Shown here one piece after another: positions 1 to 64,000 of a DNA stretch of 64,000 nt. This DNA is from Cellvibrio sp. 79. GTDB lineage: Bacteria > Pseudomonadota > Gammaproteobacteria > Pseudomonadales > Cellvibrionaceae. Location: assembly GCA_003056245.1 (NCBI GenBank), contig MVDH01000003.1, forward strand, positions 1 to 64,000, in the 5' to 3' direction. Made by a program: the position numbers and the translations under genes. The notes under the pieces were generated by a model that was not told the origin of the DNA, did not search any database, and saw nothing but the letters and a program-made list of their open reading frames with translations. How positions within the stretch are numbered: the stretch's first letter is position 1; each line of letters starts with the position of its first letter.

Positions 1-25
1 AGGCTTCGAGATCTTTTTTGTTCAT
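1..25 (-). CDS. 5' end of an unidentified gene (partial)
   Basis: An ATG at 25-23 opens a frame reading MNKKDLEA off the window edge. An AGGAT stretch lies about eight bases upstream as a weak ribosome binding site. Eight residues are too few to name a family. The call rests on the start codon, the spacing and the minus-strand orientation shared with the next two genes. Confidence 0.35.
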
Positions 26-97
26 ACTGTTTATCCTGCCTACAGGAGGTTAATGATAAACAGTTACACAGAGTTATTTACAGTCTCCTGAAGGAAA

Positions 98-655
98 TTA
101 TTTAGTCAGACGATTCGAGTCATATATAAAAACTTCCGACTCTTTACCAGCCCAGCGAGTTGCCACCAACGCGCTATCAGGGTTTTCCAATGCCTTTTCG
201 ATAACAGGTTTTAATTGTTCAGCTGTAGGTTTCGATTTAAACATCGCATGGTAGCGAATTGATTTTTCGTACTCTTCCGCGACATAGAAATAATAATCCT
301 CGCTATTGCTTAACAAACCGACATAACCACTGTATAACACCAGAACCTTGCGCTTCTGCTTGTTTTTTTGTGCAACATATTGTGCAAGTAATGTTTGCTC
401 GCCTTTTTCAAACGGATACTCCTGCCTTATAACCGAATATCCTGCCAGTTCCAATTTTTCTTCTGCAGTCGATTTCCCAGGTTTATCAAATTTCAACTTG
501 AATCCCCTCTTACCATTTTGTTCCTGTAAAAGAATTAAAGATGCAAAGTCCTTCCCAACAAAATGTTCCTGAGCTACCGGTAAAGTGCCCTCTGCGTGCA
601 CAGCGGCAGCCAAACATGCGAACAAACAAAAACTCACTAACACATTACTTTTCAC
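98..655 (-). CDS. small secreted protein of unknown function
   Basis: I do not recognise this 185-residue protein. The start is placed at a GTG (655-653) because AAGGAG lies just upstream and because the residues from there form a signal peptide: VKSN, a hydrophobic run (LVSFCLFACLAAA), then an AHA cleavage site. A longer frame reaching 751 would bury the signal peptide. The mature protein is charged and Lys/Glu rich, with no Cys pair or transmembrane segment, so it is probably periplasmic. It lies 82 bases downstream of the Kef-type antiporter on the same strand and may be co-transcribed with it, but nothing links the two functionally. Confidence 0.6.
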   Translation of the reverse strand: MKSNVLVSFCLFACLAAAVHAEGTLPVAQEHFVGKDFASLILLQEQNGKRGFKLKFDKPGKSTAEEKLELAGYSVIRQEYPFEKGEQTLLAQYVAQKNKQKRKVLVLYSGYVGLLSNSEDYYFYVAEEYEKSIRYHAMFKSKPTAEQLKPVIEKALENPDSALVATRWAGKESEVFIYDSNRLTK

Positions 656-737
656 AACCCGTTCTCCTTTATAATTAACCACTGAAATTTTTAACTGTAT
701 TTTATTTACATTCGAACCAAAAGTGTTTAACGCAGTA

Positions 738-2540
738 TCACAACTGCACATCCTTACTAAACAAATCTTTCAACTCTTTACGACTTTGCTTCACCAGTAA
801 CGCCAGCTCTTTTGGATCTTTACTGATTGCAATTGCTTGATGTAACAAACTATGGTCATGCTCACGGAAAATATCGATAGCATGTTGCGATTGGCCTTCG
901 GTGTAACCGACTTCCGTTAGCGTGCGCATGGCAGCGCTGAGGCTGGATTCGTAAATTTCACGGATCGGATTTTCAACTCCCAATTCAGCCAATTGATATG
1001 CGTGCGCGCGATCACGTGCACGTACAATCAATGTGATGTGCGGAAAATGAGATTTTACAAGACGAACGACTGCCAGGGATGCTTCGATATTTACCAATGC
1101 CACTACCAACACTTTCGCATCACGGATACCAGCAGCTTCCAGTAATTCAATACGCGTGGCATCACCGTAATAACTTTGTACACCATAATTTTTCAGGAAC
1201 TCAATGTGTTCAGGATTTTTATCCAGTGCATTAAACGGAATATTACTGGCGGTGAGGATACGGCCAATAATTTGGCCGAAGCGGCCAAAGCCGGCGATGA
1301 TCACTTCTGCTTTGTGTGCATCCGGCTCTTCCAATTGTTTTAAAGCATCTGCAGCGTGCGCCGCTTCTTCACTGGCTTTTTCCTGCATGGTGCGCTTGCG
1401 CGTAAAGAATTCATGCAGGATCACCAACGGACTGGTCAATGCCATGGAAATACCCACTACTAGCACGACGTAATTGGAAATATCCTCCGGTAAAAATGTT
1501 GTTTGTTCGGCGGTGGACATAACGACAAACGCAAACTCACCACCTTGCGCAAGCATTACCCCAATCAACAAACCATCTTTGATGGGAAATTTGCGAACGC
1601 GCAACACCAAAGCCACGACGAGAATTTTAATCAGCATTAATGTCAACGCGAGCACCAGGATTAAAAGCGGCTCGGCAAACAATAACCGTAGATTTAACGA
1701 CATTCCCACGGCGATAAAAAATAATCCCAATAATAAACCTTTGAAGGGTTCAATATCGGCAGCCAATTGATGGCGGAAACTGGATTGGGCAAGCAACATA
1801 CCGGCGAGGAATGCTCCCATACTCATGGAGAAACCTACCAATTGCATTAAATAAGCAACACTCAAAACAATTAACAAACCAGCGGCGGTGAGAATTTCAC
1901 GACTACCGTATTTGGCAACAATTTGTAATAACGGATTAAAAATTCGCGCGCCGGCCAACAATAAAAATGCCACGGTACACAAGCCAATCCACCAAGGCAC
2001 ATGCACAGCTTCACTGGCAGAGGGCGACCAGGTAGCGAGCAACAATAAAATCGGGATAACTGCAAGATCCTGCAATAACAAAATTGAAAAACCTTTTCGA
2101 CCAATCGGCAAGCCCATAATTTTGTGCTCTTCCATCAATGGAATGGCAAATGCGGTAGATGAAAGCGCAAGTGCAAGGCCGATCATAAAACCTTGCTGCC
2201 AACTCAAATCCAGGAACACTGCAATTAAACCGGTAATCGCCAATGCGGTTAACAACATTTGTGCACCGCCTAACAAACCAATATCCAGCCGCATTTTCCA
2301 CAATTGTTGCGGATTTAATTCCAGGCCGATAACAAACAACAACAAGACAACACCTAACTCGGAAAACTGGAAGGCAGCTTCAGGCTGATAAATTAATCCC
2401 AGTTCATAAGGGCCAATAATTGCCCCGGCCACCAGATACCCCAAAATTGCGCCCAAACCAAGGCGACGGAATAAAGGCACGGCAATAGTAGCGGCCAACA
2501 AATAATAAATAGCGTGTAATAGTGTTTCGTGGTGTTCCAT
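738..2540 (-). CDS. Kef-type K+/H+ antiporter (CPA2 family) with RCK/TrkA-N domain
   Basis: This 600-residue inner-membrane protein has the KefB/KefC layout. About 380 residues form a dozen hydrophobic segments of the Na+/H+ exchanger fold. A cytosolic RCK_N domain follows, with the Rossmann motif GFGRFGQ and the downstream LDKNPEHIE and GDATR segments expected for nucleotide binding. The family exports K+ in exchange for H+ under electrophile or pH stress. The start is taken at MEHHETLLHA (2540), where the first membrane helix begins; an upstream in-frame extension to 2603 is basic and unlike the family. No KefF/KefG-type ancillary subunit is adjacent. KefB and KefC cannot be told apart from sequence alone. 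Confidence 0.9.
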   Translation of the reverse strand: MEHHETLLHAIYYLLAATIAVPLFRRLGLGAILGYLVAGAIIGPYELGLIYQPEAAFQFSELGVVLLLFVIGLELNPQQLWKMRLDIGLLGGAQMLLTALAITGLIAVFLDLSWQQGFMIGLALALSSTAFAIPLMEEHKIMGLPIGRKGFSILLLQDLAVIPILLLLATWSPSASEAVHVPWWIGLCTVAFLLLAGARIFNPLLQIVAKYGSREILTAAGLLIVLSVAYLMQLVGFSMSMGAFLAGMLLAQSSFRHQLAADIEPFKGLLLGLFFIAVGMSLNLRLLFAEPLLILVLALTLMLIKILVVALVLRVRKFPIKDGLLIGVMLAQGGEFAFVVMSTAEQTTFLPEDISNYVVLVVGISMALTSPLVILHEFFTRKRTMQEKASEEAAHAADALKQLEEPDAHKAEVIIAGFGRFGQIIGRILTASNIPFNALDKNPEHIEFLKNYGVQSYYGDATRIELLEAAGIRDAKVLVVALVNIEASLAVVRLVKSHFPHITLIVRARDRAHAYQLAELGVENPIREIYESSLSAAMRTLTEVGYTEGQSQHAIDIFREHDHSLLHQAIAISKDPKELALLVKQSRKELKDLFSKDVQL

Positions 2541-2685
2541 AAACTTTGCTCGACGTGACCTATCCGGAGAACGAAAATATTTTACACGCACAGGCGATAT
2601 CACATGACCCTACGTGAAAATTATTGGAGAATTTTTAAAGTTTTAATGAATTATTCGAGAGTTAACCAAACACAACGAATGAGAA

Positions 2686-2716
2686 TGAAGCTCCGCCAAG
2701 AAATGCCGGAGCTTCA
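2686..2716 (-). terminator. weak hairpin terminator
   Basis: Perfect 10-bp arms (TGAAGCTCCG at 2686-2695 and its complement at 2707-2716) sit 13 bases after the stop of the lipoprotein gene. The run after the stem on the minus strand is only T-rich, so termination strength is uncertain. Confidence 0.5.
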
Positions 2717-2728
2717 TACTAAACAGAG

Positions 2729-3613
2729 TTAGTAGCGAGCAACACTGACTTCGTAGCTACCGAGATTATCACTATTATCAGCGAGTGACGTTTTGTCATT
2801 GACGGCAAAAAATAATTCACCTGGGCGATCAGCGATTAAGAGGTAATTATCGCCTGCAACTAACCAGCGACCGTAAGCACCGATTTTAACCAGCAACGCC
2901 CCATGATTTGCAGTGGGTAACAAGCAAAGCTGACCACAAGACGCTATTCCTTTTGGCGTAGACAATGGATGGCCAATATTCGATGGCCACACATTCACAA
3001 GACCTGCCGCCTTGATTATCACACGTTGATTTACTGCAACATTGATGTGGGATGCAGTATTAAAACTTGTGCCTCTTACCACAAAGCGCCTGGGTTCAGG
3101 CCAGCCCAAAATATCATGGAATTTACGTTGGCTTTTGCTTACGCGGTAATGAGCAATGCCAATATGGGGCGGCTCATTAAATTGTTGGATGGAAATTTTT
3201 AATTCATTGACCCCCTCCTTGAACGGTGAATAATCCAGGTTTTTACATAACAATACCCTCTCAGGGGCGTCGACCTGCATGTACTGATGGATACACTCAT
3301 GAAACCATGCACTGACATCCTTATCATTAACCAATGCCTGGATTTTTAACGCAGCCGGACCACGTTGCGGCGCTAATGCCGGCGATGGATAAGGGGAAGG
3401 GTAAATCGGTTCAAAATCTGACCTATACAGTGACAAATGAATACTCAGTGGCAAATACACGGCAATATCAAGCGTTTGCGAATCCAGCAAATCAGCGTAC
3501 GCCGGTTCTATACGCAGTGCGGGCGAAGCCCCATCATCTTGCGCAATGGTACAACTGGCTACGGTTAACCCCGCAACAACCCATAAGAACGAAAACATTT
3601 TTTTAAAAGCCAT
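2729..3613 (-). CDS. putative lipoprotein, function unknown
   Basis: The 294-residue product starts at MAFKKMFSF, preceded by CAGGAT at good spacing. Its N-terminus is a lipoprotein signal: two Lys, a hydrophobic core, then a VASC lipobox with Cys21 as the predicted lipidation site. The rest has a mixed beta-rich look with several Cys residues (HECIHQ, CKNLDYS, SCGQLCLLP) that could form disulfides in the periplasm. No enzyme motif is recognised. It is a single gene between the Kef antiporter and the oppositely oriented DUF1428 cluster, with a hairpin after its stop. Confidence 0.6.
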   Translation of the reverse strand: MAFKKMFSFLWVVAGLTVASCTIAQDDGASPALRIEPAYADLLDSQTLDIAVYLPLSIHLSLYRSDFEPIYPSPYPSPALAPQRGPAALKIQALVNDKDVSAWFHECIHQYMQVDAPERVLLCKNLDYSPFKEGVNELKISIQQFNEPPHIGIAHYRVSKSQRKFHDILGWPEPRRFVVRGTSFNTASHINVAVNQRVIIKAAGLVNVWPSNIGHPLSTPKGIASCGQLCLLPTANHGALLVKIGAYGRWLVAGDNYLLIADRPGELFFAVNDKTSLADNSDNLGSYEVSVARY

Positions 3614-3976
3614 ACTTATATCCTGATTAGTTATCCAAACAATGGGCAAGTCGATAATCCCGATACTCCTCTAACCGCCCCATTCCCCCTGCAAGAACAG
3701 GCGATCACCAGACCGCAGGCTCAATGCAGGGCAATTTATTCTAGTAGGAAAAGCGCTGGCATCAAAAACATTTTCAATCATAAAAATCGGCCTATCAGGA
3801 TGGCAGTGCACAAAAAGTTAAAAAAATTTAGCGTTCCTGTCGATTTCACCCACCCTGCTACGACTAATGTCTGAAACCGAGGAACGATGCAACAGGCTGA
3901 TGGCCAAATAAGGTATGACCTCAACCTCACCGGTTCTAATTTGATCTACTTTTTTAATCACTGAAGGAGATATCCC
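3614..3976. other. intergenic region between divergent genes
   Basis: These 363 bases separate the minus-strand lipoprotein from the plus-strand DUF1428 gene and must carry both promoters. An A/T-rich patch near 3780-3830 is the likeliest promoter region. The clear element is the ribosome binding site GAAGGAGAT just before 3977. I see no repeat, RNA or hairpin of note. Confidence 0.4.
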
Positions 3977-4342
3977 ATGACCCATTACGTAGATGGCTTT
4001 TTACTTCCAATCGCCCCGGAAAAACTTCCGGAATACCAACAAATGGCAAACAAAGCTGGCGCGGTGTGGAAAGAGCACGGCGCGATTGCCTATTGGGAAT
4101 GCGTTGGCGATGACCTTGATATCCAGGACCTGACCAGCTTTCGCACCGCAGCTGGCTGTAAGGATAATGAAACAGTAGTTATTGCCTGGATTATTTTTAC
4201 ATCGCGCGAAGAGCGTGATCGCATCAATGCGCTAGTGATGGCCGATCCGCGCCTGAATGATATGTGCGACAAAGAAAACCCACCATTTGATTTCAAACGC
4301 ATGGCTTACGGTGGATTTAAATCTATCGTGCGTTACGAATAA
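3977..4342 (+). CDS. DUF1428 family protein (YbaA-like)
   Basis: This 121-residue cytosolic protein matches the DUF1428 family over its full length: it opens with MTHYVDGFLLPI, has WKEHGAIAYWECVGDD in the first third, an ETVVIAWI strand mid-protein, and ends with a FDFKRMAYGGF segment. The fold is an alpha+beta barrel of the dimeric ferredoxin-like type; no reaction is established. GAAGGAGAT lies directly upstream. It is the first of four same-strand genes with gaps of 31 and 65 bases and then an overlap, closed by a strong terminator, so it is probably the lead gene of an operon of small ligand-binding or stress proteins. Confidence 0.88.
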   Translation: MTHYVDGFLLPIAPEKLPEYQQMANKAGAVWKEHGAIAYWECVGDDLDIQDLTSFRTAAGCKDNETVVIAWIIFTSREERDRINALVMADPRLNDMCDKENPPFDFKRMAYGGFKSIVRYE

Positions 4343-4373
4343 TTTTTTGGTCAATTGCTAAAGGAATTCGATT

Positions 4374-4781
4374 ATGGCAACGCAAGTATTTGTCAATTTC
4401 CCCGTTAAAGACCTGGATAAATCCAAGGCATTTTTTTCGCAGCTGGGTTATACATTTAATTCACAATTTACCGACGAAAAAGCGGCGTGTATGGTGATTA
4501 GCGATACCATTTATTCCATGCTGGTTACTGAGGCGATGTTTAAAACATTCACCCCCAAAACAATTGCGGATGGGCACACCACAAAAGAAGTCATCGTGTG
4601 CCTTTCTTGCGAGAGCCGCGCGAAAGTTGATGAAACTATCCAAAAGGCCGTAGCCGCCGGCGGTACTGCATGGCCAACAGAACCGCTTGACCATGGTTTC
4701 ATGTACTACCACGGTTTTCAGGATCTGGATGGTCATCACTGGGAAATTATGTTTATGGAACCATCACACGTTCAGGCATAA
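4374..4781 (+). CDS. VOC superfamily protein (glyoxalase/bleomycin-resistance-like)
   Basis: The 135-residue product has the paired beta-alpha-beta-beta-beta repeats of the vicinal oxygen chelate superfamily. It opens with FVNFPVKDLDKSKAFFSQLG, has a central region of the type seen in lactoylglutathione-lyase-like proteins, and ends with the strand GHHWEIMFME, whose Glu is a usual metal ligand. AAAGGAATTCG precedes the ATG. The substrate cannot be read from sequence. It sits 31 bases after the DUF1428 gene and 65 before the YCII gene, a combination common in gammaproteobacterial stress-type operons. Confidence 0.88.
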   Translation: MATQVFVNFPVKDLDKSKAFFSQLGYTFNSQFTDEKAACMVISDTIYSMLVTEAMFKTFTPKTIADGHTTKEVIVCLSCESRAKVDETIQKAVAAGGTAWPTEPLDHGFMYYHGFQDLDGHHWEIMFMEPSHVQA

Positions 4782-4846
4782 TCTTTCGCCACAAATGCCG
4801 GTGTAAAAGCCGGCGCAAATCCACATGCACACTGATGAGGGGAATA

Positions 4847-5233
4847 ATGAAATATTTATGTATGGTTTTTTATGATGAGAACATCATCAACAACATGACT
4901 TCCAACGAGTGGAAAGCCCTGAACAGTGAATGCGAAGCCTGCGGCCAGGGTTTGCGCGATAGCGGAAAAATGATTGGCGGCAATGCATTGCATCCATCAA
5001 CAACTGCAACCAGCCTGCGTATTCGCGATGGCAAGCCACTTATTACGGACGGCCCTTTTGCCGAAACCAAAGAGCAATTGGCCGGATTTTATTTACTGGA
5101 CGCCCGCGATTTAAATGAAGCCATACAACTCGCCAGCAAAATTCCGCCCGCGCGTTTTGGCACCATTGAAATTCGCCCTGTCCGCGAACTGGACCCTGCA
5201 AAAGATGAACGCTTCCAACAACACTTCGGCTGA
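4847..5233 (+). CDS. YCII-related (DGPF) domain protein
   Basis: This 128-residue protein carries the YCII/DGPF hallmarks: an MKYLCMVFYDE first strand, then the family motif DGPFAETKEQLAGFY and a C-terminal EIRPVREL strand. The family has a dimeric alpha-beta fold and is often encoded beside ECF sigma factors or VOC proteins; its activity is unknown. The start is the ATG at 4847, six bases after AGGGGA. Another in-frame ATG at 4835 overlaps that Shine-Dalgarno sequence. The 3' end overlaps the next gene by 29 bases, which suggests translational coupling. Confidence 0.87.
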   Translation: MKYLCMVFYDENIINNMTSNEWKALNSECEACGQGLRDSGKMIGGNALHPSTTATSLRIRDGKPLITDGPFAETKEQLAGFYLLDARDLNEAIQLASKIPPARFGTIEIRPVRELDPAKDERFQQHFG

Positions 5234-5723
5234 TGCCGATACTATATTTTCGCCGCCACGCATCGAACAGGCTGGCCCGTTTTTAATTGCCGGTTTACGC
5301 GAGCCGCTGGATGAAAATGCGCCGCAAAAAATCCCGCAGCTCTGGCAACAATTAATCAGCCGCTGGGATGAAATTACGCAACGCGTCAATACCGTAGATT
5401 ATGGTTTATGTATTCATTTACACAGTCATGAATATTATTACATGGCCGGTTGCGGCGTATGGGATTTCACCGGTTTACCCGAATCATTTAGCCCGTTTAT
5501 TATTCCTTCGCATACCTATGCAGTATTCACCCACAATGGATCGGTATTAAATATTCGCGACACAATTGATTTTGTTTTTGATAAGTGGCTGCCATCATCA
5601 GGATACAAACACGCCACGGCACCGGAAAATGCGTTGCATTTTTTTGAGCGTTACGGTGAGAAATTTGATCCCGATACTGGCAGTGGAGATATTGAAATTT
5701 GGTTACCGGTTACCAATCTCTAA
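5205..5723 (+). CDS. GyrI-like effector-binding domain protein
   Basis: The 172-residue product is a free-standing GyrI-like (AraC effector-binding) domain: an AGLREPL strand, a helix ending LISRWDEI, the strand pair YGLCIHL and YYYMAGCGV, an IPSHTYAVF strand, and a terminal acidic DIEIWLPV strand. No helix-turn-helix is attached, so it should bind a small hydrophobic ligand rather than DNA. The start chosen (MNASNNTSADAD) lies inside the end of the YCII gene; the frame is open further upstream, but that part is only YCII sequence in another frame. It is the last gene of the cluster and is followed at once by a terminator. Confidence 0.82.
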   Translation: MNASNNTSADADTIFSPPRIEQAGPFLIAGLREPLDENAPQKIPQLWQQLISRWDEITQRVNTVDYGLCIHLHSHEYYYMAGCGVWDFTGLPESFSPFIIPSHTYAVFTHNGSVLNIRDTIDFVFDKWLPSSGYKHATAPENALHFFERYGEKFDPDTGSGDIEIWLPVTNL

Positions 5724-5724
5724 A

Positions 5725-5758
5725 AATTAAAAGGAGGTCAACTGACCTCCTTTTAATT
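5725..5758. terminator. perfect 16-bp-arm bidirectional terminator
   Basis: Arms AATTAAAAGGAGGTCA (5725-5740) and TGACCTCCTTTTAATT (5743-5758) are exactly complementary around a two-base loop. It follows the GyrI-like stop by one base and lies 41 bases from the end of the convergent VOC gene, so it can serve both strands. Confidence 0.9.
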
Positions 5759-5798
5759 TGCTGTTATTTGCTCACCATTTACTTATCACACATGCAGA

Positions 5799-6200
5799 TC
5801 AAGCATCCCACTCCATATACCCATGCACTTCTGCATAATCATAGGTAGTAATTTCAAAGGGATTGCCATCGGGATCGCGGAAATAAATCGACCATGAAAG
5901 ATCATGATCAATAATGTTGGTAGCCATTCCTTTATCTTTTAAATGCTCAATCCAGGCAAAGAAATTTTCAGCGGTCACACTAAAGGCAATGACTGTATTC
6001 TGGATTATTTCTGATTCGAACAACGCCAAATGAATATTGCCTTGCGCATTGCCAATCGTTAATGGGCCTTTATCGGTAGCCCATGACTCAAATTCGGCAA
6101 CCCGCTCAAACCCGAGGATGTCTTTATACCACTGCTCTGCAAGTTTCCGGTTTTTAACCGATACATGGACGTGATCGATTAACAGCAATTTTGGAACCAT
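5799..6200 (-). CDS. VOC superfamily protein
   Basis: The 133-residue protein is a second, distinct vicinal oxygen chelate member. The first strand contains LIDHVHVSVKNRKLAEQWY with the usual N-terminal His ligand. The second repeat contains SWSIYFRDPDGNPFEITTYD, whose DPDGNPFE motif is typical of glyoxalase and dioxygenase-type VOC proteins and supplies the C-terminal Glu ligand. AGGAT sits seven bases before the ATG. It faces the four-gene cluster convergently across the terminator. The substrate is unknown; it is not close enough to FosA or gloA to name. Confidence 0.85.
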   Translation of the reverse strand: MVPKLLLIDHVHVSVKNRKLAEQWYKDILGFERVAEFESWATDKGPLTIGNAQGNIHLALFESEIIQNTVIAFSVTAENFFAWIEHLKDKGMATNIIDHDLSWSIYFRDPDGNPFEITTYDYAEVHGYMEWDA

Positions 6201-6240
6201 ATTATCCTCCAGGCATCAGGTCTCCAGCACAGTTTACAAT

Positions 6241-6272
6241 AAAAAACGGAGAGGCATAGCTCTCCGTTTTTT
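6241..6272 (-). terminator. strong hairpin terminator after the tubulin-like gene
   Basis: Arms AAAAAACGGAGAG (6241-6253) and CTCTCCGTTTTTT (6260-6272) pair perfectly around GCATAG, 21 bases after the tubulin-like stop, leaving a T-run on either strand. Confidence 0.88.
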
Positions 6273-6293
6273 AGCGCAAATATCAGAGCATGT

Positions 6294-8498
6294 TTATATT
6301 TTGGTTTTATCCACACTTAACGAGGTTGTATTAAGGGAAACAATACGCGTTTTGCTAATTTTGTGGCGATAAATTTCGCGCAAATACTTGATCGCTTTTT
6401 TCACGCTATCGCGCGATAGGCGAATATCGTTAATCGAGCAGAATTTTTCGGAGTCATTGATCAGCTCGCGGTACTTTTTCTCGTACATGGGTTTAATCGC
6501 GTACCAGTTGGTATCGAGAATCTTGGCCGGGTTCTCGTACTCATTGAGCATTTTATCCACTAGCTTTTCATCGAAATCTTCTGCGCGGATAAAGTCGAGC
6601 ATAGCGGTATCCAGCTGCTCATCGAAACGATAAGGGTCTTTGGCAAAACAACGTTTGATAAAGGCCACGATCAAGGTCAGGAAGTCATCACTTAAGCAAG
6701 GACTTTTTACGATCAGTGTTGTTAACGAAATATTCGCTGATGCACCAATGACTAATGCATAGCGTTTCAATGTGGTATTAGGGAACAAACCATTTAAATG
6801 GGATTTGAGTTTATTTAAATCCATGTAGGACAGCTTGTAATCTTTCGGCAATGAAATAATGGAAACAATCGATGAGCAGTTTTTGAAGAAGTGCAAATTT
6901 TTCAGCTCTTCCGGGTCATAACCTTTTTGCAGGTACTGCGCCAATGCATCGCGGTAGCGACCCGATTCAATCGGCAGCAAACTAATGCCCTCAATCGCCT
7001 GGGTCACTTTGTTAAAGTGTGGCAAATCGATAGAACGATAGAACAGATCATCAATATTTAATTCGCTGGATTTTTTACTTTCAATACCGCGCAATTTATC
7101 AACGCCTTGCGGCGCGGCGGCGGCGGGAATTACTGATTCGGCATAAGCAACGGCGACCGGGCCGGCGAGACTCATAAATAAATCGTTGGCGTCCAGGCGA
7201 ATGGTTTCGCCGATATCAATTCCCGCACGGCGGAAATAATTTTCGTCGTAATCGGTTGTCACTGCTTGCGCCGTGAGGATGTTAAAAATTTGCTGGGAAA
7301 TATATTGGTTGGCATATTTCTCCATGGCATTCACATCGATATGCTGGATGGCACCTTCATCGGTTTCTTCCGCGTAACGCATGATATCGTTGGAAATTAG
7401 CATCATCGCATTCCATGGACGAATGCGATGCATCACGCTGGCTTCACTGGAATCTTCATTATCGAAGTTGTAAGAGAAATCCCACTCTTCCGATAAATAT
7501 TTACACAGCAAGCGACCGGCATTGATATGTAATGCTTCCGACATTTCCACACCGTGATCGGAAATATTCGGCAGTATGCAAATACCGCTGGTAAAGATGG
7601 GTTCAAACACGAATGAATGGCCACGATTTTCGGCATCATCGGCTGGCGCGCGCACATCAAAGGTTTTGCTCATGTACGCATATTGTTGCGCAAGGCCAAA
7701 TTCACTCGCCATCCCCGAACCGGTACCGCCGCCTGCGCTGAAAATATAAAAATACAAGCGCGACTGGTTGGCTTTAATTCCGCAGGAATCGATCAAATAG
7801 GAATGCACATGTTTCCAATCGGGATTGGAAAAACGCTGGGTATCTTTATTCAAAATAATTTTAGCGAGGTATTGGCCAAGAATCGGGGCGTTACCCGAAC
7901 CACCGGCATGGACTTCAGACAAGTCCATGATTTTCATTTTGGTGTAATCCTTGAGGAAACCGGAGCGCTCGCCTTTGTGGGAAAAACGGATGCGACCTTC
8001 GATATCTTTATCCAGGTCACCGAGCATCACCAATGGCTCAATTAAAAATACCGGTTTGAGTTGGTGACTGCCTTTTAAATGCAAACTGCGTTTAATCCAG
8101 CGAATAGGACGCTGGTCCTGCTCGCGCACTTCTTTTTCTTCGGTGGCAAATTCATTCAAATAAAAATTGCGCGCGTTGTAAACGAGCGACGCAACATCCA
8201 ATGCGATGTTGGAGCCACAACGCCCCAAACCGATTAAACACACCGAGGGAAATTGCGGCTGTTTGCGCGAATCCTGATCCTGTTCATTGCTGAGGCGCGG
8301 ATACACACTGGAGCGAAGCGTATCAAGATTGTAGAGAATCTTGTTCAGATCCCGCTCGGTAAAATACATATAACCACTGCTGGAACCGGAGATGGATTCT
8401 TCTACAAGTTCAGCGTGCACCTTTGGAGTTGGCTCCAGCGTTACCAGATCATCTTGTTCCAGAACTTCGGTAGAGCGCGAGGATTTTTTGGTGGCCAT
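6294..8498 (-). CDS. stand-alone tubulin/FtsZ-superfamily GTPase-like protein
   Basis: The 734-residue protein carries the nucleotide-binding signature of the tubulin/FtsZ superfamily. There is a T1-type loop GLGRCGSN at about residues 90-97, a Gly-rich loop AGGSGNAP near 198-205 and the T4 signature SAGGGTGSG at 254-262, followed by an ILPN strand and an EALHINAGRL helix that fits H7. It is much longer than FtsZ and has no C-terminal FtsZ tail. It best fits the tubulin-like (Tubulin_2/FtsZl) group, thought to act in membrane remodelling rather than in the division ring. I could not find a clear T7 catalytic NxDxxD loop. It is monocistronic, with its own terminator and a 203-base upstream gap. 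Confidence 0.8.
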   Translation of the reverse strand: MATKKSSRSTEVLEQDDLVTLEPTPKVHAELVEESISGSSSGYMYFTERDLNKILYNLDTLRSSVYPRLSNEQDQDSRKQPQFPSVCLIGLGRCGSNIALDVASLVYNARNFYLNEFATEEKEVREQDQRPIRWIKRSLHLKGSHQLKPVFLIEPLVMLGDLDKDIEGRIRFSHKGERSGFLKDYTKMKIMDLSEVHAGGSGNAPILGQYLAKIILNKDTQRFSNPDWKHVHSYLIDSCGIKANQSRLYFYIFSAGGGTGSGMASEFGLAQQYAYMSKTFDVRAPADDAENRGHSFVFEPIFTSGICILPNISDHGVEMSEALHINAGRLLCKYLSEEWDFSYNFDNEDSSEASVMHRIRPWNAMMLISNDIMRYAEETDEGAIQHIDVNAMEKYANQYISQQIFNILTAQAVTTDYDENYFRRAGIDIGETIRLDANDLFMSLAGPVAVAYAESVIPAAAAPQGVDKLRGIESKKSSELNIDDLFYRSIDLPHFNKVTQAIEGISLLPIESGRYRDALAQYLQKGYDPEELKNLHFFKNCSSIVSIISLPKDYKLSYMDLNKLKSHLNGLFPNTTLKRYALVIGASANISLTTLIVKSPCLSDDFLTLIVAFIKRCFAKDPYRFDEQLDTAMLDFIRAEDFDEKLVDKMLNEYENPAKILDTNWYAIKPMYEKKYRELINDSEKFCSINDIRLSRDSVKKAIKYLREIYRHKISKTRIVSLNTTSLSVDKTKI

Positions 8499-8701
8499 GA
8501 TGAGTGAGTGTCCTTGATGAACAGTTAGCTATTAATGAGGGGGAAGGCCAGATACGGCTTATGGTCTTAACACCTATTAACGCTAGACGCGACTTGCAAG
8601 AAATACAAATTTGCATGCCGCGCCGGTTCAAAAAGTCATCGGAATCTACTCCATCCAATGCACTCAATGTTTTTCTCTTATCAACTCGATGTTTTTTCTG
8701 A

Positions 8702-10573
8702 TCAATTGGTACGATTTAACGCAGCCAAGACTTGTGGGTCACGCGCATAGATATCCGGTTTGAAGGCGATGTGCTCTTCACTGGCTGCATCCACCGTCCA
8801 GTAAGCAAGCAATATAGGAACACGTTTGGCCAAGGTGACATTGCGGGTTTTGCCGGTATCCAATGCCTGATTGATAGCGGCCTGATCCCAGCCCGGCGTT
8901 TCTGCCAATAACAATTCCACCAATTCGAGTGCACGTTCTACGCGGATACAGCCCGAGCTAAAAGCACGCTGACTTTTATCAAATAATTTCTGGTGCGGTG
9001 TATCGTGCAAGTAAACGGAGTAAGAATTAGGGAAACGGATTACCGCTTTTCCCAACGCAGCATCGGCCCCGGCATCCTGGCGCAAGATCACATTGCCCGG
9101 GCGCGACCAATCCACCGAGTGAGGATCAAGTTCTTTCCCTTCGCTATTGAGCACGCGGATATTGTGTTCTTTCAGGTAATTAATGTCCTTGCGCACTTTC
9201 GGCAAAACATCCTTACGCAAAATCGTGGGCGGCACAGTCCAGGTTGGATTGAGGGTGATGTAATTAACTTCTGATTTGAAAATTGGACTGGTGCGATACG
9301 CCATACCTACCTGCACCCGGGAGCGCCATATCGGTTGATGGCCTTTGAAAAAAGTAACTTTAAAACCCGCCACATCCACCAATAGCATGTCAGCAGGAAT
9401 GTTATGTAACAGCCACCGTGCGCGATCCAGGTTGACGCGGATCTGGTCGATCCGCGATTGCACCGATACATTCAAAGCAGCGCGCGTGGCTGGTCCGATC
9501 GCACCATCCACTTCCAGGTATTGATCGCGCTGGAATTTTTTTACGGCTTCCACCAGATATTCATCGAACACTTCATCGGGGTTAATCCCGACGGCAACTG
9601 TCGGTTCCGCTGCTGCACTCGAAGAGCTGCCCCCTTCAACGGCCAACACATCACCAACATATATTTCTGTCGCTGATGGAGCAGAACTGGAACTGCTGGT
9701 TGCAGTAAATTTGGCATCCGCTCCCAGGCATTTTTGCGCGGGCGATAATCCCTGCTGGCCATCAATGACTATGGGTAATACGGGGGCAACATACTCGCCA
9801 GTCACCGTCAGGCGTTTACGCAGAATGGCGATTTGCGGATCAACCACACATGGTTTTAAGGAAGGTCCCGCCGGCAAGGCTGGCCACCCACCCTGTGCAG
9901 CCATAACCCGGTAACGTTTAAGGCCTTCGCGCATGTTTTTATAAAGGGGATGTTGTGGGCGGGTTTTGGCAAAAATGTCGGCGATAGGCGTGATATCCAC
10001 ACCACCGGCAATGAATATTCCCGCGCTGGTCAGTGTCAGATCTTCCAATTCAAAATTCCATTGCGGATCGAGACCAGCGGGATCGACCTTGCCATTAAAT
10101 AAATGATAGAGCGCGCGCAGGTAAGCATTAGTCGCACGGATATCATCATCCGCTTGCCGGGTGATGGATTCAGGGGAGCCATCGACCACCAACGGCGGTG
10201 CCTGGCGTAATTGCGATACCAGATAATCTTCCGGGCTCAAGCCATCTTCGGATAAAGCTTCCAGCGCAGCGATCAATTCATCCAGGCGACCAGCCTGGTT
10301 CCATACTGGCCGAAATTGCCGCTGGGTATAGAAAGTACTCACGGCCTGGGTTAAATCACGGGAGTTGTTGCGGGTTGACTCCTCCGCCAACTGCATCACC
10401 GCTACTCGTGCTTCTATCTCTTTAACCAATAATTCTTGTGGTGATAGTACCGACAACTCAGGAGCTGCAACTGCGCGCCCGACACTAAAAGCCATCAATA
10501 CCAGCGTTGCAAACACCCATTTGTATAACCCTTGCTTTATTACCATGAACATCAATACCCGAAACAACTGCAT
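8702..10573 (-). CDS. murein L,D-transpeptidase, YcbB/LdtD family
   Basis: This 623-residue envelope enzyme should form 3-3 crosslinks in peptidoglycan. In order it has an N-terminal signal anchor (ending near FSVGRAVAAPE), an L,D-transpeptidase scaffold domain, a linker rich in Ser (TSSSSSAPS and GGSSSSAAAEP), a peptidoglycan-binding helix bundle (VDGAIGPATRAALN), and a YkuD catalytic domain with HDTPHQKLF and SSGCIRVE, the nucleophile being Cys542. The start is the ATG at 10573, placed by CAGGAG eight bases upstream; a GTG 18 bases earlier would overlap that site. The Ser-rich insert between scaffold and binding domains is unusual against the E. coli enzyme. It is divergent from another L,D-transpeptidase. 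Confidence 0.92.
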   Translation of the reverse strand: MQLFRVLMFMVIKQGLYKWVFATLVLMAFSVGRAVAAPELSVLSPQELLVKEIEARVAVMQLAEESTRNNSRDLTQAVSTFYTQRQFRPVWNQAGRLDELIAALEALSEDGLSPEDYLVSQLRQAPPLVVDGSPESITRQADDDIRATNAYLRALYHLFNGKVDPAGLDPQWNFELEDLTLTSAGIFIAGGVDITPIADIFAKTRPQHPLYKNMREGLKRYRVMAAQGGWPALPAGPSLKPCVVDPQIAILRKRLTVTGEYVAPVLPIVIDGQQGLSPAQKCLGADAKFTATSSSSSAPSATEIYVGDVLAVEGGSSSSAAAEPTVAVGINPDEVFDEYLVEAVKKFQRDQYLEVDGAIGPATRAALNVSVQSRIDQIRVNLDRARWLLHNIPADMLLVDVAGFKVTFFKGHQPIWRSRVQVGMAYRTSPIFKSEVNYITLNPTWTVPPTILRKDVLPKVRKDINYLKEHNIRVLNSEGKELDPHSVDWSRPGNVILRQDAGADAALGKAVIRFPNSYSVYLHDTPHQKLFDKSQRAFSSGCIRVERALELVELLLAETPGWDQAAINQALDTGKTRNVTLAKRVPILLAYWTVDAASEEHIAFKPDIYARDPQVLAALNRTN

Positions 10574-10786
10574 AAAGGCATGCTCCTGCACATGTCGTGA
10601 AAAACGTGCTTATTATCTAAGGTAGCAAAGAAGATTCAATACCTGCTGCATTTTTGATCATTTAATGTTTGCCGCATCAGTTTTCAGATGCTAGCATTCG
10701 TCCACTATTGTTATTTACAGGCAAAAATAACCCCTGTCACAGCAAGGCTGCTGCAACTAATCCACCCAGAAATCCGGGAATTATTC

Positions 10787-11548
10787 ATGTTGTATAGAGC
10801 TATTAAGGCCTTGTCTTTTTCGGCCTGCCTGAGTCTTTTATTCACTTTTCATGCCACAGCTGGACAAACCGAGAGTAATAATCCATTCGCAATACCATCA
10901 CCTTTTTCCGGTGAACAAGCTCATCTGCAATTGCTAAAGGCATTAAGCAAAGCAGCCCCCGCTGCAAACCCCAAAGTTATTGGCCTGGCGCTGTCTGCGC
11001 TGGATTGTGCCCTGCATCAGGGGATGTCCCCCGCGCGCAACTTAACGGTCATTGATTACTCCCTAGCTTCCACCGTGCCACGCCTGTGGGTGTTTGATTT
11101 GATCACCGGCAAGCTGCTATTTAATGAATTAGTCGCCCATGGCAAGAATACCGGTGAAAATTTTGCACAAAAGTTTTCCAATACTTACGGCAGTTTGCAA
11201 ACCAGTCTAGGCCTATTCCGCACCAAAGACACTTACGTAGGTTCAAACGGTTACTCGTTACGTATGCAAGGGTTGGAGAGCGGATTCAATGACAAGGCCA
11301 TGGAACGCGCCATCGTATTTCACGGCGCTGACTATGTAGATCCAAAACTTGCGAAGAAGCAGGGCCGGATCGGGCGTAGCTGGGGTTGCCCGGCAGTGCG
11401 CCGTGGTATCGCACAAAAGGTGATTGATACCATCAAAGGCGAACAATTCCTGTTTTCCTACTATCCCGACAAACGCTGGTTAAACGCGTCAAAATTCCTG
11501 AACTGCCCAAGTAATCAACGCCTGGCACAAAACAGCATCAAACAGTAA
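10787..11548 (+). CDS. L,D-transpeptidase catalytic-domain protein (YkuD_2 type)
   Basis: The 253-residue protein has a signal peptide (MLYRAIKALSFSACLSLLF, cleavage near ATAGQ) and a YkuD_2-type catalytic domain. The hallmark segments are a VFDLITGKLL strand, a HGKNTG turn, YSLRMQGLE, the His motif IVFHGADYV and the nucleophile motif GRSWGCPAV (Cys201). The family is annotated as murein L,D-transpeptidase-like, though physiological substrates are little studied. The ATG at 10787 is chosen because it directly precedes the signal peptide; the Shine-Dalgarno match is poor. It is divergent from the LdtD-type gene across 213 bases, so the two may share regulation. Confidence 0.88.
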   Translation: MLYRAIKALSFSACLSLLFTFHATAGQTESNNPFAIPSPFSGEQAHLQLLKALSKAAPAANPKVIGLALSALDCALHQGMSPARNLTVIDYSLASTVPRLWVFDLITGKLLFNELVAHGKNTGENFAQKFSNTYGSLQTSLGLFRTKDTYVGSNGYSLRMQGLESGFNDKAMERAIVFHGADYVDPKLAKKQGRIGRSWGCPAVRRGIAQKVIDTIKGEQFLFSYYPDKRWLNASKFLNCPSNQRLAQNSIKQ

Positions 11549-11780
11549 TTCATGTTTGGGGCTGATTCCTTCAGCCCTCGCCCACTTCACATCTCCCTAC
11601 CAAAATCCTTCTGATTGCTAATCTTCTGTAAAGCAACGTTAAAGAGTGGCAATAGCTCACACCCTCTGTATCAAGCTGTGTAAAAGCATTCGCTGGCACG
11701 CGAAATAGTCGCTATAACTAAAACCTACAAATACAACCATAAGACCACTACAACATAAAAGCCCAGGGAAAACACACTCC

Positions 11781-12575
11781 ATGAACACTAGCGATTTTAA
11801 ACGCGGCACCTTGCCCGTTTGCCTCAGCCTTTTATCTATCGTTTGCATTTTCTCCGCGCATGCTGCTGATGCGCAAAAAAAAGAACCCTGGCAACTCGCC
11901 CAGGAAACTGAAGTATGGGAGCCGGTACCCGCGGTAATCCAGGCACCGGCGAATGCAGCTCCATCCGACGCAATTGTTTTGTTTGATGGCAAAAACCTCA
12001 GCCAATGGCAGGCCGCTGAAGGCAATGGCGCCGCCGAATGGAAAGTTGCAAACGGTGCCTTCACGGTTGTGCCGAAAAAAGGCGATATCAAAACCAAAGA
12101 ATCGTTTTGCGATGTGCAACTACACATTGAATGGATGACACCTACACAAGTCACCGGCGAAGACGGCAAACCGCTGGAAAGCCAGGCGCGCAATAACAGC
12201 GGTGTGTTTTTGCAAGAGCGTTACGAAATCCAGATGCTCGACTCTTACAACAACAAGACCTATCCCAATGGCCAGGCAGGTTCTGTTTATAAACAATCTA
12301 TTCCACTCGTGAATGCGTCGCGCGCGCCAGGCGAATGGCAAACCTACGACATTATTTTTACGGCGCCGAAATTTGATAGCGCACAAAAACTCACTGCCCC
12401 CGGTAACGTAACGGTGCTGCACAATGGGGTGTTGGTACAAAACCATGTTGAAATCCAGGGCGCTACTGAATGGATTGGCAAGCCGGTTTACAAAGCTCAC
12501 GGCTGCGCACCGCTCCGCCTGCAAGATCACGGCAACCCGATGAGCTTCCGCAATATCTGGGTTCGCAAACTCTAA
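11781..12575 (+). CDS. secreted DUF1080 protein (3-keto-disaccharide hydrolase domain)
   Basis: The 264-residue product has a signal peptide ending near AHAADAQ and then a single DUF1080 domain of concanavalin-like fold. Typical family segments are AIVLFDGKNLSQWQ, a FCDVQLHIEWMTP strand, the RNNSGVFLQERYEIQMLDS core and GNPMSFRNIWVRKL at the end. Members have been assigned 3-keto-glycoside hydrolase activity, hydrolysing sugars already oxidised at C3. A strong terminator follows, and then a gene encoding a DUF1080-like/cytochrome c/propeller fusion, so the pair is plausibly an oxidise-then-hydrolyse system in the periplasm. That link is inference. Confidence 0.9.
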   Translation: MNTSDFKRGTLPVCLSLLSIVCIFSAHAADAQKKEPWQLAQETEVWEPVPAVIQAPANAAPSDAIVLFDGKNLSQWQAAEGNGAAEWKVANGAFTVVPKKGDIKTKESFCDVQLHIEWMTPTQVTGEDGKPLESQARNNSGVFLQERYEIQMLDSYNNKTYPNGQAGSVYKQSIPLVNASRAPGEWQTYDIIFTAPKFDSAQKLTAPGNVTVLHNGVLVQNHVEIQGATEWIGKPVYKAHGCAPLRLQDHGNPMSFRNIWVRKL

Positions 12576-12625
12576 TTCCCGTTTCTGTCCGCTGACGGTT
12601 TAGCCTTATTGAACTGTCAAGTTTC

Positions 12626-12658
12626 GCGCCGCTCTTCCATGGAGAGCGGCGCTTTTTT
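12626..12658 (+). terminator. strong Rho-independent terminator
   Basis: GCGCCGCTCT (12626-12635) pairs with AGAGCGGCGC (12643-12652) and is followed by six T. It lies only 24 bases before the next start codon, so it may also attenuate read-through into the cytochrome fusion gene. Confidence 0.9.
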
Positions 12659-12681
12659 CCGAAAAGAACAGGTAATCAACC

Positions 12682-15600
12682 ATGCTGTTTATCAATCAGT
12701 TGCGTGCAACACTGCTCGCAGTTGCATGTATTTCTGCTCCGCAATTAGCTGCACAAACAACCTCGCAGACAACACCAGCACAAAACCCCGCCATTTTTTT
12801 TAAACCCAATCCCGATTGGAAAACGGCCAAAGCGGTAAGTGCCGTCGGTAATAAATTGCAGCTGACCGCCGCCAAAGATGGCAACATTCTCGTGCTCAGC
12901 AGCACAGGAAGCGGCGAGCATTTAAACACAACGGAACATATCGGTGACTCAGTACTTGATACAGAATTTTTAGTCCCCGAAGGCAGTGATGCAAAATTGT
13001 ATTTGCAAGGCCGCTACGCGGTAGATTTAAAAAACGTTAACAATGAATGGCAACACTTGCGTGCAAAATTTCGCGCGCCGCGCTATAACGAAGCCAGCAC
13101 CAAAGTGGATGCCGCATTGATTGTGGAAGTCAGCATCAATGGCGAGCAGGTATTGTTAAATGATATTCGCCCGGCAATGAGCGAAAACCCCAACGTCGGC
13201 TGGGAAGGTGCGGCGGGGATCACCAGCTTTCTGGTTAAAAAAGGCCAGCTTGCGTTGCGCAATTTCAATATTGCTCCTGCCGATTTTTCATTGATCACCA
13301 TGCCGAAAACCTCCGGCGAATTAACCAATGAAAAAGAGTTGGTAGATTTTGTCGCACTCGGCAAAGAAACATTTGAATCGGTAGGTTGTAACGCTTGCCA
13401 TCTGACAACAAAAAATGATCCCGGTGTGAGCACCGGACCAAACCTTTTCGGTTTATTTAAACGCGAACCGCGCGATCGTGAAATTGTAGAGGGCGGCGAA
13501 GGTCATCGCTTCACCATTAAAGCAGATCGCCAATACCTGCACCGCAGTATTCGTTCTGCAACTGATCAATTAGCGGTTGCCGAAACCGGTGCAAAAAAAG
13601 GTGAAGCATTCCTGCCGATCATGCCCGCATTTTCCGCGCAGGTACTCAGCGATTTACAAATCGATGCCATCGGTGCTTATCTCGCAACGTTGAACGATCT
13701 GCGTGACCAGGGCCCAACGATCAAACTGCTCGCACAAACCGGTGCCGAAGAATACGACCCGATTGCTGATCGCCTGCAATTATTGGTGGACGATGAAGTG
13801 CGCATCCAGCGCGGGCCAATGGTCGGTGTTTCCGGTCGCGCCATTCACGTGGGTTCGCCCTGGGGCGTTAACTATTCATTTGATCCGCGCCTGCTGGCCA
13901 TTACCAAAATCTGGCAAGGCGGCTTCCTGGATATGACCGGCGAATTTACCAATCGCGGCGGTAAAGGTTTGAAGATGGGTTATGAAAGCCGCGAGATAAA
14001 TTTTGGTGGCCAGGAATTTTTATTGGCGCCACTCAATGAGCAAGGAAAATTAATCGACTTTTCATTTAAAGATGCAAAATTTGGTGATGTGGAAACTATC
14101 AAAGCATCACTTAACAGCAAAGAAGATCACTTGCAAAGCGTTGCAGAAATGGATGCGCAATTTTTAGGTTACACACGCAACTCTAAACAGAAAAATGAAC
14201 TGCCGACATTTAATTATCGCGTGGGTAAAAACGCCCTGAAAATCCAAACACTGATTGCCGCCAATGGCGATGTAAAAATCACTGTGAATGGCGATATCAA
14301 CACTGCGCAGCAATTTTCGTTGAACACGCAACTCCTGCAAAACGCAGCAGTTAGCAGTGGTGAAATCAGCAATGGCCAGTGGACTCTGCCAGCGGGCAGC
14401 AAAAGCGTAACATTCACTGCAAAAATGCAAGTCGCGGCAAATGTGTGGCACGCGAAAAAATCGGAATTTGATTATCGCAAGCAACCAATAAAAATTACCG
14501 AATCCAAAGCGGATTTGCCGGCGGGTTATCGCATCGAAAGTTATTACCCGCCCAAAGATAATTTTGGCCGCGAGCAATTATTTGAAGCATTGGGTCTATC
14601 GTTAACCAAAGACAACACCGTTGTGGTTGCTACACGCACCGCTGGAATCTGGCGCATGGTAAAAGGCCAATGGCATTTATTTGCTGAAGGTACGTTTGAT
14701 AGCCTCGGTGTGTTGGTGGAAGACAAAAAAGGCCTCACCGTTATCGCCGGACAAAAAGCGGAACTCACACGCATCCGCGATAACAATGGCGACGGCATTG
14801 CCGATAGTTATGAAACATTATTTGATGCACATTCCTATCACGGCAACTATCACTCGTATATGCATGGTCCAACACGCGGGAGCGATGGTGCGTATTACAT
14901 CAGTATTAACCTTGCTGATGGTGGCGATGGTTCGACGTATAAAGCCGGTGGCAAATATATGGGTAGCGCGGGTGGTTTAGCCGGATGGAATATTCGCGTT
15001 GAACCCGATGGAAAATCTGAACTCTGGGCCAGTGGTTTGCGCAGCCCAGCCGGATTAGGAACCGCACCGGATGGTCGCCTCTGGTATTCCGATAACCAGG
15101 GTGAATACATGGGCACCTCAAAAGTATTTGTAATCGAAAAAGATAAATTCTATGGCCACCCTTCCGGCCTAGTGGATTTACCCGGCATGACGCCCGACTC
15201 ACCGGAAATTACCTGGGACAAAGTACAAAACAAACGCACCAACGCCATTATTTTGTTGCCGCACAATCGCGTTGCCAATTCACCCGGTAATCCGGCGTGG
15301 ATCACCCACAAAAAATTTGGCCCGTTTGCACAACAAATGTTGATGGGCGATCAAACCCAATCCAATTTATTGCGTATTGCCTTTCAAACTGTAGACGGCG
15401 TTGAACAAGGCAGCGTAATGCCGTTTTTCGATGGGCTTGAGTCAGGCGTGATGCGCCCGCTCTTCTTAAAAGATGGCAGCTTGTTGCTCGGCCAAACCGG
15501 CCGCGGTTGGCAAGCCAAAGGCGGCCATGTGGCCAGTTTGCAGCGAATTATTTGGGATGGAAAAACAATTCCGCCAGCAATCACGCAAATGATTGCGACA

Positions 15601-15942
15601 CCAGTCGGCTTTGCAATCGAATTCACCCAGGCAATTAGCGACAAAATATCCGTAGAGGACTTAAAATCCCTGTTGCTTTTGGAATCTTGGGTGTACCGTG
15701 ATGCACCGGATTATGGCTCGGACGAACTGGATCTTACTCAGGAGCCGATCAAATCAATAGCCGTCAGTGCTGATCGCAAAACAGTAACGATCGATTTGCC
15801 ATCACTCGCACAGAAACAGGTTCATCCACAACAGACGGCGCGTGTTTATCATATGCAGTTAAAAACAAAAACAGTATTCGAGAAAAATGCAGTGGAAAAA
15901 ATGGATGCGTATTACACGCTCTATAAGTTTCCCAAGAAGTAA
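12682..15942 (+). CDS. DUF1080-like / cytochrome c / sugar-dehydrogenase-like propeller fusion
   Basis: The 1086-residue exported protein is a multi-domain fusion. After a signal peptide (to about residue 24) comes a jelly-roll of DUF1080 type (about 40-195). A class I cytochrome c domain follows, with CNACH at 236-240 and a candidate Met ligand in LPIMPAFS near 313. Then comes a large beta-rich region (about 370-610), and a propeller resembling PQQ-dependent sugar dehydrogenases (about 615-960: SLGVLVEDKKG, the calcium-binding-like DNNGDGIADS, SGLRSPAGLGTAPDGRLWY). The layout recalls the heme-binding propeller proteins of Planctomycetes and Bacteroidetes. Predicted role: periplasmic oxidation of a carbohydrate, with electrons leaving through the heme. 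Whether PQQ is bound is not visible. Confidence 0.82.
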   Translation: MLFINQLRATLLAVACISAPQLAAQTTSQTTPAQNPAIFFKPNPDWKTAKAVSAVGNKLQLTAAKDGNILVLSSTGSGEHLNTTEHIGDSVLDTEFLVPEGSDAKLYLQGRYAVDLKNVNNEWQHLRAKFRAPRYNEASTKVDAALIVEVSINGEQVLLNDIRPAMSENPNVGWEGAAGITSFLVKKGQLALRNFNIAPADFSLITMPKTSGELTNEKELVDFVALGKETFESVGCNACHLTTKNDPGVSTGPNLFGLFKREPRDREIVEGGEGHRFTIKADRQYLHRSIRSATDQLAVAETGAKKGEAFLPIMPAFSAQVLSDLQIDAIGAYLATLNDLRDQGPTIKLLAQTGAEEYDPIADRLQLLVDDEVRIQRGPMVGVSGRAIHVGSPWGVNYSFDPRLLAITKIWQGGFLDMTGEFTNRGGKGLKMGYESREINFGGQEFLLAPLNEQGKLIDFSFKDAKFGDVETIKASLNSKEDHLQSVAEMDAQFLGYTRNSKQKNELPTFNYRVGKNALKIQTLIAANGDVKITVNGDINTAQQFSLNTQLLQNAAVSSGEISNGQWTLPAGSKSVTFTAKMQVAANVWHAKKSEFDYRKQPIKITESKADLPAGYRIESYYPPKDNFGREQLFEALGLSLTKDNTVVVATRTAGIWRMVKGQWHLFAEGTFDSLGVLVEDKKGLTVIAGQKAELTRIRDNNGDGIADSYETLFDAHSYHGNYHSYMHGPTRGSDGAYYISINLADGGDGSTYKAGGKYMGSAGGLAGWNIRVEPDGKSELWASGLRSPAGLGTAPDGRLWYSDNQGEYMGTSKVFVIEKDKFYGHPSGLVDLPGMTPDSPEITWDKVQNKRTNAIILLPHNRVANSPGNPAWITHKKFGPFAQQMLMGDQTQSNLLRIAFQTVDGVEQGSVMPFFDGLESGVMRPLFLKDGSLLLGQTGRGWQAKGGHVASLQRIIWDGKTIPPAITQMIATPVGFAIEFTQAISDKISVEDLKSLLLLESWVYRDAPDYGSDELDLTQEPIKSIAVSADRKTVTIDLPSLAQKQVHPQQTARVYHMQLKTKTVFEKNAVEKMDAYYTLYKFPKK

Positions 15943-15971
15943 AATTTATAAAACTCCCCAAGTGAGACGAA

Positions 15972-16077
15972 AATGGAAGCCGGCATTTGCTTCGGGACCG
16001 TGCGCAGCATGGATGCTGCGCCCGAGCCTACAGGGATGTATTCACGGCGTGTCCCGAAGTGAATGCCGGAGTCCATT
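15972..16077 (+). repeat. 106-bp palindromic cloverleaf element, copy A
   Basis: Imperfect 27-base outer arms (15972-15998 and 16051-16077) flank a 52-base core. Read on the minus strand, the core starts ACGCCGTGAA and holds two hairpins: TACA-TCCC-TGTA, and GCGCAGCA-TCCA-TGCTGCGC. The copy at 37787-37892 has the same 27+52+27 lengths in the opposite orientation, the same ACGCCGTGAA core start and the same hairpin positions, but different stem bases that still pair. It fills the gap between the cytochrome fusion and the BtuB-like receptor. No open reading frame is involved. Read on the plus strand, the loops become GGGA and TGGA. Confidence 0.85.
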
Positions 16078-16124
16078 TCTCTCGCAGCCCAGTAGATTTA
16101 GTTAATTACGATTTAAGGCTCGCA

Positions 16125-17987
16125 ATGAAAAATTTCCGCTTCACTCCATTATTCCTCGCACTACTTTCTACAACCAGTTTTGCTGCAACTGAAGAACTTA
16201 TCGTAACCGGCAGCTACAACCCGGTCACCAACGAACAACTTTCTTCTTCAGTATCTGTAATCAATAAAGAACAATTGTTGCAATTAAGTAGCAACAATGT
16301 CGTTGATGCATTGCGCCAGATTCCCAGCTTATGGGTTGAAGAACAAGGCGGCCCCGGTGGCGTTACCTCTATTAACCTGCGCGGCTCTGAAGCAAACCAC
16401 ACATTGGTTTTATTGGATGGCGTGCAATTAAATGATCCGACCAACACACGCGGTGGCGCATTTGATTTAAAGGGAATCAATATTGAATCAATTGAGCGCA
16501 TCGAAATTATTCGCGGCGCACAATCTGCAATTTATGGTTCCGATGCGCTCGCCGGTGTTATTCATATCATTACTCAAACACCGGGAAAAAAATCCACCAC
16601 CATAAATGCCAGCATTGGCAATGACGATTATGCCAGCACCGGTGTAGCTACCAGCGGCAGCATTAATAATGTTGGTTATGCATTTAATGTACAAACCACC
16701 GATGCTGGTGAACCTGTTCCCGGTAGTACCGCAAAAAATACTGAATTCTCCAGCCGTTTGAATTGGAAACAGGAAAATCACAGTATCAACTTCAGCTACC
16801 GTTATTTTGATGGTGAACGCACCAGCTTCCCCGAACAAAGTGGCGGCCCTGAATTTGCGCAGCAACCGGATCTGGATACCAGCGAATACACCGATCAAAG
16901 TGCAGCTCTCGGCTGGAATTTCCAAATCAATGAAATGTGGCAAAGCAAAACCACAGCGAGCTGGTATCAGCGCGATGAAGACACAGCATCGCCCGGTATT
17001 TTGCCATTCGATGCCGTTCCCCCTAATGGCGCGGTGATTGATTTTACGCGCACACAATTCAGCTGGGTTAACACCCTGGGCGACCAACAAAAACTCTGGG
17101 CGAATATCGGTGTTGAAACCAAGAAAGAAGATGGAACCAGCCAGGGCTATTTATTTTCACCGGAAATATTTCCGTTAGATTTTGCGTTGGAGCGCAAAAT
17201 TAATAGCGCCTTTATCAATATTAATACTTATGTAACCCCCGAGTGGTTAATACAAGCCAGCGTTCGTCGCGATGACCCTGACCATTCAGACGCAAATGAT
17301 TCAGGCCATATCGGCACACGTTATAAAATCAATGACTCATTATCCTGGTTTGCCAACTGGGGCCAGGGATTCAAATTGCCCAGCTTTTTTGCGTTGGGTC
17401 ATCCCTTTGTTGGCAACGCCGACTTATTGGAAGAAACAGTAACGACTGCCGATACCGGTTTTGAATATACGCAAAAAGATTTCACTTCACGCGTGAGTAT
17501 TTTCAATCACAAATACAATAACCTGATCGATTTCGATAATGACTCTGGTAAAAACGTAAATCGCCCGGCAGTCAAAACTCGCGGTGTAGAGGCGGAAGTG
17601 AGCTGGCAATTGCCCAAAAATTTGCAATGGCGAGTGCACGGTAGTTATGCAGATATCGATATGCCCAACTCGGAAACCCATTTGCTGGGGCGTCCGCAAG
17701 CGACTTATGGAACAGCTCTTCACTACATCGCGAATGAAGCCTGGTCATTTAACCTGAATTATTTGCGCGTGGACGAACGTTTTGCCGTGAGCCGTTATAC
17801 AGGCGAAGGAGTGGAGCAAACCCTGGATGCATACAATCGCTTTGATGCAAATGCGCAATGGCAAATCAACAAGCTCACTCAAGTGGGATTGTCATTGGAA
17901 AATTTGACCGATGAAAATTACTACACAGATATTGGTTTCCCTGCAGCGGGCACCAGTGCGAAGTTGAATTTGAAAATTAGTTTTTAA
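16125..17987 (+). CDS. TonB-dependent outer-membrane receptor, BtuB-like
   Basis: The 620-residue receptor starts at MKNFRFTPLF; upstream in-frame codons fall inside the repeat element and are not coding. It has a signal peptide (cleavage near SFAATEE), a TonB-box-like EELIVTGSY, a full plug domain (INLRGSEANHTLVLLDGVQL, IERIEIIRGAQSAIYGSDAL) and a 22-strand-type barrel ending in Phe (LNLKISF). Plug and size resemble the cobalamin receptor BtuB. However, no cobalamin riboswitch is present upstream, where the repeat element lies, and the neighbour is a sugar-oxidation protein, so the ligand is left open. A terminator follows directly. Confidence 0.87.
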   Translation: MKNFRFTPLFLALLSTTSFAATEELIVTGSYNPVTNEQLSSSVSVINKEQLLQLSSNNVVDALRQIPSLWVEEQGGPGGVTSINLRGSEANHTLVLLDGVQLNDPTNTRGGAFDLKGINIESIERIEIIRGAQSAIYGSDALAGVIHIITQTPGKKSTTINASIGNDDYASTGVATSGSINNVGYAFNVQTTDAGEPVPGSTAKNTEFSSRLNWKQENHSINFSYRYFDGERTSFPEQSGGPEFAQQPDLDTSEYTDQSAALGWNFQINEMWQSKTTASWYQRDEDTASPGILPFDAVPPNGAVIDFTRTQFSWVNTLGDQQKLWANIGVETKKEDGTSQGYLFSPEIFPLDFALERKINSAFININTYVTPEWLIQASVRRDDPDHSDANDSGHIGTRYKINDSLSWFANWGQGFKLPSFFALGHPFVGNADLLEETVTTADTGFEYTQKDFTSRVSIFNHKYNNLIDFDNDSGKNVNRPAVKTRGVEAEVSWQLPKNLQWRVHGSYADIDMPNSETHLLGRPQATYGTALHYIANEAWSFNLNYLRVDERFAVSRYTGEGVEQTLDAYNRFDANAQWQINKLTQVGLSLENLTDENYYTDIGFPAAGTSAKLNLKISF

Positions 17988-17997
17988 ACAGCGGACT

Positions 17998-18029
17998 TCA
18001 GGGCGACTATCAGGCCGCCCTGATTTTTT
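17998..18029 (+). terminator. hairpin terminator after the BtuB-like receptor
   Basis: TCAGGGCG (17998-18005) pairs with CGCCCTGA (18016-18023), followed by six T. It abuts the end of the convergent gene at 18030. Confidence 0.88.
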
Positions 18030-18710
18030 CTAACGACGCCTGATAAACCAAATAAATAACCCCAAAAAAAACGCAATCATTACAGCCACTAATTTATCTT
18101 TAGCGAGTGAATTACCTGAGTTCCGATATTGCGCGGGAATATCCCCTTGACCAATCACAACACTAATCAATACTGGCTGGATACCGTTTGCACGCTCGAC
18201 ACTGGTTAATAAAATCAATTCTTTTTTTCCGTCGGGGTGATAGGTTTTGATCATACTACCCGTCAAATAAGAACCCTCCTTTCTATTCAACGCCGCATAG
18301 GCCGCATACATTTCCACACCAAATATTTCCTTTAATTCTTCTGGTGAACGCTCACCCACTTGCGCTTTCAATTGCTCACCTAAAGTACCGGAAGATTTAT
18401 TAATCGTTAAATTGTTTGCATTAAAAATAACAATTGACTCATTTATCGCGGTGGGAACACCTTCAAATGAAGAGTCGATTACAACTTCGCCCTGCGGATC
18501 AGAATCAGCCGAAATAGCTACTAATTGATATACAGCCCAGACCGGCTTGTCGGGATCAACACCGGAAGGAACAAGAATAGAAATATTGCTTTCAGCATCG
18601 GGAATTAATGGAGTCAGGATTTGCCTTGTAACCAACACGCCTGCCTGCGCGTTACTTCCTGCAAACAATAAAAAAAATATTGCCGCGCTTGCATAAAAAC
18701 GCATATTCAT
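18030..18710 (-). CDS. exported protein with C-terminal membrane anchor, function unknown
   Basis: I do not recognise this 226-residue protein. It begins with a signal peptide (MNMRFYASAAIFFLLFAG, cleavage near AQAGV) and ends with a transmembrane segment followed by Arg-Arg-Arg, so the body should lie in the periplasm, tethered to the inner membrane. The terminal helix plus RRR resembles sorting-type tails, but I see no Gly-Gly, PEP or LPXTG motif before it. AAGGG precedes the first ATG at good spacing; a second ATG six bases later is possible. It is a single gene, convergent with the BtuB-like receptor. Confidence 0.6.
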   Translation of the reverse strand: MNMRFYASAAIFFLLFAGSNAQAGVLVTRQILTPLIPDAESNISILVPSGVDPDKPVWAVYQLVAISADSDPQGEVVIDSSFEGVPTAINESIVIFNANNLTINKSSGTLGEQLKAQVGERSPEELKEIFGVEMYAAYAALNRKEGSYLTGSMIKTYHPDGKKELILLTSVERANGIQPVLISVVIGQGDIPAQYRNSGNSLAKDKLVAVMIAFFLGLFIWFIRRR

Positions 18711-19013
18711 TATTTAACCCTTAAATTAGCACTACTCCAGAGCACCGGACTGGTCAATTCTGCCGTCGAATGCTACAAATCAGGCAAACCACAGCTTACG
18801 TGTTGACTACCCGATAATTCTCGCGCAAGATTCGCCCCAATAACAAGTAAGCCTTATCAAAAGGCTCACGAAGATTTCGACTTACCTCCTACGCAGATGT
18901 CCCTCTAGGCAACTTAAAAATTGCAGGCTTGCTATCGGCCCGGATTTTCCACATTCGTCACGCCAATGCAGCAATCCATTTTTTCAGCCTTTCTCAATAT
19001 CCATGAGGGAAAT
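18711..19013. other. intergenic region between divergent genes
   Basis: These 303 bases hold the promoters of the anchored unknown (minus) and the Ser-rich lipoprotein (plus). An in-frame extension of the lipoprotein frame to 18921 lacks a ribosome binding site. I looked for riboswitch-like conserved cores and found none convincing. Confidence 0.35.
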
Positions 19014-20729
19014 ATGCATAATAAATTTGCATTAGTTCTGCTTTCATCCAGTGTTCTCGTTGCCTGCGGCGGAGGTGGCGGCGGTGATAAATCACCACCC
19101 ATAAATACCACATCCACACCGGTAGTAAGTTCCAGCTCCAGCGTGAGCACAAGTACGAGCGCTAGCTCCAGTTCAGTATCAGCCGTGGTGTTGCAGGGTC
19201 AATTTAAGGATACCAGCATCTCCGGCCTGCACTTTGTTTCTGGCGGTCAATCCGGAAACACCAATAGCACCGGCACGTTCAGCTACGAAGAAGGAAAAGA
19301 TATTACTTTCTCTATCGGAGGAATAACGCTGGGAACAACGCCGGGCAAAGCACTCATCACACCGATTCATTTAATTGCAGATGGAAGCAGCGATTCTGTT
19401 GCAGTGCAAAACATGGTGCGTTTTTTATTAATGTTGGATGCCGACGGTTATGCAGGCAACGGATTGCAAATTTCCAACAAGGTACAAACGGCAGCAGCCA
19501 GTTGGGCACAAATTGATTTTGCTGCTACCGATTTTGCCCAGAACCTGACAACAATTATGTCAGCCGCAACAGCTGCGGATGGCGGAGCGCATCAGCTTCC
19601 TACTGCAGATCTTGCCAAAAAACATATCGAGGGAACTCACGCCTGTAATTATTCAGGCGTATTTAAAGGCGATTTTTCCGGTGATAGCAAAGGTAAAATT
19701 GCATTGGTCGCGAATCCTGCCAGCGGTGATGTGAGCGGATTTTCACAACAGGAAAATGGCGGAGCAGTAATTGAATTGAGTGATGTAAAACCACTTGATT
19801 ACAATCAAGCCACCGCATTTGAAACCGGCAATAGCACGGATAAGAGTTCCTTCATTGGCAGCTTCACAACAGCATCAACAATCAATGGTACCTGGAAAAA
19901 AGAAAACGCTACCGGAGCATTTACTGCCAATCGTGTCGGCGGATCGACTACCGCGCTTTATCAATTCAGTGCCAGTTTCAATGGCAGTGAATCCGGCCTG
20001 TTAGCATTTAATATCGATTCCGCCAATAAGGTGACCGGCTCAATTTACAATCTCACAACTAATGAAACCCAATCATTGACTGGAAATGTGAAAGGCCCAA
20101 ATCTGAACGTCACTGTTGGTAGTAATAAATTGCAAGGTTTGTTGAATCTTGAAGCTGGCACATTAACCGGAACATGGAGCGATAGTACCAAGGGAACATC
20201 CGGCACATTTACCGGCGGCGGCTGCCAATTAAATCCGGCACCATTAACTATCAATGGTTTCCACAGCTGGAAAATCGGTAGCGATCCGGCCAGCACCCAG
20301 TTGATTCCCACATCAGGAACGGACCCATTGATAGTTCTGGATGGCAGCCCCGTTGCGCGAGTGCGTATGACGGTTTCCCCCTGGGGTGAAATGTCATTTC
20401 CAATCGCCGCTTTCGATTCAACCGGTGAAGCGGAAACCATTAACCTGAGCGGTTCAAGCTTTATTGAAATTACTTACAAAGCCAACCAAAAAGTGAATTT
20501 GCAATTGCGCCAATATGCGGTACATGGCGGCACCCACAACCAGATCACACTGCCTGCTGCCAGCGAATTCACAACGGTGACAATACCGTTTACTGATTTC
20601 AAGGGCGGCCTCACACCATTGGATTTAACAAAAGTAGCGAAATTTAATTTTGCGTTACTAAGCAATAACACAACCGATGGTTATGCAGAGTTGATTGTGA
20701 AAGGTTTTAAAATAGATAAGTTTAACTAA
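19014..20729 (+). CDS. Ser-linker lipoprotein with C-terminal carbohydrate-binding-like domain
   Basis: The 571-residue protein starts at MHNKFALVLL after GAGGGA. A VAC lipobox puts the lipid on Cys18, followed by six Gly, and then a Ser/Thr-rich linker to about residue 60. The middle part contains repeated Gly/Thr-rich beta segments (SGLHFVSGGQSGNTN, FKGDFSGDSKGK, FNGSESGLLAFNID) of the kind found in bacterial surface proteins. The last 150 residues (from NGFHSWKIGSD) look like a CBM11/CIA30-type jelly roll and end in GYAELIVKGFKIDKFN. No catalytic motif is seen. A role in binding or presenting polysaccharide at the cell surface is inference from architecture. Confidence 0.7.
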   Translation: MHNKFALVLLSSSVLVACGGGGGGDKSPPINTTSTPVVSSSSSVSTSTSASSSSVSAVVLQGQFKDTSISGLHFVSGGQSGNTNSTGTFSYEEGKDITFSIGGITLGTTPGKALITPIHLIADGSSDSVAVQNMVRFLLMLDADGYAGNGLQISNKVQTAAASWAQIDFAATDFAQNLTTIMSAATAADGGAHQLPTADLAKKHIEGTHACNYSGVFKGDFSGDSKGKIALVANPASGDVSGFSQQENGGAVIELSDVKPLDYNQATAFETGNSTDKSSFIGSFTTASTINGTWKKENATGAFTANRVGGSTTALYQFSASFNGSESGLLAFNIDSANKVTGSIYNLTTNETQSLTGNVKGPNLNVTVGSNKLQGLLNLEAGTLTGTWSDSTKGTSGTFTGGGCQLNPAPLTINGFHSWKIGSDPASTQLIPTSGTDPLIVLDGSPVARVRMTVSPWGEMSFPIAAFDSTGEAETINLSGSSFIEITYKANQKVNLQLRQYAVHGGTHNQITLPAASEFTTVTIPFTDFKGGLTPLDLTKVAKFNFALLSNNTTDGYAELIVKGFKIDKFN

Positions 20730-20737
20730 GCAACACT

Positions 20738-20770
20738 AAACCCTCTTGCGACTGTGCAAGAGGGTTTTAA
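20738..20770. terminator. hairpin terminator
   Basis: AAACCCTCTTGC (20738-20749) pairs perfectly with GCAAGAGGGTTT (20756-20767) and runs into T. It lies 9 bases after the lipoprotein stop and 24 before the end of the convergent acetyltransferase gene, and can act on both strands. Confidence 0.88.
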
Positions 20771-20793
20771 GCGCTTTGATTTACACATTTCCC

Positions 20794-21558
20794 CTAGCGA
20801 CGCAATGAAAATTCCTTCCACAGTACATCATCTAATTGTTCTGGCGATATTTCAGTAACACTTTCCTGCTCACCGGTAAACTTCTTTAATTGATTCCCCG
20901 ACAGCAAGGTTCGCCCTTGTGCATGCTGCAACATAACCAAATACTGCTTTACAAAAATCGCATCGGGATGAGTTGAGTTGTAATAATTGGCGAGCGAAAA
21001 ATCTATCCATTCCATTGGCTGCAAATCAAAACCAAATTGATTGACCCACTCACCTTTCACCAGCGTTTTAAGTACAAACTCATCACGCTCATTTTTATTC
21101 AGCATAAAAGTTTCATTATCTTGCTGGATTACTTCGCCGAGTTGATGCAAACCGATGGGCGCACGCAGACCAAAACTGCCAAAACCGGTATCACACAACC
21201 AGCGCTCATTGCCGATATTGACCACAATCACCACGTGGGTTTTAGGGCGGCGGTGCGGATAAAACATAGGGCGCGCGCCGATAATATCGAAGCTGAACCC
21301 CAGTGCCCCAAGCGCCATACTGAATAAACCATTTACTTCATAGCAATAACCACCGCGCGTTGCGTAAACAATTTTTTTTACGATATCTTCCGGCACCATG
21401 GATACAATCTTGCCTGCCTGCACATCCAGATTTTCAAATGGAATTGAATGCAACTGCGCACGCATTACATTTGTTAATGTCTCAATATCTGGCTTTGTGC
21501 CGCCGGAACAACCGATTCGCTTCAAGTAATCATCCACTACAAAATTTTCTGCTTGCAT
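20794..21558 (-). CDS. arylamine N-acetyltransferase
   Basis: The 254-residue cytosolic enzyme transfers acetyl from acetyl-CoA to aromatic amines, hydrazines and hydroxylamines. The Cys-His-Asp triad is in place: Cys72 in RGGYCYEVNGLF, His108 in PKTHVVIVV and Asp123 in LCDTGFGSFGLRAP. FENLDVQ in the N-terminal bundle is also a family segment. Length is a little short of the usual 270-280. GGAGCT lies just before the ATG. It is divergent from an EamA exporter across about 140 bases; a shared role in xenobiotic handling is possible but unproven. Confidence 0.92.
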   Translation of the reverse strand: MQAENFVVDDYLKRIGCSGGTKPDIETLTNVMRAQLHSIPFENLDVQAGKIVSMVPEDIVKKIVYATRGGYCYEVNGLFSMALGALGFSFDIIGARPMFYPHRRPKTHVVIVVNIGNERWLCDTGFGSFGLRAPIGLHQLGEVIQQDNETFMLNKNERDEFVLKTLVKGEWVNQFGFDLQPMEWIDFSLANYYNSTHPDAIFVKQYLVMLQHAQGRTLLSGNQLKKFTGEQESVTEISPEQLDDVLWKEFSLRR

Positions 21559-21698
21559 AGCTCCACTCGTTTTGGCCAGACATAAAATAAATAATGATTG
21601 TTAAAATGTGTACCCATTAAATCTTTATTACTACCACCTCTTACATCTGCCTGTCATAGCACCTAATATGCAATTTTACGATGTCGCGAGTCCTGTGT

Positions 21699-22622
21699 AT
21701 GAGTTCATCATTAAGTATTTGGCTGATGGTAATAGCCAGCACCTTTTTCTGGGGTAGTAATTTTAATGCAGGTCACGCAATTGCGGGCGATGTTACACCA
21801 CTTACCGCCGCAGCTGAACGCTTTGTGATTGCAGTTATTCTGTTTTTATTATTGCGCGCGGTACATCGCAAAGCAGAATCACAATTGCGCTGGCGCGATG
21901 GAGTGGTATTGGTGCCACTGGGAATTATCGGTGTCTTCGGCTTTAACTACGCATTTTTTACCGCATTACATACCACATCCGCATTAAATGCGGCATTAAT
22001 TATGGCGCTGTCGCCAATGCTGTCGCTGTTATTTTCTGTGTGGCTACTTAAATCGCGTATCCAGTTATTTCAATGCATAGGAATTCTTATTGCATTTATC
22101 GGAGTCACACTGGTTATTACTGGTGGAAATTTTGGCCTTGTGCATATTGCATCAGGTGATGCGTGGATGATCGGCGCGTGTATTGTATGGAGTTTGTATA
22201 CCGTTGGATCGAAAAAATATGCAGGTCATATTCCCTCGTTACAACTCGCGCGCTGGACAGTAAGCATCGGTGCAGTGGCATTAACAGCCGTTGCATTTTT
22301 GCAGGAACAACCACTCATTGACGTACCGGCATTATCCTGGAAAACCCATGGTATTTTGTTTTACATGGCATCCTTTGGAACCGTGTTCGCTTATATTTTT
22401 TGGCTGAAAGGCGTACATTTTTTAGGGCCGGATAAATCCGCCATTGCATTTAACCTGGTTCCGGTATCGACACTGATTGTAAGCGTGGTGTTAGGCAGTT
22501 ATCCCAATAAAATACAATTGCCGGGAATGTTGTTGGTTCTGGCAGGTGTGGTTATATCGAGCGGCTGGCGTCCCAGCGGCTGGCGCCCCAGCAGCTGGAT
22601 CAAAAAAATACCCCGATACTAA
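21699..22622 (+). CDS. EamA/DMT family transporter
   Basis: The 307-residue inner-membrane protein has ten predicted helices in two EamA repeats. Repeat one contains ASTFFWGSNFNAGHAI and TSALNAALIMALSPM; repeat two contains GDAWMIGACIVWSLYTVGSKK and the FNLVPVSTLIVS segment. The family exports amino acids, metabolites or drugs; the substrate is unknown. The start is either the ATG at 21681 or the one at 21699. Neither has a good Shine-Dalgarno match, and the second is taken because it directly precedes the first helix. The C-terminus carries a short duplication, GWRPS twice, from a 15-bp tandem repeat at 22563-22592. The stop lies inside a small hairpin (CCCCG/CGGGG). Confidence 0.85.
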   Translation: MSSSLSIWLMVIASTFFWGSNFNAGHAIAGDVTPLTAAAERFVIAVILFLLLRAVHRKAESQLRWRDGVVLVPLGIIGVFGFNYAFFTALHTTSALNAALIMALSPMLSLLFSVWLLKSRIQLFQCIGILIAFIGVTLVITGGNFGLVHIASGDAWMIGACIVWSLYTVGSKKYAGHIPSLQLARWTVSIGAVALTAVAFLQEQPLIDVPALSWKTHGILFYMASFGTVFAYIFWLKGVHFLGPDKSAIAFNLVPVSTLIVSVVLGSYPNKIQLPGMLLVLAGVVISSGWRPSGWRPSSWIKKIPRY

Positions 22623-22677
22623 CCGGGGCATTTTCTGTGGAGTAAAAAAACAATCAAACATTATTCAAAAGCTGTAA

Positions 22678-24261
22678 TCAATTTAATATCAAAATCTTCC
22701 GTACTTCCTTCTCAACAAATTCACCATCCACAAAATCCGCCTTAGGTTTTTGCAGCTTCGCATTTACACTTGCAGAGCAAGAGCCGGACGCACGTAAATT
22801 CAATGCGGTTGCCAGCATTGCTTCCTGTGTATCGCCCAATTGATGGTCGATATCGTCCTGCACACGGCAGCCTTTTATTTTTGTTTTATTATCATCCGTG
22901 GTTGACGGAATAAAACCATCGCCATATTCACCAAAACCTTTCGAGTTAGCACCTTTTAACTGGATAGTGTAATAAGTGGTGCCGCAGTTTTCCTCTGGAT
23001 AATAACCATAAGGTTTACCACAAGTAGTATCGCCGATTAAATAAACCTGGATATTGGCTCCACGCAAACCATTAATGATTGCTTCACTAGCGGAGCAAGT
23101 ACCGTTGGAAGTGAGAATATATACACGGTTCAAATCCAATGCAGGCAAATCGAGATTTTTATAATCGCTAAACCATCCAATATCCACAAAAGGCATTGGC
23201 TCCTGTTTTTTCTGTTTCGAATTTTCAATTTGCTCGTAGAACACTTTGTCCTTCACATTGGAGCCTGCAAGCATGTAACTCACCTGACTCGCTGTTAGCA
23301 ACAAACCGCCGCCGTTGTAACGCAAATCCAGAACGACATCGCTCACGGCTTCTTGTTTCAATTGCTGGATCGCTGTGATCCATTGTTTTTCTGCTTTTTC
23401 CACGTGCGAGTTAAAAACGATGTAACCCACTTTACCGCTACTGGTTTCCAACACTTTGGTCAGCAACACCGGTGAGGTAGCAACTTCGCCAGCTTGTATC
23501 GTGACAGAATAAGGAGTGTTTACTCCGGCATCCTGCAATTCAAATTTATAGGCAACGCCCGATTGGCTCGGGAATAATCGCTCATTAAGCGCATTTGTCC
23601 CTGCTTCGCTGGTTTCATTTACCAAATCGTAATTATCGATTTTAAGAATTCTTGTCCCGCGCTTCACACTCGCCAATGCCGCCGGTGAGCCCGGCTCGAC
23701 ATACGCGACGAAATATTTGCGCGGTGGCGTAGTTGAATAGACTTTTAGGCGAATACCATAATCGTACGTAATCCCCGACTCCCAGGACTCTGCGTCCTCA
23801 GTAGGTTCCCACCAATGGAACTTATCCTTGGGAGTTCCGGAGCTGGTGGTTTTATTAGTCTTTAATAATTCAAAATATTCCTGGGGATTACCGTGATCAC
23901 CGGGGTTCAAATCAGGTAATTCCTCAAACCATAAATAGGTTTCATAACTCCAGGAGCGCAGGAAATTTTTCTCATCCAGCGTGGAGCCTTTTTTATCGGG
24001 AAAAGCGTCGCCAGTGAATTTACTCGAGCCACTGCGCGGCGCGGCGCAGAGATCGTCGAATTCGGTAGATTTTTTATAGGTGCCGGCCTTCCAGCCGGAA
24101 TTGACTGGAGTGGAGTCTTTAGTCAAATCCCCACTTACCGGGCCACTACTGCCACCACCACAGGCAGCAAGAGTTAAAGCAAGAGCACTAACCGAAAAGA
24201 TCGCGTGCGCGCTTTTCACGCAGAAAGGGAAGATTGAGGTCAGGCGAAATGAATCGTTCAC
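22678..24261 (-). CDS. S41 (CtpA-type) serine protease, lipoprotein
   Basis: The 527-residue protease starts at a GTG (24261-24259) eight bases after AAGGA. The longer open frame has no such site. An LAAC lipobox places the lipid on Cys34, followed by GGGSSG. A PDZ domain (YVEPGSPAALASVKRGTRI) is followed by the tail-specific-protease fold with VLDLRYNGGG and the nucleophile region SNGTCSASEAIINGL. GDTTCGKPYGY supplies the Lys-containing loop. The family uses a Ser-Lys dyad. It is a periplasmic or surface-anchored processing protease; substrates are unknown. It follows the GH3 gene on the same strand with a gap of about 120 bases and could be co-transcribed. Confidence 0.9.
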   Translation of the reverse strand: MNDSFRLTSIFPFCVKSAHAIFSVSALALTLAACGGGSSGPVSGDLTKDSTPVNSGWKAGTYKKSTEFDDLCAAPRSGSSKFTGDAFPDKKGSTLDEKNFLRSWSYETYLWFEELPDLNPGDHGNPQEYFELLKTNKTTSSGTPKDKFHWWEPTEDAESWESGITYDYGIRLKVYSTTPPRKYFVAYVEPGSPAALASVKRGTRILKIDNYDLVNETSEAGTNALNERLFPSQSGVAYKFELQDAGVNTPYSVTIQAGEVATSPVLLTKVLETSSGKVGYIVFNSHVEKAEKQWITAIQQLKQEAVSDVVLDLRYNGGGLLLTASQVSYMLAGSNVKDKVFYEQIENSKQKKQEPMPFVDIGWFSDYKNLDLPALDLNRVYILTSNGTCSASEAIINGLRGANIQVYLIGDTTCGKPYGYYPEENCGTTYYTIQLKGANSKGFGEYGDGFIPSTTDDNKTKIKGCRVQDDIDHQLGDTQEAMLATALNLRASGSCSASVNAKLQKPKADFVDGEFVEKEVRKILILN

Positions 24262-24385
24262 GGGAAATATCCTTGGATGTCCTATCATCGGCGGCGACAT
24301 GCCAGCCAGGGCTCCAAAGAATAAAAGAATTTGCCCTGAAAAACCACGACCGGTGGCTCACCGGCGTGGCACAAAACAGGAAATA

Positions 24386-26845
24386 TTACAGTGGCGAGGT
24401 ATTCACAGGAGTTAGGTACACTTTGGATTTACTGATGTCGGTAGTTTTGCCGACAACCTCCAACGCGCCGTTCATACGAATATCGGCTGAAGAAGAACCG
24501 ATCATCAGATTAATTTTTCCCGGCTCCAGTACAAAATTCATATTGCGGTCATAAAACCCCAGTTGATTCGCCGCAAGGGTAAAAGTCACGCGCACAATTT
24601 GCTTCGGCTCAAGGTGAACACGCTTGAAGCCACGCAACAATTTTACCGGCTGGGTCACACTGGCTACCGGATCATTAATATATAACTGCACCACTTCATC
24701 ACCTGCGCGCGCGCCGGTATTGGAAATGGAAACACTGATATCGACAGTCTCACCTGCTTTGATTTGTGTTTTATTCCATTGCATATCCGCATAGCTGAAT
24801 TGCGTGTAACTCAAACCATAACCAAATGGATAAAGCGCATCGGTTTTATCAAATGCGTAACCGCGTTTTGCCGCCGGTTTGTAATTGTAATAAACCGGTA
24901 GATGGCCAACCGAGCGCGGCACACTCACCGGTAATTTGCCGCCGGGATTTACCTCGCCAAATAAAACGCGGGCGACCGCATGACCCGTTTCCTGGCCAAG
25001 ATACCAACCCTGCAAAATGGCCGGCGCCGTTTGCGCGAGCTTGCTAATGGCTAACGGACGACCGCCAATTAATAACACTACTGTTGGCTTGCCAGTGGCT
25101 AATATTGCATCGACAAGTTCTTGTTGTTCGCCCAATAAATCCAGGCTGGTTCGATCCCCTAAATGATTATCGCTCCAGGCCTCGCGCGAGGTCGCTTCGT
25201 TATCACCGACAACCACAATCGCCACGTCACTTTTTTTCGCAGCGGCAACGGCTTTTTCAATCATACCTTTGGTATCGACTTTCGTTGCCAATATTACTTC
25301 ATCGGTATGCCAGCGTTGTTTGGAACGAGTATTTGCAGCAGCAGAATCCGGATGCGAAGCCCACTTCTCAATAGCTAGCAATGTGCCTTTTTCATGATGA
25401 ATGGTGACATTGCGGCCCAGATATTCTTGCAACCCCTGCAAAATGCTAACGGTTTTTTTCGGGACATCGCTATAACCGCCAATCAGGGTTTCATCAACAT
25501 GTGGGCCGATCAGCGCTACAGTTTTCAATTTGGTTTTATCAAGCGGCAAAATATTTTTTTCGTTCTTTAACAGGATTAAAGATTTCTCCGCAACTTGCTG
25601 CGCAAACTTTGCGTGCCCAGCATTACCGACAAACTCATCCACATTGGTGGTATTGGTGTAGGGGTTGTCAAATAAGCCCAATGCAAATTTTTCATGTAGC
25701 ACACGAGCAACCGATTGATCGATTTGCTTGATGCTGATTTTTTTATCGTTCACTAATTGAATAAGCGTTTTGTAGGCATCACCATCCGGTGTTTCTACGT
25801 CAACGCCTGCCGTCATTGCCATTAGCGCAGCTTCAGATTTATTCGCTGCAAGGTGATGCCTGCCAATCAATTCAGCAATCGCAAAATAGTCGCTCACGAC
25901 TACGCCATTAAAATTCCATTCGCCGCGCAAAATGTTTTGCAGCAAATCCACATTGGAGTGGGATGGGATACCATCGATTTCGTTATAGGAAGCCATCACA
26001 CTGCGTGCATGCGCAATTTTCACGGCGGCTTCAAAAGGCGGCAAAAAATTTTCACGCAGACTGCGTTCGCCGATCGGTGCCGGTGCGGTGTTTAATCCGC
26101 CCGTTGGCTCTCCATGACCAGCCAAATGTTTTAGTGTGGCGATCACTCGATCTTTACCAATTCCATCACCGCTGCCTTGAAAGCCTTTAACGCTAGCCAC
26201 CCCCAACTCAGAAACCAGGTAAGGATCTTCACCTAATGTTTCTTCAATGCGCCCCCAGCGAGGATCACGCGCAACATCGAGTACAGGTGCTAATGCTTGA
26301 TGCGTGCCTATCGCACGCATTTCTTGCGCCGCTATGGTGTAAACCTGTTCCGCCATTGCTGGGTCCCAGGTACTTGCCAAACCAATGGCTTGCGGAAAAC
26401 TGGTCGCGTTGCGGCCCGCATGGCCGTGCAATGCCTCTTCGTGAAAAATAGCGGGGATTCCCAGGCGGGTATTTTCCACCAGATATTTTTGTACGGCGTT
26501 GGTAAATGCCAATGTTTGCGCCGGCGTTTTATTGGGTGTGAGGGTAGCTTTATTTTCTGCAGGACGCGCAACCTGCCCGATCCCACCGCCTAAAATTTCT
26601 TTTGCATGTTCGGGCGTAAATTCCCCGGCTTCGGTTTCAAGTTTCTGGCGTGCGACCCACACGGTTTGCAACTGAAGAACTTTTTCTTCCAACGTCATAC
26701 GCTTGAGCAAATCTTTTACCCGCGCATCAATTGGTTTATCAGGATTTTTATATAAAGGTTCCGCCGCAATGACGCTTGCGGAAATCGCCAATAATGTTGC
26801 ACTTACAACGAACATTTTCAGCCGATGAAAACATGAGGGTTGCAT
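24386..26845 (-). CDS. GH3 beta-xylosidase/beta-glucosidase
   Basis: The 819-residue secreted enzyme removes terminal sugar residues from beta-linked oligosaccharides. It has a signal peptide (to about ISASVIAAEP), an N-terminal TIM barrel with KHLAGHGEP and the nucleophile Asp319 in VVVSDYFAI, the alpha/beta sandwich domain with the GDNEATSREAW loop, and a C-terminal fibronectin III-like domain (TGARAGDEVVQLYI). It has no ExoP-type C-terminal module. SDYFAI-type nucleophile motifs occur in both glucosidases and xylosidases. The adjoining xylA/xylB genes favour activity on xylo-oligosaccharides, which is inference. GAGGAT precedes the ATG. Confidence 0.92.
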   Translation of the reverse strand: MQPSCFHRLKMFVVSATLLAISASVIAAEPLYKNPDKPIDARVKDLLKRMTLEEKVLQLQTVWVARQKLETEAGEFTPEHAKEILGGGIGQVARPAENKATLTPNKTPAQTLAFTNAVQKYLVENTRLGIPAIFHEEALHGHAGRNATSFPQAIGLASTWDPAMAEQVYTIAAQEMRAIGTHQALAPVLDVARDPRWGRIEETLGEDPYLVSELGVASVKGFQGSGDGIGKDRVIATLKHLAGHGEPTGGLNTAPAPIGERSLRENFLPPFEAAVKIAHARSVMASYNEIDGIPSHSNVDLLQNILRGEWNFNGVVVSDYFAIAELIGRHHLAANKSEAALMAMTAGVDVETPDGDAYKTLIQLVNDKKISIKQIDQSVARVLHEKFALGLFDNPYTNTTNVDEFVGNAGHAKFAQQVAEKSLILLKNEKNILPLDKTKLKTVALIGPHVDETLIGGYSDVPKKTVSILQGLQEYLGRNVTIHHEKGTLLAIEKWASHPDSAAANTRSKQRWHTDEVILATKVDTKGMIEKAVAAAKKSDVAIVVVGDNEATSREAWSDNHLGDRTSLDLLGEQQELVDAILATGKPTVVLLIGGRPLAISKLAQTAPAILQGWYLGQETGHAVARVLFGEVNPGGKLPVSVPRSVGHLPVYYNYKPAAKRGYAFDKTDALYPFGYGLSYTQFSYADMQWNKTQIKAGETVDISVSISNTGARAGDEVVQLYINDPVASVTQPVKLLRGFKRVHLEPKQIVRVTFTLAANQLGFYDRNMNFVLEPGKINLMIGSSSADIRMNGALEVVGKTTDISKSKVYLTPVNTSPL

Positions 26846-27050
26846 TTTTTATCCTCTTTGAGTCGATGTGTGTTTTTAATAGTTATGAATATTATTGTTG
26901 GATTTGTTACCGCACGGCCGATTTATCGAAACCGATATGCGCCAATAACTCTAGCGTATGCCCAGTGATACTTGCGTGGTTTTACATTTTTTAGCGCGTT
27001 TTTAATCGAGTGTTTTTTTGAGAGGACAAAAAAATAACGCCCATAAAAAA

Positions 27051-27092
27051 GCCGCTAAACATCACCCCATTACTGAGGCGATAGTTAGCGGC
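27051..27092 (-). terminator. terminator of the xylBA operon
   Basis: GCCGCTAA (27051-27058) pairs with TTAGCGGC (27085-27092), with further partial pairing inside. On the minus strand a run of six T follows. It lies 44 bases after the xylA stop and separates xylBA from the GH3 gene, so GH3 must have its own promoter in 26846-27050. Confidence 0.82.
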
Positions 27093-27135
27093 CAGAGGCT
27101 TTGCTAGAAAAATCGGTTAACGCAAGTGATCGTTA

Positions 27136-28467
27136 TTAACGAATGTAACGGTTAATAATGTTTTCGTACAATTCCTGGCGACCACTTTGCAGAGTCACTT
27201 CACCGCCTTTGTTGCCGATGTCAGCCAGTTGTTGCAGGGTCAGCTTGCCTTGTTCGTACGCAGCACCGTTACCAGTATCAAAAGTACTGTAACGATCTTT
27301 ACGCAGGCCTTCCAACGGAGATTGCTGGATCAGGCTATCAGCGATAATTAATGCGCGAGCAAAAGTATCCATACCACCAATGTGGCCGTAGAACATGTCT
27401 ACTGGATCTGGAGAGTTACGACGCACTTTCGCATCAAAGTTCACGCCGCCGCCTTGCAAACCACCAGCGCGCAAGAATACCAACATCATCTCAACCGTTT
27501 CGTTGATGTTGTAAGGGAACTGGTCAGTGTCCCATGCGTTTTGATAATCGCCGCGGTTAGCATCGAGTGAACCCAACATGCCAGCGTTAGCTGCTGCTTG
27601 CATATCGTGACACATGGTGTGGCCAGCGAGTGTTGCGTGGTTGGTTTCCAGATTCAATTTGAAATCTTTATCCAAACCGTGATTACGCAAGAAACCAATT
27701 ACGGTTTCAGCGTCGAAATCGTATTGATGCTTTGATGGCTCCATTGGTTTTGGTTCGATGAAGAACACACCTTTGAAACCTTGACCGCGCGCGTAATCGC
27801 GAGCCATGGTCAGGAAGCGCGCCATATGTTCTTGTTCGCGTTTCATGTCAGTGTTGAGCAAGCTCATGTAACCTTCACGGCCACCCCAGAACACATAGTT
27901 TTCACCGTTCAGTGCAATGGTTGCATCCAATGCGTCTTTCAATTGCGCACCGGCGTAAGCGACTACGTTGAAATCCGGGTTGGTTGAAGCACCGTTCATG
28001 TAACGTGGGTTAGAGAACAGGTTTGCGGTGCCCCACAACAATTTCACGCCCGATGCTTTTTGTTTTTCCTTCGCGTACTCAACAATAGTTTGCAAACGGC
28101 TGGACGTTTCTGCACGTGATGAACCTTCATCTACCAAATCCACATCGTGGAAGCAGTAGTAAGGAGTGCCAAGTTTAGTGATGAACTCGAACGCCGCATC
28201 CATTTTTTCACGCGCACGGCCAATTGGATCTTGCGTGGCAGCCCATGGGAAAATTTTGGTGCCCGGACCAAAAGGATCGTGGCCAGCGCCGCAGAAACTG
28301 TGCCAGTAGCAAGTGGCAAATTTGAAATGCTCTTTCAAGGTTTTGCCGGCAACTACGCGGTTTTCATCGTAATATTTAAACGCTAATGGATTGTCAGAAT
28401 CCGGACCTTCGAAACCGATTTTGCCAATACCGGGGAAGTATTCTTTGCTACCGAGAACAATACTCAT
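27136..28467 (-). CDS. xylA: xylose isomerase
   Basis: The 443-residue cytosolic enzyme converts D-xylose to D-xylulose. It is the long (class II) form. Metal and substrate residues are visible in [46 protein letters not shown] and GSLDANRGD. The ATG at 28467 is chosen because AAGGTG lies at proper distance; a GTG nine bases upstream overlaps that site. It is the second gene of a minus-strand xylB-xylA pair with a 73-base gap, closed by a hairpin. With the sugar symporter and the NrtR-type regulator nearby it forms the intracellular end of xylan use. Confidence 0.97.
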
Positions 28468-28540
28468 AATTTTCACCTTGAGGATTTTTTACTAACACAA
28501 TTCAAAAAACTGTTTATCGCAAACCGGAATTTTCTGTTTA

Positions 28541-30025
28541 CTATTTTGGTAACAGCGCAACCCAGTTTTGATAAGCATCCTGATATTGGGCGAACAACGC
28601 TGCTTGTGGCTCCACCACACTCAAGCGTGTTAACCCGGTAAATGCTTCGCTCGCCGACGCGTAATAACCACTACCCAATGCCGCTGCGCGTGCTGCACCT
28701 TCAGCGCCATCGGTTTCAAACATTTCTACCGCTGCTTGTGTGGTATTCGCAAACGTTTGTGCGAATACATCACTTAAAAACATATTGCCTTTGCCCGCGC
28801 GCACCACTTCGCAACTACCACCCAATGATTTCAATACATCGAAACCCTGGTTAAGAGAGAACACAATGCCTTCTTGTGCCGCGCGCACCATGTGGCCTAA
28901 CCCGTGGCGATTGAAATCGAGATTGCGCAATTGCGCACCCGGATTTTTATTTTGGAAAATACGCTCTGCACCATTACCAAATGGATGGAACAACAAACCT
29001 TCACTGCCCACAGGAACAGCTTGCGCCAAATCATTTAATTGCGGATATGAAGGTGTTGCACCGGCAGCGCTAATAGTTTGGCGCAACCAGGAATACAAAC
29101 GGCCACAACCGTTCACACACACCAGAACGCCATTGCGTTTTTTCTCTTCGGTGCTGGTGACATGCAGGAAAGTATTTACGCGCGATGCGGTATCTGCTGC
29201 AGGTTGATCGGTCACACCGTAAATCACACCGGAGGTTCCCGCTGTCGCTGCAACTTCACCCGGTTCCAACACATTCAAACTGAATGCATTGTTGGGCTGA
29301 TCACCCGCGCGGTAGCAAATTTTTACACCGGAACGCAAACCCAATTCCGCCGCGATCGCATCGCTTACAACCGATTGAACACCAAAGCTCGGCGCGATTT
29401 CCGGAATCAATGCAGCATCAATTCCCCAGTGCGCAAGCAATTCAGTAGCAACACGATTTTCTTTGAAATCCCACAACGTGCCTTCAGACAAACCTGACGC
29501 GGTGGTGTTAATCACGCCGGATAATTTCATCGCGATGAAATCGCCGGGCAACATAATTTTGTGAATGCGCGAAAAAATGTCCGGTTGGTTTTCTTGCACC
29601 CAACGCAATTTTGCGGCGGTGAAATTGCCGGGAGAGTTTAGTAAGTGGCCGAAGCAATAATCGTGACCGAGATCGGTTAATGCTTTATTGCCCAAGGGCA
29701 CGGCGCGGCTATCACACCAGATAATGGAAGGGCGCAGCACTTGCTGGTTTTTATCAACGACAACCAGGCCATGCATTTGGTAGGAAATACCAATGGCATC
29801 AATTTGCTGCGCATTAAACGTGCCGCGCGCAACCAGACGCGCAAAACCCTGGCGTACGCAATCCCACCAGGTATCCGGATTCTGCTCGGCAAAGCCTGGT
29901 TGGGGGCTGTCGATAGCCAACTCAGAATCGGGATACGACAAGGCGCCAAGGCTCTTGCCGGTTTGGCCATCCAACACCGATAACTTAACTGAGGAACTAC
30001 CAACATCAATACCGAGAAACAGCAT
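28541..30025 (-). CDS. xylB: xylulokinase
   Basis: The 494-residue FGGY-family kinase phosphorylates D-xylulose to xylulose 5-phosphate, which enters the pentose phosphate pathway. The N-terminal ATPase motif FLGIDVGSSSVKLSVLD, the substrate loop ISYQMHGLV, the IIWCDSRA segment and the C-terminal VVRAGKGNMFLSDVFAQ region are characteristic. The usual GGG of the last motif is replaced here by RAGKGN, a common variant. It is the first gene of the xylB-xylA operon, preceded by a 403-base region shared with the divergent Nudix-type regulator. Confidence 0.96.
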   Translation of the reverse strand: MLFLGIDVGSSSVKLSVLDGQTGKSLGALSYPDSELAIDSPQPGFAEQNPDTWWDCVRQGFARLVARGTFNAQQIDAIGISYQMHGLVVVDKNQQVLRPSIIWCDSRAVPLGNKALTDLGHDYCFGHLLNSPGNFTAAKLRWVQENQPDIFSRIHKIMLPGDFIAMKLSGVINTTASGLSEGTLWDFKENRVATELLAHWGIDAALIPEIAPSFGVQSVVSDAIAAELGLRSGVKICYRAGDQPNNAFSLNVLEPGEVAATAGTSGVIYGVTDQPAADTASRVNTFLHVTSTEEKKRNGVLVCVNGCGRLYSWLRQTISAAGATPSYPQLNDLAQAVPVGSEGLLFHPFGNGAERIFQNKNPGAQLRNLDFNRHGLGHMVRAAQEGIVFSLNQGFDVLKSLGGSCEVVRAGKGNMFLSDVFAQTFANTTQAAVEMFETDGAEGAARAAALGSGYYASASEAFTGLTRLSVVEPQAALFAQYQDAYQNWVALLPK

Positions 30026-30428
30026 AAAGGCTCACAAATAGTCGAAGAGTGTTGTCAAATGTCAGCCGGACAGACAGGTGCCGGCAAAATTTTGATCAGT
30101 CGCCGCATTTTTATCGTTAACAACGCTACGGCAACGTTTGGCTTGCTAACAAGCATAGCTTATTGTCTATCTGACAACAAGATTCGAAGCTACAAAAACT
30201 CTGTTAAAAAGAATTAATTTTGTGGTGCAGGCGACACCATTACTAAAAACTGGCACCGGTTACATCAGACCGACTATAAAGAGCAGGAATCGATGGCATT
30301 ACAATCCGATTAACAGGCCTCGACCATTGGCACATCGGCTTATACAATGCCCATTGACCTGACCTATCAGGCAGCTGGATAACAGATGCCCATAACAATC
30401 AACTAACGCAAGCACCAGGGAGATTGCA
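30026..30428. other. regulatory region between xylBA and the Nudix regulator
   Basis: The 403 bases between divergent genes hold the xylB promoter. A perfect inverted repeat TTGTC-TATCT-GACAA lies at 30163-30177 and is the best operator candidate. A second, weaker symmetry, TGGTG/CACCA, lies at 30223-30239. On the minus strand TTGTCA within the palindrome could double as a -35 element. I see no RNA gene here. Confidence 0.45.
30163..30177. promoter_or_regulatory. candidate operator palindrome upstream of xylB
   Basis: TTGTC-TATCT-GACAA is perfectly symmetric, 138 bases upstream of xylB and about 250 from the divergent regulator gene. The assignment to that regulator is inference from position only. 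Confidence 0.4.
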
Positions 30429-31160
30429 GTGCCCAATACCCATATTCCCGGCAGCCAGACCAACATCAATTCGCTGAACCTTTCCGGCGATGTGATCAAA
30501 GCGCTGTCTATCGATAACCTGATTTTTGGACTCGATAACGATGAGCTAAAGATCCTGCTGGTGAAACAAACGGACCCATTGCACCAGGGTAGGTGGGCCT
30601 TACCCGGTGGCTGGATTCGCTACGATGAAAACCTGCGCGATGCAGCCTATCGCTTGCTGGAAGAATTAACCGGCGTGCGCGATTTATATCTGGAGCAGCT
30701 GAAAACCTTTGGCCGTGTTGATCGTTTTCCGTCCGAACGGGTAGTGACCATCGCCTATTACGCGTTGGTGAGCGCCGATAAGTTTTCGCTGGTAGCCGGT
30801 CAGAGCGCTGCCGATGTGAGTTGGCAAAGTGTGAATAATTTGCCGGATCTGGTATATGACCACGCGGAAATCGTAGCCCACGGTTTAAAAGTATTGCGTC
30901 ACCAGGTCTGCCATCAACCGATTGGCTTTAACCTGTTGCCGGAAAAATTTACCTTGCTGCAATTGCAGGCGCTTTACGAAGCGATCCTCAATACCAAATT
31001 GGATAAACCCAATTTCCGCCGCAAGATCATGAAGATGAATTTGCTCACTCCGTGTAACGAAAAGCAGCAGGGTGTTCCCCATCGCGCTGCCAGCCTTTAC
31101 CGGTTTGATGCCGATGCGTACAAGCATTTGAGCGAATCCGGATTTGCGTTTGAAATATAA
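30429..31160 (+). CDS. NrtR-type Nudix-related transcriptional regulator, probably for xylose genes
   Basis: The 243-residue protein combines an N-terminal Nudix fold with a C-terminal winged helix (LLPEKFTLLQLQALYEAI, then FRRKIMKMNLL), the architecture of NrtR-family repressors. The Nudix box is degenerate: in GWIRYDENLRDAAYRLLEEL two catalytic Glu positions of the REUXEE core are Leu. Hydrolysis is therefore unlikely, and the domain should act as a ligand sensor. The start is a GTG at 30429 after GGGAG. It lies between xylBA (divergent) and the sugar symporter (same strand, 184 bases on), so control of both is the simplest reading. The effector is unknown; a xylose-pathway sugar or sugar phosphate is inferred. 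Confidence 0.83.
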   Translation: MPNTHIPGSQTNINSLNLSGDVIKALSIDNLIFGLDNDELKILLVKQTDPLHQGRWALPGGWIRYDENLRDAAYRLLEELTGVRDLYLEQLKTFGRVDRFPSERVVTIAYYALVSADKFSLVAGQSAADVSWQSVNNLPDLVYDHAEIVAHGLKVLRHQVCHQPIGFNLLPEKFTLLQLQALYEAILNTKLDKPNFRRKIMKMNLLTPCNEKQQGVPHRAASLYRFDADAYKHLSESGFAFEI

Positions 31161-31240
31161 AGCAACCCTGAAATATAAGGAGCCTCTTGCACCACAAGAG
31201 GCTTCGTTCCACAGCAAAAAGCTTCAAAAATAACCTGACA

Positions 31241-31267
31241 GTGACATATAGTCACTAAAACTATAAT
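31241..31267 (+). promoter_or_regulatory. candidate promoter and operator of the sugar symporter gene
   Basis: A perfect -10 hexamer TATAAT (31262-31267) lies 15 bases after GTGACA. The palindrome AGTGAC-ATATA-GTCACT (31240-31256) covers the -35 side. A second symmetry, TATAGT/ACTATA (31247-31252 and 31260-31265), overlaps the -10. A protein bound here would block RNA polymerase. Start codon at 31345. Confidence 0.5.
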
Positions 31268-31344
31268 GAGTTAAGATCCGCGACCACCCGCCGTCCTGGC
31301 GGCACAAAACAACAGTAAAGATAATTCAATAACAGGTATCAAAC

Positions 31345-32790
31345 ATGAGCCATGCACCAATAGATTCTGGATCGGCGGGGGTCTCGGTTGTTGCGGGAGA
31401 ACGCAACATGACCTCCATCGTCATCATTAGTATTATCGCCACCCTCGGTGGTTTTTTGTTCGGGTTTGATAGTGGCGTCATTAACGGGACCGTTGATGGC
31501 CTTAAATTAGCGTTTGATTCCGAATCAGCGGGTACCGGTTTTAACGTCGCCAGTATTTTGTTGGGTTGTGCTGCCGGTGCGTTCTTTGCCGGTCCATTAT
31601 CGAACGTCTACGGTCGTCGCGGCATTCTGATTCTCGCCGCCATTCTGTTTATTTTGTCCTCCTGGGGCGCTGGTATTGCCACTTCTTCCATGGAGTTTGT
31701 GATCTATCGCCTGATCGGCGGCCTGGCGATTGGTGCGGCGAGTATTATTTGCCCGGCGTATATCAGTGAACTGGTTCCCGCTGAATTTCGCGGCAAGCTC
31801 AGTTCCATCCAGCAGATCGCAATCATCTCCGGCTTGACTGCTGCATTCCTTAGTAACTATGCACTGGCTCATGCAGCGGGCGGATCGATTCATCCGTTCT
31901 GGCTGGAGTACGAAGCCTGGCGCTGGATGTTCTGGGTCGGCGTTATTCCGGCCGCGATTTTCCTGTTCTCTTTATTAGCTATTCCGGAGAGCCCTCGCTA
32001 TCTGGTAACTCGCGGTAAAAACGAACAAGCACTTGCTGTATTAACCAAACTCTACGGTGCAACAACCGCGAAACAAACGGTGGCTGATATTTATAATTCC
32101 ATCGCCCATGACCACAAACCCAGCTTTTCAGATTTGATCGACAAAACCAAAGGCCGTGTTCGCCCGATTATCTGGATCGGTATTGGTTTGGCGATATTGC
32201 AGCAATTCGTGGGCATTAACGTTGTTTTCTACTACGGCGCGGTGCTTTGGCAAGCGGCCGGTTTCTCTGAAAATGATTCATTGATGATCAACATCGTGTC
32301 CGGTGTGGCCTCGATCGGTGCGTGTTTCATTACCTTCTTCCTGGTAGATAAAGTAGGTCGCAAACCGCTGTTGCTGGTGGGTTCTGTTGGTATGACCATC
32401 ACCCTCGCGCTGGTTGCCTATGCGTTTGCCGACGCACCGGTAGATGAGAACGGCAAGCTGATGCTCGAAGGTAACCTCGCCATACTGGCTTTGGTTGCAG
32501 CCAACCTCTACGTGGTTTTCTTCAATATGTCCTGGGGTCCAATTGTGTGGATTATGTTGGGCGAGATGTTCCCTAACCAGATCCGCGGCACCGGTCTGGC
32601 AGTGGCAGGTTTGGCGCAATGGCTGGCCAACTTCCTGATCACCTGGACTTTCCCAATGCTGCTTGGCTCTGCACTGGGCTTGTCCGGAGCCTACGGCATT
32701 TACATGGTCTGCTCATTGTTCTCGGTATTCTTTGTGATCTGGTGGGTGCGCGAAACCAAAGGCGTAACCCTGGAGCAAATGGAAGGCTAA
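31345..32790 (+). CDS. MFS sugar porter, probable xylose/H+ symporter
   Basis: The 481-residue inner-membrane transporter has twelve predicted helices and all sugar-porter motifs: GGFLFGFDSGVINGT in helix 1, an NVYGRRG loop (2-3), PESPRYLV after helix 6, the VGRKPLLLVG loop (8-9), and a C-terminal WVRETKGVTLEQMEG. QQFVGINVVFYYG in helix 7 contains the sugar-binding QQ/N cluster. It most resembles XylE/GLUT-type proton symporters. Its place between the xylose regulator and the xylan hydrolases supports D-xylose as substrate, but glucose or arabinose cannot be excluded. An operator-like palindrome lies at its promoter, and a strong terminator follows. Confidence 0.92.
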   Translation: MSHAPIDSGSAGVSVVAGERNMTSIVIISIIATLGGFLFGFDSGVINGTVDGLKLAFDSESAGTGFNVASILLGCAAGAFFAGPLSNVYGRRGILILAAILFILSSWGAGIATSSMEFVIYRLIGGLAIGAASIICPAYISELVPAEFRGKLSSIQQIAIISGLTAAFLSNYALAHAAGGSIHPFWLEYEAWRWMFWVGVIPAAIFLFSLLAIPESPRYLVTRGKNEQALAVLTKLYGATTAKQTVADIYNSIAHDHKPSFSDLIDKTKGRVRPIIWIGIGLAILQQFVGINVVFYYGAVLWQAAGFSENDSLMINIVSGVASIGACFITFFLVDKVGRKPLLLVGSVGMTITLALVAYAFADAPVDENGKLMLEGNLAILALVAANLYVVFFNMSWGPIVWIMLGEMFPNQIRGTGLAVAGLAQWLANFLITWTFPMLLGSALGLSGAYGIYMVCSLFSVFFVIWWVRETKGVTLEQMEG

Positions 32791-32808
32791 AATATTCCCG
32801 GTTTTACC

Positions 32809-32842
32809 AAAGGGCGATTCATGCACATGAATCGCCCTTTTT
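32809..32842 (+). terminator. strong terminator after the sugar symporter
   Basis: AAAGGGCGATTCAT (32809-32822) pairs perfectly with ATGAATCGCCCTTT (32827-32840) around GCAC and continues into T. Confidence 0.9.
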
Positions 32843-32967
32843 ATTTTCTGGTGATTTATTTCTGGTATGAAAATCCGAGCTGGATCAAATTTTGCTCGTG
32901 AAAACCGATTACGCCTTGCCATGCGGCATTCGTCGCTAAATTTTGCAATCCAGAAAAGGAGCGCGCC

Positions 32968-34023
32968 ATGACTACCGAGGCTGATGTAAAACCTGCCCTG
33001 CTCTTGGAAAAAATACCCAACCTGGACGGATTAAGAGCATTTGCCTGCATATTTGTGGTGATATCGCATATCCCCAAAGCAGGTTTTGCTGGCCTGATCG
33101 GTGCGGTCGGCGTTGGCGTGTTTTTTACCCTGAGCGGGTTTTTAATGGGCTACCTTTATGCGCGCCAGCCCTGTAATTCCGCCAGCGTCCATCACTATGC
33201 GATTGCGCGTTTTGCACGCATAGTTCCGATTTACTGGTTGGTAATCAGCCTGTGTGTGTTGCTATCAATGATTGAGGGCGGGGATTTTCCATTGCGTATT
33301 GATACCCTCGGCAGCATCGTTCGCCATTATGGATTGGGCGGAAATGTTGGTCCTTTCTGGTCCATTCCATTGGAAATCCAGTATTACGTATTTTTTGTAT
33401 TCATCTGGTATTGCCTGAGCCTGCGCCAAAAAACATCGCTCCCGCTCCTGTTTGCCGGTTTAGTGTGCATTGTATTGATAGCGACCAATGATCATTGGCC
33501 CAACCTGAGCCTGCCCAATAAATTACATTTTTTCCTGGCCGGCACTATCGCCGGTATCGCACCCCGGGCCTTTTGGACAACACAGAAACGAGCCCCCTTG
33601 TTAATCGCCCTGCAATTAATTGCCCTTGCCGCAATCCTTTTTCCACTTTCATTGAACTATGATTCAGAACGATTTTATGACTCGATAGGGCTCAGCGTTG
33701 CCTTTGCGCTGGCGATTTACCTGCTGTCATTCTCCACCAAAGTTAGCGCGGCCCTACTGGCATCCAAACCGATCCGTAAGATCGGGCAGGCCAGTTTTTC
33801 CATTTATCTCATTCACGTCTTGGTGCTTTATTACGGAGCGCAACTACTGCAACTGGATCATCATCATTTCCACCCGCTGTGGTTACTGACCGCCGTAGCG
33901 GCAACAGCACTACCGATAGTGATTTCCCATTACATTGAAATGCCTTTACAACGGGTAAGCCGCGACCAGTTGCGTCGCCTCTTTACTCGCTCATCGCCCG
34001 CCCGCGTGGCGCAGATGAGCTAA
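32968..34023 (+). CDS. acyltransferase 3 (OafA-type) membrane protein
   Basis: The 351-residue integral membrane protein is an acyltransferase-3 family member, which O-acylates sugars of polysaccharides, glycolipids or glycans. The signature NLDGLRAFACIFVVISHI at the N-terminus carries the catalytic His of helix 1, and HYAIARFARIVPIYWLV follows. GQASFSIYLIHVLVL near the C-terminus is also typical. There is no SGNH domain. AAAGGAG precedes the ATG. It stands alone between two terminated or spaced units inside the xylan island. Acylation of xylan-derived sugars is conceivable, but a cell-envelope target is at least as likely. Confidence 0.87.
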   Translation: MTTEADVKPALLLEKIPNLDGLRAFACIFVVISHIPKAGFAGLIGAVGVGVFFTLSGFLMGYLYARQPCNSASVHHYAIARFARIVPIYWLVISLCVLLSMIEGGDFPLRIDTLGSIVRHYGLGGNVGPFWSIPLEIQYYVFFVFIWYCLSLRQKTSLPLLFAGLVCIVLIATNDHWPNLSLPNKLHFFLAGTIAGIAPRAFWTTQKRAPLLIALQLIALAAILFPLSLNYDSERFYDSIGLSVAFALAIYLLSFSTKVSAALLASKPIRKIGQASFSIYLIHVLVLYYGAQLLQLDHHHFHPLWLLTAVAATALPIVISHYIEMPLQRVSRDQLRRLFTRSSPARVAQMS

Positions 34024-34048
34024 AACGCGCTTACTATTCCTTACAGTA

Positions 34049-34062
34049 ACTGGTATACAAGT
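34049..34062. promoter_or_regulatory. GntR/UxuR-like operator candidate upstream of the xylanase
   Basis: ACTGGTATACAAGT is symmetric at 12 of 14 positions around GTATAC and resembles the TTGGTATACCAA-type sites of the hexuronate regulators UxuR and ExuR. It lies 60 bases before the xylanase start. An imperfect longer inverted repeat (CGTCTTATGG near 34067 and CCATAAAACG near 34099) flanks the same promoter region. Confidence 0.4.
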
Positions 34063-34121
34063 TTTTCGTCTTATGGTGTAATTGACTACAACAATAAACC
34101 ATAAAACGAGACACAATAAAA

Positions 34122-35984
34122 ATGAAATTCCATCAACAGCTTTTCTTTATTTCGTTCCTATCGATTGGATTGGTAGCGTGTGGCGGTGGAGGCGGAAGCA
34201 ATTCAACACCAGCAAGCTCAAGCATACCGGCATCATCCAGTGTTCCCAGTTCTTCGTCGGTGAGTTCATCCTCAAGCTCCGTTCCGGTTTCCAGCTCCAG
34301 TGTTGAAACCAGTTCATCGCTATCCAGCAGCAGTTCGTCATCCGAACCGTCCAGCAGTAGTTCCAGTATCAGCTCGTTACCCGAACCATCCAGCAGTAGC
34401 TCCAGTAGCAGCTCTACTTCCAGCGTTGCGCCCGTCGTAATAATTCTGGATATGACCACCGGCTGGCGCGGCAACGGTACCGGAAATTCCGGCGTTAACG
34501 TCAATAATGGTGGCGTGAGCTTCAATGCCAGTGCAGCCAATATCGGTGCAGTGACCGATTTACTTAAACCCATACAACTGGAAGATGCGGTCATCCAGAT
34601 GGTGGTGAATGTCAGCCCTGAATTTAAAGACAGCACTGCAACGCTGCAGATATTCGCCCAATTAAAAGGCGACTGGGCCAAAGGGGAATGGAATTGCTCA
34701 ACTCCCAACAGTGCGCTGACCGCCAATACAGACGTCACCTTGACCTGCACCATTGATGAGCCCGATGACATATTCAACCAATCGACCAGGGATGTTCAGA
34801 TCGGCATCCAGGGCCAAGGAACACCAACCGGTGTCGTCACTATCAAGAGCGCCCAGGTCACACTCAAGCCAAGCGCAAGTTCAAGCTCCAGTACCGGTAG
34901 CGTTTACTCTGCCAATGTAAACAGCCTGCGCGAGTTGGCCGATTTCCCTATCGGCGCTGCGGTTTCCAATAACGACTCACAAACTTACAACGTTCTCACC
35001 AATGCTTCCGAAAAAGCTGTGGTTGAAAAACATTTTGATCAAATGACCGCAGGTAACATCATGAAAATGAGATACCTGCAAAACACCGAGGGTAATTTTA
35101 CCTTTGCAAATGCCGATGCATTTGTGGACTACGCCGCAAGTAAAAACATGACCGTACACGGCCACGCGTTAGTATGGTTTTCTGATTACCAGGTCCCCCA
35201 ATTTATGAAGGAGTGGTCAGGCTCTCCAGCAGATTTTATTACTGCATTAAAAACCCATGTCACGACTGTCGTGGATCATTTTGAGGCGAAGGGTAATGTC
35301 GTTAGCTGGGACGTTGTCAACGAAGCATTGACAGACGCTAGTCCATCAAACTTCCGCACGAACGATTCAATTTTTTATGAAAAAAGTGGCAACAGTTCTG
35401 TATATATTGAAGAGTCCTTTAAAGCCGCACGCGCCGCAGCACCGCAAGCAACGTTGTATTACAACGATTACAACATCGACCAAAACAATGCCAAAACCAC
35501 CAAGCTGATCGAAATGGTTACTGACTTCCAGACACGCAATATTCCTATTGATGGTGTAGGTTTCCAGATGCACGTATTTATGGATTACCCAAGCATCACT
35601 AACATTAGTGCTGCAATGAAAAAAGTGGTGGATAAAGGACTCAAGGTAAAAATTACTGAACTGGATGTATCAATTAATAATCCTTACGGCGGTTGGCCTG
35701 CCAGTAAAGTTGCCAGCTTTACCGAAGCTGCTGCACTTGCGCAGAAAAAACGTTACTGCGAAATTGTCAAAGCCTACCTTGATGCCGTACCCGCAGCACA
35801 ACGCGGTGGTATCAGCGTGTGGGGAACAACTGACGCGAACACATGGCTGAACGATTTATACAAAACCCAATTCAACAATGAAAAAATTTCCTGGCCATTG
35901 CTGTTTGATAACAACTACAACGACAAACCTGCATTGCGTGGATTTGCTGATGCGTTGCAAGGTGTTGCCTGCACCAATCTGTAA
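34122..35984 (+). CDS. GH10 endo-1,4-beta-xylanase lipoprotein with CBM15-like module
   Basis: The 620-residue enzyme cuts the xylan backbone. Order: lipoprotein signal with Cys20 (LVAC) followed by GGGGG; a poly-Ser linker (about 27-103); a carbohydrate-binding module starting MTTGWRGNGTGNSG that resembles CBM15 (about 107-248); a short second Ser linker; and the GH10 barrel (about 262-620). The acid/base is Glu401 in DVVNEALTD and the nucleophile Glu513 in KITELDVS. VHGHALVWFSDYQVP is the conserved strand 3 region. This is the architecture of Cellvibrio japonicus Xyn10C, an outer-membrane-attached xylanase. It leads a run of five plus-strand xylan genes, though a terminator lies between it and the next. 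Confidence 0.94.
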   Translation: MKFHQQLFFISFLSIGLVACGGGGGSNSTPASSSIPASSSVPSSSSVSSSSSSVPVSSSSVETSSSLSSSSSSSEPSSSSSSISSLPEPSSSSSSSSSTSSVAPVVIILDMTTGWRGNGTGNSGVNVNNGGVSFNASAANIGAVTDLLKPIQLEDAVIQMVVNVSPEFKDSTATLQIFAQLKGDWAKGEWNCSTPNSALTANTDVTLTCTIDEPDDIFNQSTRDVQIGIQGQGTPTGVVTIKSAQVTLKPSASSSSSTGSVYSANVNSLRELADFPIGAAVSNNDSQTYNVLTNASEKAVVEKHFDQMTAGNIMKMRYLQNTEGNFTFANADAFVDYAASKNMTVHGHALVWFSDYQVPQFMKEWSGSPADFITALKTHVTTVVDHFEAKGNVVSWDVVNEALTDASPSNFRTNDSIFYEKSGNSSVYIEESFKAARAAAPQATLYYNDYNIDQNNAKTTKLIEMVTDFQTRNIPIDGVGFQMHVFMDYPSITNISAAMKKVVDKGLKVKITELDVSINNPYGGWPASKVASFTEAAALAQKKRYCEIVKAYLDAVPAAQRGGISVWGTTDANTWLNDLYKTQFNNEKISWPLLFDNNYNDKPALRGFADALQGVACTNL

Positions 35985-36016
35985 TATGAATGTAAACTAT
36001 TAAACGACTCTCCCTT

Positions 36017-36046
36017 GGGCAGCCATGAAAATAGCTGCCCGTTTTT
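36017..36046 (+). terminator. terminator after the xylanase
   Basis: GGGCAGC (36017-36023) pairs with GCTGCCC (36034-36040), followed by GTTTTTA. It ends 21 bases before the next start codon and may give partial read-through into the GH43 gene. Confidence 0.8.
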
Positions 36047-36066
36047 ATTTTAAGAAGAGACAAAAA

Positions 36067-37743
36067 ATGAAGGTCATACACAATTTATCATTTGCAATCG
36101 CGGCGGCAGCAGCAAGTTTTTCGCACGCTAACCCGTCGCACATCCCAAGCGTTACCTTCAAGCAATTTATTTATGAAGGTAAGGACACGGTTTTCACTTC
36201 TCCATTAAAAGCCGATGAATATCGCAACCCAATTCTCGCTGGCTTTTACCCTGACCCAAGTATTACCCGCGCGGGTGATGATTATTATTTGGTGAATTCT
36301 TCATTTTCTTATTCGCCCGGCGTTCCTATTTTCCACAGCAAGGATCTGGTGAATTGGAAATCACTGGGGCACGTATTAACAACACCAAAACAATTACCGC
36401 TTCAGCAGCAACAAACATCGCGCGGCATTTACGCTCCAACAATTCGCCATCACAACGGTGTGTTCTACATGATCACTACGCTCGTTGATGTGCGTGGTAA
36501 TTTTCTGGTAACAGCAACTGATCCTGCTGGCCCTTGGTCCGAACCGGTTTTATTACCAGAAATTGGCGGTATAGATCCGGATATCTTTTTTGATGACGAT
36601 GGCAAAACCTATATCGCCCACAACGATGGGCCGATAGGGGAACCGCTGTATAACGGACACCGTGCAATCTGGTTGTGGGAATTCGATCTAAAAACCAAAA
36701 CGGTGATTAAAAACTCCGGCCGTGTAATTGTTAACGGCGGAACCGATATTTCCCAAAAACCCATTTGGATCGAAGGTCCGCATATTTACAAAATCAATGG
36801 TTGGTATTATTTGCTCTGCGCTGAAGGCGGCACAGGCTACGATCACTCCGCGGTGATTTTTCGCAGCAAAAGTTTGCGCGAACCTTTTGTGCCTTATGAA
36901 AAAAATCCGATTCTGACTCAACGCGATTTAAATAAAGATCGCACCAACCCAATTACCACGGCTGGCCATGCCGATTTTATACAAACCAAAGAAGGCGATT
37001 GGTGGGCGGTATTTCTCGCCACTCGCTCCTACGATAAAACGCTCTACAACACCGGCAGGGAAACATTTTTATTACCTGTTACCTGGAAGGACGGTTGGCC
37101 GGTAATTCTGGAGCAAGGGCAGCCAATACCTTACCAACACAAAAAGCCTGCGATTAAAGCAACAACAACGAATCCGGATCAGCTCACCGGCAACTTTATT
37201 CTTACCGATAATTTCTCCAATAAAACATTGGGATTTGAATGGGTAAGTTTGCGTACAGCTGATTCGCCGTTTTATCAATTCACTAAATCCGGCATTGAAT
37301 TACAGGCACTGAATGTAAAGCTGGATAGCCTGGAGCAACCGGCATTTTTAGGTCGTCGCCAACAGCATACGCATTACCGTGCCAGTACCGAATTTGAAAT
37401 TCCCCAAAAGAAAACCTCGGCGGGGATTGTGGCGTTGCAAGGTGAAACAGCGCACTACTATTTTGGCGTTCGTCAACAGAAAAAAGGAATCGAGTTATTT
37501 ATCGAGCAAGCCAATAAAGCGACGCCTGACATTATTTATCAGCAATTGGTTAATGATTTGGGAAAAACGGCCCGTTTGAATATTGAAGGCGATGCCGGAA
37601 TAATCAGTTTTTACTACACCAATAAAAAAGGTGAACGGAAAACAGTGCTGGAAAATGCGGATGCAAAAATCCTTAGCACTGAAATAGCGGGCGGATTTGT
37701 CGGCACACTGTTGGGAATGCATGCAAGATCTGAAAGTAAATAA
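36067..37743 (+). CDS. GH43 beta-xylosidase/alpha-L-arabinofuranosidase with C-terminal beta-sandwich
   Basis: The 558-residue secreted enzyme has a signal peptide (cleavage near SFSHANP) and a five-bladed GH43 propeller. Catalytic residues are visible: Asp63 in FYPDPSIT (base), Asp170 in GIDPDIFFDDDG, and Glu236 in WIEGPHIYK (acid). After about residue 360 comes a concanavalin-like sandwich (LTDNFSNKTLGFEW to the end), as in the two-domain xylosidases such as XynB-type and GH43 subfamily 12 enzymes. Substrate is xylo- or arabinoxylo-oligosaccharides. The start at 36067 follows AAGAAGAG. The gene is separated from GH115 by a palindromic repeat element. Confidence 0.92.
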   Translation: MKVIHNLSFAIAAAAASFSHANPSHIPSVTFKQFIYEGKDTVFTSPLKADEYRNPILAGFYPDPSITRAGDDYYLVNSSFSYSPGVPIFHSKDLVNWKSLGHVLTTPKQLPLQQQQTSRGIYAPTIRHHNGVFYMITTLVDVRGNFLVTATDPAGPWSEPVLLPEIGGIDPDIFFDDDGKTYIAHNDGPIGEPLYNGHRAIWLWEFDLKTKTVIKNSGRVIVNGGTDISQKPIWIEGPHIYKINGWYYLLCAEGGTGYDHSAVIFRSKSLREPFVPYEKNPILTQRDLNKDRTNPITTAGHADFIQTKEGDWWAVFLATRSYDKTLYNTGRETFLLPVTWKDGWPVILEQGQPIPYQHKKPAIKATTTNPDQLTGNFILTDNFSNKTLGFEWVSLRTADSPFYQFTKSGIELQALNVKLDSLEQPAFLGRRQQHTHYRASTEFEIPQKKTSAGIVALQGETAHYYFGVRQQKKGIELFIEQANKATPDIIYQQLVNDLGKTARLNIEGDAGIISFYYTNKKGERKTVLENADAKILSTEIAGGFVGTLLGMHARSESK

Positions 37744-37786
37744 AGATCGTAAAAAATAAACATGCACAATTTTCGCCTGGTGCCAA

Positions 37787-37892
37787 TCATAAGTCCCATA
37801 GGAAGTTCAGGACACGCCGTGAACCCATCCATGGGGGCTTGTCGTCGACGTCCCTGTCGCCGACAGTCCTGAACTTCCTATGGGACTTATGA
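37787..37892. repeat. 106-bp palindromic cloverleaf element, copy B
   Basis: Perfect 27-base outer arms (37787-37813 and 37866-37892) flank a 52-base core that starts ACGCCGTGAA on the plus strand. The core holds the hairpin CCCA-TCCA-TGGG (37824-37835) and a second, longer hairpin with a TCCC loop (37840-37865). It is the same element as 15972-16077, inverted. The outer-arm sequences of the two copies are largely unrelated apart from the inner TTCnGGAC, yet each pairs with its partner. It sits in the 205-base gap between the GH43 and GH115 genes, both on the plus strand. Confidence 0.88.
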
Positions 37893-37948
37893 AGCTGAGC
37901 TGTATCGCAACCCCACCTAAAAAAGCGAATTACTCTGAGGGGATTTCT

Positions 37949-40849
37949 ATGTTTATCAATTACACATTACATTTTCGTATTGGAAAGCAGATTTTAATTT
38001 TCTGGCTTCTATTAATAATGACACCTATGGCATTTGCTTTAGGTGAAAAATCCTGGCTAATCGCATCAGGGTCCAACCAATTCACATTGGTTGATAAAAA
38101 ATCGGCAAGTACGTTAATCATTGATGAAAATGATTTCTCCGGCGTGCAGCGCGCCGCCAAAAATCTGCAGAGTGATATTGAAAAAGTTACCGGCAAGAAA
38201 CCCTTACTGGTTAATTCCATTAATGAAAACGATGGGCAGTTAGTCATTATTGGCTCGATAGGCAAAAGCCGTTTAATCGATCAATTGATTGCCAATAAAA
38301 AGCTGGATGTGAACAACATTCGCGGCCAATGGGATGGCTTTTTAGTGCAAGTTATCGAACAGCCCTTCCCTGCTGTAAAACGTGCATTGGTAATTGCCGG
38401 TGCCGATAAACGTGGAACCACTTACGGCATTTACAGCCTTAGCGAACAAATTGGCGTATCGCCATGGTATTGGTGGGCTGATGTTCCGGTTAAAAAGAAA
38501 AGCGAAATTTTTATTGATAAAAAGCTGCAAATTACTGAAATTCCAAAGGTGAAATACCGCGGCATCTTTTTAAACGATGAAGCACCAGCATTGACGGGCT
38601 GGGTGACGGAAAAATATGGAAATTACAATCACCGGTTTTACGAAAACGTGTTTGAGTTATTATTGCGACTTAAAGCCAACTTCCTCTGGCCCGCGATGTG
38701 GAATAATGCGTTCGCGGATGACGACCCGCAAAATATGATCCTCGCTGATGAATATGGCATTGTGATGAGCACATCCCATCACGAACCCATGATGCGGGCC
38801 GACAAAGAATGGAATCGCAACGGCAAAGGTCCCTGGGAATACTCCAAAAATCCGCAGAATCTTTATAACTTCTGGGTGGATGGTGTTAAGCGGAATAAAC
38901 ATTACGAAAGCATTTACACCCTCGGGATGCGCGGCCAGCAAGACGAACCGATGAGTGAAGGCGACAATATCCAGTTGCTGGAAAAAATTGTGCATGACCA
39001 GCGTGAAATCCTGACCAACCAATTTGGCAAAGACAAACTTACTGAAGTACCGCAGGTCTGGGCGCTTTATAAAGAAGTACAGGGATTTTACGAGCGCGGC
39101 ATGCGTGTACCGGACGATGTGATTTTGCTGTGGTGCGATGACAACTGGGGCAATATTCGCCGCTTGCCAACCCTGGAAGAGCGTAAACGTGTTGGTGGTG
39201 CCGGCGTTTATTATCATTTTGATTATGTGGGCGGACCACGCTCCTACCGCTGGATCAATACGGTTTCCATCGCAAAAATTTGGGAACAAATGAATCTGGC
39301 TTATGAATATGAAGCCAATAAAATCTGGATCGTCAATGTGGGTGATTTAAAACCGATGGAATATCCCATCGAGTTTTTCCTGAATATGGCGTGGAATCCG
39401 GAAGCCTGGCCCAAAGAACGCATTCCGGAATTTGCGACCTTATGGGCGGAACGGGAATTTGGCAAAGAACATGCTGAAGAAATTGCAGCGATTATGACTG
39501 GTTACACTCGCCACAATTTACGTCGCAAACCGGAATTGCAAGATGCGACGATTTACAGCCAGCTGAATTATGACGAAGCCAATCGGGTGACCGCAGAAAT
39601 TAAATCTTACGCGGTGCGAGCTGAAAATCTGTATAAAAAAATTCCGGCAGACCAACGCGATGCGTTTTATCAACTGGTGTTATTCCCGGCCAAAGCCAGC
39701 GCGATTATTACTGAACTTTATGATGCGCAAGCCAAAAACCATTTGTATGCACAACAAGCGCGCGCAACGACCAATGACTACGCCAATAAGGTACGTAAAT
39801 TATTTGCGGCCGATGCGCAACTGGAACAGGAATATCACCAATTAAATGGCGGCAAGTGGAACCAGTTTATGTCGCAGCCGCATATTGGCTACAGCAACTG
39901 GAACAATCCACCGGAAGATACCCTGCCAGTCGTTCAGATTTACGAACCGCACGGGGCGGAGGAAATGGGTATCGCGGTGGAAGGAATGGCATCGGCCTGG
40001 CCAAGCGCTGGCACTTACCAATTGGGTCGTTTCGATCCGTTTGGCAAGCAGGAAAGAACGTTAACTGTCTTCAATAAAGGCAAAAAATCTTTCGTGGCTA
40101 CTGCCCAAAGCAGTGCCCCTTGGATTATACTAAATCATACTAGTATACAAGTTAATTCTGAAGCCGAACTTACTGTAAGTATCGATTGGAGCAAATTACC
40201 GAAAGGCGAGCACAGCGGTCGCATCCAGATCACCGGCACTGGATGGGGCGGAGCGAGCATCGCGGTAACGGCATTGAATCCCGGTATTAAAACCTCCGCA
40301 CTGAAAGGCAAAGGCTTTGTGGAAGCTGATGGGGTGATCGCGATTGAAGCTGAGCATTTCCAGCGACAAAACACCGTTGCACTGGCAAATGGCAGTAAGT
40401 TGCGCTGGGAAAAAATTCCGGAACATGGGCGAACACGTTCATCTATTTCGGTGTACCCGATCACCGACCAGCGTTTTGCAAAAACCGGGGATGCTCCTTA
40501 TGTGGAGTACGATATTTTCACCCTAAGCAGCGGTGAATTTACCGTGCAGGGAATTTTTGCTCCCAGTTGGCCTGTGATCCCGGAGCATGGTTTACGTTAC
40601 GCCATTGCGATTGATAACGAACAACCCCAGGTGGTGAATTTAACAGCTGATATGAGCAGTACCACCTGGGAAGAAACGGCGCGCACCGATGTACGCACCG
40701 CCACAACAACACACAACATGAATACTGCAGGCGCACACAAATTGCGTATTTACAGCCTTGACCCGGGCGTAACCCTGCAAAAAATTGTGATAGATACCGG
40801 TGGCTTGCTACCCAGTTATTTGGGACCGGAAGAAAGCCGTCGTTATTAA
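37949..40849 (+). CDS. GH115 xylan alpha-1,2-glucuronidase
   Basis: The 966-residue enzyme removes (4-O-methyl-)glucuronic acid side chains from xylan. The start at MFINYTLHF follows GAGGGGAT; codons further up fall in the repeat element. A signal peptide ends near MAFALGEKS. Family features include the N-terminal domain with FVVQ-type strands, then the TIM barrel with KYRGIFLNDEAPALTGW, LRLKANFLWPAMWNNAF, MSTSHHEPMMRA and WCDDNWGNIRRLPT, and a C-terminal beta-domain that ends with an ExoP-unrelated jelly roll (YVEYDIFTLSSGEFTVQ). GH115 enzymes can act on intact polymer. With manD directly downstream, it supplies the hexuronate branch of the locus. Confidence 0.94.
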   Translation: MFINYTLHFRIGKQILIFWLLLIMTPMAFALGEKSWLIASGSNQFTLVDKKSASTLIIDENDFSGVQRAAKNLQSDIEKVTGKKPLLVNSINENDGQLVIIGSIGKSRLIDQLIANKKLDVNNIRGQWDGFLVQVIEQPFPAVKRALVIAGADKRGTTYGIYSLSEQIGVSPWYWWADVPVKKKSEIFIDKKLQITEIPKVKYRGIFLNDEAPALTGWVTEKYGNYNHRFYENVFELLLRLKANFLWPAMWNNAFADDDPQNMILADEYGIVMSTSHHEPMMRADKEWNRNGKGPWEYSKNPQNLYNFWVDGVKRNKHYESIYTLGMRGQQDEPMSEGDNIQLLEKIVHDQREILTNQFGKDKLTEVPQVWALYKEVQGFYERGMRVPDDVILLWCDDNWGNIRRLPTLEERKRVGGAGVYYHFDYVGGPRSYRWINTVSIAKIWEQMNLAYEYEANKIWIVNVGDLKPMEYPIEFFLNMAWNPEAWPKERIPEFATLWAEREFGKEHAEEIAAIMTGYTRHNLRRKPELQDATIYSQLNYDEANRVTAEIKSYAVRAENLYKKIPADQRDAFYQLVLFPAKASAIITELYDAQAKNHLYAQQARATTNDYANKVRKLFAADAQLEQEYHQLNGGKWNQFMSQPHIGYSNWNNPPEDTLPVVQIYEPHGAEEMGIAVEGMASAWPSAGTYQLGRFDPFGKQERTLTVFNKGKKSFVATAQSSAPWIILNHTSIQVNSEAELTVSIDWSKLPKGEHSGRIQITGTGWGGASIAVTALNPGIKTSALKGKGFVEADGVIAIEAEHFQRQNTVALANGSKLRWEKIPEHGRTRSSISVYPITDQRFAKTGDAPYVEYDIFTLSSGEFTVQGIFAPSWPVIPEHGLRYAIAIDNEQPQVVNLTADMSSTTWEETARTDVRTATTTHNMNTAGAHKLRIYSLDPGVTLQKIVIDTGGLLPSYLGPEESRRY

Positions 40850-40922
40850 AAAATTTAAAAATACCTACAACAAAAATACAAACACAATCCGAAAAAATCT
40901 GACGTAGTAGAGAAGCTGTTGA

Positions 40923-42131
40923 ATGAAAATTGTTGATGCGAAAGTCATTGTCACCTGCCCCGGCAGAAACTTTGTGACCCTCAAAATAACCACGGACCAA
41001 GGCGTTTACGGCATCGGCGATGCGACACTTAACGGTCGCGAAAAGAGTGTGGTTTCCTATCTGGAGGATTATTTAATCCCCGCGTTAATTGGTCGCGACC
41101 CGCAACAAATTGAAGATATATGGCAATTTTTTTATCGCGGCGCTTACTGGCGTCGCGGGCCAATCGGCATGACTGCATTAGCTGCGATTGATGTGGCGCT
41201 GTGGGATATCAAAGCCAAACTGGCCAATATGCCGCTCTATCAATTGCTCGGCGGAAAAAGTCGCGAGCGCATTCTTACCTACACCCATGCAAATGGTAAG
41301 GATCTGGATTCCACTCTGGATGCTGTGCGCAAAGCGCGTGAAAAAGGTTATCAGGCGATTCGTATCCAATGTGGAATTCCCGGCATAGAAAAAACCTATG
41401 GCGTATCCAAAAGCGAAAAAAGTTACGAACCTGCTGACGCGGATTTGCCATCAACAGAAATCTGGTCGACTGAAAAATATTTGAATTTTATTCCTGAAGT
41501 TTTTGCCGAAGTTCGCAAGGAATTTGGCCGCGACATCCATTTGCTGCACGATGTCCACCACCGTTTAACACCGATTGAAGCCGCACGCCTTGGCAAAGAA
41601 CTGGAACCCTTCCATTTATTCTGGATGGAAGATGCGGTGCCCGCCGAAAACCAGGAAGCGTTTAAATTAATTCGCCAGCACACCACCACGCCATTGGCCG
41701 TGGGTGAAGTATTTAATTCGATCCACGATTGCCGCGAACTGATCCAGAATCAATTGATCGATTATATTCGCTCAACGATTGTGCATGCCGGTGGTATCAC
41801 CCATGTACGCCGCATTGCGGATTTCGCCAGCTTGTTCAATGTGCGCACCGGGTTCCATGGTGCAACCGATTTATCACCGGTGTGTATGGGCGCCGCACTG
41901 CATTTTGATTACTGGGTGCCCAACTTCGGCATCCAGGAACATATGGCACACAGCGCGCAGATGGAAGAAGTGTTCCCGCACGCGTATCAATTCGACAATG
42001 GTTACTTCACACCTGGCGAAACTCCCGGTCACGGTGTGGATATAGATGAGAAGCTCGCCGCAAAATATCCGTACAAACGCGCTTGTTTGCCCGTGAATCG
42101 CCTGGAAGATGGTACCCTATGGCACTGGTAA
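40923..42131 (+). CDS. manD: D-mannonate dehydratase, enolase superfamily
   Basis: The 402-residue enzyme dehydrates D-mannonate to 2-keto-3-deoxy-D-gluconate, a step of glucuronate catabolism. Its length and residue numbering coincide with characterised ManD enzymes: Arg147, Tyr159, metal ligands Asp210 (LLHDVHH), Glu236 (FWMEDAVP) and Glu262 (AVGEVFNS), with His212 and His312. Position 314 is Ala in FHGATDLSP. As I recall, that position (Ala or Pro) tracks with high or low mannonate activity in this family, which would favour a true mannonate dehydratase. It lies 73 bases after the GH115 gene and is probably co-transcribed. The partner genes uxaC, uxuB and kdgK are not in this window. Confidence 0.93.
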
Positions 42132-42209
42132 GCCCAGTGCCTGCCATACACAAGTGCCTACAATAATCCAAACGGCAATCACACAACCCCGCAAGAGAGA
42201 GCAAGCGCA

Positions 42210-43325
42210 ATGACATTACAAAAAAAACTCCTTGCTGCCAGCATCATCAGCAGCGCCGCTTTTATTATCGGCTGTCAGGACAAATCGACCCCGGAAAACA
42301 CTGAAGCAGCAAAACCCGCCGCCGTAGTCGCCGATCCATCGATTGATCCGGCTAAATTTCTTAACCAACCGTTGGTAAGGGATATTTACACCGCCGATCC
42401 ATCGGCCCATGTATTTAACGGCAAGTTATATATTTACCCTTCACACGACATTGATTCCGGCATCACCACTGATGGTGAAGGCGATAAGTTTGATATGAAG
42501 GATTACCGCGTTTTTTCACTGGATACTGACACCAATGCAGTCACCGATCACGGTGAAGCGCTTACACTGAAAGATGTTCCCTGGGCCAGCCGCCAACTCT
42601 GGGCACCGGATGCGGCAGAAAAAAATGGAAAATTTTATTTATATTTCCCCGCAAAAAATAAAGAAAATATTTTCCAGATCGGTGTAGCCATCAGCGATTC
42701 ACCGACCGGTCCATTCAAAGCAGAACCGGAACCCATTAAAGGCAGTTTCAGTATTGATCCCGCTGTATTTAAAGATGACGACGGCGCTTATTACATGTAC
42801 TTCGGCGGTATCTGGGGCGGACAATTACAACGCTGGACAAGCGGCACTTACACTACTGAAGATAAATATCCCGCGAGCAATGAACCCGCGCTCAGCCCGA
42901 AAATTGCCAAGCTAAGTGATGACTTATTGCAATTTGCCGAAGCACCGAAAGATGTACAAGTTCTGGATGGCGCCGGTGTACCACTGCTCGGCACCGATAC
43001 CAATCGCCGTTTCTTTGAAGGTGCATGGGTACATAAATTTAACGGGAAATATTATTTATCCTATTCCACTGGCGACACCCACTACATCGCTTACGCCATC
43101 GGCAACACGCCATACGGCCCGTTCACTCACAAAGGCATCGTACTTACACCAGTCTTCGGTTGGACCAATCACCACTCCATCGTGCAACACAATGGCAAAT
43201 GGTTTTTGTTCTATCACGACTCACAACTTTCCGGTGGTAAAACCCATTTGCGCAACATTAAAGTTACCGAGTTGATTCATACGGATGATGGCAGTATCCA
43301 GACTGTGGATGCTTATTTGGACTGA
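42210..43325 (+). CDS. GH43 beta-xylosidase/arabinofuranosidase lipoprotein
   Basis: The 371-residue single-domain GH43 propeller is anchored as a lipoprotein (lipobox IIGC, Cys22). Catalytic positions are Asp in YTADPSAHVFNG, Asp in FSIDPAVFKDDDGAYY and Glu in RFFEGAWVHKFNG. The closing blade has FGWTNHHSIVQHNGKWFLFYHD. The type is that of subfamily-1 beta-xylosidases and arabinofuranosidases. It lacks the C-terminal sandwich of the other GH43 in the locus, so the two should differ in substrate. It is the last gene of the GH115-manD-GH43 run and is followed by a strong terminator. Confidence 0.92.
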   Translation: MTLQKKLLAASIISSAAFIIGCQDKSTPENTEAAKPAAVVADPSIDPAKFLNQPLVRDIYTADPSAHVFNGKLYIYPSHDIDSGITTDGEGDKFDMKDYRVFSLDTDTNAVTDHGEALTLKDVPWASRQLWAPDAAEKNGKFYLYFPAKNKENIFQIGVAISDSPTGPFKAEPEPIKGSFSIDPAVFKDDDGAYYMYFGGIWGGQLQRWTSGTYTTEDKYPASNEPALSPKIAKLSDDLLQFAEAPKDVQVLDGAGVPLLGTDTNRRFFEGAWVHKFNGKYYLSYSTGDTHYIAYAIGNTPYGPFTHKGIVLTPVFGWTNHHSIVQHNGKWFLFYHDSQLSGGKTHLRNIKVTELIHTDDGSIQTVDAYLD

Positions 43326-43343
43326 TTGGTTTTTCTGCATAAT

Positions 43344-43381
43344 AAAAAATCCCGAATAGTTTTTGCTATTCGGGATTTTTT
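43344..43381. terminator. strong terminator closing the xylan gene run
   Basis: AAAAAATCCCGAATAG (43344-43359) pairs perfectly with CTATTCGGGATTTTTT (43366-43381). It can also serve the convergent PEP-CTERM gene. Confidence 0.92.
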
Positions 43382-43422
43382 GTTTTTAATTGCTGAGTGT
43401 ACGAGCTAACGCCAATCCGCAA

Positions 43423-44211
43423 TTAAACCTGATTTTTCTTTCTGCGCGCCAAACCTAAACCCAATAAACCCAGACCCAACAAAGTAAATGCACCCGGCTC
43501 CGGGACCTCAACCTCACCCGCCGTATCCGATGCAACAATCACAAAATTATCCAGCGCGGCATAGCCACCAACAATTTCATCAATTTGCAATATGACATTG
43601 CCGTTAGTATTGCCTTTTGCATCCAGTGCCACGATATGATTGGTCCAGTTAAAAGTATTTTGTTGCGCACTCGCCTCACCGGTAATAATGACCGAACTAA
43701 GCAAGTTCGGGCCATCGATATTATTTGCACCGGATGGATTATCAAACAGCGATAATTTGAACACCGGTGCGACACCACCGGCAGGGACAAATGGACCGCC
43801 CCAGCTATCAAGATCAATGGAGGAAATATCCAGTTGGAAATTCAAAAAGTCATAATTGCCAATATTGAACGCCAAACTCAACAAATCATTTTGCTGATCG
43901 GATAACAAACCGAGTGCATATTTTCCTGCTTTGTTTTGCGGGTCCTGAAAACCTGTACCCCAAGCTTGGGTTCCGTTGACCAACAACGTTTCTACCGTAT
44001 AGGTTTGTGCGAACTGGAAACCGGCAGGTTGATTACCATATAAATCATTAACGGGCTTATAAATGTTTACATCGCCGCCATCATTGACGAACGAACCGGG
44101 GTTGGGATCTTCAAAATCCTGTTGATAAAGAATCACTCCTGCATTAGCCGCACTGCCTAACAGTACGCTGGTTATTGCAGCTAATGTTTTAAACGATTTT
44201 TTGAAGTTCAT
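43423..44211 (-). CDS. PEP-CTERM sorting-domain protein
   Basis: The 262-residue exported protein starts at MNFKKSFKTLAA after AAGGTGG. It has a signal peptide (cleavage near AANAGVI), a beta-rich body beginning LYQQDFEDPNPGSF that looks like a jelly roll, and a PEP-CTERM tail: VPEPG, a Gly/Leu-rich helix, then ARRKK. Such tails are processed by an exosortase (EpsH/XrtA) and link the protein to exopolysaccharide export. No exosortase is in this window. Convergent with the last GH43 gene, it is a single gene, so any link to xylan use is only positional. Confidence 0.88.
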   Translation of the reverse strand: MNFKKSFKTLAAITSVLLGSAANAGVILYQQDFEDPNPGSFVNDGGDVNIYKPVNDLYGNQPAGFQFAQTYTVETLLVNGTQAWGTGFQDPQNKAGKYALGLLSDQQNDLLSLAFNIGNYDFLNFQLDISSIDLDSWGGPFVPAGGVAPVFKLSLFDNPSGANNIDGPNLLSSVIITGEASAQQNTFNWTNHIVALDAKGNTNGNVILQIDEIVGGYAALDNFVIVASDTAGEVEVPEPGAFTLLGLGLLGLGLARRKKNQV

Positions 44212-44574
44212 TTTTAACCACCTTGTGATAATTGAGACGATAAATCCTTTGCCTGATAAGAGAGGCAGACATTTCAAGCAAGGCATGTACCAGAGAAAAA
44301 AATGAATAGCTGTTGCGAGAACAGCATCAATTAGCGGTGCCACTTCGTAAAATTTATCGACTGATCTTAAAATTATTGCCGGTTAATTTTAGATATTTGT
44401 CACAAAGAAAGGTGTTTGATGATCGTGATAAAAACCGGAAGAAAACGCTTCCAGCAAGGAAATGTAAAATTTACCCGGTGATGCCAGGTAAGTTTCACTA
44501 TGCGCATTTAACAGAAGACCGGAAATACAAATGCGCACTGTTTTCACAGTGCGCATTTTTTACAGCGTTGGATA
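44212..44574. other. intergenic region with terminator
   Basis: These 363 bases between two minus-strand genes hold the upstream region of the PEP-CTERM gene and, at 44529-44558, the terminator of the large receptor gene. A reading frame on the plus strand spans most of it but has no ribosome binding site, runs into the receptor gene and shows no recognisable protein. Confidence 0.45.
44529..44558. terminator. hairpin terminator of the first large receptor gene
   Basis: AAATGCGCACTG (44529-44540) pairs perfectly with CAGTGCGCATTT (44547-44558), 16 bases after the receptor stop on the minus strand. Confidence 0.82.
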
Positions 44575-47500
44575 CTAGAACTTCGCGCGCAATGACAAAG
44601 TGTAACGACGATCCATTACGAACCAGCTACGACCAGCAGTCATACCTTCATCATTGAGAATTGCCAATGTTTTGGTTTGCTCGTTAGTCAGGTTGGTGCC
44701 TTGTAATCCGACAGTAATATTGTCGTTGATGTTGTACATGACCGACGCATCCAGCATTCCAATGTCATCAGACCACAATGGATACTTGGAAATTACGTCG
44801 CGCGTGGTCAACAAATATTTTGACCGCCAGTTGTAAGCTGCGCGAAGTTGCCAATCATATTTTTCGTACATCAACGTGAAGTTAACAGTCTCTTCCGATT
44901 GACCTTGCAGTGGCACGTTGTTCAGGTTTACACGTGCACCGGTGTCGTTCTCACCACCGTTAGCCCAGTCAGCATTTTCATAATCCACTTCGTTGTGCGG
45001 AACACCGGAAGATTTGATTTTGGTGAAGGTACCTTGAACACCCAAACCATCCCATGGCGATGGCAGGAAATCAAAGAACTGTTGGTAGGCCAACTCGTAA
45101 CCGTACATTTCACCTTCGCCGCCATTACGGGTAGTGGTGACTTCCACAGTACGAACTTCTTCAGGGTAAATCGGGTTAGGAATTTGTTGGGGCATAGAGC
45201 CTTGCACAAAGAAATTTTTCAAATCTTTGTAGAAGACAGTGCCGGTCAACGACCCCGTCGGTGCGAAGTACCACTCCAACGACATGTCGTATTGATCAGA
45301 CTCCATGGGCTTCAAGTAAGTATTACCACCCGAACCGCGCCATTCATCAATTTTCATGGAGTCAGGTACATTCACCGTTACCGTTTCGCCATTTTCAATG
45401 ACCTCGTAAGGAACATAGGTAACTTCATACTGATCGGTGTTCATTTTGACATTGTTACGCACATCGCCCATGTCCGGGTAAGCCACTGCTTTTGCGTAGG
45501 CAAAGCGTGCTAACAAGGCATCCGAAATTTCCATTTTCAAGTTTAAGCTTGGCAAAAATGCGTCGTAGTCCGATTTCGCTGTCGACCAACCGGAGTTAGT
45601 ATCACCATAGCGGCGGTCAGCATCACTGAGCCAGTTGTAACCCTGGCTTACCCAGTCACCCTCGCCTTTCATGAACGCGGCAACATCTGAATAAGTACCA
45701 TCCTGGATTTTGCTGTTCATATAACTTACGAGTTTTTCCGACGTTATCGGCAAAGATACGTCTGCCGGCGGCGAATTCACGTCCGGATTATAATTTTTGT
45801 CCAGCTCAGCGGTTGTCACATAACCGGTCGACTCACGCTCCAGCTTGATATAACGAACACCCACGTTACCCGCGATCGGGAATTTCAAGTCATCAAACCC
45901 GAAGTCGGCGCGCACGAATGCCGCAGTGTTAGTTTCCTCGGTAATCGCCACATCGTTAGGCTGGAACAAACCATACTCGGCATCATTATTTGCACGGCAG
46001 TGATAAGGCTCGTAAGTACCGTTGTCTGACAACTCAGGGAAACCTACATCGCCTTCGCACAAACGATTGTCGCGAATATTTTGCACAACATCACGCTTGA
46101 TACCGAGCAATTGGTTGCCACCGTCAATGCTCATTACACCACCGCGATGGAAGTTGCTCCAATCATTGACTTGTACCCAGTCAGCTTGATCTGGTGTGTG
46201 GTCAATGTAGAGGGCGCCTTCTGAGTACTCCGGAGCAATCGGCCCCCATCCCCAACTGGTTGAACGAACGGTTTGCTCACGCTCTGCCCGGCGTACGCCC
46301 GCTTTGATTTCACGCAAAGGCCCCAAATCCTCAAACAGCCGGCTCGCATCCAGGCGCACCGCATTGGAATCGCCCTCGGAACGTTCGTAATGGCTCATTC
46401 CCGAACGCCACCAATAGCTGGTTGGATCAGTGAAATAATTGGCATCGCCCGCAGGATCATTACTGAAACCCGGCACGTTTGTGAAAGTAGCTAGCCACTT
46501 GTCACGATTGGCATCGCGCACCCCACCCCACGGCTCGGATAATTTCATGGTTGGCGTACTGCCACGCAGGTCAACTTCCTGCAACCCCGTCACACCTAAA
46601 TGAAGTACCAGGTCATCGTTACTGGTTTCGGCTTTAACGTGCTGTAAATCAAACTCAAAAGTCCAGTTCTCATCCGGCGTCCACTTAACGTTCGCCGTAA
46701 AATCCTCTACGAGTGTCTCACCGGTTACACCGCGGGTATCAACCTGGAATTTTTGCCCGAACTGGGGCATTGAGACCGGGTTCTTATTTCCCCAGGTCAT
46801 CGGGTAGCGAAGCCCCCTGTCCTCTTCCCACACCTTTTTACCATCAGCATCTAAGTGATAACGGCCATGAAAAGTTGCCCAACGATCATTGCCATCAGCC
46901 ATACTTCCCGCCAGGAACCGGCCGCTGTCATCAAATAAAAATTCCGAGTCGCCGTAAGGGCGAATGCGGCGATCACTGTCTTTGTAGCCACCCTGGTATT
47001 TCATGGCATCCTCCCACCAATCCAGCTTGGAATTGGAGCGGATGTATTCTGTGGTTACCAGGAACTTGTCATCGGTATCTTTCCATTGGAAAGAGGTATT
47101 GATGCCTTCGCGTTCACGCTGGTCTTCTTTCACCAGGAAGTTCATCGCAGAAGGCATCCAGACTTCACCGTAGGTTGCATAGTCTGTCGTTGATGTACCA
47201 GGACAAGTTACTCCCTCGGCCCGCTTGTCAAACGCTTCCGCACCCGCCAACCAGCAAGGGATATAACGCTTGTAGGCATCCGCCTGGATGTTATGGTTTT
47301 CGGTTGTCATTTCGGACTTTACTGCATTAAGCAAGAAGCCGAATTCACCTGCATTGGTTTCCCAACGATTACTAAACAAGCCTGAAATAGTCGGCTTGGT
47401 TTCTTCTGAAAGATCGCCGTAAGTAGCCTCTGCGCTGAAGGCAGTCATCATGCCATCCTGATCAAAAGGCTTGCGGGTACGCAAACTCACGGTACCGCCG

Positions 47501-48018
47501 ATGCCACCTTCAATCATGTCTGCAGTCTGGTTTTTGTAAACGTCCACACCTGCCATCATTTCCGGAGAAACATCCTGGAATGACAAACCACGACCGGAGT
47601 TGGCAGTGAACGAATCGCGGCCATTAAATTCGGAACGGGTTGCGCTCATCCCGCGAATTACCGCACCAGAACCTTCTGCCGACATATGGTCCGGATCATC
47701 CACAGCAGCAAAACGCTCGATGGAGATACCGGGAACACGTTGCAATGCTTCAAGTACAGAGCGATCAGGTAATGCGCCGATGTCAGATGCAGTAACGGAA
47801 TCGACAAAGGTCGATGAATTACGCTTTAGATCTTGCGCATTTTGCAAGCTCTGGCGCATACCACTAACAACAATCTCTTCTACGCTATCAGCGGCAGTTG
47901 GTGCAGTTTGCGCAAACGACGGTGCACTCAATGCCATGACGCACAGCGCCAACATAGACTTTTTAAACTGGAATCCCTCGTGTAGCTGTAATGCTTTATT
48001 TTTGCTTTGGTAACTCAT
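44575..48018 (-). CDS. large TonB-dependent receptor (Xanthomonas/Caulobacter type), copy 1
   Basis: The 1147-residue outer-membrane receptor belongs to the group of oversized receptors used for oligosaccharide uptake. The start is MSYQSKNKAL, with GGGG eight to eleven bases upstream. Signal peptide FKKSMLALCVMALSAPSFAQ, TonB-box-like VEEIVVSGMR, then a plug with LPDRSVLEALQRVPGISIER, EGSGAVIRGMSATRSEFNGR and GGTVSLRTRKPF, and a barrel ending in LSLRAKF. It is a close paralogue of the receptor at 51486-54740. The neighbouring xylan island suggests xylo-oligosaccharides as ligand, but the adjacent halogenase and DUF6445 genes point to another, unknown system. Confidence 0.92.
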   Translation of the reverse strand: MSYQSKNKALQLHEGFQFKKSMLALCVMALSAPSFAQTAPTAADSVEEIVVSGMRQSLQNAQDLKRNSSTFVDSVTASDIGALPDRSVLEALQRVPGISIERFAAVDDPDHMSAEGSGAVIRGMSATRSEFNGRDSFTANSGRGLSFQDVSPEMMAGVDVYKNQTADMIEGGIGGTVSLRTRKPFDQDGMMTAFSAEATYGDLSEETKPTISGLFSNRWETNAGEFGFLLNAVKSEMTTENHNIQADAYKRYIPCWLAGAEAFDKRAEGVTCPGTSTTDYATYGEVWMPSAMNFLVKEDQREREGINTSFQWKDTDDKFLVTTEYIRSNSKLDWWEDAMKYQGGYKDSDRRIRPYGDSEFLFDDSGRFLAGSMADGNDRWATFHGRYHLDADGKKVWEEDRGLRYPMTWGNKNPVSMPQFGQKFQVDTRGVTGETLVEDFTANVKWTPDENWTFEFDLQHVKAETSNDDLVLHLGVTGLQEVDLRGSTPTMKLSEPWGGVRDANRDKWLATFTNVPGFSNDPAGDANYFTDPTSYWWRSGMSHYERSEGDSNAVRLDASRLFEDLGPLREIKAGVRRAEREQTVRSTSWGWGPIAPEYSEGALYIDHTPDQADWVQVNDWSNFHRGGVMSIDGGNQLLGIKRDVVQNIRDNRLCEGDVGFPELSDNGTYEPYHCRANNDAEYGLFQPNDVAITEETNTAAFVRADFGFDDLKFPIAGNVGVRYIKLERESTGYVTTAELDKNYNPDVNSPPADVSLPITSEKLVSYMNSKIQDGTYSDVAAFMKGEGDWVSQGYNWLSDADRRYGDTNSGWSTAKSDYDAFLPSLNLKMEISDALLARFAYAKAVAYPDMGDVRNNVKMNTDQYEVTYVPYEVIENGETVTVNVPDSMKIDEWRGSGGNTYLKPMESDQYDMSLEWYFAPTGSLTGTVFYKDLKNFFVQGSMPQQIPNPIYPEEVRTVEVTTTRNGGEGEMYGYELAYQQFFDFLPSPWDGLGVQGTFTKIKSSGVPHNEVDYENADWANGGENDTGARVNLNNVPLQGQSEETVNFTLMYEKYDWQLRAAYNWRSKYLLTTRDVISKYPLWSDDIGMLDASVMYNINDNITVGLQGTNLTNEQTKTLAILNDEGMTAGRSWFVMDRRYTLSLRAKF

Positions 48019-48048
48019 GAACCAACCCCTTCTTAAACTTATGATTAG
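48019..48048 (-). promoter_or_regulatory. conserved mRNA leader of the large receptor, copy 1
   Basis: On the mRNA strand the leader reads CTAATCATAA, a short A/T stretch, GGGGTTGG and then the start. The second receptor gene has the same ten-base block at exactly the same distance from its ATG and GGGGTTGG within one base, although the sequences further upstream differ. Confidence 0.55.
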
Positions 48049-48372
48049 GTGAGGATGGGCCAACCAGTACGATGTCCGTACCAAAGGCCCTTGAGCCTGG
48101 CCATCGTAAACTGGCTCACACTCAACTTGCACACTAGTGGCCTAATGAACAAGAACACATCCTAAGTTGGCGCCTAAGTATTGTCAATCTGACCATAAGA
48201 TAAGGGTTATATGATTTCTCTATAAGAATTCCGGTAAAAACTGAAAAGAGGAGGCCTTCCGCACCGGTCACTTATTTGACTTTTGTCACCTTTGTGTAAA
48301 TATTATTCAGGCGCCAAAAGTCATATTTATGGTTGCCTCAATCCAATAATAACGTCACACGAGATCATCCCC
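48049..48372. other. intergenic region between divergent genes
   Basis: The 324 bases upstream of the receptor leader contain the divergent promoters for the receptor and for the ExoP-domain protein. The stretch CCAACCAGTACGATGTCCGT and its surroundings give short partial symmetries around GTACGAT...CCGTACC, but no convincing operator. No RNA or repeat is seen. Confidence 0.35.
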
Positions 48373-49023
48373 ATGAATGCATTCCCCTCTTTGCTAAAGC
48401 CTTTTTTTGCCTGCGCCAGCCTGAGCGTGATAATGGCGCTGCCCGCGCAGGCGCAGAATCTCAATCCAACGTATTTCTATCTAGTCAAAGGGGAATTGAT
48501 TGGTCGCACTATTTCCGTGGGAGATCCCAGCAACTGGAGTACAAACATTCAGGGAAGAGAAGGAAAATCAGCAGGCGGAAAAGTAGAAGTTGCTCCGATA
48601 GATTTCAAAGCGAAAGGCGATGCCATCCAGATTAAATGGTCGCCGCGCAAGAAAGAAACCGGGAACCTTGGGCTCTACGGCAATGCCATTGACCTATCCA
48701 AATTTAAAGATGCAGCCGCGCTCACCATTGATATGCGCATTGATGTAAAACCGGATAAAGATGTCAAAATTGGCCTCGATTGCGGGTACCCTTGCCGCGC
48801 CGATCTGTCAATCAACGGTTTGATTAAAAAAATGCCCAAAGGCGAGTGGTTTTCCCTGCCGTTGCCACTCAATTGTTTTAAGAGTGATAACTTTGATTTA
48901 AGCAAAATCGTTGGGCCTTTTAGTATTGCAACTGATGGAAAGCTCACTATCAGCATCTCCAGTATTCGCCTGGAAAAATTGGGTGAGGGTGAGAAGGGTT
49001 GTGTGGAAGAAAAAAAAGAATAG
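48373..49023 (+). CDS. secreted free-standing ExoP C-terminal (galactose-binding-like) domain
   Basis: The 216-residue protein has a signal peptide (cleavage near AQAQNLN) and one domain that resembles the C-terminal galactose-binding-like module of GH3 ExoP-type glucosidases. The matching segments are LTIDMRIDV, IGLDCGYPCRADLSI, KMPKGEWFSLPLPLNCF, GPFSIATDGKLTISISSIRLE. Four Cys residues (two CxxxC-like pairs) suggest disulfides. No GH3 catalytic domain is attached, and the GH3 enzyme in this window lacks this module. It may bind oligosaccharide in the periplasm for the adjacent receptor; this is inference. It is divergent from the receptor gene and followed by a terminator. Confidence 0.75.
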   Translation: MNAFPSLLKPFFACASLSVIMALPAQAQNLNPTYFYLVKGELIGRTISVGDPSNWSTNIQGREGKSAGGKVEVAPIDFKAKGDAIQIKWSPRKKETGNLGLYGNAIDLSKFKDAAALTIDMRIDVKPDKDVKIGLDCGYPCRADLSINGLIKKMPKGEWFSLPLPLNCFKSDNFDLSKIVGPFSIATDGKLTISISSIRLEKLGEGEKGCVEEKKE

Positions 49024-49030
49024 CACTTAT

Positions 49031-49067
49031 AAAAAGCCCAGCCAACATTTGTTGATTGGGCTTTTTT
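49031..49067 (+). terminator. hairpin terminator
   Basis: AAAAAGCCCA (49031-49040) pairs with TGGGCTTTTT (49057-49066), with CCAAC/GTTG pairing inside. It follows the ExoP-domain gene by seven bases. Confidence 0.85.
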
Positions 49068-49125
49068 AACCGTAATGAGAAGCTCCCGTGAAAGAGTTGC
49101 CCGATAGCAAAAGCAGCCAATAAAA

Positions 49126-49812
49126 TCAGTTATATAAAAATGTATTTATTGTTAACCGACCTGTACGCGGATTGGGATCAAACAAAAAACCAGAGGCAAT
49201 ATTTCCCGAGTGCAAACTGGTACATCGATAAATAATTAACCTATTAAAAACAGCTGAAAACGATGCAATTTGTTCAAAAAAATCATTACTTCCATTCATG
49301 TATTGTTTTGGATAATCCGGGAGTAACGCCTGCTCTTTAATGACATTGGTATATGTTGCTGCCCTAGCCTTATCTATATATTCAAACCCTGTAGCGCGAT
49401 GGCGATAAAAAGATGTTCCCCCCATACTGGCATTACATAAATAATGCACTGCAGCCAATTCGGTCCCCAAAAGAGAATCATAATGCGGTGTACACTGTAT
49501 GGGCTTTAACTGTTCAGGTGGAGTAATGACCATAGAAAAATCAGATTGGGCGCTTTTAATAACCGCTCCATCAACCCCAAACGTGTCGTAAACAATTTTA
49601 TTCAAATAATAATTCATCACCTGAACATAAGCATCAGGTGCAGGCGCACGCACACCGGGATAATAAGCATCCGCCTGTTTAAAATGACAAAAGCGTGCGC
49701 AGTAATCAATTAATGATTCAGGATCAGCTATATAGTTTTCAATAATTAATATCGGCTGCGCTTCTTTGCCTATGTATTCCACCCTATAGGAAAATAATGG
49801 ATGCAAGCTCAT
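49126..49812 (-). CDS. DUF6445 family protein, possible 2-oxoglutarate-oxygenase fold
   Basis: The 228-residue cytosolic protein fits the DUF6445 family: IENYIADPESLIDYC, YYPGVRAPAPDAYV, and HYLCNASMGGTSFYRHRATG are its hallmark segments. It also shows the metal- and co-substrate-binding pattern of Fe(II)/2-oxoglutarate oxygenases: His110 and Asp112 in TPHYDS, a distal His201 in SLHSGNI, and Arg216/Arg219 in NPRTGRLT. That reading is mine and has not been tested here. GGAAAAAC precedes the ATG, ten bases after the halogenase stop, so the two are one operon. Families of this kind recur beside halogenase-like genes and large TonB-dependent receptors. Confidence 0.78.
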   Translation of the reverse strand: MSLHPLFSYRVEYIGKEAQPILIIENYIADPESLIDYCARFCHFKQADAYYPGVRAPAPDAYVQVMNYYLNKIVYDTFGVDGAVIKSAQSDFSMVITPPEQLKPIQCTPHYDSLLGTELAAVHYLCNASMGGTSFYRHRATGFEYIDKARAATYTNVIKEQALLPDYPKQYMNGSNDFFEQIASFSAVFNRLIIYRCTSLHSGNIASGFLFDPNPRTGRLTINTFLYN

Positions 49813-49822
49813 AGTTTTTCCA

Positions 49823-51334
49823 TTACATTTTTTCAGCCTTGCAGTTATCCGCAATAAATTGAGCATGCGTTGGCATGTAATCGACAGACTTATCAATAAC
49901 CCGCTTAATCCCGTCAAGGCGTTTTGCAATATCTTCTTTAGACATTCGATCAACTAACGGATGGTATGCACGCGGTTTTATTCCTTGTCCATGCATCACC
50001 TCAAGCCAACTCAAATCATTAAACATTTCCGAAGAATTTCGATATATGCGACCATTCTTTTTAAATTGCTCAATTTTTTGGGTCAACGCATCAGGAATAG
50101 GCATAGTGCGGCAATAGTTCCAGAATTCTGAATCATTGCGCTCGGTTGCATGATAATGAAGAATCAAGAAATCCCGAATTTTTTCAACTTCAAAATCAGC
50201 CTGACGATTGAATTCATCAATATCTTCCTGATCAAAATATTTGTTTGGAAAAAAACTCATTAAACGCGCGATAGAAGATTGAATGAGATGGATGCTTGTA
50301 GATTCAAGCGGCTCCATAAAACCACTGGAAAGCCCGATAGCCAGACAATTTTTATTCCAGATTTTTTTTCGTTTACCCGTTAAAAATTTTAGCAATCGGG
50401 GTTCAGCCAAAGCCTTGCCATCCAAATTAGACATCAAAATTGAACAAGCCTGATTTTCATCCATAAACTGACTGGAAAAAACATGCCCGTTACCAATGCG
50501 ATGCTGCAATGGAATGCGCCATTGCCAACCAGCCGAATGAGCGGTTGAACGCGTATAAGGAATAGGATCACCAACACTCTCACATGGCACGGCCCATGCT
50601 CTGTCACATGGCAACCAGTGGCTCCAGTCTTCATAGCCGGTGTGCAATGCTTGCTCTATCAACAAACCGCGAAAGCCAGAGCAATCTATAAAAAAATCGG
50701 CTGCAATTTTTTCACCGGACTCCATTTGTAGAGACTCAATAAAACCGGTATCAGGATGTAAAATAGCATTTCTTACTTTACCTTCCTTGCGAATAACTCC
50801 ACGTGTTTCTGCATATTCACGTAAATAACGCGCGTACAGGCCAGCATCAAAATGAAAGGCATAGGCAATGTTTGATAAAGGCGAATTACCTGCATCAACG
50901 GACCGCATAAATTTACCTTTATCTGAAGCAACTCCACTCAAGGTGTAATTCCCCAACTCTTCGACTTCACCTAATTGCGACATTTTTAGCCAATAGTGGT
51001 AAAAGTGTATGGAATCCATATCTTTTCCCACTTCACCAAAAGCATGGATGTATTTATCACCCAGCCTTGTCCAGTTAACAAATTGAATTCCCAGTTTAAA
51101 TGTTCCCTGGGTTTTACGAATAAACTCGTTCTCATCCAATTCCAGCAATTGGTTGTATAGTTGAATTTGCGGAATAGTAGCTTCACCAACACCAACAGTA
51201 CCAATTTCGTCGGACTCTATGAGGGTTATATCGCAATAATTATTTTTCAATACTTTTGCAAGCGCTGCAGCAGTCATCCACCCGGAAGTTCCACCACCAA
51301 CAATAGCAATTGATTTTATGCGGTTATCAGACAT
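49823..51334 (-). CDS. flavin-dependent tryptophan-halogenase family protein
   Basis: The 503-residue protein is a PrnA-type flavin-dependent halogenase homologue. The FAD motif is GGGTSGWMTA (13-22). Lys80 in QGTFKLGIQF matches the catalytic lysine that carries hypohalous acid. The family-specific WQWRIP lies at 270-275, and GFMEPLESTSIH (339-349) supplies the Glu-Ser pair of the active site. All key residues are intact, so it may be a working halogenase, but relatives beside TonB receptors have mostly unknown substrates. AAGGAT precedes the ATG. It sits between two paralogous receptors and is coupled to the DUF6445 gene; no flavin reductase is adjacent. Confidence 0.9.
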   Translation of the reverse strand: MSDNRIKSIAIVGGGTSGWMTAAALAKVLKNNYCDITLIESDEIGTVGVGEATIPQIQLYNQLLELDENEFIRKTQGTFKLGIQFVNWTRLGDKYIHAFGEVGKDMDSIHFYHYWLKMSQLGEVEELGNYTLSGVASDKGKFMRSVDAGNSPLSNIAYAFHFDAGLYARYLREYAETRGVIRKEGKVRNAILHPDTGFIESLQMESGEKIAADFFIDCSGFRGLLIEQALHTGYEDWSHWLPCDRAWAVPCESVGDPIPYTRSTAHSAGWQWRIPLQHRIGNGHVFSSQFMDENQACSILMSNLDGKALAEPRLLKFLTGKRKKIWNKNCLAIGLSSGFMEPLESTSIHLIQSSIARLMSFFPNKYFDQEDIDEFNRQADFEVEKIRDFLILHYHATERNDSEFWNYCRTMPIPDALTQKIEQFKKNGRIYRNSSEMFNDLSWLEVMHGQGIKPRAYHPLVDRMSKEDIAKRLDGIKRVIDKSVDYMPTHAQFIADNCKAEKM

Positions 51335-51437
51335 AGCTTTATCCTTATCATATTTTTAGTAATCATAATTTATTATTTCAAATGGGTTATATGAAATGTC
51401 TTTTGGTTTTAACTATCGGGTTTTCGGAAGCAGAAAA

Positions 51438-51467
51438 AAAAAGCGCACTACAGTGAGTGCGCTTTTT
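51438..51467 (-). terminator. hairpin terminator of the second large receptor gene
   Basis: AAAAAGCGCACT (51438-51449) pairs perfectly with AGTGCGCTTTTT (51456-51467), 18 bases after the receptor stop. Transcription of the halogenase operon therefore probably restarts downstream, between 51335 and 51437, or relies on read-through. Confidence 0.87.
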
Positions 51468-51485
51468 CCTTGCAATTGCGACTAA

Positions 51486-54400
51486 TTAAAACGTTGCTCT
51501 TACAATCAGGGCAGCTCTGCGATCATTCACGAACCATGAACGTCCCGCGGTGGTACCTTGCTTATCAAGAATCATCGTTGTTTCAGTCTGGGTATTCAAC
51601 AAGTTGGTAAATTGAAGTCCCACTTTCAGCGCATCATTCACAGTGTAGAACGCGGATGCATCAAGGAAACCTGCTGCCTCATTCCACAACGGGTATTTAC
51701 TGATTACATCGCGAGTTGTTAACAAATATCTCGAACGCCAGTTGTAAGCAAGACGTAAAGAAATATCGTCTTTGTCATACATTGCAACAATGTTATAAGT
51801 ATCTTTGGATTGACCTTGCAGCGGAAGTCCATCAAGCAAGTCCAAAGGCGCACCAGTGTCATTGGTGGTATCGCTTGCAAACCCTGCGTTAGGAATAGAC
51901 TCTGATTTGATGTAGCTGTAGTTCGCTTGTAAACCCAAACCATCCCAAGGAGCAGGTAACATGTCGAAGAACTGTTGATAGGCAATTTCAAAGCCCTTCA
52001 ATGAACCATCACCGGAGTTAATCGTGGTATCCGTTGTTGCAACTTGTGTGACACCACTTACAGGGTTAGTAAATTCGCGCTCAAAACCGCCTTTCGTGAA
52101 GAAGTTTTTCAAGTCTTTGGAAAAGACTGTCGCCGTTAAAGAACCCACGTCAGCAAAATACCATTCAAGTGACGCGTCCCATTGCACAGATTCCATTGGT
52201 TGCAGATAAGGGTTACCTGCGGTGCCGGTCCACTGATTAACAAACGCACCTAATGGGAACGATGGCTCATCCGTTGGTGGAGCATTTGGATCGATAACAG
52301 GCTGGATAACTGTACGGATATAACCGAGGTTGGAATTGTTTTTAACATCACCCATATCCGGCATTGCAATAGCTTTGGCTACAGCGAAACGCGCAATAAG
52401 ATCTTCAGTCAAACCTACCTTCAAGTTAAAGCTTGGTAGATAGGTGTCGTAATCCGATTCCGCAGACTGGATTGCATAAGCATTATTTCCGAAACCTAAC
52501 TCAGTAGGAGAGAGATAATTGTTAGGATCACTTGCCCATCTCAGCGCCTCGGTACGGTCTGGATATGTACCCGCAGCTACCGCCGCATCTGCCCATGCAA
52601 CAATTTCAGCAGGAGATGCTTTCACACCAGGCGCACCTGCCGGTACAGGGTTTTGAGGCACCAGATCAGGATAATCTACCGAACCTTCCGCAGTACGTGT
52701 CAGCTTGACATAACGCAAACCAACATTACCGTCAAATTTCAGTGCATAGTCTTCAGAGCCGAAATCAACACGCACATAAACAGCATCATTCTTTTCGTTA
52801 GTAACAAACACATCACCTGGAGAATAACGACCTTCTACTGTTGCCTCAGGGCGCATATCCGCAGGAATCCATCCACTACCAGCTGTTAATAAACGACGCC
52901 CCTCATACGCAACCTGGCGAACTAATTCAGCTGATGGGTGGAGTAGTTTGTCACCATTAACGGTTAACACATCCCCACCGTGGAAATCAGACCAATCAAT
53001 CAACTCTGTTTGTTGGCCCGCGACTTTTGCAAGGTCAGCCCAATGAATATCTGCTTGCCATCTTGGCCCTAAAGCACCCCAGTTATAGTTGGTATAGCGC
53101 ACTGTTTGCTCACGCTCAGCGAAACGTACACCTGCTTTTACCGCCTTTAACAATCCAGCATCTTCAAAGGTGTAAGTACCATCCAATCGCGAAGCCAATG
53201 AATCACCTTCAGAGTGCTCATAGTGGTCCATCGCTGATTGCCAATAATATGAAGTTGGATCCTGGAACCAATTAGTGTCACCTGCTGCATCACCGGTAAA
53301 ACCCGGGAAGGTGCCAGAAGCAAAAGTTCCTGGATTCGCATCGCGATAGCCATTCCAGGGATCAATCAATCTCAAGGTTGGAGTAGACCCGGTAACATCG
53401 AACTCTTGAATGGCGTGAGTTGCTAGCATGACAGTTACGTCATCGTCATATGTTTCTGCGTCAATATATTGAATGTCTGCCGACAATTCAAAATTGTCAG
53501 TCGGAGACCATTTCAGATTAATTGCATAATCATCCACAACTGTATTTGTGCTTTTTACACGAGTATCTGTTTGGAATGGATGTCCCCATTGAGCGATAGG
53601 TACAGGGTTATCGGTCCATCCTCTCGGAACACGATCAAGATGGCCGTCAGCAGTACGCCATCCATCTGAAGACGCTAATGTTCCGCTTTGGAATACGCCA
53701 TTATCGGTAAAATCAAACTCTGTTCCTGTTAAAGGACGAGTGAATCGATCTGCATATCCACCTTGGTATTTAAGGGAGTTTTCAGTCCAGGCCAAGGTTG
53801 CATCGGAACGCATAAATTGCAGGGTTCCAAGTAAAGTGTCATCGGCGCTTTCCCATTGAACTGCTGCCGAATAGCCCTGGCGATCACGATCATCAAACTT
53901 TTTAGTCAGGTTGGAACCATTTGGCAACCAAACCTTACCAGTGCCATCACCTACAAAATCTTCTGCCCCGGCAATATCAGATGCATTGTATTGAACGTAA
54001 GCATCACCCTGGATACCGTGAGAAACACCTTTCAACGAGGAATCAGCCACATTCAGCAAAAAGCCAAATTCACCTGCTGCTGTATCCCAACGATCACTGT
54101 AGAGCGCCGATATAGTAGGAGTCCACTCTTCCGCCATATCACCATATGAGTAATCCCCTGAAAGCGCTATTACACGCTCTTCAGAATCAAATGGTTTGCG
54201 CGTACGCAAGCTCACGGTACCGCCAATACCACCCTCGATCATATCGGAGGTCTGGTTTTTATATACGTCAACACCACCCATTAATTCAGGAGGAACGTCC
54301 TGGAAGCTCAATCCACGACCAGAGTTTGCAGTAAATGAATCGCGCCCGTTAAATTCTGAACGAGTAGCGCTCATACCACGAATTACTGCACCCGACCCCT

Positions 54401-54740
54401 CAACGCCAAAATGGTCCGGGTCATTTGCTGCGGCAAAACGCTCAATTGATACACCCGGGACACGTTGCATCGCTTCAAGAACACTTCGATCAGGCAAGGA
54501 ACCAATATCTTCAGATGAAATTGAATCAACAAATGTTGCTGATTGACGCTTGATTTCCTGGGCACTTTGCAAGTTTGCGCGAACGCCACTAATGATAATT
54601 TCGTCTACGTTTTCATTTGTATCGTTTTGCTGTGCGAAAGCAGGTACCGATACTGCAATTATGCACATTGCTAACATGGATTTTTTAAACTTGATGTTTT
54701 GCTGTTGTAGCGCGGTTTTGTCGTTCTTATGGAAAACCAT
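51486..54740 (-). CDS. large TonB-dependent receptor (Xanthomonas/Caulobacter type), copy 2
   Basis: The 1084-residue outer-membrane receptor is a clear paralogue of the one at 44575-48018. The signal peptide (FKKSMLAMCIIAVSVPAFAQ), DEIIISGVRANLQSAQEIKR and the plug segments SLPDRSVLEAMQRVPGVSI, RGMSATRSEFNGRDSF and MIEGGIGGTVSLRTRKPF match almost residue for residue. The barrels diverge more, especially in the long loops around residues 230-330 and 640-760, which fits a different ligand. It ends in LIVRATF. The halogenase and DUF6445 genes follow on the same strand after a terminator. The leader shares two sequence blocks with the first receptor. Confidence 0.92.
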   Translation of the reverse strand: MVFHKNDKTALQQQNIKFKKSMLAMCIIAVSVPAFAQQNDTNENVDEIIISGVRANLQSAQEIKRQSATFVDSISSEDIGSLPDRSVLEAMQRVPGVSIERFAAANDPDHFGVEGSGAVIRGMSATRSEFNGRDSFTANSGRGLSFQDVPPELMGGVDVYKNQTSDMIEGGIGGTVSLRTRKPFDSEERVIALSGDYSYGDMAEEWTPTISALYSDRWDTAAGEFGFLLNVADSSLKGVSHGIQGDAYVQYNASDIAGAEDFVGDGTGKVWLPNGSNLTKKFDDRDRQGYSAAVQWESADDTLLGTLQFMRSDATLAWTENSLKYQGGYADRFTRPLTGTEFDFTDNGVFQSGTLASSDGWRTADGHLDRVPRGWTDNPVPIAQWGHPFQTDTRVKSTNTVVDDYAINLKWSPTDNFELSADIQYIDAETYDDDVTVMLATHAIQEFDVTGSTPTLRLIDPWNGYRDANPGTFASGTFPGFTGDAAGDTNWFQDPTSYYWQSAMDHYEHSEGDSLASRLDGTYTFEDAGLLKAVKAGVRFAEREQTVRYTNYNWGALGPRWQADIHWADLAKVAGQQTELIDWSDFHGGDVLTVNGDKLLHPSAELVRQVAYEGRRLLTAGSGWIPADMRPEATVEGRYSPGDVFVTNEKNDAVYVRVDFGSEDYALKFDGNVGLRYVKLTRTAEGSVDYPDLVPQNPVPAGAPGVKASPAEIVAWADAAVAAGTYPDRTEALRWASDPNNYLSPTELGFGNNAYAIQSAESDYDTYLPSFNLKVGLTEDLIARFAVAKAIAMPDMGDVKNNSNLGYIRTVIQPVIDPNAPPTDEPSFPLGAFVNQWTGTAGNPYLQPMESVQWDASLEWYFADVGSLTATVFSKDLKNFFTKGGFEREFTNPVSGVTQVATTDTTINSGDGSLKGFEIAYQQFFDMLPAPWDGLGLQANYSYIKSESIPNAGFASDTTNDTGAPLDLLDGLPLQGQSKDTYNIVAMYDKDDISLRLAYNWRSRYLLTTRDVISKYPLWNEAAGFLDASAFYTVNDALKVGLQFTNLLNTQTETTMILDKQGTTAGRSWFVNDRRAALIVRATF

Positions 54741-54770
54741 ATAGCCAACCCCATTGTTAATTATGATTAG
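54741..54770 (-). promoter_or_regulatory. conserved mRNA leader of the large receptor, copy 2
   Basis: The mRNA strand reads CTAATCATAA, then GGGGTTGG, then the start. The ten-base block sits at the same distance from the ATG as in copy 1. Sequences further upstream are not alike. Confidence 0.55.
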
Positions 54771-55175
54771 AAAGTTTTTTATAATTCTTTGAGTCAGGGA
54801 GACTCTAAGTATCTATGAGCTTAGATCAAGAATGAGCAGTGTGATACTTACCTGGTCACTAATAATCACGAGCTATGCTCCGGTAGTACGAAATGGGTGT
54901 CGCACCAGTTTTCGCAGATTGCTTAAAATGGTGCAGAGCAGTTTTGACGGCGCGGACGTGGTGATTATTATTAACTGGCAGCTAAATCCTAACACCCACT
55001 GGAAATATCAAGGGGAGCAAATGAGGACATCTAATGTTTTTTTTGACTATAAATCACCCAAATTGACAGCGCTATCAATTGGAATGCAGACAATCATTTA
55101 TTGGCAATAATTTATTTCACAAATAAAAAATCCCATTGCAAGCAATGGGATTTTCAGGCGACAAATGAGGAAGTT
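54771..55175. other. intergenic region upstream of the second receptor
   Basis: These 405 bases hold the receptor promoter and, at 55127-55154, the purA terminator. A 92-codon plus-strand frame (54832-55110) has no ribosome binding site or recognisable domain and is not called. I see no other structure. Confidence 0.4.
55127..55154. terminator. purA terminator
   Basis: AAAATCCCATTGC (55127-55139) pairs perfectly with GCAATGGGATTTT (55142-55154), 21 bases after the purA stop, followed on the minus strand by T-rich sequence. Confidence 0.9.
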
Positions 55176-57691
<2,516 letters not shown>

Positions 57692-57731
57692 AAGCGACTC
57701 AATCTTCAGCAAAAATCCGGCGTGCGCGCAT

Positions 57732-57755
57732 AAAAAAACCGAGCGGTCGGCTCGG
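57732..57755 (-). terminator. hairpin terminator before hisZ
   Basis: CCGAGC (57739-57744) pairs with GCTCGG (57750-57755); on the minus strand a run of seven T follows. It lies 41 bases before the hisZ start. Confidence 0.75.
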
Positions 57756-57836
57756 CTGCGGCATTTTAACACTGTTTGTCACAGAAGTTGTAGGTCAAAT
57801 CTGATTTTGCCGCGCAAAAGTTACTGCGCAAAAGAA

Positions 57837-57862
57837 ACAAGGCCCGCATTTGCAGGCCTTGT
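57837..57862 (-). terminator. hairpin after hflC
   Basis: ACAAGGCC (57837-57844) pairs with GGCCTTGT (57855-57862), six bases past the hflC stop. On the minus strand only a short T-poor stretch follows, so it may mainly protect the mRNA end, with the stronger hairpin at 57732-57755 terminating. Confidence 0.65.
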
Positions 57863-57867
57863 ATGAA

Positions 57868-58743
57868 CTAGTTTTTCCCCTGGGGATCTTTCAGGTAGCG
57901 GAAGAAATCGCTTTTTGGATCCACCACCATCAAATCTTCCTTACTGCTAAAACTTTGACGGTATGCATTAAGACTGCGCACAAAACTATAGAACTCGGGA
58001 TCTTTGGTATAGGCCTCGGCAAAAATTCCGGCTGCTTTCGCATCTCCTTCACCGCGAATACGCTCAGCATCACGATAAGCATTTGCCTCCAGCACGGCGC
58101 GCTGCTTGTCAGCATCTGCACCGATCACTTCAGCCTGCTCTTTACCTTGTGACCGGTATTCACGAGCTTCTTTTTCACGATCTGCCGCCATACGGGCAAA
58201 CACCGATTGACTCGCCTCAGGTGGGAAATCAATACGTTTTACGCGAATATCCTTAACTTCAATACCAAGCAATTTAACCGCGTCAGTATTAATGCTAGCA
58301 GTAATCTCACTCATCAATTCATCACGCTTGCCCGAAACCACGTCATGCAAAGTGCGGCGACCGAACTGGTTACGCAAACCGTCGGCGACACGCTGCGCCA
58401 AACGATCTTCAGCCAGCATCTCATCACCACCGGTAGCCTTGTAGTAAGTTTCTACATCTTTCACTTGCCATTTGATGTAAGAGTCAACGACCAAACGCTT
58501 GTTCTCTACCGTAAAGAAACTTTCAGGAGTCATATCAGCAGTTAACAAGCGGCCATCAAACTTACGCACCTTTTCTGCAAATGGCAGCTTGAAGTGCAAT
58601 CCCGGTGGTACATCAGCCTTAACCAAACGACCAAATTGCAAAACTACAGCCCTCTGGTATTCAGTCACGACATAAATGCTGTTAAACGCCAACAACAATC
58701 CTAATACCGCAATGATAAGGGCAAAAAAACCTTTATTAGACAT
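57868..58743 (-). CDS. hflC: FtsH-protease modulator HflC
   Basis: The 291-residue inner-membrane protein of the SPFH/band 7 family pairs with HflK in the large HflKC assembly that surrounds FtsH and tempers its proteolysis. It has an N-terminal membrane anchor (FFALIIAVLGLLLAFNSIYVV), the SPFH domain (EYQRAVVLQFGRL, PPGLHFKLPF) and a C-terminal helical segment rich in Glu/Arg/Ala (AADREKEAREYRSQGKEQAE). Its start overlaps the hflK stop by one base (TAATG), a sign of translational coupling. No DUF2065/YjeT gene lies between it and hisZ, unlike in many relatives. Confidence 0.97.
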   Translation of the reverse strand: MSNKGFFALIIAVLGLLLAFNSIYVVTEYQRAVVLQFGRLVKADVPPGLHFKLPFAEKVRKFDGRLLTADMTPESFFTVENKRLVVDSYIKWQVKDVETYYKATGGDEMLAEDRLAQRVADGLRNQFGRRTLHDVVSGKRDELMSEITASINTDAVKLLGIEVKDIRVKRIDFPPEASQSVFARMAADREKEAREYRSQGKEQAEVIGADADKQRAVLEANAYRDAERIRGEGDAKAAGIFAEAYTKDPEFYSFVRSLNAYRQSFSSKEDLMVVDPKSDFFRYLKDPQGKN

Positions 58744-59882
58744 TAGCGCAGCTCCCTACGAACAAGAGGCTTGGTCGCTTCAACGGCTGGCGTTGTGCGC
58801 GAACTAAAATTATCAGGCTGTACCTGGGGTTCGGTCACAGCTGAACGATTTCCCAAACGATCAAGCGGCAAATACAGCATATTGTTACCACCCGCTACAT
58901 CCACCATAACCTTGGATGACCTGGACATTACACTCTCCACCGTCTCGAGATAAAGACGCTGGCGGGTCACCGCTGGCGCACGCTTATATTCCGCAAGGAG
59001 ACTCTCAAAACGATCCGATTCACCTTCCGCACGGGCTACAACCTCAGCCTTGTAAGCTTCAGCCTCTTCCAACATACGCTGGGCGCGACCACGAGCTTCG
59101 GGAATGATGCCGTTTGCATAAGCCTGCGCCTGGTTTTTCAACCGGGCCTCATCTTCTTTGGCCTTGATTACATCATCGAACGCCGCACGAACTTCTTCTG
59201 GTGGACGAGCCTCCTGAATGTTCACATTGATAACCTGAATACCGGCACCATAAGAATCCATATAGGTTTGCAGGCGCTGCTTCACTTCGGCTGCAATCGC
59301 TTGACGGCCTTCTGATAATACTTGATTCAGTTCGGTAGAGCCCACCACATGACGCACGGCCGAATCAGTTGCATGGCGCAAACTGGTTTCCGGATCGCGC
59401 ACATTGAGCACGTAGGATTTCACATCAGAAACGTTGTATTGCACAGTGATCGGCAATTCAACAATGCTTTCATCTTCTGTCAACATCAAACCGCGCGACG
59501 GGTACTGGCGCTCACCGGTTACGTTCACAATATAAACATCGGTAATTAAAGGCGCATTCCAGTTAAGGCCTTCCGTTTTGATTTCGGAAAATGCACCAAA
59601 CTTCAAAACAACAGCACGCTCTTTGGCATCCACCTGATAAAAACCAGCGCCAAAATAAAACACTAACGCAATAATTCCTGCGATTGTAAATAATGGGCCA
59701 AGATTTGCGCCGCCAGATGATTTGTTATTACCGGAGCCTGAGCCACCGCCAAAAATACCATTCAGCTTATCTTGCAGCTTTTTAAATGCCTCATCCAAAT
59801 CTGGCGGACCATCATTATTGTTGTTGCCGCCACCGCGACCACCCCATGGGTCTTTATCTTTTCCCGGTTCATTCCAGGCCAT
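58743..59882 (-). CDS. hflK: FtsH-protease modulator HflK
   Basis: The 379-residue partner of HflC has the typical Gly/Asn-rich cytoplasmic start (MAWNEPGKDKDPWGGRGGG), a helical HflK N-terminal segment, a membrane anchor (LFTIAGIIALVFYFGAGFY) and the SPFH domain with ERAVVLKFG and VLNVRDPETSLRHATDSAVR. The coiled-coil part contains EDEARLKNQAQAYANGIIP. Its C-terminal tail is extended and Pro/Thr-rich. It lies 51 bases downstream of hflX in the hfq-hflX-hflK-hflC cluster. Confidence 0.97.
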   Translation of the reverse strand: MAWNEPGKDKDPWGGRGGGNNNNDGPPDLDEAFKKLQDKLNGIFGGGSGSGNNKSSGGANLGPLFTIAGIIALVFYFGAGFYQVDAKERAVVLKFGAFSEIKTEGLNWNAPLITDVYIVNVTGERQYPSRGLMLTEDESIVELPITVQYNVSDVKSYVLNVRDPETSLRHATDSAVRHVVGSTELNQVLSEGRQAIAAEVKQRLQTYMDSYGAGIQVINVNIQEARPPEEVRAAFDDVIKAKEDEARLKNQAQAYANGIIPEARGRAQRMLEEAEAYKAEVVARAEGESDRFESLLAEYKRAPAVTRQRLYLETVESVMSRSSKVMVDVAGGNNMLYLPLDRLGNRSAVTEPQVQPDNFSSRTTPAVEATKPLVRRELR

Positions 59883-59933
59883 AGTTTTTCTCCACGTAGA
59901 AAATAATACGGTTGTGGGGGCTGTATGCCGGTT

Positions 59934-61262
59934 TTACAACTCCCCTGATAAATCCTGTTCGGCGGAAATGTCATCCGCCCATATTAAATGTTCAAACGCT
60001 ATTGATTCAGCGCTGAGGATACGCAACAAATCGCTTTTAGGTACACGTATTTGCAATAAGCTGGCGCCATCATCACGATAAGCTTCCTCAACCACTGCTT
60101 GCTGAGTGTAGAGCATAGCGCGTAAGCGCCCTTGCGTGGGAGTTAACACCAAGCGCCCATTTACAACTTCTTTACCTAGCAGCTCGGAAATGGCTTCAGC
60201 CAACAACCCACAGCCTTCACCTGTTTGCGCCGAGAGCCATACTGCAGTTGGCCTGCCTGCATCATCGCGATCTATATGCGGCTCTGTATCGGTCAACAAA
60301 TCGACCTTATTGTAAACACGCAACTGCGGCAAATCAGCCGCACCAATTTCCTCTAACACAAGATCAACTTGCTCGATATTACGAGCGCGCTCTTCCGCCG
60401 CTGAATCTATCACATGCAAGAGTAAAGTTGAGTTACTGGCTTCTTCTAATGTTGCGCGAAAAGCCTCTACCAACTTATGAGGAAGATGACTGATAAAACC
60501 TACAGTATCTGCCAACACCACCGCTCCGATATCCGCAAACTCAATACGACGCATCGTCGGATCGAGAGTGGCAAATAATTTGTTTTCGGCGTAAACATCT
60601 GAACCGGTAATGCGATTGAATAACGTGGACTTACCGGCATTGGTGTATCCCACCAAAGAAACCGTAGGTATAGCAGCACGCTGGCGCGAGCGGCGCCCTT
60701 GTTCGCGCTGGGAACGAACTTTTTCCAGGCGCTGTTCAATCATGGTAATACGATTGCGCAACAAACGGCGGTCAGTTTCGAGCTGGGTTTCACCAGGGCC
60801 ACGCAAACCGATACCACCTTTTTGGCGCTCAAGGTGAGTCCAGCCACGAATCAATCGAGTTGCAGTGTGGCGAAGCTGGGCAAGCTCGACCTGCAATTTA
60901 CCTTCAAAGGTACGGGCACGCTGCGCAAAAATATCAAGAATTAAACCTGTGCGATCAAGAACACGACATTGCAACTCGCGCTCAAGGTTACGCTCCTGGC
61001 TTGGAGTGAGGGTGTGATTAAAAATCACCAGCTCGGCCTTATGTTCAGCAACCAATTGCCGGAGCTCTTCGAGTTTGCCAGTGCTGATTAAAAACTTTGC
61101 AGTAGGAACAATACGGGAACCAGTCAGAAAAGCTACAGGATCACCACCTGCAGACAATACCAACTCTTCAAATTCGCGAGGGTCTTCGGCATCTTGGGCA
61201 TGCGACAAGTTCAGGTGAACCAGCACAGCTAGCTCACCTGATTCTGGGCGATCAAAAAACAA
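59934..61262 (-). CDS. hflX: ribosome-associated GTPase HflX
   Basis: The 442-residue GTPase splits or rescues stalled ribosomes. The N-terminal subdomain has FLISTGKLEELRQLV and LILDIFAQRARTFEGKLQVE, then the glycine-rich RQKGGIGLRGPGETQLE. The G domain has G1 VGYTNAGKST, G3 DTVGFI and G4 NKVDLL. The start is a TTG at 61262: the residues from there (FFDRPESGELAVLVH) align with the usual HflX N-terminus, no ATG is available nearby, and GAGG lies 10 to 13 bases upstream. It follows hfq by 37 bases. Confidence 0.96.
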   Translation of the reverse strand: MFFDRPESGELAVLVHLNLSHAQDAEDPREFEELVLSAGGDPVAFLTGSRIVPTAKFLISTGKLEELRQLVAEHKAELVIFNHTLTPSQERNLERELQCRVLDRTGLILDIFAQRARTFEGKLQVELAQLRHTATRLIRGWTHLERQKGGIGLRGPGETQLETDRRLLRNRITMIEQRLEKVRSQREQGRRSRQRAAIPTVSLVGYTNAGKSTLFNRITGSDVYAENKLFATLDPTMRRIEFADIGAVVLADTVGFISHLPHKLVEAFRATLEEASNSTLLLHVIDSAAEERARNIEQVDLVLEEIGAADLPQLRVYNKVDLLTDTEPHIDRDDAGRPTAVWLSAQTGEGCGLLAEAISELLGKEVVNGRLVLTPTQGRLRAMLYTQQAVVEEAYRDDGASLLQIRVPKSDLLRILSAESIAFEHLIWADDISAEQDLSGEL

Positions 61263-61299
61263 TTAGCGACCTCGAGGCTATATCAAATAGCTTGATAGA

Positions 61300-61566
61300 T
61301 TACTCGGCTTGCTCGTCTTCTTCGCTTTCGATACCACCAGCTTCATTGAGCAGTGGTACACGTACCGCACGGGATGGGACTACTGTGGAGATAGCGTGCT
61401 TGTAAACCATTTGGCTCACAGTATTTTTCAACAGCACGACAAACTGATCAAATGACTCAACCTGACCCTGCAACTTAATACCATTCACCAGGTAAATAGA
61501 TACAGGTACACGCTCTTTACGCAGAACGTTCAGGTAAGGGTCTTGTAAACTATGCCCTTTTGACAT
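61300..61566 (-). CDS. hfq: RNA chaperone Hfq
   Basis: The 88-residue Sm-like protein forms the hexamer that pairs small RNAs with mRNAs. It starts [20 protein letters not shown] and contains the Sm1 strand set [21 protein letters not shown] and the Sm2 motif [12 protein letters not shown]. The C-terminal tail is short and acidic (ESEEDEQAE). GGAGAAT precedes the ATG. It lies 125 bases after miaA, the common gammaproteobacterial arrangement. Confidence 0.98.
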
Positions 61567-61691
61567 GTTTATTCTCCTCGGGACAATAAATAAATAGAAA
61601 GCAAAAATTACCCACCCAAAACACCTAATACATCCAGTAAGGAGGGGGTGGAAGAATGCATGAAAATCTGACTAGGGTTCTCACGTGGGTA

Positions 61692-62696
61692 TTATATGGC
61701 TCTCGTGCCTATAAAATTCAAGGCGCAACGCACAATTTCTTCCTTTGTGAGTAAAATTCCCTGTTCAGTCTCCGTGAATATCCAGTGTAGATCAGTATTT
61801 GCACTTGTCGACCAGCCACGCAACCACGTGAATTGTCGCTTGGCCAATTGGCGCGTAGCGATAATGCCGCGCTCGGTCATCTCACTGTAATTCCAAATAC
61901 CCTCGAAATAATCCCACACCTGGCGATAACCCACAGCGCGAATTGCAGGCAAATCTTTATGCAAATCGCCGCGCTCATACAATGCGCGCACTTCTTCAAG
62001 CAGGCCTTTTTCGAGCATTGTTTTAAAACGAAGTTCAATTCGTTTATGCAAGATTGAACGATCACGCGGCGCTATTGCTAATTGGCATACATCATAGCGA
62101 TCGGAAAAACTTCCCGAGCTCGCCTGCAACGACTGAAGCTCACGCAATTGCGACATCGTTTTCCCACTAACGCGATACACTTCCAATGCACGACTTAAAC
62201 GTTGCGAATGATTTGGATGTATTTCTGCAGCGGTCTTTGGATCGACTTCTGCAAGTTGCCAGTGAATATGGGGCCAGCCAAACTCCTCTGCTTCACGCTC
62301 AATTTGCGCACGCACTTCTGGATCTGCCGCTGGCATTTCGGCTAAACCGTCCAACAACGCGCGAAAATAAAGCATGGTTCCGCCGACCAATAACGGAATT
62401 TTTCCAGCGCGATGGATATCGGTAATTTCGCGCTCGGCATCGGCGAGAAAATCAGCCACGGAATAAGGTTCAGAAGGGTCGCGAATATCAATCAGGCGAT
62501 GAGGCGCCTTCGCTAATTCCGCAGCCGAGGGCTTGGCAGTACCAATATCCATACTGCGATAAACCAGCGTGGAATCAACACTAATCAGTTCAACCGGCAA
62601 ATGCTGGCGCAAGGAAATTGCCAAATCAGTTTTGCCTGAGGCGGTTGGACCCATCAAAAAAATGACAGGTTTTTTCTCATTATTAGCAATGGTCAT
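61692..62696 (-). CDS. miaA: tRNA dimethylallyltransferase
   Basis: The 334-residue enzyme adds a dimethylallyl group to A37 of tRNAs that read U-starting codons. The P-loop [14 protein letters not shown], the substrate loop [18 protein letters not shown] and [20 protein letters not shown] are typical, as are [14 protein letters not shown] and the [14 protein letters not shown] segment. Its ATG overlaps the mutL stop by one base, so the two are translationally coupled. Confidence 0.98.
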
Positions 62697-64000
62697 TACT
62701 GGCCACGCATAAATAATTTATCCAGTTCATCCAGCGACTGTAACAACCAAGTAGGACGACCGTGGTTGCATTGGCCGCTGCGTTCGGTGGCCTCCATATC
62801 GCGCAACAACGCATTCATTTCCGGAACCGTTAACTTGCGATTGGCGCGCACGGAACCGTGACACGCCATCGTGCCGAGAATTTCATTAATGTGATGCTGG
62901 ATTCGCTCGCTGGTGCCGTGCTCGATTAAATCCGATAGCACGTCGCGCACCAATTGTTCAACTTTCGCGCGATTTAAAATAACCGGAATTTGGCGAATCA
63001 ATAAAGTTTCAGGGCCAGCACGCTGTAATTCAAAGCCGAGGCTTTTAAAAATATCGTGAAAACTTTCAGCACAGTCTGCTTCTTTTTCGCTGATGGCAAT
63101 CGATTCAGGGACCAATAGCGGCTGAGTTTGTATACCGCCACAACTAAACGATTCCTTCATGCGTTCGTAGGTAATGCGCTCATGGGCTGCATGCATATCC
63201 ACCAGAATTAATCCCTGCGCATTTTCGGCCAGGATATAAATACCTTTTAATTGTGCAAGCGCGTAACCCAACGGTGGAATATCTTCACTTTGGGTTTCAG
63301 GCAGTGGATTATTTTTTAACGGTGATGAATGCAATGCACCGTATACCGCCATCTGTTCACGCACAGTATTTTCATCAGGTGATGAGGGCCTATAGGTCGA
63401 TTGATAATTTCCCTGGTAACCGCCCCCTACAGGCGCACGAAAACCAATGGTCTCCTGCCCTTTAAACTCTCCCGCCGCAATTCCCTGAACTGTTTTTTGT
63501 GTAGCAAGTGTAAATGGATTTACACCGGACGCTTCATCATTTTCATTTGATTCACGTCGCGCCAATGTATCTTCCGGGCGAACGCGTGCGAGGGCGTGAT
63601 GCAAACTTGAATAAATAAAATCGTGCACACTGCGATTATCACGGAAACGCACTTCATGTTTGGTGGGATGTACATTCACATCCACTGTTGACGGATCCAA
63701 TTCCAGATACAACACAAACGCCGGATGGCGGCCATGGTAGAGCACATCCTGATAGGCTTGACGCACCGCGTGACTAACAAGCTTGTCGCGAATTGCACGT
63801 CCATTGACGTAAAAATGTTGCAGGTCCGCCTGGCTGCGTGAAAACGTCGGCTGCGCAACCCACCCCCACAAACGCAAGCCGCTGCGCTCGATATCAATAT
63901 GCACGGCGTTTTCCATAAAGGCAGGACCGCACACTTGTGCAACACGACGTTCTTGCTCCAATTGCGAATCGCCTGCACGCCAGGAATAAATTGCACGGTT
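62696..64000 (-). CDS. mutL: DNA mismatch repair protein MutL (3' part)
   Basis: The frame enters at the window edge and continues to the stop at 62696, giving about 434 residues that lack the N-terminal ATPase half. The part present holds the end of the transducer domain ([36 protein letters not shown]), a variable linker, and the C-terminal dimerisation domain ([62 protein letters not shown]). No endonuclease-type DQHAxxER metal motif is present: the matching site reads DMHAAHERI, as in other gammaproteobacterial MutL proteins that rely on MutH or an equivalent. Confidence 0.96.

Follow-up and report, generated by a model that had tools for sequence, protein, structure and literature searches.

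The window analysed here, a stretch of 64,000 nucleotides from Cellvibrio sp. 79 (contig MVDH01000003.1), carries two palindromes, referred to below as copies A and B (Table 1). Copy A is preceded by an ORF ending at 15942 and followed by a gene with a probable start at 16126, and copy B is located between an ORF ending at 37743 and an ORF that starts at 37880 or downstream. The mechanically called ORF starts at 37880 and 15987 fall inside the palindromes, and the true starts of these two ORFs are probably downstream of those positions. The original prediction, made from the letters of the window, described two elements of identical dimensions in opposite orientations, and this description holds, with 52-nt cores and arms of 27 nt (B) and 28 nt (A). 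When read in the same sense, on the minus strand for A and on the plus strand for B, both cores begin with ACGCCGTGAA as had been proposed. A core pattern search allowing up to three mismatches gave exactly two matches in the window and none in 100 shuffles, and model R1 matched copy A at 15985-16064 on the minus strand (90.1 bits, E 2.3e-18) and copy B at 37800-37879 on the plus strand (92.3 bits, E 6.5e-19). In the following, the strand on which the core reads in this sense is called the core strand, and the opposite, AYGGAY-bearing strand is called the constrained strand; the latter, which is the folded one, is the plus strand of the window in copy A and the minus strand in copy B.

Table 1. 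Features of copies A and B (window positions) and of the insertion sequence of plasmid pDCA (positions in locus L393)
Feature	Position	Strand	Basis or detail
Copy A, low-coordinate outer arm	15971..15998		inverted repeat I2
Copy A, 52-nt core in the sense of the original prediction	15999..16050	-	core pattern and model R1
Copy A, hairpin 1	16029..16040	-	sequence; plus-strand loop C-AGGGAT-G (16032-16037)
Copy A, hairpin 2	15999..16024	-	sequence; plus-strand loop C-ATGGAT-G (16009-16014)
Copy A, high-coordinate outer arm	16051..16078		inverted repeat
Copy B, outer arm	37787..37813		inverted repeat I1; 27/27 complementary to its partner
Copy B, 52-nt core in the sense of the original prediction	37814..37865	+	core pattern and model R1
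Copy B, hairpin 1	37824..37835	+	sequence; loop ATCCAT (37827-37832), ATGGAT on minus
Copy B, hairpin 2	37840..37865	+	sequence; loop GTCCCT (37850-37855), AGGGAC on minus
Copy B, second outer arm	37866..37892		inverted repeat
pDCA ISAs1-family IS	1437-3008		TIR CAGGGCAATCGCACTA at 1437 and 3008; 10-bp duplication ACCCCAACCT outside

Comparison of the two copies bears out most of the pairing that had been claimed for them. The change from TACA/TGTA to CCCA/TGGG in hairpin 1 is correct. For hairpin 2, at least five stem pairs were said to differ and still pair: five do so in both copies (columns 47-78, 51-75, 54-72, 57-69 and 58-68 of alignment A1, rows L001 and L002), but pairing is incomplete, with pair 50-76 broken in copy A and pair 55-71 broken in copy B. 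The outer arms of copy A bear no relation to those of copy B, yet each set pairs internally, as predicted, with 100% complementarity over 27 nt in copy B and 86% over 28 nt in copy A according to the inverted-repeat search.

Copies A and B are members of a dispersed family of hairpins of about 106 bp in Gammaproteobacteria. The question whether the genome holds these two copies only is answered in the negative, since the covariance model matches 12 sites in the same genome; the core pattern finds eight with at most two mismatches and a further two with three mismatches, which look like chance matches. Within the genus, copies were detected by pattern and model in 20 of 21 genomes, with 3-96 model matches each when the first 150 candidates per genome were scored. 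The sole exception is G020, which has no copy by either pattern or model, showing the element to be dispensable; this genome still has one Y1_Tnp match. A single Stenotrophomonas genome (S. maltophilia SJTL3) contains 89 exact cores. A scan of contigs returned at least 118 stretches and, among the 80 matches listed, all that carry a name at class level or lower belong to what we take to be gammaproteobacterial taxa. Exact matches occur in 13 of 398 Pseudomonadota genomes, all of them from the class to which Cellvibrio belongs (13 of its about 137 genomes and none of about 261 others, counted by hand). Three stretches match among viral contigs, and blastn with a 62-nt query gave three weak records in plasmids and no record in E. 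coli or phages, the short query making the latter weak evidence. A search of the open-licence literature did not find the dispersed family named, which is weak evidence of novelty.

Across 188 copies at 158 loci, core length peaks at 52-53 nt and most arms measure 24-31 bp, while beyond the arm end complementarity drops to background within a few bases (279 copies). The bases GCCGTRAA before hairpin 1 are conserved. In many copies the arms resemble those of no other copy and nevertheless pair; at one locus (L058), two copies about 300 bp apart have cores that differ at the first base only and arms that are unrelated. Within a subfamily that includes copy A, recognisably the same arms recur at unrelated loci. 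Covariation and compensated changes support the claim that it is the structure that is kept, with the constraint narrowed to one strand as described below. RNAalifold predicted 26 pairs from the 82 copies of alignment A1 (82 of 85 chosen copies, with L127, L130 and L146 left out), of which 24 show two-sided changes. For a 30-pair structure on the same copies, the covariation score is 0.702 compared to 0.187 +/- 0.008 after shuffling and at most 0.148 when partners are slid. Two-sided changes affect 25 of the 30 pairs compared to 23.1 after shuffling, a value reached by 10 of 500 shuffles, and further pair types run the opposite way (75 vs 81.6 shuffled). Paired cells amount to 90.2% vs 61.5% shuffled, a share that is inflated by relatedness and by the choice of well-paired copies, the figure being drawn from loci with arms of at least 18. 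The concern that stems might decay elsewhere without compensation is not borne out: other copies carry compensated changes, and within four arm clusters (133 arms) there are 267 compensated doubles, 52 one-sided changes and 11 unpaired doubles. Predicted folding energies range from -52.6 to -84.8 kcal/mol in 180-nt windows around eight copies of the same genome.

The mispairs left in the arms reveal on which strand folding matters. In 279 copies (arm score of at least 8 and at most three core substitutions; 7012 pairs), the core strand displays 285 A.C mismatches and 31 G.T mismatches, together with 160 C.C/C.T/T.C, 19 G.A/A.G/G.G, 11 T.T and eight A.A. The constrained strand hence keeps 285 G.U, 110 G.A and 50 G.G, with G.U making up only about 4% of arm pairs. 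We see no reason why the selection of copies by arm score should bias this asymmetry. It persists in the non-redundant set of 97 copies with mutually dissimilar arms (A.C 105 vs G.T 14, p 2e-18) and in its genus subset of 21 (25 vs 0), it is present along the whole arm, and it is found in every gene context, whichever strand would be transcribed by read-through (A.C:G.T of 76:6, 80:8, 31:5 and 46:8, and 52:4 inside long ORFs). Concomitantly, polarised one-sided changes on the core strand (133 arms, four clusters) comprise 20 G>A, 13 T>C, eight G>T and seven G>C, while A>C and A>G occur twice each and C>T not at all; seen from the opposite strand, the changes that predominate result in a mispair that contains G. 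Neither deamination nor a strand-dependent mutation bias of a simple kind would yield such a spectrum: a bias of this sort would need to leave each G on one strand untouched while increasing A>G, so that selection for folding of the constrained strand is the simpler explanation. As judged from the arm sequences, the constraint is shown to act on one strand alone, the one opposite to the sense in which the cores were originally read. The palindromes are thus very probably a family of strand-specific hairpins, and it is the strand specificity of the constraint that is new here.

On the constrained strand, both loops read C-ANGGAN-G in 227 of 279 copies (scored as C.TCC.TG motifs on the core strand), and in 212 of these 227 the two loops are spaced by 23 nt; hairpin 2 lay outside the search pattern. 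The loops had been said to stay TCCC or TCCA on the core strand, which does not hold, since the fourth base can be any and the base before TCC varies as well. Both N positions of the loops are thus variable, and the core loops are otherwise conserved. RTCCRT in hairpin 1, that is a strict AYGGAY on the opposite strand, is found in 125 of 279 copies. Each of the column pairs 56-70 and 55-71 has core-strand C.U/U.C oppositions, corresponding to G.A on the other strand, in 12 of 82 rows, and the tandem GA form is present in 24 of 279 copies. A high-affinity Csr/Rsm site has been described as an ANGGAX hexaloop placed directly on a stem with N and X variable (PMC4005645), and a CsrA/RsmA consensus as (A/U)CANGGANG(U/A) (PMC6849547). 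Such a hexaloop directly on a stem is what the palindromes display, at the level of sequence. Two Stenotrophomonas loci (L354 and L360, G028) have an insertion that begins beside the hairpin 1 TCC loop of the second palindrome and carries an apparent transposase orfA reading frame, and further insertions lie within hairpins at L363 and L366; insertions seem to favour the palindrome loops.

Gene contexts were classified from longest-ORF guesses; copies inside such ORFs (77), at edges (34) or remote from any gene (24) were set aside, which left 91 tandem, 30 convergent and 23 divergent contexts. Copies in tandem contexts lie a median of 38 bp past the upstream stop, and 52 of them are in the core sense and 39 in the antisense, so that there is no orientation bias. 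An orientation bias as proof of an RNA role was therefore rejected, none being found among the classified copies. Together with the context-independent asymmetry, this makes RNA transcribed from the neighbouring genes hard to invoke. At loci of the genus, about 50-60 nt from the core and about 20-25 bp outside the arms, there is an enrichment of T5 runs to the left and of A5 runs to the right.

Orthologous sites document how the element changes. At the site of copy A, the element is present in eight of nine aligned genomes and absent in G017, and its position is conserved between species, with identities of 74-81% over the query. The core points one way in G000, G001, G006, G007 and G014 and the other way in G003, G010 and G016; on this comparison copy A is inverted in place, with three of eight carrier genomes showing the other direction. 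The sequence AAATTACC occurs once in the element-free G017 and flanks the element on both sides in G001 and G006, where an additional 13-18 bp are present. G017 is thereby a candidate empty site, at which the 8-bp direct repeat is not an arm; insertion with duplication and deletion between repeats would look alike, and chance could account for the repeat since the two flanks have an 8-mer in common in 45 of 272 copies. At the site of copy B, G016 has lost most of the core while its outer arms remain paired, with compensated differences relative to G000, and G003 has a different short palindrome. At a Stenotrophomonas site (L270) compared in five genomes with 94-97% identical flanks, the outer arm is kept and the inner arm plus core are exchanged as a symmetric block; G029 represents a deletion at this site. 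Unique arms may arise by compensated drift together with tip replacement. The alternative that new arms are an inverted copy of the target was rejected, no site showing such an origin.

Copies are frequently paired. In S. maltophilia SJTL3, 40 of the 89 exact copies are arranged in 20 pairs at distances within 400 bp, the plus copy always preceding the minus copy (hand count), and among all fetched loci the adjacent pairs less than 600 bp apart number 51 +-, 10 -+, nine ++ and four --. In G115, a +/- pair 985 bp apart (L379:1474-2664) encloses a DUF4357 (PF14267) gene, like a cargo cassette. Direct tandem arrays were also seen, with six copies of period about 227 bp (G230:C1:94446-95607) and four copies of period about 180 bp (L048:3160-3720). 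In G021 (L269-L287), pairs seem nested in larger imperfect palindromes of GCAACAGC runs and GGGGTCAGATCC palindromes, and whole intergenic regions look like multi-layer palindromes.

A mobilisation of the REP/RAYT or IS200 kind had been suggested for the element, but none of 34 Y1 transposase matches (PF01797) adjoins a copy. This holds for 0 of 25 matches in the genus and for 0 of nine in three Stenotrophomonas/Xanthomonas genomes, the interval inspected being about 1.5 kb in both cases or, near contig ends, shorter; eight of the latter nine have other inverted repeats on both sides. An ISAs1-like transposase was found in none of 29 genomes, in a search that had no positive control. On plasmid pDCA (NZ_KU922118.1), an ISAs1-family transposase (NF033564) is flanked by two palindromes with unrelated arms, which lie inside the terminal inverted repeats (TIRs) of the insertion sequence (IS), 45 bp from each end and in + and - orientation. 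Shared TIRs and a target duplication with an autonomous element, by which a MITE is recognised, were found for this IS. The element can thus ride on an IS. This IS adjoins a haloalkane dehalogenase gene, and the plasmid is conjugative and alphaproteobacterial. Palindromes are absent from six other ISAs1-like regions, taken from 869 plasmid records with a match. ISAs1 is not claimed as a general mobiliser, given one case and 0 of 29 genomes.

What the constrained strand is for is the question on which the evidence divides. In the reading that we favour over the others, to which we give a little under even probability, the hairpin would present two CsrA/RsmA sites as RNA, and binding of CsrA/RsmA would be the reason why it is kept. 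In such a mechanism the folded constrained strand would act as RNA and present two high-affinity GGA loops, on which one CsrA/RsmA dimer would dock per element, either as a decoy or as a docking site in the carrier transcript, while the stem of free sequence would only hold the two loops together and shield the ends; as DNA, the same element would spread, invert and swap tips as a non-autonomous repeat by means of an enzyme other than a linked Y1/RAYT transposase. This reading is supported by the covariation, by the strand asymmetry of mismatches and of one-sided changes, by the match of the loops to the published ANGGAX rule, by the predicted CsrA binding of TwoAYGGAY, by the RF01731 matches of four copies, all on the constrained strand, and by the gammaproteobacterial range, which fits. 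Against it count the inversion in place, the copy-free G020 and the independence of orientation, a real objection, as well as an RF01731 score below gathering, the further pair types, which are fewer than after shuffling, and the two copies on an alphaproteobacterial plasmid. Its main rival, which we hold to be rather unlikely in its own right, is a mobile single-stranded DNA hairpin in which the AYGGAY strand would be the folded substrate of a structure-specific recombinase or transposase (attC- or REP-like); non-folding copies would not be copied or would be overwritten, so that arms stay paired in any orientation. In favour of this rival are an asymmetry that is independent of gene orientation and runs along the whole arm, the subfamily found with the same arms at unrelated loci, the tip exchanges between orthologous copies and the palindromes near either end of an ISAs1-family IS. 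In DNA, G.T, G.A and G.G mismatches are more stable than A.C, C.T and C.C, and the kept G.T, G.A and G.G follow this order of stability, as do the rare A.C, C.T and C.C; since G.A and G.G are kept as well as G.U, and G.U is so scarce, the pattern looks more like single-stranded DNA than RNA. The DNA hairpin therefore explains orientation independence and the tolerance of G.A and G.G better than the CsrA/RsmA RNA does, but it would make the exact CsrA loop a matter of coincidence. No associated recombinase was found for it, with Y1 at 0 of 34 and ISAs1-like at 0 of 29 genomes (no positive control); site A (G017) and the IS show direct repeats of 8-10 bp as in DDE-type insertion and not as in recombination of single-stranded DNA, and at site A, which is fixed across species, dead copies should decay on both strands alike. 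A further reading, in which a selfish or domesticated DNA repeat would carry a ready-made two-site CsrA/RsmA decoy and folding of one strand would be selected at any landing site and in any orientation, is conceivable though on balance unlikely.

The remaining explanations fare worse. That the palindromes are REP-type elements mobilised by a RAYT or another Y1 (HUH) transposase would agree with their palindromic, mostly intergenic and dispersed nature, with the frequent inverted pairs that recall BIMEs and with the Y1 matches in 17 of 21 genomes of the genus; it is nevertheless very improbable, as 0 of 25 and 0 of nine Y1 matches adjoin a copy and copy-rich genomes exist that lack any Y1 match, G001, G002, G004 and G005 having no Y1_Tnp match and 12, 8, 21 and 15 cores (at most one mismatch), with 77 model matches in G004 (first 150 candidates scored). 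Template switching homogenises arms and inverts spacers (PMC8604942), and a neutral palindrome kept symmetric solely by such quasipalindrome correction would account for the inversion in place at site A, for the nearly coreless site B of G016 with its compensated arms and for double changes exceeding single ones by 5:1. A strand-blind process cannot yield a ratio of 285:31, or no C>T against 20 G>A, and the core loops stay conserved around variable N positions; we thus regard template switching as a sole cause as improbable and hard to hold, while it may have an additional role. A transcription barrier or stabiliser of RNA ends, the strong hairpin blocking read-through or 3' decay where a gene or an IS ends, receives some support from the short distance to the upstream stop in tandem contexts (median 38 bp), from the copies at both ends of an IS and from the low predicted energies. 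Contexts of 91/30/23 show no marked 3'-end preference and such a role leaves the conserved loops and the strand rule unexplained, and we give it little credence.

If the reading as a decoy-carrying repeat is true, genomes would acquire tens of portable docking hairpins whose stem of free sequence is always re-paired, and mobile DNA would be a source of new nodes in Csr/Rsm networks; provided that CsrA/RsmA binds, a mobile repeat would have handed its sites across Gammaproteobacteria. The strand test based on G- versus C-containing mispairs in the arms can be applied to any palindromic repeat family, and with this simple count one can tell which strand is under selection.

The family connects to entries that have been filed separately: fragments that are TwoAYGGAY-like on one strand and Ysr224 on the other are here brought together as a single dispersed family. 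No Rfam gathering score was reached in the window or in six further loci. RF01731 (TwoAYGGAY) matches copy B on the minus, constrained strand with 38.8 bits, below its gathering score of 43, and gave no match to copy A up to E 1; three further copies score 33.4, 33.0 and 32.6 bits on the constrained strand, amounting to four copies in four of 29 loci scanned by E-value with differing limits, all on that strand. Sub-threshold matches to microRNA models indicate that long hairpins alone draw scores. TwoAYGGAY is predicted to bind CsrA; one of its stems contains tandem GA, and its outer stem is poorly conserved (PMC4333381). The palindromes resemble it in their two adjacent AYGGAY-type terminal hairpins on one strand, in the poorly conserved outer stem, in the tandem GA of one stem and in range, TwoAYGGAY taxa including Gammaproteobacteria. 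They differ in that their loops are ANGGAN and not always AYGGAY, that tandem GA is found in a minority, that the palindrome stem of about 27 bp is often unlike any other, and that they form a dispersed, inverting repeat. Likeness to the Yersinia sRNA Ysr224 (RF02770) comes from the core ACGCCGUAAAUACAUCCAUGUAGGCUCG contained in its model, which scores 126.5 bits with a Yersinia similis copy (gathering 70) and, below gathering, 25.5 bits with copy A, 22.9 bits with copy B and 23-47 bits with the listed Cellvibrio and Stenotrophomonas copies on the core strand; unlike the constrained strand of the palindromes, the Ysr224 model lies on the core strand, and Rfam treats it as one sRNA.

As short intergenic palindromes that often occur in inverted pairs, the elements are also reminiscent of REP, BIME and REPIN sequences, and are set apart from REP/RAYT and TIRYT/TIRtron systems by a three-helix apex, 27-bp free arms and no linked Y1 gene. 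S. maltophilia has TIRYT TIR families, one of which is described as self-complementary (Di Nocera 2013, PMC3733652). Identity of this TIR with the palindromes is not supported, since a Y1 gene of G021 has GGGGTCAGATCC repeats without the palindromes studied here; the GGGGTCAGATCC repeat flanking that gene is an element different from the twin-hairpin palindromes. Finally, ANGGA hairpin loops are shared with CsrA/RsmA sponge RNAs of the CsrB/RsmZ type, from which the palindromes are distinguished by having two sites each, many dispersed copies and an unbiased orientation.
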